DNA of 34,238 nucleotides from Synergistaceae bacterium (GCA_030533085.1 JAUNJZ010000027.1:1-34238); one strand, 5' to 3'; positions 1 through 34,238 are shown, numbered from the stretch's first letter. Made by a program: numbers and translations. The notes: generated from the sequence alone by a model not told the origin.

Positions 1-54
1 ATTATTAAAGCGAACTGTGAATTTATGATGCCGGCGGGGCTGGAGGTAGCGTAG
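1..54 (+). CDS. C-terminal end of an upstream gene (partial)
   Basis: Reading frame 1 is open from the window edge to a TAG at 52-54 and encodes 17 residues ending GLEVA. The stop lies between the ribosome binding site and the start of the next gene, the tight packing usual in phage operons. Too little is visible to identify a family. It could also be chance, because an open frame of this length is weak evidence. Confidence 0.35.
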   Translation: MIKANCEFMMPAGLEVA

Positions 55-56
55 AA

Positions 57-842
57 ATGCTGCGCGAAAACACTCTTTTCGGAGTACGGGATAAAGTACA
101 AGAGGCACTAACATTGCTCCGCGAGCATGAACCACCGGAGGGGTATTATACGGCTTATAGCGGTGGCAAAGACAGCACCGTTATTCTTGACCTTGTGCGG
201 CAAAGCGGCTGTAAGTACGACGCACACTATAACGTAACCACCGTCGATCCGCCGGAGCTTATTTACTTCATACGCACTCAACCAGAAATAATATGGAATA
301 GACCCAAAATATCTATGTGGGACTTAATTGTCAAAGAAAAGTATCCTCCTACAAGAAGATTACGATATTGTTGCCGTCATTTGAAAGAGCGTGAAGGTGA
401 GGGGCGTTTTGTTGTTACAGGCATAAGGTCTGCTGAAAGTGTAAAGCGTAAGAAAAGAGAAAAATTTGAAAGAGATAGGCATGACCCAGCAAGGAGATAC
501 TTACATGTAATTTTTGATTGGAGTACGGCAGAGGTCTGGCAGTATATTCGCGACAATCATTTACCATACTGTTCTTTGTACGATGAAGGTTTCCGGCGTT
601 TGGGTTGCATCTGTTGCCCTATGGGCGGTTGGCGACACATGTCTAAGGAAGCGGAGCGGTGGCCTAAATATAAAGCTCTGTACATTAAAGCGTTTGACAG
701 GATGCTTGAAGAACGGAGCAAGAAAGGTTTATATATAGATACTCATTGGACTTCTGGGCAGGCCGTGTGGGATTGGTGGGTAACACCGAAAAAACCACAA
801 AATAATGGGCAGACTGGCATATTTGGGGGGGGGGGCTCATAA
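57..842 (+). CDS. PAPS-reductase-family PP-loop protein with CC/CxxC cysteines
   Basis: This 261-residue protein has the N-type ATP pyrophosphatase PP-loop YSGGKDST (residues 34-41), typical of the phosphoadenosine phosphosulfate reductase/DndC superfamily. It also carries C105-C106 and, 77 residues later, C184-x-x-C187. That spacing resembles the CC-X80-CxxC ligands of [4Fe-4S] APS reductases and DndC-like enzymes. Phage members of this family have no settled role. Sulfur activation for nucleic-acid modification is an inference, supported here only by the adjoining DNA methyltransferase. The start ATG is preceded by GGAGGT at 42-47 (9-nt spacing). The C-terminus is low complexity because an 11-G tract encodes GGGG just before the stop. 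The stop TAA abuts the next ATG directly. Confidence 0.85.
   Translation: MLRENTLFGVRDKVQEALTLLREHEPPEGYYTAYSGGKDSTVILDLVRQSGCKYDAHYNVTTVDPPELIYFIRTQPEIIWNRPKISMWDLIVKEKYPPTRRLRYCCRHLKEREGEGRFVVTGIRSAESVKRKKREKFERDRHDPARRYLHVIFDWSTAEVWQYIRDNHLPYCSLYDEGFRRLGCICCPMGGWRHMSKEAERWPKYKALYIKAFDRMLEERSKKGLYIDTHWTSGQAVWDWWVTPKKPQNNGQTGIFGGGGS
825..835 (+). repeat. 11-nt poly-G tract at gene junction
   Basis: Eleven consecutive Gs lie in the last codons of the PAPS-reductase-like gene and end 7 nt before the ATG of the methyltransferase. No better Shine-Dalgarno is visible for that methyltransferase, so the tract may act as its ribosome binding site. G tracts of this length are prone to slippage. Confidence 0.9.
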
Positions 843-1856
843 ATGATATACACTGGCGATGCGTTAAAAATCACGAAAACACTGCCCAGCGAATCAGTGC
901 ATTGTGTCGTCACCTCGCCTCCTTATTACGGACTCCGCGATTATGGCGTCGCGGGGCAGATTGGCCTAGAGGCGACGCCCGAAGAGTATATCTCACGGCT
1001 TGTGCAGGTTTTCGACGAGGTAAAAAGGGTACTGCGCGGAGACGGTACCCTCTGGCTTAACCTCGGCGATAGTTATTACGGCAGTGGCAAAGGGGCAGCG
1101 AAGTATCCTGAGAATGCAAAACAATATAAACAGAGCACCAATCGGGGTACGGTAGATTGTCCAAACACCGTTATCTCGTCACGCGGTTCTGCTAAAAACC
1201 TGATGGGCATACCGTGGCGTGTCGCCCTTGCCCTCCAAGCGGATGGCTGGAACCTGAGGCAGGATATCATTTGGGCGAAGCCGAATCCTATGCCAGAGAG
1301 CGCGACAGATCGCTGCACTAAGAGCCATGAGTACATATTTCTCCTCTCGAAGAACCGGAAGTATTACTTCGATGCAAAGGCGATCAGCGAGCCAGTTGCG
1401 GATACGACCGTTGCGCGTTGTAAGCAGGATATCGGAAATCAGTGCGGCGGTGAAAAAATGCCCGAAAAAACACCCCCGATGAAAGTATCGCTTCCGAGGT
1501 ACGGCGGCAAGAAATATACCCAATATCCAGATACGTTCTTTCGCACGAAAAGCGGCGGCGCATATGATATCCGTGACGGGCGGCGAAATAAGCGCTCTGT
1601 CTGGACGGTTTCCACAGTCCCTTTTAAAGAGGCTCACTTCGCCACCTTTCCACCGGAATCAATTCGCCCCTGCATACTGGCGGGATGTCCTGTCGGCGAA
1701 ACTGTACTCGACCCGTTTTTTGGCGCAGGCACAGTGGGCGTCGTTTGCTGCGAAGAATCTCGTAAATATATCGGCATAGAAATAAATCCGAGGTATGTTG
1801 AGATTGCGAAAAAGAGGTGTGCTGCAACAGAGCGGTCAGGAAGGTTGGTAATATGA
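843..1856 (+). CDS. beta-class DNA methyltransferase (N4-cytosine or N6-adenine)
   Basis: This 337-residue protein shows catalytic motif IV as TSPPYYG (residues 24-30) near the N-terminus and the AdoMet-binding motif I as DPFFGAGT (about 290-297) near the C-terminus. The order IV then I defines the beta class of amino-methyltransferases. TSPPY, rather than DPPY, is more common in N4-cytosine enzymes, but the target base is not proven. No restriction endonuclease is visible beside it, so it is probably an orphan phage methylase that protects phage DNA from host restriction. It starts immediately after the stop of the PAPS-reductase-like gene, which suggests translational coupling. The middle of the protein (about 60-250) is probably the target-recognition region. 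Confidence 0.88.
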   Translation: MIYTGDALKITKTLPSESVHCVVTSPPYYGLRDYGVAGQIGLEATPEEYISRLVQVFDEVKRVLRGDGTLWLNLGDSYYGSGKGAAKYPENAKQYKQSTNRGTVDCPNTVISSRGSAKNLMGIPWRVALALQADGWNLRQDIIWAKPNPMPESATDRCTKSHEYIFLLSKNRKYYFDAKAISEPVADTTVARCKQDIGNQCGGEKMPEKTPPMKVSLPRYGGKKYTQYPDTFFRTKSGGAYDIRDGRRNKRSVWTVSTVPFKEAHFATFPPESIRPCILAGCPVGETVLDPFFGAGTVGVVCCEESRKYIGIEINPRYVEIAKKRCAATERSGRLVI

Positions 1857-1907
1857 AGCGTTGCGCCCGGAGGATATAGACAGAATGCGTAAAAGGAGAT
1901 GCAAGGA

Positions 1908-2858
1908 ATGAACAGTCAAGCTAAAATGTCTGATGAAGAAGTTATAAATGTGACCGATGGCAAAATAGAAGACGGGCGGAGCGGCTTCTGGTTCTGCATC
2001 CTCGATATCGATGTCATGCAGAACAAAGAACTTTCTTTTTTTGCGCGCGGCATCTATGCGCTGTTGGCAACTTATGTCAACACGAAAGACAGATCGTGGT
2101 GTCTGAAAATAGATACGATCGCCGAGGTTGCCGGCATCAGCCGGCGACAGACGCAGTATGCCCTTAAAGAGTTAGCTGAGAGAGGGTATATTGAAGTATC
2201 CACCGTGTTTGAGGGCGGTCGTCAGAAGGCATCGAAGTACACGCTTATTGGGCATGACGCTGTACAAAAGTTCACAGAAGAAGACGCCCCAAAAGATATA
2301 GAGTGCACCACATGCACCCCTGAAAACGGTATAGGGTGCACCACATGCACCCCCGGGGGTGCATGTGGTGCACACCGTTTACTAAAGCCCTTATTTACTA
2401 TAACCAAAGATAAAGATATGTCTGTTGATCCTCCTGAAAATCCTGAAAAGAAAAAGGCGGAAAGGGCAAAGACGGATTACTCCGCGGAGTTTGAAAACTT
2501 CTGGAAGGAGTACCCCCACTACAGCCGGCGTAAAAGCGCGGCTTACTCCGAGTGGCGGCGTCTTTTGAAATTAAAGATCGCCCCTGATGTGCTGATCAGG
2601 GCAGCTAAACGATATGCCAGCGAATGCCGCGCGCAATGCACGGAAAAAAAATATACGCTCCACGCCGCCTCTTTTCTTGGGCCCAAAAAAGAAGCATGGC
2701 GGGACTACATTGGGCCGGAAATACAGATGGGGCGCGAAATAAACGACGATATTGACATTGAGAAATTTCGGATGGAAAGGGGACAGATAGATGCAATTGC
2801 ATACGAGCGAGCACGCAGGGGGCTTAGTCAGAAGGCTCAATCAAGCGCTGGAAGCTAG
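1908..2858 (+). CDS. phage replication initiator/organizer with helix-turn-helix domain
   Basis: The N-terminal part (about residues 20-110) resembles phage winged-helix replication proteins: a FWF...D/VM...L...A..IYALLATYVN stretch, then an HTH of the type IDTIAEVAGISRRQTQYALKELAERGYI. The middle (about 130-160) is low complexity with repeated CTTCTP, encoded by the iteron array inside the gene. The C-terminal part (about 185-300, FENFWKEYP...RRKSAAYSEWRRL) matches the helical C-terminal segment of phage DnaD-like/replisome organizer proteins. The gene precedes a DnaC-like loader, the usual O-P type pairing. I chose ATG 1908 because AAAAGGAG (1891-1898) lies 9 nt upstream; the in-frame ATG at 1899 touches that site. 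The end overlaps the next gene by 68 bp. Confidence 0.8.
   Translation: MNSQAKMSDEEVINVTDGKIEDGRSGFWFCILDIDVMQNKELSFFARGIYALLATYVNTKDRSWCLKIDTIAEVAGISRRQTQYALKELAERGYIEVSTVFEGGRQKASKYTLIGHDAVQKFTEEDAPKDIECTTCTPENGIGCTTCTPGGACGAHRLLKPLFTITKDKDMSVDPPENPEKKKAERAKTDYSAEFENFWKEYPHYSRRKSAAYSEWRRLLKLKIAPDVLIRAAKRYASECRAQCTEKKYTLHAASFLGPKKEAWRDYIGPEIQMGREINDDIDIEKFRMERGQIDAIAYERARRGLSQKAQSSAGS
2303..2373 (+). repeat. iteron array with perfect palindrome, candidate replication origin
   Basis: The 18-mer GTGCACCACATGCACCCC occurs at 2303-2320 and again at 2336-2353. Its reverse complement completes a perfect 38-bp palindrome with 19-nt arms at 2336-2354 and 2355-2373. The array lies inside the replication initiator gene and is followed by an AT-rich stretch (about 2380-2430). 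That is the same architecture as the lambda origin within gene O. The origin role is inferred from position and structure. Confidence 0.75.
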
Positions 2859-3573
2859 AGAGCGAATTATCAGATGGGCAGGAGATAACATTCGGGAATG
2901 TCATTTTGACTGCGATGCCAATGGTAAACTTACGGTCGCTCCCACCGAGTCGGATGACGAATATCGTGTGTTCTGTCCACTGCTGACGCAGGAATGTCCT
3001 CGGGGGAAAGAATTTTTATCTCAAATCGCCGGCATAGCCTTGAAGAGCCTGCCTGGCGATATACCGACCATTTTCCGAGCGGCATTACCGAATCCCAAAG
3101 ATACAGATGCCCTATACGGCGCGTTTCGGTGGAATGGCAAGGGGTTTCTTTACCTGCACGGCGATACGGGTACAGGGAAGTCATTCGCCGCCGCGTGGCG
3201 TATTTACAACGATACCCACAGGCGTCTTTTGGAATATTGGGACAGCCCCGCGTTATGGGCCGAAAACGCATCCTGCTCGGCTTCCTGGCTCTCTGCGTAC
3301 GCCGTGTGCATGGAGAGGGCGAACCTTTACGCGGCGGAATCCGCGCCTTTGTTGGTACTTGATGATTTGGGATGCGAGCTTGAATCCCGCGCCAACGCAG
3401 CGACGCTGAACGAGCTTATAGGCGTGCGTTATAATTTCGGACGCCCAACGATTATCACTTCAAATTTAACGATGTCGGAGTTCAGCAAGAGGTATCAATC
3501 CCGGATGTATGAGCGAGTGCTTCAGTCGAATAACATCATAGATACCGGAAAAGAAAGCATGCGGCTGCTTTAA
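2791..3573 (+). CDS. DnaC-like helicase loader, AAA+ ATPase
   Basis: This 260-residue protein has Walker A GDTGTGKS (124-131), Walker B LLVLDD (187-192), a sensor-1-like IITSNL (221-226) and an arginine-finger-like SRMYER (237-242). These belong to the DnaC/IstB-like AAA+ family. Members load a replicative DnaB helicase on single-stranded DNA. No DnaB is encoded in the window, so it probably recruits the host helicase. The N-terminal part contains cysteines (C38, C41, C62, C70) that may form a metal-binding element. The gene starts inside the preceding initiator gene in another frame, with AAAGGGGA about 7 nt upstream of the ATG. Confidence 0.85.
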   Translation: MQLHTSEHAGGLVRRLNQALEARERIIRWAGDNIRECHFDCDANGKLTVAPTESDDEYRVFCPLLTQECPRGKEFLSQIAGIALKSLPGDIPTIFRAALPNPKDTDALYGAFRWNGKGFLYLHGDTGTGKSFAAAWRIYNDTHRRLLEYWDSPALWAENASCSASWLSAYAVCMERANLYAAESAPLLVLDDLGCELESRANAATLNELIGVRYNFGRPTIITSNLTMSEFSKRYQSRMYERVLQSNNIIDTGKESMRLL

Positions 3574-3590
3574 CGCCAGAAAGGGATATT

Positions 3591-4121
3591 ATGCCGGATA
3601 CACCGACTCTAACGGAAGTGATAAATTTAATAAAATTCATAGTTAACAATTTCGACGATGGTCTGGCGATACTGTTGGGGCGAGCCGAGCCGCCGTCCGC
3701 AGCAGAAATGTATGATAAGAAATGTAAGTGTCAATCCGATTACGGTGTGCGCATCGCCGGCGGCGAGAACCTCCCGAAGCCGCAGGTCATGTTGGAAACA
3801 GTCCATGAAGAGATAATTCATAAGCTGGGCGGCTGGCAGCACATCACAAACACCTTTAACTATTACCGCCGTTTGTATCCAGAGACATGGTTGCTTTTTG
3901 AGATGAGCTCCCTTTTTGTGCGCCCCGGCGGCATGATAAGAGACGGTAAGGGCGGAGCGACGAAGATGATCAGCCAGAAATTCAACGGTATCACAGCCAA
4001 GACACAGCGCCGCCGCCGTGACGCATACATAAGAACTATCGCTTTATTTTTAATTACAAGGCCGCTGGATGACAAATTCAGATTATACGACGACCCCGCG
4101 TTGTATCAAAAATTGAATTAG
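3591..4121 (+). CDS. hypothetical phage protein
   Basis: This 176-residue soluble protein was not recognised. It is rich in charged residues towards the C-terminus, with an Arg run near KTQRRRRDAY that could contact nucleic acid. It has no signal peptide or membrane segment. A plausible Shine-Dalgarno (AAAGGGAT) precedes ATG 3591. The gene sits 17 bp after the helicase loader in the same direction, so it is probably part of the early replication operon. Its function is unknown. Confidence 0.7.
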   Translation: MPDTPTLTEVINLIKFIVNNFDDGLAILLGRAEPPSAAEMYDKKCKCQSDYGVRIAGGENLPKPQVMLETVHEEIIHKLGGWQHITNTFNYYRRLYPETWLLFEMSSLFVRPGGMIRDGKGGATKMISQKFNGITAKTQRRRRDAYIRTIALFLITRPLDDKFRLYDDPALYQKLN

Positions 4122-4149
4122 CAAAATTTAAGTGTCCTCACTAAGGCTC

Positions 4150-4177
4150 TTGCTATGTCCTTGTCAAGGGATATAAT
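4150..4177 (+). promoter_or_regulatory. candidate sigma70-type promoter
   Basis: TTGCTA (4150-4155), a 16-bp spacer and a perfect TATAAT (4172-4177) lie in the gap between 3591-4121 and 4280-4501. A strong hairpin terminator follows about 50 bp downstream. The promoter would therefore make either a short RNA or an attenuated leader for the recombinase operon. This is a pattern match only. Confidence 0.45.
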
Positions 4178-4224
4178 ATTATCATTCAGGCGAATTGCGG
4201 GACAATCACATGCAGAGAATATAT

Positions 4225-4250
4225 CGCCGTCCGCGGAGGACGGCATTTTT
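4225..4250 (+). terminator. intrinsic terminator
   Basis: GCCGTCC (4226-4232) pairs with GGACGGC (4238-4244) around a short loop and is followed by five Ts (4246-4250). It lies between the replication genes and the recombinase operon. Confidence 0.75.
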
Positions 4251-4279
4251 AATGCCCCCACTTTTGAGAGGTCGGTGTT

Positions 4280-4501
4280 ATGATGGCAGATGTGGAGCGA
4301 GAAGTTGTAATATGGGGTCGTATGTATGGCCGCCGCTGGAAAGCAGGCAGCTCAAATGCCTTTTATTCTCCCATCCCTCACGGCGCGATTCCGATAGTAA
4401 GATGCTGTGAGTGCGATAAAAAAATCATGATGAAGTGGATACAAAAGCGCTTGGACCGTAAGTGGCCGATAGACAAGATAAGGGCAGCGTGTGAGGCATG
4501 A
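4280..4501 (+). CDS. small hypothetical protein upstream of recombinase
   Basis: A 73-residue protein that starts with two adjacent ATG codons (4280 and 4283). It contains CCECDKK (a CxxC-like pair) and ends in a basic helix-like segment (KWIQKRLDRKWPIDKIRAACEA). Its stop overlaps the start of the tyrosine recombinase by 4 nt (ATGA), so translation of the two is probably coupled. Small partners of phage recombinases are often directionality or DNA-binding factors, but nothing here proves that. The GAGAGGT upstream is a modest Shine-Dalgarno. Confidence 0.6.
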   Translation: MMADVEREVVIWGRMYGRRWKAGSSNAFYSPIPHGAIPIVRCCECDKKIMMKWIQKRLDRKWPIDKIRAACEA

Positions 4502-5091
4502 ATCAAACTGTTCCTATCCGCACGGAACCTGAAATTCATGCTTTTCTTCGCTGCTTAAAAGGCTGGAACAGAAATTATTATATCGCAGCCCTGATTGGCA
4601 TTAATTGGGGGCTGCGGTGCAGCGATATATTGGCAATGCAAGTTGGCGATGTTATTGCCGGAGACGGAAAGCGTGTGCAAATAATAGATCGCCTTGTAGT
4701 GCGAGAAATAAAAACAGGAAAAGTAAGGCATATCTTTATAACTGATAAAATGCGGAGCGAGCTGCGCGAACACATTCGCAGTATGAAAAACTGGCGTCGC
4801 GAAACGCCTTTGGTTCTGTCGCAGAAGAAGGCGGCAGGAGGGAAGTTTAAGGCACTGTCCAGACAGCAGCTGTGGCACGTTATATCTGTCGCGGCCGCGT
4901 TAGTCGGTATCTCGGGGGAAATCGGAACTCACTCCTTGCGTAAGACGTATGCATATCAGGCATGGCGTAATGGCACACGGGTAGATGTGATACAAAAAGA
5001 ATTCGGCCATGTAAACATAGAGACAACGCATCGTTATGCTATGATTCCAATCAAAGAGCAGGAAGAAATCTATCGCAGAGTTAATTTCTAA
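4498..5091 (+). CDS. tyrosine recombinase, catalytic domain only
   Basis: This 197-residue protein has the full tyrosine recombinase signature: Arg40 in GLRCSDIL, the box II H145-S-L-R148 (HSLRKT), H171 (FGHVNIETT) and the nucleophile Y180 (HRYAMI). It lacks most of the N-terminal SAM-like core-binding domain of standard integrases, which run to about 350 residues. Such short enzymes could resolve multimers, invert DNA or act with a partner. Its location inside the genome, not at the tRNA-side end, argues that it may not be the main integrase. It overlaps the upstream small gene by 4 nt. Confidence 0.85.
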   Translation: MNQTVPIRTEPEIHAFLRCLKGWNRNYYIAALIGINWGLRCSDILAMQVGDVIAGDGKRVQIIDRLVVREIKTGKVRHIFITDKMRSELREHIRSMKNWRRETPLVLSQKKAAGGKFKALSRQQLWHVISVAAALVGISGEIGTHSLRKTYAYQAWRNGTRVDVIQKEFGHVNIETTHRYAMIPIKEQEEIYRRVNF

Positions 5092-5124
5092 CGCCCTTGT
5101 CGGGGCAAACCGAAACGCTTTTTC

Positions 5125-5181
5125 TGTGGATATGTGCATAAGTCGAAAAATCGCTTTAATACGCTAAATTTTTGTGGATAA
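5125..5181 (+). promoter_or_regulatory. two DnaA-box-like sites
   Basis: TGTGGATAT (5125-5133) and TGTGGATAA (5173-5181) lie in AT-rich DNA after the recombinase gene. The second is the exact complement of the consensus DnaA box TTATCCACA. They may be host DnaA sites used for regulation or replication. Two sites alone are weak support for an origin. Confidence 0.45.
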
Positions 5182-5250
5182 CTCAATTTTCAGAGCACTT
5201 TAGGATGTCAGAATTCTCGCTCAGCAGCTTGTTTTTTCGTAGTTTCGGAA

Positions 5251-5280
5251 AATCTTACACAATACTAGATATGTAAGATT
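5251..5280. promoter_or_regulatory. operator-like inverted repeat
   Basis: AATCTTACA (5251-5259) and TGTAAGATT (5272-5280) form perfect 9-bp arms separated by 12 bp. The site is in the non-coding stretch 5092-5466, upstream of the ParB-methyltransferase gene and the packaging operon. It could bind a dimeric regulator or a recombinase. The rest of the stretch (5281-5450) shows no convincing gene, although a GTG-initiated frame is open from 5296 into the following gene. Confidence 0.45.
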
Positions 5281-5466
5281 TAGACACGGGGGCTAGTGGA
5301 AGCTATGATTGACGCCAACGCTGTGGCAGACTGGGGTCATGCCGCCTGCGGGTCCTTCTGGGGCAAAGGGGGGTTGCGGGGCTGGCGAGGCGCGGGGTTT
5401 CTGTACAAAAATTCAGGTTTGCCCCCATTTCGGTTTCATACAAAGACTAAAAGGAGGGATGCGCGG

Positions 5467-6768
5467 ATGGAAATAACTTATTTGAACCCGAGTGCATTGT
5501 TACCTTATGTCAATAATTCACGCAAACATCCGGAGAAACAAATACGGAAGCTTATGGCTTCAATTCAGGAATATGGTTTTATCGTTCCTGTTTTTATCGA
5601 CCGCAGCGGCACTATTATCAAAGGAGCAGGGGCGACGGAAGCTGCTGTACGGCTTCGTCTTGATTTAATACCATGTATATACATTGATACACTGACGGAT
5701 GCGCAAAGGCGTGCGTATATTATCGCCGACAACCGCCTTGCAGAAGATTCGGAATGGGACAAAGAAACGCTTGCTGCAGAAATGTTGCGCCTTCGCGATG
5801 ATTTCGGACTGGATCTATCCATTACTGGGTTTGAAAACCGCGAGGTGTTGGCTTTGAATCTCGACGCGGTAAATGGGATGTCCCCGGAAGATGATTTGCC
5901 AGACATAGAGCCGACTACAGTTTCGCGCGCAGGCGACCTTTGGCTTTTAGGCACACACAGCATCATATGCGGAGATTGCACTGATCCCACTACGGTCGAA
6001 CGGTTGCTTGATGGTTGTCGGCCTCACCTCATGGTGACGGATCCTCCATATGGAGTCCAGTATGATCCTAAATGGCGGATGGATAATGGACTGTCGAAAT
6101 CGAAAAGGACGGGCACTGTGTTGAATGATGATCGTGCCGACTGGCGTGAGGCATGGAAATTATTTCCGGGGGACGTTGCCTATGTATGGCATGGATCGCT
6201 GCACGGCCGCACTGTTGCAGAAAGTCTCGAAGTTAACGGTTTTGTATTACGAAGCCAAATAGTATGGATTAAACCTAATTTGATACTAAGCCGAGGAGAT
6301 ATTCATTGGCAGCACGAGGTATGCTGGTATGCCGTACGCCGCGATGAGACTGCATGCCCTGAACTGCCCGGATATTGCGGCGATGACTATCAGGCCTGTT
6401 GGTATGCAGTGCGTGAAGGCGAGGTGTCTCATTGGCAGGGATCGCGGAAGGTCTCCAGCGTTTGGGAGATAGATTTCAGCGGGCAAGATGAAAAAACGAC
6501 GCATGGCACACAAAAACCGGTCGAGTGTATGCGGCGCGCTATCCTGAATAGCTCTAAAGTAAACGAAATAATCTATGACCCCTTTGCGGGATCTGGCACG
6601 ACAGTCATTGCAGCACAATCTTGTCGGCGCAGATGCCTCGCCGTAGAGTTGAGCCCTGCATATGTAGACATGTCGGTGCGGCGCTGGCAACACTACACTT
6701 CTCAGAGTGCCATACACGCAGAATCCGGAAAAACATTCGATAAATTGAGGCGGGAGCGGCGTGAGTGA
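5467..6768 (+). CDS. ParB-like domain fused to DNA methyltransferase
   Basis: Residues 1-110 resemble the ParB/Srx nuclease-like fold (LNPSALLPYVNNSRKHPEKQIRKLMASI, then a central IIKGAGATEAA in place of the usual GHRR). Residues 190-420 form a beta-class N6/N4 methyltransferase with motif IV DPPYG (192-196) and motif I DPFAGSGT (371-378). DPPY favours adenine as the target. This ParB-methylase architecture is common in phages, where it modifies phage DNA. I chose ATG 5467 (433 residues) because AAGGAGGG (5451-5458) lies at good spacing; an in-frame GTG at 5296 would add 57 residues unlike the family. The stop overlaps the start of the small terminase gene by 1 nt. Confidence 0.88.
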   Translation: MEITYLNPSALLPYVNNSRKHPEKQIRKLMASIQEYGFIVPVFIDRSGTIIKGAGATEAAVRLRLDLIPCIYIDTLTDAQRRAYIIADNRLAEDSEWDKETLAAEMLRLRDDFGLDLSITGFENREVLALNLDAVNGMSPEDDLPDIEPTTVSRAGDLWLLGTHSIICGDCTDPTTVERLLDGCRPHLMVTDPPYGVQYDPKWRMDNGLSKSKRTGTVLNDDRADWREAWKLFPGDVAYVWHGSLHGRTVAESLEVNGFVLRSQIVWIKPNLILSRGDIHWQHEVCWYAVRRDETACPELPGYCGDDYQACWYAVREGEVSHWQGSRKVSSVWEIDFSGQDEKTTHGTQKPVECMRRAILNSSKVNEIIYDPFAGSGTTVIAAQSCRRRCLAVELSPAYVDMSVRRWQHYTSQSAIHAESGKTFDKLRRERRE

Positions 6769-7307
6769 TGTCACAGGGGGGGGGCAATCTCTATTCTAAG
6801 AAAATCATAGCCGATCTTTTAAACTTATCGGAACGTCGTGTTGAGCAACTCGCACAAAAAAAAATCATCCCAAAGGCGGAGCGCGGCAAATACGACCTTG
6901 GTCCAACAGTAAAAGCTTATGTAATGTACCTGCAGCAGAAGTTGTCGGGCGGAGGCGAAGCTATTGATGTCTCCGAGTTTAAGGACAGGCTGCTCAAAGC
7001 CAGAGCGCTCGAACAGGAGGCCAAGGCCAGCCTGAGAGAACTTATGAAGCTGGAGCGCGAAGGAAAGGTAATCAATCGTGCCGAGGTTATCGAACAGTGG
7101 GTAGCGCGCTGCGTAGAACTTAAATCAGCGCTGCTTTCAATCCCTATGCGTGTCGGCTTCCGTTTCCCCGACCCAGAAGTGCGGTTGATCGTTGAAGAAG
7201 AGACGGAAAGGGCCATATATGAAATCCTTGAAACGTACAGCAGAGACGGTATCGGCAAAATGGACAGATGCGGAACTTCGGGCGCTGGCTCCACCGAAGA
7301 AGATTAG
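6768..7307 (+). CDS. terminase small subunit, Nu1-like
   Basis: This 179-residue protein begins with an HTH-type DNA-binding segment (YSKKIIADLLNLSERRVEQLAQKKIIPKAERGKYDL) like lambda Nu1, which recognises cos/pac DNA. It continues with a long helical region (about 65-150) suited to oligomerisation. The large terminase subunit follows and overlaps its 3' end. ATG 6768 overlaps the stop of the methyltransferase; an in-frame GTG sits one codon earlier. A 9-G tract at codons 3-6 means that any one-base slip would abolish the protein. Confidence 0.8.
   Translation: MSQGGGNLYSKKIIADLLNLSERRVEQLAQKKIIPKAERGKYDLGPTVKAYVMYLQQKLSGGGEAIDVSEFKDRLLKARALEQEAKASLRELMKLEREGKVINRAEVIEQWVARCVELKSALLSIPMRVGFRFPDPEVRLIVEEETERAIYEILETYSRDGIGKMDRCGTSGAGSTEED
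6776..6784 (+). repeat. 9-nt poly-G tract inside the start of the small terminase gene
   Basis: Nine consecutive Gs start within the third codon of the small terminase subunit. A length change by one base would frameshift the gene almost from its start. Confidence 0.9.
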
Positions 7308-9045
7308 CGTCAGCGAATGGGCGGATCGCAACAGGATACTCACTGCGGAGTATTCGGAATTAGCTGGGCCTTGGCGTACAGATCGCACGCCGTACCTCCG
7401 TGAGCCAATGGACAGCTTTCGCGCAGCGGGGGTAACAAAAATCTCGTTGATTTTTGCTACGCAGCTTGGTAAAACGGAATGTGAGTACAACATGATTGGC
7501 TACGCAGTAGATCAGGATCAAGGCAGCATGCTATACGTGCTGCCTACAGACATGCTTGCGAAGGATATTTCCAAAGGGCGTTTTCGGAGCTTCATACGCA
7601 ACTGCGAGGCACTGCGTGCAAAATTTGATTTTGAGCGCTCAGAAATTCAGAGGCTTTATTTCCCGGGTATGGAGATAGCTTTTGTTGGCGCAAACAGCCC
7701 GTCGCAACTCGCCTCACGCCCCGTGCGTTATGTATTTTACGACGAAGCGGACAAGTTCCCGCTGCGCGCCGGCGACGACGCCGATCCCTTCAAACTGGCC
7801 GCGGAGCGAACAAAAACATACTACCGCCGCAAAGAAGTCGAGGTGTCCAGCCCGACATATGATTCTGGGCACATATGGCGCTCGTGGCTGGAAGCGGATG
7901 TGCGCAAACGGTATTTTGTGCCTTGCCCTCATTGTAACGAAATGTTTGTGATGCGCATGAAAAATATCAAATGGCCGGAAGATATGAACGCGCTCCCGAC
8001 GTCTGCGCGCCTTAAACGGGTATCGGAGGAGGCGTGGTGCGAATGCCCCCACTGCCGCGGCTCAATATTTGACAAGCACAAACATATGATGCTGCGAGCT
8101 GGAGGCTGGCGGTCAGTTGAATATGACAAAAACGCTGAAGATTGGATAATGGTTCCTCAAAAGATAGCCCGACCACGTCATGTTGCGTATAACCTTTCAA
8201 CGATATATTCGCCGTGGAAGCGTTTTGGGGATGTGGCAAAAGAATTCCTTGAGTCGAAAGACAGACCTGAAAAGCTGATGAATTTCGTCAACGGATGGCT
8301 GGGTGAGCCGTGGGTGAATCAGGCGGCACGGATGCGCTCTGATGTAGTGCTTGAGCACCAGCTTAATTACGAGCGAGGAACGGTACCCGATGGCGCACTG
8401 ATGTTAACGGCAGCGGTCGATGTTCAGAAAGATCACTTCTGGTGGTCTATATATGCCTGGGGCGAAGGAATGACTAGCTGGCTGATAGATTTTGGTGGGG
8501 GGCCTGGGATATGCGAAACATGGGCGGACATAGAAGCTGTATTAGAGCGAGAATATCAGCGAATCAGCACCGGCGAAACATTCAGAGTGTTTTTCTCGCT
8601 TATTGACTCCGGCTTCCGTACGGAAGAAGTGTATGAATTCTGTCTGGAGCACCCCGGACTGACCTGCCCGTCCAAAGGGCTTGATGAGACCTCTGCGAAA
8701 GGCATTCCGTACCGAATTGGCGTGATTGATAAGATGCGCTATACCGATCTGAAACTATTTCTGCTGGACACGGGTTTTTATAAGGATTTTGTGTACGGCA
8801 GACTCGCGCGGCCTGCTGGCGAACGAGGGAGCCTCAACGTGTTTGCTGGCTGCTCTCGGCAATTCGCCGACCAACTCTGTTCGGAACATAAGATTACAGA
8901 GTATGACCGTAAAGGGCGTCCGAAAGAGTTATATAAACCCATTATGAGCGGCGTTGACAATCATCTCTTAGACTGCGCAGTCGGCAGCTTCGCGGCGGCG
9001 GAGATCGCCGGCGTCCGCACTTTGCGCGCCGATGAAGATGAATAG
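7219..9045 (+). CDS. terminase large subunit, GpA family
   Basis: The ATPase-nuclease motor that pumps DNA into the prohead. The protein matches the lambda GpA family: N-terminal segment SVSEWADRNRILTAEYSELAGPWRTDRTPYLREPMD, a Walker-A-like FATQLGKTE, Walker B VFYDEADKF, zinc-finger-like CPHCNEMF and CPHCRGS pairs in the middle, and C-terminal nuclease-region residues (LIDSGFRTEEVY and DNHLLDCAVG). I prefer ATG 7219 (608 residues) because GGAAAGGG lies about 7 nt upstream; an ATG at 7192 would add 9 residues. The gene overlaps the small subunit gene by 89 nt. Confidence 0.95.
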   Translation: MKSLKRTAETVSAKWTDAELRALAPPKKISVSEWADRNRILTAEYSELAGPWRTDRTPYLREPMDSFRAAGVTKISLIFATQLGKTECEYNMIGYAVDQDQGSMLYVLPTDMLAKDISKGRFRSFIRNCEALRAKFDFERSEIQRLYFPGMEIAFVGANSPSQLASRPVRYVFYDEADKFPLRAGDDADPFKLAAERTKTYYRRKEVEVSSPTYDSGHIWRSWLEADVRKRYFVPCPHCNEMFVMRMKNIKWPEDMNALPTSARLKRVSEEAWCECPHCRGSIFDKHKHMMLRAGGWRSVEYDKNAEDWIMVPQKIARPRHVAYNLSTIYSPWKRFGDVAKEFLESKDRPEKLMNFVNGWLGEPWVNQAARMRSDVVLEHQLNYERGTVPDGALMLTAAVDVQKDHFWWSIYAWGEGMTSWLIDFGGGPGICETWADIEAVLEREYQRISTGETFRVFFSLIDSGFRTEEVYEFCLEHPGLTCPSKGLDETSAKGIPYRIGVIDKMRYTDLKLFLLDTGFYKDFVYGRLARPAGERGSLNVFAGCSRQFADQLCSEHKITEYDRKGRPKELYKPIMSGVDNHLLDCAVGSFAAAEIAGVRTLRADEDE

Positions 9046-9059
9046 AAAGGAGGTTTGCC

Positions 9060-9272
9060 ATGAGAACAATAGAAGAAATAGAGGTTGAGCTTGGTGAAGT
9101 AAGCGCCGCAATCCGTGCTATCGTAACGGGCGCGCAAAGCTACGACCTTGGTACGAGGTCGGTGACAAAGGCTGATTTATCCCAACTTAGGGCTTTGCGC
9201 GGCGAATTAATGTCCGAGCTTGGCGACGCCGAAGGAGGCGGCGTGCGGCTGATAACATGGCGCGGACGATGA
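9060..9272 (+). CDS. gpW/DUF6148-like head-tail joining protein
   Basis: This 70-residue protein has two predicted helices around a YDLGTRSVTKADLSQLRALRGEL segment. That is the pattern of lambda gpW and related small connector proteins (gpW and DUF6148 look alike at this level). It lies between terminase and portal, exactly where lambda has W. An excellent AAAGGAGGT precedes the ATG. Its 3' end overlaps the portal gene by 16 nt. Confidence 0.75.
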   Translation: MRTIEEIEVELGEVSAAIRAIVTGAQSYDLGTRSVTKADLSQLRALRGELMSELGDAEGGGVRLITWRGR

Positions 9273-10819
9273 AGGAGCAACTAACTTTTTTAGACAGACT
9301 GATAGGCTGGATATCTCCGGAAGCTGGCGTGAGGCGCGCCGAATTCCGCATGGAGATGCGCAGCTATGACGCCGCCCGCATTGACCCTCAGGGCGGTAAC
9401 TGGTATCCGATAAACACGACCCCAGAGCAGACCGATGCTCCGCACCGTAATCTTGTTCGGGCCCGTATGCGCGACCTCGAACGCAACGGTGACGTCACGG
9501 AAGGTGTCATCGGTGCTATGCTGCGCAACGTCGTAGGAGCCGGTTTTGTGCTCGAAGCTCAGGTTTGCAGCGCCCGCGGCAAGACGCTGGATGTTATTAA
9601 TGACCGGATCGAAGATATATGGAAGGAGTGGTCTTTGGCTGAAAACTGTGATGTGACAGGGGACAGTTCTTTCGCGGAAATATTAGAAATGGTCATGCGC
9701 CGGCACGCCATCGACGGCGAGGTGTTCATTGTTAAAGTAATTGACCCTGACGGCTATCTGCCTTTCAAATTGCAGATGTTGGAGCCTGATATGCTGGCCT
9801 GTGACAGGTTTCAGTACGGCGAAAATTATGTTTTCGGCGGCGTAGAAGTGGATAAGTATATGAAAGCTGTCGCTTATCACTTCAGACCTGACCCATTACC
9901 CTACTTTCGAGATCAGACCGTTGTCCGTATCCCGCGCGAGAACGTTATACACATTTTTACAAAAAAACGTCCGCAGCAGACGCGCAGCCTGTCTGACATG
10001 GCAGTCTGCACAGAGCGAGTGCGCAACATACAGGAATATATCGGCAATGAGCTCGAAGCTGCCCGCAACGCGGCGGCAATCACGGCATTTGTGGTGAAAG
10101 AAAACGGTGCGTCCGGTAATGGAATAGGCAATCCCGTAGGCGGCAGGGGCGATAAGTCCCAGCGATATGAAGAGATTCGGCGAGGACAGTTTAACATATT
10201 AAAAAAGAATGACGACGTTAAATTCCCAGCGCTGGGACGGCCTAACGTCAACGCGGCAGGTTTCACCTCGTTTCTCATCCGCTTGATTGCGATGGCGTGC
10301 GGGCTTAGCTATGAAACCGTTTCGCGCGATATGTCGCAGGTCAATTATTCATCGCATAGGGGCGGACAGCTTGAGGACCGCAAGACATACACGAAGATGC
10401 AAAAGAAGCTTGTCGTTAAGCTTTGCGACCGCGTGTATGAATGGTTTCTTGAAGCGGCAGTGATGTCCGGTAAACTGACGCTGCCGGGATATTTTGAGAA
10501 TGAGGGCGCGCGGCGCAGGTATATGGCGCATAAATGGAGCACCCCCGGATGGAAGTGGGTTGACCCGCAGAAGGAGGCTGCGGGAATGGAAAAGATGCTC
10601 ACCCTGGGCATTACGACGTTGTCGGATATTTGTGGGGAGCAGGGCAAAGACTATTACGAAGTGATGAAGCAGCGCAGAAAAGAAATTGACGAGGCTCGTG
10701 AGCTGGGCATAGAGTTGCCGTGGTTTTCTGGCGAAAGCGTCACGTCAGCCGAGGAATACAACAACCTCTTGAACGACAAAGACGAGCCTCCGTTAAAAAA
10801 GGAGGGAGAAGATGAATAA
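9257..10819 (+). CDS. portal protein, lambda family
   Basis: This 520-residue protein is of the lambda gpB family, which forms the dodecameric DNA entry portal. Supporting features are the N-terminal RNLVRARMRDLERN, the VIGAMLRNVVGAGF segment, the WKEWSLAENCDVTG stretch and the conserved SYETVSRDMSQVNYSSHRGGQLED near residue 360. Position after terminase and gpW agrees. ATG 9257 has only a distant Shine-Dalgarno; the in-frame ATG at 9269 is an alternative. The stop overlaps the capsid gene by 8 nt, with AAAAAAGGAGGG for that gene located within this gene's 3' end. Confidence 0.93.
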   Translation: MARTMKEQLTFLDRLIGWISPEAGVRRAEFRMEMRSYDAARIDPQGGNWYPINTTPEQTDAPHRNLVRARMRDLERNGDVTEGVIGAMLRNVVGAGFVLEAQVCSARGKTLDVINDRIEDIWKEWSLAENCDVTGDSSFAEILEMVMRRHAIDGEVFIVKVIDPDGYLPFKLQMLEPDMLACDRFQYGENYVFGGVEVDKYMKAVAYHFRPDPLPYFRDQTVVRIPRENVIHIFTKKRPQQTRSLSDMAVCTERVRNIQEYIGNELEAARNAAAITAFVVKENGASGNGIGNPVGGRGDKSQRYEEIRRGQFNILKKNDDVKFPALGRPNVNAAGFTSFLIRLIAMACGLSYETVSRDMSQVNYSSHRGGQLEDRKTYTKMQKKLVVKLCDRVYEWFLEAAVMSGKLTLPGYFENEGARRRYMAHKWSTPGWKWVDPQKEAAGMEKMLTLGITTLSDICGEQGKDYYEVMKQRRKEIDEARELGIELPWFSGESVTSAEEYNNLLNDKDEPPLKKEGEDE

Positions 10820-12899
10820 GAATCCAGCTACACTGGCCGGCACTCGCGATGCGTATTTTTCTCCGCTGCAGACGCACCAGCGAGAACTCAGGTTTGATAC
10901 GTCGGCGGATGATGCCTCGCGATCTATAGAGCTATCTTTTTCATCGGACAGCGAAGTACGGCGCTACGATTTCTGGACTGGCGAATGGTATTCGGAAGTT
11001 CTTGACCATAGCGAAGGAGCGGTAGATCTCTCACGATTGAGTGAAATCGGCGTCGCGCTGTTTAATCATAACACAGATCGCGTTATAGGCAGGCTAGAAG
11101 ATGTCCGCATAGACCGAGAGGCAAAAAAGGGCAGATGCCGCGTATTATTCGATGCCGACGCCGCATCCGACGAGATATTCCAGAAGGTAAGATCCGGCAC
11201 GCTTAGAGGGGTATCTGCGTGCTTCCGCGTGTATCAGTGGGAAGAGATCCCAGCAGGAGGCATTTCGCGTGAGGGCATTAAGGGGCCGGCTCAGATCGCT
11301 CGAAAGTGGGAGCCCATCGAGGTAAGTATTGTTAGCTGCCCCGCCGACAAAACGGTCGGGATTGGCAGAAGTATTAAGATTAATGAAAGGAATGGTTTGT
11401 CAGTGGAAAAATTTCGCGAACTTGTAATGGGAGCTTTCGGAGATTTGGCAACAAAAAAAATCCAAAGAGATGCCTTTGAGGAAGAGATTCGCGGCATACT
11501 AGCGGGTGTTGAGGCAGAAGAGGCCCCTGAGGCTATTCGTTTTGTCAGGGAGATGAGAGAAGCGTCCGGACTTGGCGCGCAGCCTGAACCTCAACCAGCC
11601 AGCGGAGGGTCAGAGTCGAACCTTGAAGCGGAGAGAGCGCGGTCGGCTGAAATAATGGCCATCTGCGTCAGGCATCAGATACCACAGGAAGAAGCCGTCC
11701 GCTATGTCAGCGAAGGGCTGTCAGTGGAGACTGTTTGCCGCAACATACTGACGGCACAGGCAAAAAGCGGCGGCGGCGTAAGTACGGGGCGCAACATAAG
11801 CGTTGGCGCGGAGGAACGGGAAAAATTCCGCCGCGCCGCGCGCGACGGGCTGCGCATGAGGCTAGGCAAGCGCTCTGATAGTTTTGCGCAGGGCGCGGAA
11901 GATTTTCGGGGCATAAGGCTGTCTAACCTGGCTAGGGAGTGCGTAGAAAGAAATGGTGAGAGCGTATCATATCGCGACGATGAAGAAGACATAGCAAGAC
12001 GCGCCTTTTCTACGTCGGATTTCCCTATTATAATGACCGACCTTGCCAGAGTGACACTGCTTGACGCATATAACGAAGCCCCGACGACATGGAACCGTTG
12101 GTGCGGAGTCGGCAGCGCCAGCGACTTTAAAGAACAGCATAAAATACGGTTCGGTGAAATGCCCCTCCTGGAACCTATCCTTGAGGGCGGAGAGTATAAG
12201 ATGGCCGACCTGATGGAGACGAAAGATTCATTCAGTATAGGCACGTTCGGTAAAAAGTTTGCCTTGACGCGCAAGGCTATCATCAATGACGAGCTTGGAG
12301 CGTTTGCTCGCATTCCACAGCTGTTTGGCAGCGCGTCGGCGCGTACGATTGAGCAGGCTGTCTACAAACTGCTTTTCTCAAATCCTATTGTAGGGGAAGA
12401 TACAAAAGCACTCTTCCATGCGGATCATAAGAATCTTGCCGGCACAGCCTCGGCGCTGAGCGTCAAATCATTATCGGACGCGCGCGTAGCGATTCGCCGG
12501 CAGACAGGATTACGCAAGGATGCGAATAATAAGGTGCAGCTTAACCTTACGCCGAAGTATCTTCTGATATCGCCAGAGCTAGAGACGCCGGCGCGCCAGA
12601 TTCTCTACAGCGACACCGATGTATCTGCGTCAAATCCAGGTATAATAAACCCACTCAAAAACGCTTTTGAACCGATCGTCGTTCCGCATATCACAGATTG
12701 GAGCTGGTATCTCGCGGCATCGGCATCAGAGATCGACACGGTTGAGGTCGCGTTCCTCAACGGACAGCAGAGCCCAACGATTGAGCAGATGCCGGGATGG
12801 GATATTGACGGTATCGAATATAAGGTGCGTGTTGATTTCGGCGTATGGTGTTACGAATATCGCGGCATGTATAAAAACGCCGGCGCTCAGCCAGCGTAA
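10812..12899 (+). CDS. fused prohead protease / major capsid protein
   Basis: The 695-residue polypeptide joins two normally separate proteins. Residues 1-190 look like an HK97-type (U35) prohead protease, including VALFNHNTDRVIGRLEDV, GVSACFRVYQWEEI and WEPIEVSIVSCPADKTVGIGRS. Residues about 195-340 are charged and probably act as scaffold. Residues about 395-690 resemble the Mu gpT/HK97-like major capsid subunit (FPIIMTDLARVTLLDAYNEAP...FKEQHKIRFGEMP...KFALTRKAIINDELGAF). Such protease-capsid fusions are known in phages; self-cleavage would release the mature capsid subunit. No separate capsid gene is present, so this gene must supply both functions. Confidence 0.92.
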   Translation: MNKNPATLAGTRDAYFSPLQTHQRELRFDTSADDASRSIELSFSSDSEVRRYDFWTGEWYSEVLDHSEGAVDLSRLSEIGVALFNHNTDRVIGRLEDVRIDREAKKGRCRVLFDADAASDEIFQKVRSGTLRGVSACFRVYQWEEIPAGGISREGIKGPAQIARKWEPIEVSIVSCPADKTVGIGRSIKINERNGLSVEKFRELVMGAFGDLATKKIQRDAFEEEIRGILAGVEAEEAPEAIRFVREMREASGLGAQPEPQPASGGSESNLEAERARSAEIMAICVRHQIPQEEAVRYVSEGLSVETVCRNILTAQAKSGGGVSTGRNISVGAEEREKFRRAARDGLRMRLGKRSDSFAQGAEDFRGIRLSNLARECVERNGESVSYRDDEEDIARRAFSTSDFPIIMTDLARVTLLDAYNEAPTTWNRWCGVGSASDFKEQHKIRFGEMPLLEPILEGGEYKMADLMETKDSFSIGTFGKKFALTRKAIINDELGAFARIPQLFGSASARTIEQAVYKLLFSNPIVGEDTKALFHADHKNLAGTASALSVKSLSDARVAIRRQTGLRKDANNKVQLNLTPKYLLISPELETPARQILYSDTDVSASNPGIINPLKNAFEPIVVPHITDWSWYLAASASEIDTVEVAFLNGQQSPTIEQMPGWDIDGIEYKVRVDFGVWCYEYRGMYKNAGAQPA

Positions 12900-12915
12900 A
12901 GAAGGAGGCATGTAG

Positions 12916-13377
12916 ATGAGCAGGCAGGCAATTCCCGTACAGCGCGGAGAGGTCATAGATTATAAAAACAGCGGCGAGACGACGATTTCAGTCGGCGATG
13001 TTATTGTCCTATCTAATATGTGCGGCATAGCGGAAACAGAGATAAAGTCAGGTGAAAGCGGCGCGGTGCGGCTTGATCAGGTGTGGGAGATTGGAGCCGT
13101 AACCGGCTCGGCATTCGCTGTCGGTGATATCGTCTATTGGAATACTACGAATAAATACGCGACAAAGACACCGACAAACAATACGTTGCTTGGCATCGTT
13201 GTGGCCCCTAAAGCTTCTTCGGAGGCGAAGTGCCGCGTTAAGATTGGCGTACTAAGCGCGACCATAAGTAATCCAACGAAAATACTGGAACATACCCACA
13301 ACACGACAACCGGCAAGGTCGAGCTTGCCGCCGCCGCGACCGACTGGTCTGTGGAACCTGTGCCCTCCGGCGATTAA
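12916..13377 (+). CDS. DUF2190-type capsid decoration protein
   Basis: This 153-residue protein has the DUF2190 pattern: an N-terminal RGEVIDYKNSGETTISVGDVI, then VWEIGAVTGSAFAVGDIVYW and LLGIVVAPKA. It is rich in beta structure. Members sit next to the major capsid gene and are thought to decorate or cement the capsid, comparable to lambda gpD. It has a strong AAGGAGG. The glycine- and alanine-rich C-terminus is probably flexible. Confidence 0.8.
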   Translation: MSRQAIPVQRGEVIDYKNSGETTISVGDVIVLSNMCGIAETEIKSGESGAVRLDQVWEIGAVTGSAFAVGDIVYWNTTNKYATKTPTNNTLLGIVVAPKASSEAKCRVKIGVLSATISNPTKILEHTHNTTTGKVELAAAATDWSVEPVPSGD

Positions 13378-13380
13378 ACC

Positions 13381-13710
13381 GTGGCTCTGCGAGACATGAT
13401 TGAGGGCGATATTGACGCAGTATTCCTGCAAGCTGTGGATTTTGCAGAAAATATCACTCTTGACGGAGTTCTAATGCCGGCCGTTATTGAGGAAATAACG
13501 CCGAATGTCACCACTGGGTGGCAACGGCAGAAATACGAGGGAACGTTTGCGCGCTCCCTCTATATCTTTACAAAAAAGATAATTTCGCCCCCAACAACAG
13601 GACGGAGGGTTACTTTGTCGCGCAATAACGCCGATGAAAGATGGACGGTAGAAGAAGTCATCGACACAAACGGTATGATGCGAATACGTCTCAAGGCGGT
13701 GGATTCGTGA
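13381..13710 (+). CDS. head-tail joining protein, FII position
   Basis: A 109-residue beta-rich protein starting at a GTG only 3 bp after the previous stop, with no clear Shine-Dalgarno, so translation is probably coupled. Its position between the decoration protein and the minor tail protein Z equals FII in lambda. Sequence features (RSLYIFTKKIISPPTTGRRVTLSRNNADERWTVEEVIDTNGMMRIRL) resemble head-tail joining proteins that carry a small beta-barrel. The assignment rests mostly on gene order. Confidence 0.5.
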   Translation: MALRDMIEGDIDAVFLQAVDFAENITLDGVLMPAVIEEITPNVTTGWQRQKYEGTFARSLYIFTKKIISPPTTGRRVTLSRNNADERWTVEEVIDTNGMMRIRLKAVDS

Positions 13711-14285
13711 TGGAGATAGAGATTCGTGGACTGGAAGATATAAAAAGGTATCTTGAGGCAATGCCGGATGAAGCCGGGTCCGTGTTGCGAACCAGCGTAA
13801 ACAGAGCCCTTGCCGCGGCTCACCGCGAGGCGTTAATACAGATATCGCGCCGATACACGATCAGCATGCAGGGCGTTGAAAAAGAGCTCAGGGAAATCAG
13901 GGCAAAGGGCGGCAGCATAGCGGCAAAGTTGGAAAGCAGGGGGCGACCGCGCGGATTATTGAACTTTAATGTTCATCCAAAGAAAGAAACCCCTGCCCCG
14001 GCTTGGACTTCAAAACGCGGGTACGCTACAGAAATCCTCAGCGGTCAGTTTGAGGATATCAGTCGTGATTATTTCTGGATCGCGCTCAAAGGCGGCAGTG
14101 TCCATCTTGCAAGGAGAGCAGAACCCTCCAAACGAGATAAAAAGAATCTGAGGATATTTAAAACCGTCTCCACGCCCCAGATGCTTGGCAATAAGGATGT
14201 AGCTGAGAAGGTGACAGAAGTTACCAAAGCGACGCTGGAGGAGATATTCGCCAGGTCGATGGAACGCCGGCTTACGAGGCGATAA
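13710..14285 (+). CDS. minor tail protein Z-like
   Basis: A 191-residue basic protein starting MEIEIRGLEDIKRYLEAMP, with RTSVNRALAAAHREALIQISRRYTI following. This is the pattern of the prophage minor tail protein Z/GPZ family needed for tail completion or head-tail joining. ATG 13710 overlaps the previous stop (TGATG). A longer in-frame start at 13641 would lie deep in the preceding gene and lacks the family N-terminus. Position after FII and before the U-like gene matches lambda. Confidence 0.7.
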   Translation: MEIEIRGLEDIKRYLEAMPDEAGSVLRTSVNRALAAAHREALIQISRRYTISMQGVEKELREIRAKGGSIAAKLESRGRPRGLLNFNVHPKKETPAPAWTSKRGYATEILSGQFEDISRDYFWIALKGGSVHLARRAEPSKRDKKNLRIFKTVSTPQMLGNKDVAEKVTEVTKATLEEIFARSMERRLTRR

Positions 14286-14287
14286 TC

Positions 14288-14869
14288 ATGATTGAACTGC
14301 TTTTTGAGCTGCGATCCTTTTGTCTTGACGCATTAAAGGATCTAAGCATTTCAAGTAAATCCCGCGCCGTCCTGCCGGCGTTCAGGTGTTTTATCGGTGA
14401 AATACCGGGAGATGGAAGAAAGCCGGATTCCAGTGAGTTTCCGCTTTTAATCTTACGGTTACTGGACTTCGACGATCGGGCGAATGAATCAACCTCGACG
14501 CTGACTATACGCATTATAGTGGGTATATTCAACGAAGAGGAGAGCAATGCCGATAAATGCAGTCCAGGCTACCACGACCTGTTAAACGCGATTGAACGGC
14601 TTCGCCGCGCGCTCCTAAAGAAAAGGCTTATCGGCAACCGATGGGCGCGCGTGAACAAGTTACAGGGAGGACCTTTTGACATACAGGCGTATCCATATTG
14701 GTTCGGCGACATCATCATACAGTATGACGAGCGCCAAACCACGGAAGAATTCAGCATAGAGGAGGAAATAGATACCTATGGCAGCGCGTACGGAAACGAC
14801 GAAACAAGCAGCTGGCGACACCCAGCAGACAGCCCAGACCGCACCGACGATGAACGCAGCACGTTTTAA
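14288..14869 (+). CDS. tail terminator-like protein, U position
   Basis: A 193-residue protein beginning MIELLFELRSFCLDALKDL. It has a beta-strand LTIRIIVGIFNEE and a following helix LLNAIERLRRALLKKRL, then PYWFGDIIIQYD. This arrangement is seen in tail terminator proteins (Mu gp37/lambda U-like), which cap the tail tube at the head end. It precedes the sheath gene. The last 30 residues, hydrophilic and disordered, overlap the start of the next gene by 92 nt in a different frame. Confidence 0.5.
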   Translation: MIELLFELRSFCLDALKDLSISSKSRAVLPAFRCFIGEIPGDGRKPDSSEFPLLILRLLDFDDRANESTSTLTIRIIVGIFNEEESNADKCSPGYHDLLNAIERLRRALLKKRLIGNRWARVNKLQGGPFDIQAYPYWFGDIIIQYDERQTTEEFSIEEEIDTYGSAYGNDETSSWRHPADSPDRTDDERSTF

Positions 14870-15113
14870 CTTCAGCGGTCCGCGCATATACCTCGGTCCG
14901 ACAGATATGAAAAAAGGACTGCGTTTTGGTATGGGGTTTAAGAATGGATTACCCGCCGAAGTGGCGGCCATGTGCGAGGAATGCCCGAGCATCTTTGAGC
15001 TTATCGTGCCCACGTCTGAGATTACCGCCTGTCGTGAAAGGCTGGCTATAAAAGGCAGCCCCCAGCATCAGGCGCTTGAGGAGACAGAAGAATTCCTAAG
15101 AGGAGATGAATAG
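14778..15113 (+). CDS. hypothetical protein before tail sheath
   Basis: A 111-residue protein with a disordered Thr/Gln/Ala-rich N-terminus, then a compact region (RIYLGPTDMKKGLRFGMGFKNGLPAEVAAMCEECPSIFELIVPTSE). Its start is supported by GGAGGAAAT about 9 nt upstream, located inside the preceding gene. The stop is 3 bp before the sheath ATG. I do not recognise the family. Its position suggests a role in head-tail or sheath assembly. Confidence 0.65.
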   Translation: MAARTETTKQAAGDTQQTAQTAPTMNAARFNFSGPRIYLGPTDMKKGLRFGMGFKNGLPAEVAAMCEECPSIFELIVPTSEITACRERLAIKGSPQHQALEETEEFLRGDE

Positions 15114-15115
15114 CG

Positions 15116-16594
15116 ATGGCATTTTTTCACGGCGTAAAAACAACAGAATCGCCGACAAGTATTATCCCCGCCGCGCCATGCGAAGCGGCAATGCCGGTTT
15201 ATTTTGGCACCGCGCCGATACATCGCACGGCGACACGGAAGAACAAGATAAACTACCCAATTCTCTGCAACGCCTATGACGACGCGGTGGCGGCGCTGGG
15301 ATACAGCACGGATTGGAAGAAGTGGACGCTCTGCGAGAACATCTACGCTGAATTTGCTCTGTTCTCCATGAAGCCATGCGTGTTTGTTAACGTCTTTGAC
15401 CCGTCCGTGCATAAAACGAGCGTAGCGTCCGAATCGCTGACACTGGCAAAAGGAGAGGCGAAACTCGCGAAGACGGACGCGCTCCTATCCTCCATTGTCG
15501 TGAAGGACGCGCAGGGACAGACAACCTACGTACTCGGCACAGATTATACCGCCGCTTATGACGCCGACTATAACGTGGTCATAGCCAGGAAGTCGACCGG
15601 CAGCATCTCATCCGAAACGGCGGAGTTAAAAGTCAGCTACGACTACGCAGACCCTGCCAAGGTAGATAAAGACGATATCATCGGCGGCATCAACGCATCC
15701 ACCGGCGATGAAGAGGGACTCGAAGTGATCGAGAGAGTCTACCCCATCACCCGCAAGGTCCCGGGACTGATCGTCGCCACGGGATGGAGCGACGACGTGG
15801 AGGTCGCCGCCGTGATGGCCGCCAAGGCGTGGAACATCAACACGCTGTTCAAGGCGCTGGCGATAATAGATATCCCCGTGACAGGCACTGGCGCGCCTGG
15901 GCTATACACCGATGTCCCCGCGTACAAGACCAGCAAGAATCTCGTCGATGACCTCCAGCACGTCCTCTGGCCGATGCTGCGCCTCGGAGAGACCGAATAC
16001 CGCTACAGCTCGCAGTTCGCGGCGTTAATCCAGTGGACGACTCACCACAAGGGCAAGGACATTCCCTATGTCTCGCCGTCAAACCAGAACATCAAGTGCG
16101 ACAGCCTGATAGCCGGCGCGGAGGACGATCGCAAGGAGGTGTCAATGTCGCTTGCGAAGGTAAACTACCTGAATGAGAACGGCGTCACCACGGCGCTGAA
16201 CTTCTCTAAAGGCTGGACTGCATGGGGCAACCGCAACGCCTGTTATCCGGGCAGCACGGACACGAAAGACGTATTCATCACCAACCGTCTCATGTTCAAC
16301 TGGATGCAGGCAGAGTTCATCCTCACCTTCTGGCAGAAGGTAGACGCCCCGATAACGCGCCGCCTCATCGAGACGATAGTCGACAGCTTCAACGACAGAC
16401 TCAACGGGCTCACGGCGCAGGAGGCGATCCTCGGCGGGCGCATCGAATTCCGCAAGGAAGACAATCCTGTTTCAAGCCTCATCGATGGGAAGATTAAGTT
16501 CAAGGTATACCTCACGCCGCCGCCGCCCGCGGAGAGCATAGAAGCAGACTTTGAGCTTGATCCTGAATACTTCAGCACACTGTTCAGCGAGTAG
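15116..16594 (+). CDS. contractile tail sheath protein, P2 FI-like
   Basis: This 492-residue protein is a typical myovirus sheath. The N-terminus (MAFFHGVKTTESPTSIIPAAPCEAAMPVYFGTAP) matches P2 FI, and the C-terminal domain includes NGVTTALNFSKGWTAWGNRNACYPG and a long helix WMQAEFILTFWQKVDAPITRRLIETIVDSFNDRLNGL. The C-terminal ALxxSE-type tail intercalates with the tube. It establishes a contractile tail. Residues about 105-180 may be an inserted surface domain. AGAGGAGATG lies upstream at suitable spacing. Confidence 0.95.
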   Translation: MAFFHGVKTTESPTSIIPAAPCEAAMPVYFGTAPIHRTATRKNKINYPILCNAYDDAVAALGYSTDWKKWTLCENIYAEFALFSMKPCVFVNVFDPSVHKTSVASESLTLAKGEAKLAKTDALLSSIVVKDAQGQTTYVLGTDYTAAYDADYNVVIARKSTGSISSETAELKVSYDYADPAKVDKDDIIGGINASTGDEEGLEVIERVYPITRKVPGLIVATGWSDDVEVAAVMAAKAWNINTLFKALAIIDIPVTGTGAPGLYTDVPAYKTSKNLVDDLQHVLWPMLRLGETEYRYSSQFAALIQWTTHHKGKDIPYVSPSNQNIKCDSLIAGAEDDRKEVSMSLAKVNYLNENGVTTALNFSKGWTAWGNRNACYPGSTDTKDVFITNRLMFNWMQAEFILTFWQKVDAPITRRLIETIVDSFNDRLNGLTAQEAILGGRIEFRKEDNPVSSLIDGKIKFKVYLTPPPPAESIEADFELDPEYFSTLFSE

Positions 16595-16606
16595 GGGGTG
16601 AAATAG

Positions 16607-17131
16607 ATGATAGGAATACCTGAAAAACTGGTAAACGCTCGCGTTTATAAAAACGGCAGCCAATTCCTGGGTGTGGCGAATATCGATCTGCCGCAGATAC
16701 AGGCAATGACCGCCAGTATAAAAGGCAGCGGCATCTCCGGTGAAGTTGATTCGGTGGTAACCGGGCACTACCAGTCCATGCAGATGAAAATCCAGTTCCG
16801 CACGCCCACAAACGCGAGTCTCGAGCTTTCCGCACCAATAGCCCACGAGCTTGACTTTAGGGCGTCGCTCGACGTATCAGAGCCAAGGACTGGGCTGCGA
16901 ACAATATCAGGGATAAAGGTTTGGGTAAAGGGCACGCCAAAGTCAAACAGCCTCGGTAAATTCGAGTCCGGAGCCACGATGGACAGCGAAGTCGAGCTTG
17001 AAGTGCTGGCCTTGGGCGTGTGGATAGACGGCGAAGAATGCGTCTATCTTGATAAATTCAATTATATTTGTCGTGTGGCCGGCGTTGATTACCTCACCGC
17101 GGCCAGAGCGGCGGAAGGAGTTGGGGATTAA
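16607..17131 (+). CDS. major tail tube protein, P2 FII-like
   Basis: A 174-residue protein with the FII pattern: MIGIPEKLVNARVYKNGSQFLGVANIDLPQI at the start, then a beta-rich core ending ...WIDGEECVYLDKFNYICRVAGVDYL. It forms the inner tube of the contractile tail and follows the sheath gene as in P2. GGGGGTGA lies upstream. Its last base overlaps the first base of the chaperone gene. Confidence 0.93.
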   Translation: MIGIPEKLVNARVYKNGSQFLGVANIDLPQIQAMTASIKGSGISGEVDSVVTGHYQSMQMKIQFRTPTNASLELSAPIAHELDFRASLDVSEPRTGLRTISGIKVWVKGTPKSNSLGKFESGATMDSEVELEVLALGVWIDGEECVYLDKFNYICRVAGVDYLTAARAAEGVGD

Positions 17132-17406
17132 TGGAGATAAAGCTTTCAAAAGAGGTAGAATTCGAGGGGAAGAAGCATACAGAACTGACTGTTGACCTTG
17201 ACGGGTTGACAGGCAGAGAACTCATTGACGCTGAGGCGGAGGCCTTTGCTATAACCGCGCGCCCCGTAACAGACATAGACAAAACCTATCAGAGCTGCGT
17301 TGCGGCAAAGGCGGCGAAGGTACCCGCTGATCTGCTCTTCAGACTGCCGGCGCGGGACTTTGCGAAGATAACATCGGCGGTACAGAATTTTTTATTAGGC
17401 GGCTAG
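17131..17406 (+). CDS. tail assembly chaperone, short form (P2 E-like)
   Basis: A 91-residue protein (MEIKLSKEVEFEGKKHTELTVDLDGLTGRELIDAE...) of the P2 gpE/gp41 tail-assembly family that sits between tube and tape measure genes. It ends ...NFLLGG. A canonical slippery heptamer lies four codons before its stop, so this is the unshifted product. It should bind the tape measure protein during tail tube assembly. Confidence 0.85.
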   Translation: MEIKLSKEVEFEGKKHTELTVDLDGLTGRELIDAEAEAFAITARPVTDIDKTYQSCVAAKAAKVPADLLFRLPARDFAKITSAVQNFLLGG

Positions 17407-17549
17407 GGGAGCGCCCCTGCTGCGTTATACGGGAAATATGCTGTTCGCTCTCCATGACAACATACACGCCGCTTGTCTTCTGGCTTGACATGCGCCCGCG
17501 TGAATGGGAAGGATGGATAGCAGCGCTGGAAAAAACGTCGAAGCAATAA
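17131..17549 (+). CDS. tail assembly chaperone, -1 frameshift product (E+E')
   Basis: Shifting -1 after the TTA codon at 17392-17394 continues through an open frame to TAA 17547-17549. It adds 51 residues to the first 88 (139 in total). The added part ends with a compact TPLVFWLDMRPREWEGWIAA segment, the kind of C-terminal helix found in shifted chaperones. Conservation of a programmed frameshift here is known for P2 (E+E') and lambda (G-GT). The frame has no good independent start of its own, which supports expression by frameshift. Confidence 0.8.
17388..17418 (+). promoter_or_regulatory. programmed -1 ribosomal frameshift signal
   Basis: The heptamer TTTTTTA (17388-17394) is read as T TTT TTA in the zero frame, fitting X XXY YYZ. 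About 10 nt downstream AGGGG (17405-17409) and CCCCT (17414-17418) form a short stem around a 4-nt loop, a likely stimulator. Confidence 0.8.
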
Positions 17550-17578
17550 AAAGCCCGGGGCAGCACGCCCGGGTTTTT
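17550..17578 (+). terminator. intrinsic terminator after tail chaperone
   Basis: CCCGGG (17554-17559) pairs with CCCGGG (17568-17573) around an 8-nt loop and is followed by TTTTT (17574-17578). It lies right after the frameshift frame, inside the late gene cluster. Transcripts to the tape measure would need read-through or antitermination. Confidence 0.75.
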
Positions 17579-17650
17579 ATGATTCTATATGACGCTAATC
17601 TCTTTTGTGATGCCGTAAATATTGCAGCAGATTAGGGCCGGCGGTCAGGG

Positions 17651-17681
17651 TGTACCAATATTTAGCGAAATATGCTATAAT
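17651..17681 (+). promoter_or_regulatory. extended -10 promoter of the moron gene
   Basis: TATGC followed by TATAAT (17676-17681) gives an extended -10 element (TGC next to TATAAT). The -35 region (about 17651-17658) is weak. The position is about 40 bp upstream of the small gene at 17722, between two terminators, and fits autonomous transcription. Confidence 0.55.
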
Positions 17682-17721
17682 ATCCTAACATAAAATATTT
17701 CATGAGGGGGAGGCGGACTGC

Positions 17722-17949
17722 ATGTGCGACGGCGCTTACTGGCTCTTTAACGAGAATCTAAAAGAAATAGAAAAGATCGATCGCAAGATGGCAAAGGATA
17801 AGGCCGAACATGACAAGTGGTTCAAAAGGCTTCCCCTCGAAAGACAAAAGGCATTAGAGAGGATGAGCTGGTGGGATAATTTCTGGGCTAACGTCATAAT
17901 CATTGGCCTTTTATTTGGCCCTCCGGTCGTATTCTTTCTTTTGAATTAA
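17722..17949 (+). CDS. small membrane protein, autonomous moron
   Basis: A 75-residue protein with a charged helical N-terminal half (KEIEKIDRKMAKDKAEHDKWFKRLPLERQKAL) and a C-terminal membrane segment (ANVIIIGLLFGPPVVFFLLN). It has its own promoter-like element upstream and its own terminator downstream, and sits between two essential tail genes. That is the definition of a phage moron, an insert expressed from the prophage. Morons often alter host envelope or exclude other phages, but no homolog is recognised here. An AGGGGGAGG ribosome binding site precedes the ATG. Confidence 0.75.
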   Translation: MCDGAYWLFNENLKEIEKIDRKMAKDKAEHDKWFKRLPLERQKALERMSWWDNFWANVIIIGLLFGPPVVFFLLN

Positions 17950-17963
17950 AAATACAAAAATTT

Positions 17964-17987
17964 GCCGCCTTTCGGGGCGGTTTTTTT
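17964..17987 (+). terminator. intrinsic terminator after moron
   Basis: CCGCC (17965-17969) pairs with GGCGG (17976-17980) around a TTTCGG-type loop, followed by seven Ts (17981-17987). It closes the moron cassette 31 bp before the tape measure gene. Confidence 0.85.
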
Positions 17988-18017
17988 ATGCCCTTTTGAA
18001 GATAAAGAGGTGAGGGT

Positions 18018-20738
18018 ATGGCGGGCAAAGAGATGGAATTTGCGATAAAGGTCGGCGGATATCTGTCGCAGAAGCTGACGACAGCCGTTGGTAACACGAC
18101 AAAGCTGCTCCGGAGCCTTGGCGATACCGGCGAACAGGTAACAGAGAAACTAAAGAGCATACAGGTCATTGACGCCAAGCAAAAGAAGCTGGAAACGCAG
18201 ACCGGCAGGCTGCGTGAGGCATATGGCAAATTATCCAACGCCACGAAAGAACGCATGGCGTATACCGGTCAGGATGCGGAGGTACAGGCGCGCCTCACCC
18301 GCAAACAGCAGGAGGCCGAGGCGAAAGTCGCGCAGCTGCTAAAAAAGACAAAGGATCTGTCGAAGCAAAATATCGCATACAAAAACTCGATAGAAAAACT
18401 CTACGGCCCGATAAACAAACTGATAAAAGACGAAGACAGGCTGTCCAAAGCTGCTGAAAAATCAGCAGCGGCGCGGGCGTATCAGGAAAAAATAGAGAGA
18501 GGCAGAAAGAACCGCACCAACCTCCTGATGGGTGCCGACTACCGGCTCAGCAGCGCGAGAAATATCGCCGGCACGCTGCGCACTCCCTTTGAAAATGCTG
18601 TCGCCTCACAGAAAATGAGCTTCGAGCTCTCCACCGTAATAAACACGGATGAGAAAAATAAAAAAGCAGCGATGGCACAGGCACAAAAGAGCGCGGAAGA
18701 TCTGGCAAAGGCTGGGTATTCCACATACGCTGAGGCAATGCAGGCGCAATACGCTCTCAATTCGGCGGGGCTCGCCGCGGACCTTTCGTCTGTGGCGGTA
18801 AAAACTGTGGCCTCTGTGGCGAAGGTGACTAAAGGCGAATTGGGACAAGTAGGAGAAGTCCTCGCCACCGCATATAACAATCTGGGCAACAGGGTCTCCG
18901 GAACGACGGAAGAAAAATTCGCCGCATTGGGAAACATCTTGACAAAGGTACAATTCAAGTACCAGATTCGCGACTTCGCGCAGCTGGGCGAAAGTATGAA
19001 ATATGCCGCGGTCGGTATCACCCAGTACAATGTCAACCTCGAACAGTCGGCGGCGGCGATAGGAATGCTTAACACGGCAGGGCTCCAGGGCGGGCAGGCG
19101 GGAACCTCTTTTAACTCTATGCTTAAGGGGCTATATAAGGTAGCTGCTGATATCCCCGGCATCCTCGTGAAAGATAAAAACGGAGCGGTCGACCTTGTGG
19201 CGTCGCTTGGCGAGCTGCAAAAGGGCCTGTCGCGAATGGACGATATTACGCGGGCTCAATTCCTTACGGAAATGTTCGGCGACGAAGGAGCAAAGGCCAT
19301 CATCCCGCTCGTGTCAAAAACAGACGAGCTTGCCGCAGGGTATAAGGAGGTCGGGGCCGCCGTTAAAGAGAACATCGTTGACAAAAATATGGCGGAATAC
19401 TTAAAACTGACGTCAACGAGAATGGCGGCGGCTAAAGAACAGGCGATGCTTCTGGGGATGAAGATCGGAAATGTCCTGCTTCCCCCCGTAACGAAAATGC
19501 TTGAATATGGGGGAAAGCTGGCGGACAAGATCGGCGAGTGGGCCGAGGCCCATCCGTTCATAACCAAGCTCGTTGTCGGCGTTGTCGCCGCCGGGGTGGC
19601 CTTAAATCTCGCGGGGGCCGCCATAATGTATGTCGGCGCGGGATTCAGCTCGTTCTTTACCCTTTTACAGAACGGCAATCTGTTTATTAAAACCTTCCGC
19701 GTGGCGATGAGCGGCGGCAGCCTCGAGGGGCTCAAATTCGCAAAAGTCGCGGGACTGCTTAGCAAAGGTATTTTCGGGCTGGGAAAGGCCTTCACCCTGA
19801 TTTTCAGCCCCGGCGGGTTGATTTTGCTCGGCATTGCGGCGGTTGTCGCCGCCGTGTGGTACTTGTACAAAAACTGGGAAACGGTAAAAACGGGGCTAAT
19901 GGCGTGGTGGAAAACGCTTGGCGAGATGTGGGACAGTTTCTGTGCAAAATTCCCCACTGCTTCAAATGTGATAAAAGGTGCGGTAGACCTCATTGTCGGC
20001 TACTATAAGGGGCTTTGGAGCGCGCTCAAAAAGGTATGGGAGTGGGGCACGAAGGCGCTGGGGGTCCTGGGTTTCGGTGGCGAAACTCCCAAGGTGTCAG
20101 GTAATGCCGTCACGGGGAAGGTGAAGGCGTCCGAAACAAGCCGAAAGATGCCGAAAATGGCTAGAGGCGGATACATATCTCGCCCTACTGTTGCGTTAGT
20201 AGGCGAAGCCGGAGATGAAATAATAGTTCCCGTAACAGACCGAAGATACGGCATCCAGCGCCTCGCGGAGGCAGCCGCGCACCTTGGCTTCAACATTGCT
20301 CCGGTGCAAAACAGAGCCATTGAAGGACACGGCGCTCCAGCAATGCGTGCGCTGCGAGAAAAGGCTCCTATAGCCAAAATAGCTACAGCAACGAAACAGA
20401 TTTTTGCTGGATATCGAGGCTCATCCAACAATGAAGCAATAAACAAAAGCACTTTTAACGAGCAAATATACAACTTTGCATACTCTAAAATTATGCAAAG
20501 CTCAACAGTAAGCAAAGAGAAGAGTATTTTAGAGAAACTGCAAAACCGTCGTGTGGGAACAGAGGCTATTGGGGATAAAACTAAGACTGCCCCAACAATA
20601 ACATACGCCCCTAATTTCACCATATATGGCAACCCAGACAGAGAAAGCCTCGTTGATCTCCTAAGAGAAGACAAAAAGAGATTTAAGAGGCTGTTGGAAG
20701 AGGTATTGCACGATAAAGAGCGGGTGAACTTCGCATGA
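18018..20738 (+). CDS. tail tape measure protein
   Basis: The 906-residue protein sets tail length and is threaded through the tube. It has a coiled-coil N-terminus (about 20-150), a TP901-type core (about 185-500, with SVAKVTKGELGQVGEVLATAYNN and AIGMLNTAGLQGGQAGTSFNSMLKGL), hydrophobic segments at about 513-560 and 600-617, and a C-terminal motif ARGGYISRPTVALVGEAGDEIIVPV (about 715-740). The C-terminal 140 residues (from about 20,310) are noticeably more AT-rich and richer in Asn, Lys and Ser than the rest, which suggests a divergent or acquired tail end. The GAGGTGAGGG before the ATG supports the start. Confidence 0.92.
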   Translation: MAGKEMEFAIKVGGYLSQKLTTAVGNTTKLLRSLGDTGEQVTEKLKSIQVIDAKQKKLETQTGRLREAYGKLSNATKERMAYTGQDAEVQARLTRKQQEAEAKVAQLLKKTKDLSKQNIAYKNSIEKLYGPINKLIKDEDRLSKAAEKSAAARAYQEKIERGRKNRTNLLMGADYRLSSARNIAGTLRTPFENAVASQKMSFELSTVINTDEKNKKAAMAQAQKSAEDLAKAGYSTYAEAMQAQYALNSAGLAADLSSVAVKTVASVAKVTKGELGQVGEVLATAYNNLGNRVSGTTEEKFAALGNILTKVQFKYQIRDFAQLGESMKYAAVGITQYNVNLEQSAAAIGMLNTAGLQGGQAGTSFNSMLKGLYKVAADIPGILVKDKNGAVDLVASLGELQKGLSRMDDITRAQFLTEMFGDEGAKAIIPLVSKTDELAAGYKEVGAAVKENIVDKNMAEYLKLTSTRMAAAKEQAMLLGMKIGNVLLPPVTKMLEYGGKLADKIGEWAEAHPFITKLVVGVVAAGVALNLAGAAIMYVGAGFSSFFTLLQNGNLFIKTFRVAMSGGSLEGLKFAKVAGLLSKGIFGLGKAFTLIFSPGGLILLGIAAVVAAVWYLYKNWETVKTGLMAWWKTLGEMWDSFCAKFPTASNVIKGAVDLIVGYYKGLWSALKKVWEWGTKALGVLGFGGETPKVSGNAVTGKVKASETSRKMPKMARGGYISRPTVALVGEAGDEIIVPVTDRRYGIQRLAEAAAHLGFNIAPVQNRAIEGHGAPAMRALREKAPIAKIATATKQIFAGYRGSSNNEAINKSTFNEQIYNFAYSKIMQSSTVSKEKSILEKLQNRRVGTEAIGDKTKTAPTITYAPNFTIYGNPDRESLVDLLREDKKRFKRLLEEVLHDKERVNFA

Positions 20739-20944
20739 AAACCATTACAACGATGAGCGGAGATACGTGGGATGTAATTGCATGGCGCATATGGGGCGAC
20801 GGCGCGGACCAAGGCCGCATGGCGGATCTCATCGAAGCCAACCAGCAGCATGTGAAGACAGCAATATTCTCAGGGAATGTGACGTTAGCAGTACCGGAAA
20901 TAACGAACGAAGAGCCGGCATCGGTTCCGCCGTGGAGGCAGTGA
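20735..20944 (+). CDS. tail protein X, LysM-like
   Basis: A 69-residue protein starting MKTITTMSGDTWDVIAWRIWGD, the P2 gpX pattern (a LysM-like fold that may clamp the tube or tail hub). The start overlaps the tape measure stop by 4 nt (ATGA). It lies between tape measure and gpD genes. Confidence 0.88.
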   Translation: MKTITTMSGDTWDVIAWRIWGDGADQGRMADLIEANQQHVKTAIFSGNVTLAVPEITNEEPASVPPWRQ

Positions 20945-20945
20945 G

Positions 20946-22058
20946 ATGCCGGAAGTAAAAAAAAATGACAAGGCGCGCCGTGCACTCCTTGAAATATCAA
21001 TCGCTGGGGCTGATGTCACAAAGGATATCGCCCCCTATCTTAAATCTTTCATCTACGAAGACAACCGCTCCGGTGAGGCCGACTCCATATCCGTAACTCT
21101 GGAAGACAGAGACGGACGCTTTCGCGGCGACTGGTTTCCGAAAAAAAATTCTACAATCACGGCGTCCATAAGAGTCTTTGATTGGGAAAAGAGCGGCGAT
21201 AGCCAAACATTGAAATGCGGAACATTTGAACTCGACGAAATAGAGGCAACACAAGGAACCCTCACGATGAAAGGGGTATCCACCCCGATCACCTCGGGGG
21301 GCCGCCGCGAAAAAATAACGCGAACATGGGAAAAGGCGTATTTAAAGACCGTTGCCCAGGATGTGGCTGAAAAAGCCGGCTTAGAGCTGAATTATACGGC
21401 TTTAGACAATCCGTATTTCGGAAGGATAGACCAGAAGCAGGAATCCTCGCTGGAGTTCCTTTCGCGGGTTGTACATAAAGCGGGATTGGCAATTAAGATT
21501 GTGAACGGCAAGGTGGCGATATACAACGAGGTTGACGCAGAAAAGGAGGAAGCCGCATTCACCGTAGCGCGCACTGGCGGCTATGTAACAGATTGGAATT
21601 TTCGCACGCAGTCCGTGGATACGTATAAATCATGCGAAGTCAGCTATTTTGACCCGAAAACCAAGGTCACATTCAAGGGCATGGCCGCATCTTCCGGCGA
21701 GAGCGAACCCAGCGGACAAGTGCTGCGAATCAGCAACGAACGAGTCGAAAGTAATGCCGAGGCAATAAAGCTCGCAGAGAAAAAACTGCGCGAGTCCAAC
21801 AAACGTGAAGTGACCGGACATCTGGACTGTGTGGGTAATACCCTCATGCTCGATGGCATGGTCATAGCCGTATCCGGCTTTGGCACTTTTGACGGCAAAT
21901 ACCGTATCGCCAAATCAACGCACTCCATAGATAGCAGCGGCTATACAACTGCTGTAGACCTGGAATCGGGTCCTCCATCCGTGCGTGCCGGAGGTAAGGG
22001 CGAGAAAAAGGCAGATAAGAAGAAGAAGGACAAGAAGGATTGGAGTGAATTCTGGTAA
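20946..22058 (+). CDS. baseplate hub protein, late control gpD-like
   Basis: A 370-residue protein of the P2 gpD (late control D)/T4 gp27-like hub family. Supporting pieces are DVTKDIAPYLKSFIYEDNRSGEADSISVTLEDRDGRFRGDWFP, FELDEIEATQG..MKGVSTPI, and LKTVAQDVAEKAGLEL followed by the YFGRIDQKQESSLEFLSRVVHKAGLAIKI repeat-like core. The C-terminal 25 residues are a Lys-rich tail (GEKKADKKKKDKKDW). The hub connects the tube with the spike. Confidence 0.92.
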   Translation: MPEVKKNDKARRALLEISIAGADVTKDIAPYLKSFIYEDNRSGEADSISVTLEDRDGRFRGDWFPKKNSTITASIRVFDWEKSGDSQTLKCGTFELDEIEATQGTLTMKGVSTPITSGGRREKITRTWEKAYLKTVAQDVAEKAGLELNYTALDNPYFGRIDQKQESSLEFLSRVVHKAGLAIKIVNGKVAIYNEVDAEKEEAAFTVARTGGYVTDWNFRTQSVDTYKSCEVSYFDPKTKVTFKGMAASSGESEPSGQVLRISNERVESNAEAIKLAEKKLRESNKREVTGHLDCVGNTLMLDGMVIAVSGFGTFDGKYRIAKSTHSIDSSGYTTAVDLESGPPSVRAGGKGEKKADKKKKDKKDWSEFW

Positions 22059-22079
22059 ATACTGGAAGGAGTGAGAATC

Positions 22080-22550
22080 ATGGCCAGCTATGAAGATCTG
22101 TTTCGCATCGGCGAAATATCCGCAGTATACCCTGAGCGACATCGCGTCCGCGTAAAATTTGCCGACAAAGACGGGCTTGTATCTGACGAGTTGCCGGTAC
22201 TCGCCGCCGGTTCGCTCAAAAACAAAGCGCAATGCCTCCCTGACGAAGGAGAACTTGTGCTTTGCGCTTTTCTGCCCAGCGGAGAAGAGGCGGGCTTCGT
22301 GCTCGGTTCATTTTACTCCGAGGCGGATCTGCCTCTATCGAGCGACCGCGATGAGTATATCCTTAAAATCCCCGGCGGCGGATGCGTTGCGATGCACAGG
22401 AAAAATCACACAATCACAGTCGTAGATTACAATGGGTCAAAAATGCTTTGGGAGAATGGCAACATCACACTTAAAAGCGCAGCGAACATCTATCTCAATC
22501 CCGATGGAGATGTGCCTGTACCGACACACATCTCCGCGCAGTTTGATTAG
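22080..22550 (+). CDS. baseplate assembly protein V (spike)
   Basis: A 156-residue spike protein of the P2 gpV family with an N-terminal OB-like domain (RIGEISAVYPERHRVRVKFADKDGLVSDELPVLAAGS...LPDEGELVLCAFLPSGEEAGFVLGSFY) and a C-terminal beta-prism repeat region (ITVVDYNGSKMLWENGNITLKSAANIYLNPDG). ATG 22080 has GGAAGGAG at suitable spacing; the in-frame GTG 9 nt earlier is less likely. It punctures the outer membrane together with the PAAR tip. Confidence 0.88.
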   Translation: MASYEDLFRIGEISAVYPERHRVRVKFADKDGLVSDELPVLAAGSLKNKAQCLPDEGELVLCAFLPSGEEAGFVLGSFYSEADLPLSSDRDEYILKIPGGGCVAMHRKNHTITVVDYNGSKMLWENGNITLKSAANIYLNPDGDVPVPTHISAQFD

Positions 22551-22560
22551 GCAAGGCAAG

Positions 22561-22854
22561 ATGCCAGCGCAGACTAGGCTTGGAGATAGCTGCACGGGGC
22601 ACGACGATTGCCCTCCGCGTCCGCTTGCCACTGGAAGCCCAAACGTATTCGTGAACGGTCGCCCCGCTGGGCGAGTAAATTCTGATCAGTACGAAAGCCA
22701 CGGGTGCATCGCTCATGCTCCTCACAGCGCCGTGATAGCATCCGGCAGCAGCAACACTTTTATCAATGACTTCTCCGCTGGGCGTATTGGCGATCCTGTA
22801 AGCTGCGGAGGCAGCGTTGCCGAGGGCAGCCCCAACGTATTTGTAGGAGGGTGA
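22561..22854 (+). CDS. PAAR-domain spike tip protein
   Basis: A 97-residue protein with PAAR repeats: TRLGDSCTGHDDCPPRPLATGSPNVFVNGRPAGRV, HGCIAHAPHSAVIASGSSNTFINDFSAGRIGDPVSCGGSVAEGSPNVFVGG. The His and Cys residues fit the zinc-binding cone tip. PAAR proteins cap the VgrG/gpV spike, and the gene lies directly after the gpV-like spike gene. Confidence 0.92.
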   Translation: MPAQTRLGDSCTGHDDCPPRPLATGSPNVFVNGRPAGRVNSDQYESHGCIAHAPHSAVIASGSSNTFINDFSAGRIGDPVSCGGSVAEGSPNVFVGG

Positions 22855-22882
22855 TATATATGGGATAGGCAGCTTTGGTAAA

Positions 22883-23260
22883 GTGGTATTTGAGGCAAGT
22901 TCTGATTTGGTACGTACTTTCTCCGAACTTCAACAAAAAAACTCTGCTCGCTATGCCGAACACGAGGTTATCGGCAAAAAGCCGTTGTTGGAATTTCTCG
23001 GCCCGGGGCTTGAGGAAATATCCTTTAAGCTGCAGCTGATGTCCAGCCTGGGCGTCAAGCCCGATGAAGAGGTGAAGGTGCTGCAGGAGATGCGCGACGC
23101 CGGAGAGGTGGGGCATCTCATTTTTGGCGAGACTAAAATCGGCAAGTTCGCCATCGTAGACCTATCCCAGCAGGAAGGTCCACGGGATAGGCATGGCGCA
23201 CCTACGTGGATCGAGGTCGAGCTGACCATAAAGGAGTATATCTCACATGCTGACAAATGA
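22883..23260 (+). CDS. tail protein U-like (P2 GpU family), start disturbed
   Basis: The 125-residue frame matches the P2 gpU pattern (NSARYAEHEVIGKKPLLEFLGPGLEEISFKLQLMSSLG...L..M.DAGEVGHLIFG...GKFAIVDL...PTWIEVELTIKEY). The first clear start is GTG 22883. However, the frame is open further upstream and encodes a family-like IGSFGKVVFEAS. The best start signal, AGGAGG (22845-22850) with ATG 22860, is out of frame by one base and stops at TAG after two codons. A single missing base near 22862 is the simplest explanation. The gene overlaps the next one by 14 nt. Confidence 0.8.
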   Translation: MVFEASSDLVRTFSELQQKNSARYAEHEVIGKKPLLEFLGPGLEEISFKLQLMSSLGVKPDEEVKVLQEMRDAGEVGHLIFGETKIGKFAIVDLSQQEGPRDRHGAPTWIEVELTIKEYISHADK

Positions 23261-23585
23261 ATTGGAGATAATACTTGACGGAAGCACCAATATATTCGGA
23301 GCAATAGGCTTGCAGAATATACATAATTGCCTTAACGCTATTGCCTCGACTCGAATCGGGAGCGTGCCGCTCTATCGTCATTTCGGCACGGATTGGGAGT
23401 GGTTAGATAAACCAGAACCATACGCAATGGCAAAATATCGCGCCGACCTTATGGAGGCGATAGACAAATACGAACCGAGAATAAAGGTGATATCCATCTC
23501 GTTCAGGCGGAGTACAGCGGATGCGTTCGATGGGAAACTGTATCCGATTGTAAGATTTAAAATCAGAGAGGTGGTGGAAATATGA
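23247..23585 (+). CDS. baseplate wedge protein W, gp25-like
   Basis: A 112-residue protein of the gpW/gp25 lysozyme-like wedge family: an N-terminal NELEIILDGSTNIFGAIGLQNIHNCLNAIASTRIGSVPLYRHFGTDWEWLDKP, then a helix AMAKYRADLMEAIDKYEPRIKV. The conserved R(I)GS.P(L)...G family core is present. It is placed between gpU- and gpJ-like genes as part of the baseplate module. Confidence 0.9.
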   Translation: MLTNELEIILDGSTNIFGAIGLQNIHNCLNAIASTRIGSVPLYRHFGTDWEWLDKPEPYAMAKYRADLMEAIDKYEPRIKVISISFRRSTADAFDGKLYPIVRFKIREVVEI

Positions 23586-24727
23586 GCTTGCTTGGCACGC
23601 TGCCGCAAGTAGAATTCGCACCCAAAGAGGCGGACACAATCCTAGAAGAACTCATAGCAAGATATGAAGATGCCGCTGGGGTAACCCTATACCCTGCGGA
23701 CCCCGTGCGGCTTTTCCTGAGTACGATCGCCTATGAGCTAGCGCAGCAGCGCAGCTTGATAGATTACGCCGCGAAGATGAATCTGCTGGCGTACGCGCAG
23801 GGCGATTACCTCGACCACCTCGCCGCTTTTGTCCCTGTGGCGCGATTACCAGCAACGGCGGCTGCCGTGACTGTGCGATTCACCCTTTCTGCTGTGTTGG
23901 ATACGGCAGTAACCATTCCTGCCGGCACGAGGGTAACGCCAAGAGCATTACCCGATCTCTATTTTGCTACCGATGCCGCCGCAGTTGTCCCCGCCGGTGC
24001 ATCATATGTTGATTGTGCATGTACTTGCACATACACTGGCGAGCAGGGCAATGGCTTTTTGGCAGGGCAGGTGCTTTCTCTGGTAGATCCGGTCGAATAT
24101 GTCAAGAGCGCGATGAATGTTACTACCAGCGCAGGCGGCGCGAACATTGAGGACGATGAGAGCTATAGGGAGCGCATCCAGTTGGTGCTCGAATCACTCT
24201 CCGTTGCTGGCCCGATTAATGCTTACCGATATTGGGCGCTGTCCGCAAGCGCGAAGATCGCGGACGTATCTGTTGCCGGACCAGCAGAAGATGCCGCGAT
24301 AGACCCTGGCAACGTATACATATACCCGCTCTTGCAGGATGGATGTTTGCCGGACGCTGAGATCTTACAGGCGGTAAATGCGGTGGTGAATGCAGATGAT
24401 ATACGACCACTTACAGATAATGTGCATGTTTGTTCGCCAACCCCAATAAATTTCACGCTTGCCATTACGTACTGGATAGCAAAAGATGTGCAGACGCAAA
24501 CCGTGGACATTAAAAAGGCGGTAGATGCGGCTATTACAGAATGGATCGCGTGGCAGAAAAATCGGCTTGGGCGTGATATCAATCCCTCCGAACTCATACA
24601 TCGCGTGGTTGCCGCGGGCGCAAAGAGAGCGGCGATATCTGTTCCGGCGTTTACAACCGTGAGATACAATCAGGTGGCCATTTGCACAGATTCAGAAATC
24701 ACATTCGGAGGGCTAGAGGATGGCTAA
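23582..24727 (+). CDS. baseplate protein J
   Basis: A 381-residue protein of the P2 gpJ/Mu gp47 family: N-terminal ADTILEELIARYEDAAGVTLYPADPVRLFLSTIAYELAQQRSLIDYAAKMNLLAYAQGDYLDHLA, then conserved beta repeats (VTIPAGTRVTPRALPDLYFATDAAAVVPAG and VVNADDIRPLTDNVHV). It connects wedge and tail fibres. The start overlaps the W stop by 4 nt and the end overlaps the I gene by 8 nt. Confidence 0.93.
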   Translation: MSLLGTLPQVEFAPKEADTILEELIARYEDAAGVTLYPADPVRLFLSTIAYELAQQRSLIDYAAKMNLLAYAQGDYLDHLAAFVPVARLPATAAAVTVRFTLSAVLDTAVTIPAGTRVTPRALPDLYFATDAAAVVPAGASYVDCACTCTYTGEQGNGFLAGQVLSLVDPVEYVKSAMNVTTSAGGANIEDDESYRERIQLVLESLSVAGPINAYRYWALSASAKIADVSVAGPAEDAAIDPGNVYIYPLLQDGCLPDAEILQAVNAVVNADDIRPLTDNVHVCSPTPINFTLAITYWIAKDVQTQTVDIKKAVDAAITEWIAWQKNRLGRDINPSELIHRVVAAGAKRAAISVPAFTTVRYNQVAICTDSEITFGGLEDG

Positions 24728-26255
24728 GTCGTTGTCAGAGATGAGCCTCTTTGATATTCTTCCGGATTCAATTTCCAACATCGACGAAGTGCGCCGCGGA
24801 GCAGCCGCAATTGACCCAGAGCTGAAGAGCGTATCGCTCGCAACACAAGAAGCCCTGCTGCTCTCTCGTATTGACGAACTTAGTGAGGATACGATCGATC
24901 TGTTGGCATGGCAATTTCACCTCGACGTTTACGAGCCGATTCCTCTCCCGCTTGGCATAAAACGACAGCTCATAAAATCCGCTATATCTTGGCACCGTAA
25001 AAAAGGCACAAAGTGGGCGGTGTCGGAGCTGCTTTCCACGCTTGGTTATGACTGCGAGCTGTTTGAATATAAGGATCTCATTGCGGCCTCCGAAAAAGCG
25101 GGCGTAAAATTTTTGGACGGCACATGGGATATAGCCCTCGATAACGGCGTGGATATATTCGCCCCGATTGAGGGCTTTCCCGATCTCGCAAACTGGGCCT
25201 GTTTTGCCGTAAAGACAAATCTCACTGCATTTGATCATCCCAATTGGCCGGATGATCTTAGGTGGGCGGTGAATGCTGCCAAACCAGCAAGGTCGTACGC
25301 ATTGTACTGGTATTGGATTTATATGCATTTTTTCGTAAAAATCCTTGCCAAAACGACGCGGCTGTATATGAAAAAAGAGACGCGAGTATGTTATCCATGG
25401 TGCTATAGCCTCATTGACCCCTTCGAGCCATGGTATCTCGGCGAAGATGGGATGCCGTATGCACTCGGCGATAACGGATTATATCTCGACGGTACGTGGT
25501 GTTTAGGTGACGGAAGCGATCCTATCTACAACAGGTATATTTACAACTGCGGGTTTTTTATTGAGTTATCCACAGTTAAGCAAATACGCCTGCGCTTGGG
25601 GAGCGCCGAGGCTATTGCTCCAGGAGAGCCTACGCCTCTTTGTGTTGGTGACGAGTGGTGGCTTGATGAGTTCAACGCTTTTGTGCTCCGCTCCGCAAAA
25701 ATGATGCACAAAGGCGTTAATCTAGGGCTTCAGTTGAGTATGTCTGCTGGATCCGCATCTTACTATAGTATTATGTTCGGACATAACGCAACGTATCTTG
25801 ACGATTTTTACTACCTTGACGGTAGATGGAATATCACTGCCGACTCAAATATCGCAATTGGAGACCTTCAAAAAGGTATATATCTTGACGGTACGTGGGA
25901 TATTGCCAATGAAGGCACGTACAGTATTAACGGCGAACGCTTGTTTGCAAAGGCTTCCATCATACCGCTTCGCGGACCATTGCTCGGCGATCGGCGTGAT
26001 CGATATATTGGCGATATGTTCTGCCTCGACCTTGACGGCACATGGGATATTGCCGATGAATATTTTTTAGGGGATGAGCTATACCTTGATGGATCATGGA
26101 GCCTCGGAGCCGGATTCCATTTAGGAGATGATGACCGTAATTATATAGATGGCTCATGGGATATATGCGATGAGACCCTATATCTTGACGGCACGTGGAA
26201 TATCGGCGATCCAATGCCTGAGTGCTATGGCGTCGTCGAAATACATAAAATTTAG
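24720..26255 (+). CDS. tail protein I-like with C-terminal LDGTW repeats
   Basis: Residues 1-190 match P2 gpI (SLFDILPDSISNIDEVRRGAAAIDPELKSV...LLAWQFHLDVYEPIPLPLGIKRQLIKSAISWHRKKGTKWAV...). The rest, to residue 511, is unusual. A motif Y-L-D-G-T/S-W-x-I/L occurs eight times, at about 131, 255, 365, 388, 437, 455, 475 and 488, with clustering at the C-terminus and Gly/Asp/Tyr/Trp-rich spacers. P2 gpI is far shorter (about 180 residues), so the C-terminal 320 residues look like an added repetitive extension that may form an extended beta structure at the baseplate edge. The first copy falls inside the gpI-like part. Confidence 0.82.
   Translation: MAKSLSEMSLFDILPDSISNIDEVRRGAAAIDPELKSVSLATQEALLLSRIDELSEDTIDLLAWQFHLDVYEPIPLPLGIKRQLIKSAISWHRKKGTKWAVSELLSTLGYDCELFEYKDLIAASEKAGVKFLDGTWDIALDNGVDIFAPIEGFPDLANWACFAVKTNLTAFDHPNWPDDLRWAVNAAKPARSYALYWYWIYMHFFVKILAKTTRLYMKKETRVCYPWCYSLIDPFEPWYLGEDGMPYALGDNGLYLDGTWCLGDGSDPIYNRYIYNCGFFIELSTVKQIRLRLGSAEAIAPGEPTPLCVGDEWWLDEFNAFVLRSAKMMHKGVNLGLQLSMSAGSASYYSIMFGHNATYLDDFYYLDGRWNITADSNIAIGDLQKGIYLDGTWDIANEGTYSINGERLFAKASIIPLRGPLLGDRRDRYIGDMFCLDLDGTWDIADEYFLGDELYLDGSWSLGAGFHLGDDDRNYIDGSWDICDETLYLDGTWNIGDPMPECYGVVEIHKI
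25482..26204 (+). repeat. cluster of degenerate LDGTW-encoding repeats
   Basis: Related units around 'ctt gac ggt acg tgg gat att' occur with silent and conservative changes about seven times between 25482 and 26204, the C-terminal extension of the gpI-like gene. Codon choice differs between copies (GGT/GGC, ACG/ACA), so they are diverged, not recent tandem duplications. Confidence 0.7.
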
Positions 26256-26267
26256 GAGGTGATAAAT

Positions 26268-26648
26268 ATGGCAGAAGGAGTGACAACAAATTCTTTCCGC
26301 AAGCGTATCGCCGCACAGATGTCCGGAGGCGCAGTCTGCCCAAAAATTGCGAAGATGGCTTTTGGCGATGGCGGGCATAACGCGGATGGCACCGCAAAAG
26401 CGGCGAACGCGGAGCAGTTGGCCTTAAACCACGAGCTGCTTCGCAAGGACTTACTCACAGTACAGCAAGAGGATGGCTATTCGGTCACAGGCACAGGGCG
26501 GCTGTTAAAAACAGAATTAGTCGGGCAAACGATATCCGAGGCCGGCTTGCTGGACGCATCCGGCAATCTAGTGGGCCTCAAAAACTTCGCAATGAAAATA
26601 AAAGAAGAAGATGAGTGGTACGACGTGAGCATTCGCGTCGATTTCTAA
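26268..26648 (+). CDS. tail fibre N-terminal/collar-like protein
   Basis: A 126-residue protein starting MAEGVTTNSFRKRIAAQMSGGAVCPKIAKMAFGDGGHN. It resembles the N-terminal module of phage tail-collar/P2 gpH-like fibre proteins that attach to the baseplate. ATG 26268 has AGGAGG (26254-26259) at 8-nt spacing. It is much shorter than a complete fibre; the next gene probably supplies further fibre. Confidence 0.65.
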   Translation: MAEGVTTNSFRKRIAAQMSGGAVCPKIAKMAFGDGGHNADGTAKAANAEQLALNHELLRKDLLTVQQEDGYSVTGTGRLLKTELVGQTISEAGLLDASGNLVGLKNFAMKIKEEDEWYDVSIRVDF

Positions 26649-26669
26649 TTTTAGAAGGAGGGAGCACAA

Positions 26670-27593
26670 TTGACTCTTCCGCATCCGGCAATAACAAAAA
26701 TCCCCGTAAACGAAAGGACTCCGGCTAACCCCGCAACATTTAATACACGTTACGCTGAGGTCGACGAAAATTTTACGAATCACGAAACGCGCCTGTCCAA
26801 CAATGAAACAGAAGTCAAAAACGCCCGTGGCGGCAAGAACAACCTGAACGAGCGCCTTGTAGAGATGAACAACAGTATTTCCGGCCTTGACCCGGATATG
26901 CAGAACATGCTTGTATCCAGCATCATGCAGGCGCTGTCCGCTGCTGGGACCGCGAACAAGGAAATCAGGAAAACGATCGAGCAGCGTTTTCAGACTGGCA
27001 TCGCGACGATCCGCAACAGAGGGATCATCTCGGGATGCACGGCAACGAAGTCGAGTACCGCGACGCGCAACTGCTCTATGGCGGCGGGCAGAGTCTTCGT
27101 AGGAGGCCGCATCATACCTATTGACGCGGAAAGCAACGGAGCCGCCATCCCCGGCAACAGCGGCGGCGCGGCGGCGTATTGCTACCTATATCTTGGCAAG
27201 GCGTCATCGGGGAAATACGAGATGTTCTGCACCGCGCTCGGAGATGAAACGCCGGAAGGGGGTATCCCGCTCTACAAGGTAACGGTCCCCGCAGGCAACG
27301 TCGAAGCCACAGACCAGTACATTGCAAACTGCACGCTGACCGACGTCCGCCGAATGGAGGCCGGCGCTCCGGCCATATTCACCACGGCTCCATACATATA
27401 CGTCGCGCTGCCGTACTCCATGCTCAACACCGATTACGCAATCGACGTAGACATCATGGACTTCACCGGCTGCGGCTTCCAGCTTGGCTATGTATACGCC
27501 AGCGACCGCGCAGCGAACGGCTTCAAGCTCTGCCTCAACGGCGTAGCCGACGACGTAAAATGCCGCTGGACCGCGCGCAAGCTGGAGCTATAA
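26670..27593 (+). CDS. tail fibre protein
   Basis: A 307-residue protein using a TTG start behind a strong AGAAGGAGGGAG. The N-terminus (LPHPAITKIPVNERTPANPATFNTRYAEVDENFTNHETRL) is a baseplate-binding-like part, followed by a coiled coil (about 35-115). The C-terminal domain (about 120-307) is Gly/Ala-rich beta structure (RVFVGGRIIPIDAESNGAAIPGNSGGAAAYCYLYLG...). It is probably part of the fibre that carries the DGR-diversified tip encoded further downstream, although its partners are not established. Confidence 0.7.
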   Translation: MTLPHPAITKIPVNERTPANPATFNTRYAEVDENFTNHETRLSNNETEVKNARGGKNNLNERLVEMNNSISGLDPDMQNMLVSSIMQALSAAGTANKEIRKTIEQRFQTGIATIRNRGIISGCTATKSSTATRNCSMAAGRVFVGGRIIPIDAESNGAAIPGNSGGAAAYCYLYLGKASSGKYEMFCTALGDETPEGGIPLYKVTVPAGNVEATDQYIANCTLTDVRRMEAGAPAIFTTAPYIYVALPYSMLNTDYAIDVDIMDFTGCGFQLGYVYASDRAANGFKLCLNGVADDVKCRWTARKLEL

Positions 27594-27623
27594 GCGCATG
27601 CCCTCTTGAAAGGAGAACAAGCA

Positions 27624-27980
27624 ATGATAATAAGAGAAATGCAGAAAGGCCCGCACGTGCTTTATAGCCTTGCGGGCACAACATTATCCATCGGCGGCAT
27701 CTCAATAGACCTCGCCGCCGAACAGGAAGATGCCCAGAACATAATCGACATCTGCGCCAACGAAAAGGGCGAAATAGTGCGAGGGATGAATCGCGCCTAT
27801 GCAGCCAACATCCTCATACCTCCTGCCGAATACACCCAGACCGCGACAGGAGAGACGGACGAAAAGGGCAACGCGGTATACACTCTCGAAAAAAAACCGC
27901 TCGACGTTGGCCGTGTAGAACTTGTGCTGTGGAAATATGAAAAGCCTGCGGCAGAATCCGCAGAGATTGAGGAGGAATAA
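27624..27980 (+). CDS. small fibre-associated protein
   Basis: A 118-residue protein starting MIIREMQKGPHVLYSLAGTTLSIGGISIDLAAEQEDAQN. It has a beta-rich N-terminus, an acidic C-terminus (ESAEIEEE) and no membrane segment. ATG 27624 has AAAGGAG 8 nt upstream. The gene lies between the fibre and the DGR target protein. A fibre chaperone or connector is an inference. The family was not recognised. Confidence 0.65.
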   Translation: MIIREMQKGPHVLYSLAGTTLSIGGISIDLAAEQEDAQNIIDICANEKGEIVRGMNRAYAANILIPPAEYTQTATGETDEKGNAVYTLEKKPLDVGRVELVLWKYEKPAAESAEIEEE

Positions 27981-27986
27981 TCAACC

Positions 27987-29117
27987 ATGCCGACCATTTT
28001 TACAAAAGATGCGCTCCGCGCCAGCGTAGAAGCCGCGACAGGCGGACACGTAACAGTGCTTTATGACGACAAAGGCTACCCGAGCTACATGTACCGCGTT
28101 CCCAAGTTCACCATAGGATACGCATTCAAGGCGCTCCTGGGCGATAGCTGGTCAACCTCCGTACTTGCCTCGCGCGAGAACGAGACCTTCCCCGCGTTCG
28201 TCAAAAACGACGTGGAGAAGAGCGAGATATTCATCGGCTGCTATAAAGGCAAAGTCTACGATGGCCGCCTCTGCTCCGTCCCCGGAGTTGACCCGACGAC
28301 ATACATCAACTTCGACAACGCCTCCAAATATGCCACAGACAAAGGCGAAGGCTGGCATATCATGTCCATCTGGGAGCGCGCAGCCCTTATCCACTGGTGC
28401 GCCGCCAACAAGATGATACCGCGCGGCAACACCAATTACGGACGTAGCCACAGCGCTACCTACGAGATAGGCGCGAGACAGGACAAAGGCAAGCCCGGCG
28501 ACGCTACCGGCAGCCCCGCCGCCAGAACACTCACAGGCTCCGGCCCCGCGTCGTGGCGTCACAACCGCGAGCAGTTCGGCATTGACGACCTCTGCGGCAA
28601 CATCTGGGAATGGATGGTCGGACTCAAACTCGATGACGGCGTCATAAAAATGATATCCGACAACTACTTTGACCAGCCCGAGGCGTCATGGCCGGGCGAT
28701 CTTGGTGCGCTCGACAGCACCGTAGGCTCAGCGGACGGAACGGGCGTGACAACCAACGGCGTGCCCAAATTCGCCAGCGCCGTAACGAAATACCTTGGAA
28801 CGCCGGGCAACGACGCAAACGAAGGCAACTATTCATCGGAGGCTACATTCACCTCGCGCGCGGCGGCTACCGGCTACACGGTACCGATAAACCTCGTACT
28901 CGCCGGAATCGCCCCCGTGGGGCTTATATCGGGCAGCTACGAGACGGACGGCACGCCGGATGGATACTTTGCCATGCGGAACTTCGGGGAGCGTTTCCCC
29001 ATCGCCGGCGGCAACTGGGGCTACGGCAGCAGCGCCGGTGTGGCGGCGCTCGACTTGCTCTACTCTCGCGCTAGCTCGGGCTACAACATCGGCGCGCGCC
29101 CCTGCTTTGTCGCGTAG
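27987..29117 (+). CDS. DGR-diversified receptor-binding protein (FGE/C-type-lectin-like)
   Basis: This 376-residue protein is the variable protein of the retroelement. The central region (about 95-230) has formylglycine-generating-enzyme/sulfatase-modifying features of the CLec fold: GWHIMSIWERAALIHWCAAN, GIDDLCGNIWEWMVGL. The C-terminus has MRNFGERFPIAGGNW...NIGARPCFVA, as in DGR target proteins such as Mtd- and TvpA-like CLec proteins. The last 40 residues coincide with the variable repeat. In the present version the diversified residues are Gly, Tyr, Ser, Asp and Leu at positions that are Asn in the template. By position it is probably carried at the fibre or baseplate tip and binds a host surface receptor. 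There is GAGGAGGAAT upstream. Confidence 0.93.
   Translation: MPTIFTKDALRASVEAATGGHVTVLYDDKGYPSYMYRVPKFTIGYAFKALLGDSWSTSVLASRENETFPAFVKNDVEKSEIFIGCYKGKVYDGRLCSVPGVDPTTYINFDNASKYATDKGEGWHIMSIWERAALIHWCAANKMIPRGNTNYGRSHSATYEIGARQDKGKPGDATGSPAARTLTGSGPASWRHNREQFGIDDLCGNIWEWMVGLKLDDGVIKMISDNYFDQPEASWPGDLGALDSTVGSADGTGVTTNGVPKFASAVTKYLGTPGNDANEGNYSSEATFTSRAAATGYTVPINLVLAGIAPVGLISGSYETDGTPDGYFAMRNFGERFPIAGGNWGYGSSAGVAALDLLYSRASSGYNIGARPCFVA
28992..29106 (+). repeat. DGR variable repeat (VR)
   Basis: These 115 bp align without gaps to the template repeat at 29581-29695, with 12 mismatches, all at adenines of the template. The repeat ends 8 bp before the stop codon. Its 3' end is GC-rich and includes the self-complementary GGCGCGCGCC (29091-29100), a candidate initiation-of-mutagenic-homing region. 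Confidence 0.95.
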
Positions 29118-29126
29118 CGACGTGGC

Positions 29127-29177
29127 AATCCGATAATCCGAAAAATCCGTAATCCGAAGGTTTTGGTTTTTAATCCG
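29127..29177 (+). repeat. five AATCCG direct repeats between VR and avd
   Basis: AATCCG occurs at 29127, 29135, 29144, 29151 and 29172 in the short gap after the target gene. The spacing is irregular (7-21 bp). No Shine-Dalgarno for the following Avd gene is obvious in this stretch. Confidence 0.75.
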
Positions 29178-29179
29178 AA

Positions 29180-29539
29180 ATGGCAGAAGAAAGATTGAGG
29201 ATACTCGCCTCTGTTGAGCGCATGGAGGCGTGGCTGCAAAAATCATTGGAACGCGCGCCGAAGTATATACGATTCCCTGTGTATGCGCAGATGAAAGCGA
29301 GCGCAAGGGAAATGCGCAGACTGATTATCGAGTGCAACTTCGCGCGCGAAAAATCTCCGTACTTTACAAAAATAGATATGGAGATCGCCCTGCTCAAATC
29401 CGACGCTCACGTAATGATGGAATCGCGGCTCATCACACCCGGAGAATTTAAGGTGTGGAGCGAGCACATCAGCAAAGTCGGTTCGCAGCTTGGAGCGTGG
29501 ATAAAGGCGATAAACGCAGCGAGAAATCAAAAGCGGTAA
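29180..29539 (+). CDS. avd: DGR accessory protein Avd-like
   Basis: A 119-residue, mostly helical, basic protein (RLRILASVERMEAWLQKSLERAPKYIRFPVYAQMKASAREMRRLIIECNFAR...FTKIDMEIALLKSDAHVMMESRLITPGEFKVWSEHISKVGSQLGAWIKA). It matches the four-helix-bundle Avd family in size, composition and layout. Avd forms a pentamer that binds the reverse transcriptase and template RNA and is needed for mutagenic homing. The gene lies between the target and TR, the usual order. The ATG at 29180 has no recognisable Shine-Dalgarno. Internal starts are possible but would cut the first helix. Confidence 0.85.
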   Translation: MAEERLRILASVERMEAWLQKSLERAPKYIRFPVYAQMKASAREMRRLIIECNFAREKSPYFTKIDMEIALLKSDAHVMMESRLITPGEFKVWSEHISKVGSQLGAWIKAINAARNQKR

Positions 29540-29580
29540 TACGGAATAAAAAATCGGGGCGAGGCTGAATCTACTCCCGT

Positions 29581-29695
29581 CGTTTCCCCATCGCCGGCGG
29601 CAACTGGAACAACGGCAGCAACGCCGGTGTGGCGGCGCTCAACTTGAACAACTCTCGCGCTAACTCGAACAACAACATCGGCGCGCGCCCCTGCT
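29581..29695 (+). repeat. DGR template repeat (TR)
   Basis: Invariant 115-bp donor copy in non-coding DNA between avd and the reverse transcriptase. Read in the VR frame it would encode eleven Asn (AAC) codons. It has 25 adenines; 12 (29608, 29609, 29611, 29621, 29641, 29647, 29648, 29650, 29663, 29668, 29669, 29671) differ in VR and no other base differs. AAC codons cannot mutate to stops when only their adenines change, which explains the choice. Confidence 0.96.
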
Positions 29696-29851
29696 CTCGC
29701 CCGAAGTCAGATACCGCACGGCTACGGCTATGCGGTCAGCACCGGGCAAAAGGAGCCTCGCTCCATCCCCGATGAAAAGGGAAAAGATATACGTATCCCC
29801 GCCTCAAGTAAGCAATGAAAGCGGCGGGGATTTTAATTTGAAGGTGAGAAG
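29696..29851 (+). ncRNA. structured 3' part of the DGR template RNA (putative)
   Basis: No gene is seen between TR and the reverse transcriptase. The stretch can form three hairpins: ACCGCA/TGCGGT (29713-29718 with 29731-29736), GGAGC/GCTCC (29752-29756 with 29760-29764) and a 9-bp ATCCCCGCC/GGCGGGGAT (29795-29803 with 29823-29831), the last followed by TTTT just ahead of the reverse transcriptase start. In characterised DGRs the RNA extends from TR into this region and is bound by RT and Avd. The last hairpin could also act as an attenuator. Confidence 0.6.
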
Positions 29852-30892
29852 ATGCCAAAAACTGTAGGCGGTATATGGCGGCAGGTGATTGAATTTGATT
29901 CCCTCTACGCAGCCTTCCTGCGCGCGCAGAAGAGACTCAAAGATGTTGAGAGCGTCTTGCGCTATAGGGCCAACCTTGAAGAGAATCTTGTAACCCTCCA
30001 GAATGAACTCATCTGGCACACATGGCGGCCAGCGCCGCCGCGTAACTTTGAGGTGTACGAGCCAAAGAGGCGCGACATAGCGGCCCCGGCGTTTCGGGAC
30101 CGTGTGGCGCACCAAGCTCTGGTCGCCGCAATTGAGCCGCACTTCGAGCGGCGATTTATCTCGGCAAGCTACGCCTGCCGCGCAGGCATGGGTACCCACG
30201 CCGCCGTAGCGAAAGCACAGTCTATGCTGCGCGAAGCGCGCGCCATGTGGGGCGATAGGGTCTGGGTGCTTAAATGCGACATCAAAAGCTATTTCAGGAG
30301 CATCGACCATGAGACGCTGAAAGGAATCAATCGCCGAACGATAAGCGATCCGGATGTGCTCTGGATGATGGACAGAATCATCGACCACGGAGGCGAGGGC
30401 GACAAGGGGCTGGACATAGGCGCTCTCACAAGCCAACTGGAGGCGAATGTCTACGCCGACCAGCTTGACCACGTAATCAAGGACAAATGGGGAGTGAAAT
30501 ACTACGCTCGCTATATGGATGATTTCGTGATAATCAGCGGGGAGAAAGAGAGGCTGCGCGTCATGCTTTGGGCTATCGGGGATTACGTGGAAAAGATTCT
30601 GAAGCTGCGGCTGAATCCGAAAACCGGCATACTCGCGGCAACGCAGGGGCTTGACTTCTGCGGATACCGTATATGGGCGACACATATGCTGCCGAGGAAG
30701 CGCAATACGCGCCGGATACATAAGCGGCTGCGCCGCATGGCAAGGCTTTATGCCTCCGGACAGCTCGATATCCAAAAGGCGGAGCAGGTGATTGCCTCAT
30801 ACCTCGGGTACATGCAGCACTGTCAGGGATTCAAGACGGCGGCGGCCTTTCTGGAGGAGCTTGTATTCAGCAGAGGGAGGCAGGAGGCATGA
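29852..30892 (+). CDS. DGR reverse transcriptase
   Basis: A 346-residue RT of the DGR clade. Motifs: R(N)LVTLQNEL...W, IAAPAFRDRVAHQAL (around 75-90), the first catalytic Asp in KCDIKSYFRSID (D143), the DGR-diagnostic IGALTSQ (189-195), catalytic YMDD (221-224) and the C-terminal GLDFCGYRIWATHMLPRKRNTRR thumb-like segment. DGR RTs carry IGxxxSQ in place of the usual QGxxxSP of group II intron RTs, and this change is associated with low fidelity at adenines. No endonuclease or maturase domain is attached. The RT synthesises mutated cDNA from TR RNA that replaces VR. It overlaps the next small gene by 4 nt. Confidence 0.96.
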   Translation: MPKTVGGIWRQVIEFDSLYAAFLRAQKRLKDVESVLRYRANLEENLVTLQNELIWHTWRPAPPRNFEVYEPKRRDIAAPAFRDRVAHQALVAAIEPHFERRFISASYACRAGMGTHAAVAKAQSMLREARAMWGDRVWVLKCDIKSYFRSIDHETLKGINRRTISDPDVLWMMDRIIDHGGEGDKGLDIGALTSQLEANVYADQLDHVIKDKWGVKYYARYMDDFVIISGEKERLRVMLWAIGDYVEKILKLRLNPKTGILAATQGLDFCGYRIWATHMLPRKRNTRRIHKRLRRMARLYASGQLDIQKAEQVIASYLGYMQHCQGFKTAAAFLEELVFSRGRQEA

Positions 30893-31092
30893 AGAGACTG
30901 GAAAAGCTGGCCGAGGAAGAAATATTCAACCTCACATTCTGCTGCTCCGCGAAGCTCTCCGGCAATCCGGGGCGCAAGGATGTGATGGACGCCATAAAAG
31001 ATTATCGTAAAATCGCCAGCATTGCCTCATACATGGCGGGGGTTCTTGAGATGACCGCAGTCAACCCGTCGGATATAGAAATACCATACTGA
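30889..31092 (+). CDS. small hypothetical protein coupled to the DGR reverse transcriptase
   Basis: A 67-residue, mainly helical, soluble protein (MKRLEKLAEEEIFNLTFCCSAKLSGNPGRKDVMDAIKDYRKIASIASYMAGVLEMTAVNPSD). Its ATG overlaps the RT stop (ATGA) and GGAGG lies upstream, so it is translated with the RT. It is not a known DGR accessory type that I recognise (not HRDC or MSL). It may be an accessory of the retroelement or the first gene of the following operon. Confidence 0.65.
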   Translation: MKRLEKLAEEEIFNLTFCCSAKLSGNPGRKDVMDAIKDYRKIASIASYMAGVLEMTAVNPSDIEIPY

Positions 31093-31114
31093 TAATGAAA
31101 GGGAAGGAATTATT

Positions 31115-31474
31115 ATGAATGATATCTGCATTGCAGCCTTTTGGGCGTTGAGCGCTTTAATTACGCTCCTGTTCGCCGCTTTTATGCACGAGCTGGGGCA
31201 CGGTTTGGCCGCCGCCGCTTTTGGCGAGCTGATAACGTTTCGCTTTGACTGGGGGCGGCTATGGAAAATACCCGTCCCGCGGCTGCTTTGGAAAATGCCG
31301 ATTTTGCCGCCTGAGCAGCAAAGATGTATTGCCGCGGCAGGCTTCGGGCTGGAATTTCTCATTGTGCCTATAATGTTATATTTGGGTATATATATTTATA
31401 TATTTATAGCCTTTGCTCACCTGCTGCTTTACCCCTTTTACGCAGGCGACGCCTCTGATTTTCGATTTTTTTGA
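31115..31474 (+). CDS. small HELGH-motif membrane protein, M50-like metalloprotease candidate
   Basis: A 119-residue membrane protein with a first membrane segment (5-24) directly followed by the zinc motif HELGH (25-29). A second hydrophobic stretch (about 75-105) leads to LLYPFYAGDASDF, which could supply the third zinc ligand seen in M50 (site-2-like) proteases. The usual N-x-x-P-x-x-x-L-D-G signature is not exact, so activity is uncertain. Full site-2 proteases are several times larger. The gene has GGGAAGGA upstream, sits between the DGR and the lysis genes, and its role in a phage is unknown. Confidence 0.65.
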   Translation: MNDICIAAFWALSALITLLFAAFMHELGHGLAAAAFGELITFRFDWGRLWKIPVPRLLWKMPILPPEQQRCIAAAGFGLEFLIVPIMLYLGIYIYIFIAFAHLLLYPFYAGDASDFRFF

Positions 31475-31483
31475 GGGGGGGGG
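31475..31483 (+). repeat. 9-nt poly-G tract before the lysin gene
   Basis: Nine consecutive Gs directly follow the stop of the HELGH-motif gene and merge into the GGAGGAG ribosome binding site of the next gene. A change in length would alter the Shine-Dalgarno context without altering coding. Confidence 0.9.
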
Positions 31484-31494
31484 AGGAGACTGCT

Positions 31495-32148
31495 ATGTTA
31501 TCTGAGCGAGGCAAGGCATGGCTGCTGATGCTGGCCGTGTCGATTGCGTTCTGGGTATGCTTTTTCTACGTTTGCGGCATCTGTTTTGCCTCCACGGCGG
31601 CGCAGGAGTTTTTTGCGGCGGCGCGCGGGCAGCCTGATATAAACGCCTATGCCGCTACCTGCCAGAGCGCGCTCGAAACGGGGAATTGGCAAAGCGAGCT
31701 GTGGCGGCAGGCTTACAACGGGGCGGGGATAAAGGCCCCGCCAGAATGGCGGAAAGCCGGCAGGCCGACATTCAAAGCCTATAGCCCGGAATACACGGGC
31801 GGCAAGTATATAGCGCGGGAATCGTACTTTCGCAGCTACGATTCCCGCGACGCTTTTCTTGGGGATTACGCCGCAAAGATAAAGCGGGATTATCCGTACA
31901 GCTACAAGCACAGGGATAATTTCTGGCTCTATTTTGCGGGGTTGTACCGGGGGAGACTTGGCAGCTGGGCGACGGACCACAGGTATTTTGAGAAGCTGGC
32001 GCGGACGGCGGTAAGGCTTGCGCCGGAGATATTCGGCACACGCTGGCGCGCGAAGCTTTTGGCGGCTTACGAGTATGCCGGCGGCAGGCTGGAGCCGTGG
32101 CAGAGGGAGATTATATTAAAGCAAATCAAGGGGGCTGATGTGGAATGA
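31495..32148 (+). CDS. peptidoglycan glucosaminidase (GH73) with N-terminal membrane anchor
   Basis: Residues 8-28 are a membrane segment or uncleaved signal. The following domain matches the GH73/FlgJ-like glucosaminidase pattern: FFAAARGQPDINAYAATCQSALETGNWQSELWRQAYN, with Glu61 of ALETGNW as the likely catalytic acid, then RESYFRSYDSRDAFLGDYAAKIKRDY. It would cleave glycan strands of murein and act as an endolysin or as an exported lytic enzyme. I chose ATG 31495 (217 residues) because GGAGGAG lies about 8 nt upstream; a TTG at 31471 would add eight unlikely residues. The stop overlaps the amidase start (ATGA). Confidence 0.85.
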   Translation: MLSERGKAWLLMLAVSIAFWVCFFYVCGICFASTAAQEFFAAARGQPDINAYAATCQSALETGNWQSELWRQAYNGAGIKAPPEWRKAGRPTFKAYSPEYTGGKYIARESYFRSYDSRDAFLGDYAAKIKRDYPYSYKHRDNFWLYFAGLYRGRLGSWATDHRYFEKLARTAVRLAPEIFGTRWRAKLLAAYEYAGGRLEPWQREIILKQIKGADVE

Positions 32149-32735
32149 AGATTGTAATAGATCCCGGACATGGCGCGCCGGACAGCGGCGCGGTCGGGCC
32201 AACCGGCACGCGCGAGGCGGATATTAATCTCAAGGTCGCGCACGCGCTCGCGAAAGAGCTTGCCGCGAGGGGGCATATCGCCAGCCTGACCCGCTCCGGC
32301 ACGGGCAGGCTGTATCGCGACGACCGCGCGGCAGACTTGCGCTCTCGCCCTGCTTTCGCCAACCGCACAAACGCGAGCTGTTTTATTTCTTTGCACTGCA
32401 ACGCGGCGGCAAATTCGGCGGCGCAAGGCTTTGAGGTGTACACCACGCGCGGACGCGACCGCAGCGACCCTTTGGCGGCGGCGATTTTTGAGGCGTGGAA
32501 CTGCATGTTCCCGCAGCAGCGCAAGCGCGCCGACATGAGCGACGGCGACGCAGACAAAGAATCTGACTTTGTGGTGCTGCGGACGTGTAACGTTCCGGCT
32601 GTGTTGATTGAGATGGGATTTATAAGCAACCCGGAAGAGGAGCGATTTTTGCTCGCGCCCGACAATCATGAGAAGATTGCGGCCGCGATATCAAACGGAC
32701 TGGAGGCATGGAACGATAATGCACGTAACGCTTGA
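32145..32735 (+). CDS. N-acetylmuramoyl-L-alanine amidase (Amidase_3)
   Basis: A 196-residue zinc amidase. It has IDPGHG (His9), TREADIN (Glu24), SLHCNA (His84) and IEMGFISN with Glu156, the three zinc ligands plus catalytic Glu of the AmiC/CwlV Amidase_3 family. It lacks a signal peptide, so it probably needs a holin to reach the murein, or works as the main cytoplasmic endolysin. With the GH73 enzyme upstream it gives a two-enzyme lysis set that cuts both glycan and peptide linkages. The start overlaps the GH73 stop by 4 nt, and its own 3' end overlaps the next gene by 17 nt. Confidence 0.92.
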   Translation: MKIVIDPGHGAPDSGAVGPTGTREADINLKVAHALAKELAARGHIASLTRSGTGRLYRDDRAADLRSRPAFANRTNASCFISLHCNAAANSAAQGFEVYTTRGRDRSDPLAAAIFEAWNCMFPQQRKRADMSDGDADKESDFVVLRTCNVPAVLIEMGFISNPEEERFLLAPDNHEKIAAAISNGLEAWNDNARNA

Positions 32736-32949
32736 GAATGCTACAACATACATAGGATTGATAACCTTCGGCTGTCTCGTGGTGAAATACGTGGTTATAG
32801 CGCCGTTGCAGTCCGCTATCCAGCAGTTGCAGCAGACGGTAAAGGATCTGAGCAGCATCATCAACGACCAGCGGGAGCGTATCGCCAAAGTTGAGACTTC
32901 GGCGAAGCAGGCGCACCATCGACTGGATGAGCATCTGAGGAAAGAATGA
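32719..32949 (+). CDS. small membrane protein with coiled coil, holin-like candidate
   Basis: A 76-residue protein (MHVTLENATTYIGLITFGCLVVKYVVIAPLQSAIQQLQQTVKDLSSIINDQRERIAKVETSAKQAHHRLDEHLRKE). It has one N-terminal membrane segment (10-30) and a long coiled coil. Phage lysis cassettes often carry proteins of this shape (XhlA-like or Hol44-like accessory lysis factors). I chose ATG 32719 because GGAGG (32702-32706) lies upstream; an earlier in-frame start at 32668 would lie deep in the amidase gene. Confidence 0.7.
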   Translation: MHVTLENATTYIGLITFGCLVVKYVVIAPLQSAIQQLQQTVKDLSSIINDQRERIAKVETSAKQAHHRLDEHLRKE

Positions 32950-33221
32950 GCTGGCGAGGATGGAGACAGACGCCGCTACGCAAGCCGTTGCCGGTACTCT
33001 GCGTGCTCTTTACTTTCTGCGTGATTATCGCTTGCCTGATACAAGATAAAGATGTGCCTCCTAATATCATGTATCTGCTGGCGGCCATCGACGGTGTGTC
33101 GGTCGGCGGCTACATGGGCAGTAGCGCCTACGAATCACGTTATGGAGACGGGAGCACCGCCAACTCATATATGTCGGAATGCACCGACTATGACGACGAC
33201 GAAAAGGAGGCGACGCACTGA
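32946..33221 (+). CDS. small two-segment membrane protein, holin candidate
   Basis: A 91-residue protein with two hydrophobic segments (about 14-34 and 42-60; LPVLCVLFTFCVIIACLIQ and MYLLAAIDGVSVGGYMGSSAY) and an acidic C-terminal tail (ECTDYDDDEKEATH). Start and stop overlap neighbours by 4 nt and 1 nt. Size, topology and place in the lysis cassette suggest a holin, but no family motif proves it. Confidence 0.7.
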   Translation: MSWRGWRQTPLRKPLPVLCVLFTFCVIIACLIQDKDVPPNIMYLLAAIDGVSVGGYMGSSAYESRYGDGSTANSYMSECTDYDDDEKEATH

Positions 33222-33622
33222 TGGGCGGATGGCTGCTCGAACACAGATGGCGCATTATTGTAGCGGTGCTCGCTGCAATAATCACCGGAGCGGTGCTTAT
33301 TGCTCGCGCTGACGTGCTGGATAGCCGGCATGCCTCCGAGATGAACACACTGCGCGGTGAACTCGTGAAAAACGAGAAAAAACTGCTTGAGGCTGAGAAA
33401 CAGGTCGAAGGCCTGCGCGCGCAGTTGAAACTCAAGCAGGAAGAAATAGAGCGGCTGCGGCAGGAAAACGACCGCAGAATAAGGGAGGCGACGGCCAGTG
33501 CGTACCGTAAAGCTCGTGATATGCATGATGATGACCTGCTTGCTGCTTACAACCGGCTTATCTCAAGCGCAAGGAGCCGCAACGCAGAGCGAGAACGGGC
33601 AGATACAGGCTACGAAGAGTGA
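33221..33622 (+). CDS. Rz-like inner-membrane spanin (i-spanin) candidate
   Basis: A 133-residue protein with an N-terminal membrane anchor (HRWRIIVAVLAAIITGAVLIARADVL) followed by a long periplasmic coiled coil (about 40-110, Glu/Lys/Leu heptads). This is the Rz topology. The gene overlaps another signal-bearing gene by 125 nt in a different frame, the arrangement of Rz and Rz1. AAAAGGAGG (33202-33210) precedes the ATG. Confidence 0.75.
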   Translation: MGGWLLEHRWRIIVAVLAAIITGAVLIARADVLDSRHASEMNTLRGELVKNEKKLLEAEKQVEGLRAQLKLKQEEIERLRQENDRRIREATASAYRKARDMHDDDLLAAYNRLISSARSRNAERERADTGYEE

Positions 33623-33911
33623 CATTCGAGAAGTTATAGCCGACAACGCCGCGCTTGTGGCGGAGATTGCAGCTGTAAGGGATTCCTTGGCTACTGAACG
33701 CCAAAGCACTGCAGAGATTATTGCCGAGATTAACCGCTATGCGACGGCCAACGAAGAAGAGCGACGTCTCCTGCGTGAGCAGAACGATATTCTGTCAAGG
33801 ATGAACGATATCCTACAAAAGCAGGTCGCGGCAGAGAAACAAAAGGGCATAGGCAAGCTGATTCTAGGGCTGCTTATCGGCGGGGCAATTGGCGCTATGG
33901 CGGCACAATAA
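33498..33911 (+). CDS. exported coiled-coil protein overlapping the Rz-like gene
   Basis: A 137-residue protein from a GTG start with AGGGAGG (33482-33488) at 9-nt spacing. It starts in another frame inside the Rz-like gene. Residues 1-26 look like a signal peptide (MRTVKLVICMMMTCLLLTTGLSQAQGA), followed by a coiled coil (about 35-110) and a C-terminal hydrophobic glycine-rich segment (GKLILGLLIGGAIGAMAAQ). By position it is the Rz1-equivalent, but there is no lipobox with a mature N-terminal Cys. A C-terminal membrane segment is reminiscent of u-spanins, although those begin with a lipoprotein signal. Confidence 0.65.
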   Translation: MRTVKLVICMMMTCLLLTTGLSQAQGAATQSENGQIQATKSDIREVIADNAALVAEIAAVRDSLATERQSTAEIIAEINRYATANEEERRLLREQNDILSRMNDILQKQVAAEKQKGIGKLILGLLIGGAIGAMAAQ

Positions 33912-33936
33912 AAAGCGATAAATAAAATAGATAAAG

Positions 33937-33957
33937 AGGGGAGCGTCAGGCTCCCCT
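33937..33957 (+). terminator. terminator at end of phage operon
   Basis: AGGGGAGC (33937-33944) and GCTCCCCT (33950-33957) form an 8-bp stem with a 5-nt loop. The following sequence is GTATTTGTTTCTTT, a weak U run. It separates the phage genes from the minus-strand tRNA and may terminate in both directions. Confidence 0.75.
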
Positions 33958-34024
33958 GTATTTGTTTCTTTCAATTTGGATAATTACGGAAAATCGTAAA
34001 AAGCCAAACTGTTGTGTATAGAGT

Positions 34025-34117
34025 TGGCGGAGAAGGTGGGATTTGAACCCACGTACCGGCTCAGCACCGATAAGACGATTTCGAGTCGCCCGCCTTCGAC
34101 CACTCGGCCACCCCTCC
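34025..34117 (-). tRNA. tRNA-Ser (anticodon CGA)
   Basis: The minus strand folds into a class II tRNA: acceptor stem GGAGGGG with CTTCTCC, discriminator G, encoded CCA, anticodon stem-loop with anticodon CGA (34081-34083 on the plus strand), a long variable arm, and T-loop GTTCAAATC. Reading UCG codons, it is a serine tRNA. Its 3' end faces the phage genes, as in prophage attachment sites. No gene is seen in 33912-34024 or after it. Confidence 0.95.
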
Positions 34118-34192
34118 CCGCTTCTGAAGGACAAAGAGCATTATACCCGATTTTTATAACTTTTCAAGCGTTAGTTGCGAAAATGTTATTAG

Positions 34193-34236
34193 TCTGTGAT
34201 AATGTCACCCCATAAATGTTCTGAGATAATGTCACC
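34193..34236. repeat. 27-bp-spaced direct repeats at the right edge
   Basis: TCTGNGATAATGTCACC occurs at 34193-34209 and again at 34220-34236, differing at one base within the motif. Multiple short direct repeats at an end are typical of IS21-like and some other insertion sequences. The element itself, if present, lies outside the window. Confidence 0.4.
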
Positions 34237-34238
34237 AT

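Follow-up and report, generated by a model that had tools for sequence, protein, structure and literature searches.

The window, a 34,238-nt stretch that makes up contig 38 of a 76-contig, 2.63-Mb Synergistaceae genome, carries what the evidence supports as a complete diversity-generating retroelement (DGR) of the Bordetella phage BPP-1 type in a contractile-tail prophage, and 3′ of its variable repeat (VR) lies a short array of NTG/CCG-type trinucleotide units. Our reading, which we consider probable, is that the 3′ array is a target-site element that sets the direction of transfer from the template repeat (TR) to the VR, and that the IMH element of BPP-1 is a short form of it. The DGR parts, the adenine bias, the conservation of the array, its link to the VR and its absence at the TR are observed directly. 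What appears to be new here is a target site of the array type, which many known DGRs share and which is not special to the window. No description of the array was found in the literature on DGR target sites, which was covered incompletely, and its novelty is provisional.

The DGR occupies positions 27987–31092 in the order target, Avd, TR, structured RNA and reverse transcriptase (RT), matching BPP-1 (Table 1). The initial annotation had named a target with VR, an Avd, a TR and an RT, and repeat comparison and profile searches recovered each of them where it had been placed. The surrounding genes follow a contractile-tail prophage order: terminase, portal, head, sheath, tape measure, baseplate, PAAR, Tail_P2_I, collar fibre, target and lysis genes. 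The sheath, tape measure, baseplate and Tail_P2_I genes bear out the earlier assignment to a contractile-tail phage, and the target does stand at the end of a tail-fibre block; the tail protein would naturally be taken to diversify receptor recognition, its receptor binding being presumed. No near-identical phage was present among the phage records searched. The further claim that the system is undescribed holds for the present locus and not for its layout: the retroelement by itself is ordinary, a further example of a known DGR kind. The same genome carries a second DGR on contig 46, with its own TR/VR and an RT 45% identical to that of the window.

Table 1. Features of the DGR locus, in coordinates of the window.
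Feature	Position	Strand	Evidence or remark
DGR target gene, 376 aa, FGE/C-type-lectin-type variable protein, presumed receptor-binding tail protein	27987..29117	+	PHROG 2889 9e-106; PDB 5vf4
Variable repeat (VR)	28992..29106	+	target's last 38 codons but three and the stop; 12 mismatches to TR
Small inverted repeat GTCGC-GTA-GCGAC over stop codon	29109..29121	+	5 bp, 3-nt loop; 6 bp in relative L033
VR-flanking array, four AATCCG units (29127, 29135, 29144, 29151), proposed target-site mark	29127..29156	+	same place as relatives' CTG arrays
Avd (accessory variability determinant), 119 aa	29180..29539	+	Pfam bAvd 5e-10, PHROG Avd 2e-21
Template repeat (TR)	29581..29695	+	115 nt, intergenic, repeat comparison
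Sp RNA (Rfam RT-14, RF02921)	29694..29833	+	60.4 bits vs gathering 48.1, model positions 1-144
P1 helix of Sp	29699-29703/29743-29747	+	fold; partner-swap test
DGR reverse transcriptase, 346 aa, IGALTSQ + YMDD	29852..30892	+	PHROG 8e-122; PDB 8ub7 2e-43; tree
67-aa ORF	30889..31092	+	overlaps RT stop by 4 nt

The TR/VR pair is the longest repeat within 26.5–32.5 kb. Over 115 positions the two copies show 12 mismatches, each of them at a TR adenine (A>G 7, A>T 4, A>C 1); with random placement, the chance that all mismatches fall on the 25 adenines of the TR is ~8e-10. Every change lies in codon position 1 or 2. The TR contains ten AAC codons, each of which can give rise to 15 residues and to no stop, so that the VR could in principle encode ~5e14 protein variants without a stop. 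The homology of the repeats ends at 29107, the first non-adenine mismatch. No further VR of this TR was found in its own genome, and IMG/VR held no additional copy of the same TR/VR.

The target is homologous along its whole length to the Thermus aquaticus protein TaqVP (PDB 5vf4; 2e-62, residues 6–375) and has an FGE-sulfatase Pfam match at cut-off. TaqVP is itself the variable protein of a DGR, has a C-type-lectin fold of the FGE subtype and likewise carries its VR at the C terminus (PMC6328139); the VR residues differ from those of the present target. The VR of the window thus lies at the 3′ end of a gene that, by homology to this solved structure, is predicted to encode a C-type-lectin-type fold.

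The RT contains the DGR-class xGxxxSQ motif, and its best PDB match is 8ub7, which we take to be the BPP-1 bRT complex, together with eight further entries named 'Reverse transcriptase', all of which outrank group II intron RTs. A tree that contains 88 DGR RTs together with three group II-like RTs of the same taxon separates the RT from the latter with 100% SH-aLRT and places it beside the RT of relative L033 (65% identical). The RT therefore groups with DGR RTs, in agreement with its PHROG reverse transcriptase match, and the refuting outcome named in the initial annotation, an RT outside the DGR clade, did not occur. The initial annotation had described a complete DGR plus a small coupled gene, and only the first half of this description stands. 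The 67-aa ORF behind the RT has no Pfam or PHROG match, has kin in only one close relative (L012/L034) and is unrelated to the small ORFs that follow the RTs of other DGRs; a role as a DGR part is unsupported, and the ORF probably lies outside the DGR.

Both the Sp RNA and the AATCCG array had been overlooked in the earlier reading. The Rfam RT-14 match is full-length and above the gathering score, starts at the last two bases of the TR and stops just before the RT gene; it likewise starts at the TR end in two relatives (L033 and L035), and a third (L038), whose RT is truncated, is matched too. RT-14 is filed in Rfam as an sRNA, whereas in this locus it makes up the 3′ portion of the template RNA of the DGR, and we judge it by its place to be the Sp segment. 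In BPP-1, the Sp segment recruits RT-Avd, and cDNA is primed from an internal adenine (PMC12875486). The fold of the window's Sp has a z of −3.5. Because the P1 helix was misaligned in a MAFFT alignment of Sp, on which RNAalifold recovered only seven pairs, we assessed it by partner swapping: across 59 loci, P1 forms more base pairs with the partner strand of its own locus than with those of other loci (mean 5.34 versus 4.13 ± 0.12 bp). A CAAAAGG run that follows P1 begins at 29747, and adenines 29748–29751 are the natural candidate for the priming site; the BPP-1 priming adenine, A56, likewise falls just past the equivalent helix by our count on L120.

The array was noticed during a search 3′ of the VR for the BPP-1 hairpin, when runs of NAATCTG appeared in most relatives. 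We define an array as at least four like trinucleotides (CTG, ATG, TTG or CCG) spaced 7–9 nt apart, no more than 60 nt 3′ of the VR, and absent 3′ of the TR. The window has four AATCCG units within 30 nt at spacings of 8, 9 and 7 nt, with a fifth, detached AATCCG at 29172, and no array 3′ of its TR. A GC-rich GRNA-loop hairpin 3′ of the VR, common but not universal in DGRs, is absent from the window. The small inverted repeat over the stop codon folds no better than shuffles (z −0.74) and is a weak candidate for a counterpart of the BPP-1 hairpin.

About 100 relatives were compared. On genome contigs, relatives were recovered by an alignment-based scan and not with the single RT. The TR/VR finder accepted repeats of 60 nt or more with a minimum of six adenine changes and thus missed weakly diversified systems. 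The array pattern was fixed on the first (discovery) set as a chain of CTG in steps of 6–9 nt, no more than 60 nt from the VR end. The relatives were drawn with RT alignments leaning to the present clade, the second built from array-bearing loci, and the array shares are therefore figures for this clade and not for all DGRs: at least four CTG occurred in 14 of 38 canonical loci of the first set, in 32 of 70 loci of an IMG/VR set that was fetched separately (dinucleotide shuffles predict 0.05), and in 42 of the 88 dereplicated clusters of the present layout to which the two sets collapse (0.04 expected from 21,956 control windows). In the dereplicated set, CTG ranks best of all 64 trinucleotides 3′ of the VR. 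If CTG, ATG, TTG and CCG are all allowed, arrays are present in 60/88 clusters (1.5 in shuffles).

The array belongs to the VR side alone: 3′ of the TR, even three CTG were found in none of the 70 IMG/VR loci, and NTG/CCG arrays in none of the 88 clusters. Among first-set VR records with a TR not just upstream of the RT, 0/53 had a CTG array. A clear array is missing from roughly one third of canonical loci, among them branches close to BPP-1, and the array is thus not essential to all DGRs. Where present, the CTG arrays mostly have four units (35), less often five (6), and consecutive units are spaced by 7 nt (94 cases) or 8 nt (63), other spacings being rare. A GC-rich GATA/GGTA/GAGA hairpin, if there is one, mostly begins 2–3 nt past the last unit. 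At least three units lie at or beyond the stop codon in 38 of 40 loci, which shows that coding is not the cause of the array; a codon effect is also ruled out by the lack of 3-nt periodicity.

The unit type tracks the RT tree. CCG is confined to the window and its neighbor L033, ATG occurs in one clade, and CTG is found in most others. The two DGRs of the window's genome differ in unit, CCG in the window and CTG on the other (L031). Two phages in which a single TR serves two VRs were found (L204 and L215, the latter being the same contig as L136), and both have four CTG at each VR; the second VR of L204 has its array ~5 kb beyond the RT, at a distance from avd. The two arrays of L215 agree at 12/12 of their CTG letters and at 9/18 of the other array positions. 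Four phage DGRs, those of BalMu-1 (Bacillus), ACA1 (Pseudoalteromonas), phiARM81mr (Aeromonas) and FP_Lagaffe (Faecalibacterium), resemble the window in that avd, TR and RT come after a contractile or tail-fibre target, the RTs are ~32–40% identical and an NTG array lies 3′ of the VR. Unlike the window, they carry CTG or TTG instead of CCG (three CTG in BalMu-1; TTG type in ACA1 and phiARM81mr), mostly followed by a GATA/GGTA hairpin.

The DGR of BPP-1 (mtd-avd-TR-brt) has the same gene order as the window, an Avd, a structured spacer between TR and RT and, within the core, TR/VR differences at adenines only, and it presumably provides the closest solved RT. The present RT, however, sits on a distant branch, the target is TaqVP-like, and the window has no 8-bp GAAA hairpin; after the VR, it has the four-unit AATCCG array where BPP-1 has a 21-bp IMH element and a hairpin. 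In BPP-1, direction is decided by the 21-bp element, which has five mismatches to the TR, and the hairpin is the only conserved feature named behind the VR (PMC3240598). The BPP-1 VR end reads ACCACCTGATTCTTG, and the TR end, CCCATCACCTTCTTG, is without the central CTG. The VR terminates as ...TCTGTGACCACCTGATTCTTG-AGTA-hairpin; its NTG-like units are spaced by 8 and then 7 nt (GTG-8-CTG-7-TTG), with the stem 4 nt beyond them, a loose likeness to the array that rests on three units and could be chance. From these NTG-like units and the role of the 21-bp element in direction, we propose that the IMH element may be a reduced array.

Based on these observations, we propose the following sequence of events, the early steps of which are carried over from BPP-1: (i) the TR-Sp RNA would fold and bind RT-Avd; (ii) the RNA would prime its own copying from an adenine just 3′ of P1, probably within 29748–29751; (iii) the TR would be copied with errors at adenines, and the cDNA would take the place of the VR at the C-type-lectin tip of the tail protein. 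To this we add that (iv) the array of NTG/CCG units spaced 7–9 nt apart, with the GC-rich hairpin where present, would tell the DGR complex the recipient repeat from the donor; and (v) the TR, having no array, would pass information only to the VR. In a more specific version, on which we are almost evenly divided and lean slightly against, Avd-class target sites are marked by an array of four to five units of 7–8 nt whose code (CTG, ATG, TTG or CCG) has switched with the RT lineage; its reader would be the complex of the DGR itself, the array would fix TR-to-VR as the direction of transfer, and the IMH 21-mer would be its reduced form. Avd is a pentamer, and a ring-shaped pentamer meeting one unit per 7–8 nt is an attractive guess.

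The reader could instead be a host factor, the CTG serving in DnaG primase initiation or in the loading of another replication protein, so that the target is kept single-stranded for cDNA capture. The preference of E. coli primase for CTG on the template would fit. BPP-1 editing, moreover, favors targets whose cDNA-complementary strand is the lagging-strand template, although changing the dose or recruitment of DnaG in BPP-1 had no effect, a result inconclusive by its authors' account (PMC12875486). Two findings speak against a host protein and favor a DGR-encoded reader, which we infer: the unit type follows the RT lineage, and two DGRs in one genome use different units. We regard a host reader as unlikely.

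Slightly less likely still is decay of the DGR, which would make the locus a relic of earlier diversification. Such relatives do exist (one with a truncated RT, G057, and one whose RT contains a stop, G036), but in the window all ORFs are intact, the catalytic motifs are present, the Sp RNA scores above the Rfam cut-off, and the VR is open and free of non-adenine changes; the element is presumably active today.

The usual position of the array, between the stop codon of the target and avd, would also suit an mRNA element for translation or decay that is unrelated to retrohoming. Second VRs carry arrays as well, however, and the one in L204 is located beyond the RT gene and is followed by no avd, which makes this explanation very improbable. 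Least probable of all, and rejected, is an RNA-DNA contact in which the array pairs with conserved CAG loops of Sp to guide the complex to the VR: Sp does contain two conserved CAG complementary to CTG, but they are kept in ATG-, TTG- and CCG-type loci, with no compensatory change across unit types.

If the array is indeed a target-site element that sets direction, it bears on recognition of a recipient against a near-identical donor and on target finding, which count among the most poorly understood steps of retrohoming. Such an element beside the VR, short, widespread and lineage-specific, offers a concrete handle on these steps, since it can be mutated, swapped and transplanted. The array can also help to find further DGR target genes, and it may be a missing piece for aiming DGRs at chosen genes.

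The genome from which the window derives carries a second DGR (contig 46, locus L031) with its own TR/VR pair, which differs by 14 adenine changes and 1 other, and with a CTG-type array; its RT shares 45% identity with the window RT. In the clade with ATG-type arrays (L142, L160, L171, L128, L137), the Sp differs after its first helix (P1), being CCTTYGGGGC-like versus AAAAGGA, and the presumed priming region has therefore changed in the same lineage as the array type.

Directly behind the RT, six loci of marine and Aeromonas-type DGR phages (L051, L057, L059, L277, L278, L280) encode a small-protein family, possibly a DGR accessory gene, to which the 67-aa ORF of the window is unrelated. Further downstream in the window, the HELGH ORF precedes a glucosaminidase-type gene; no match to this ORF was found in the syntenic stretch of genome G029.

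Positions of RNA, DGR and other features
Feature	Position	Remarks
Sp/RT-14 RNA	window 29694-29833
RT-14 RNA beside a truncated RT	L038 7587-7733
Second DGR	L031 4294-5026
Membrane-type ORF with HELGH, 119 aa	window 31115-31474	weak M50/DUF3267 likeness, below cut-offs
Short integrase-like ORF	window 4498-5091	among replication genes
ParB-like/DNA methyltransferase fusion	window 5296-6768	adjoins terminase

The Sp coincides with Rfam family RT-14 (RF02921) in the window and likewise at L033, L035 and L038. At L038 (genome G057), which yielded no TR/VR pair, the RNA adjoins a truncated RT with a match over ~148 residues; this locus is a decayed DGR. RT-14 is classified in Rfam as an sRNA, and the family description may need to be changed.
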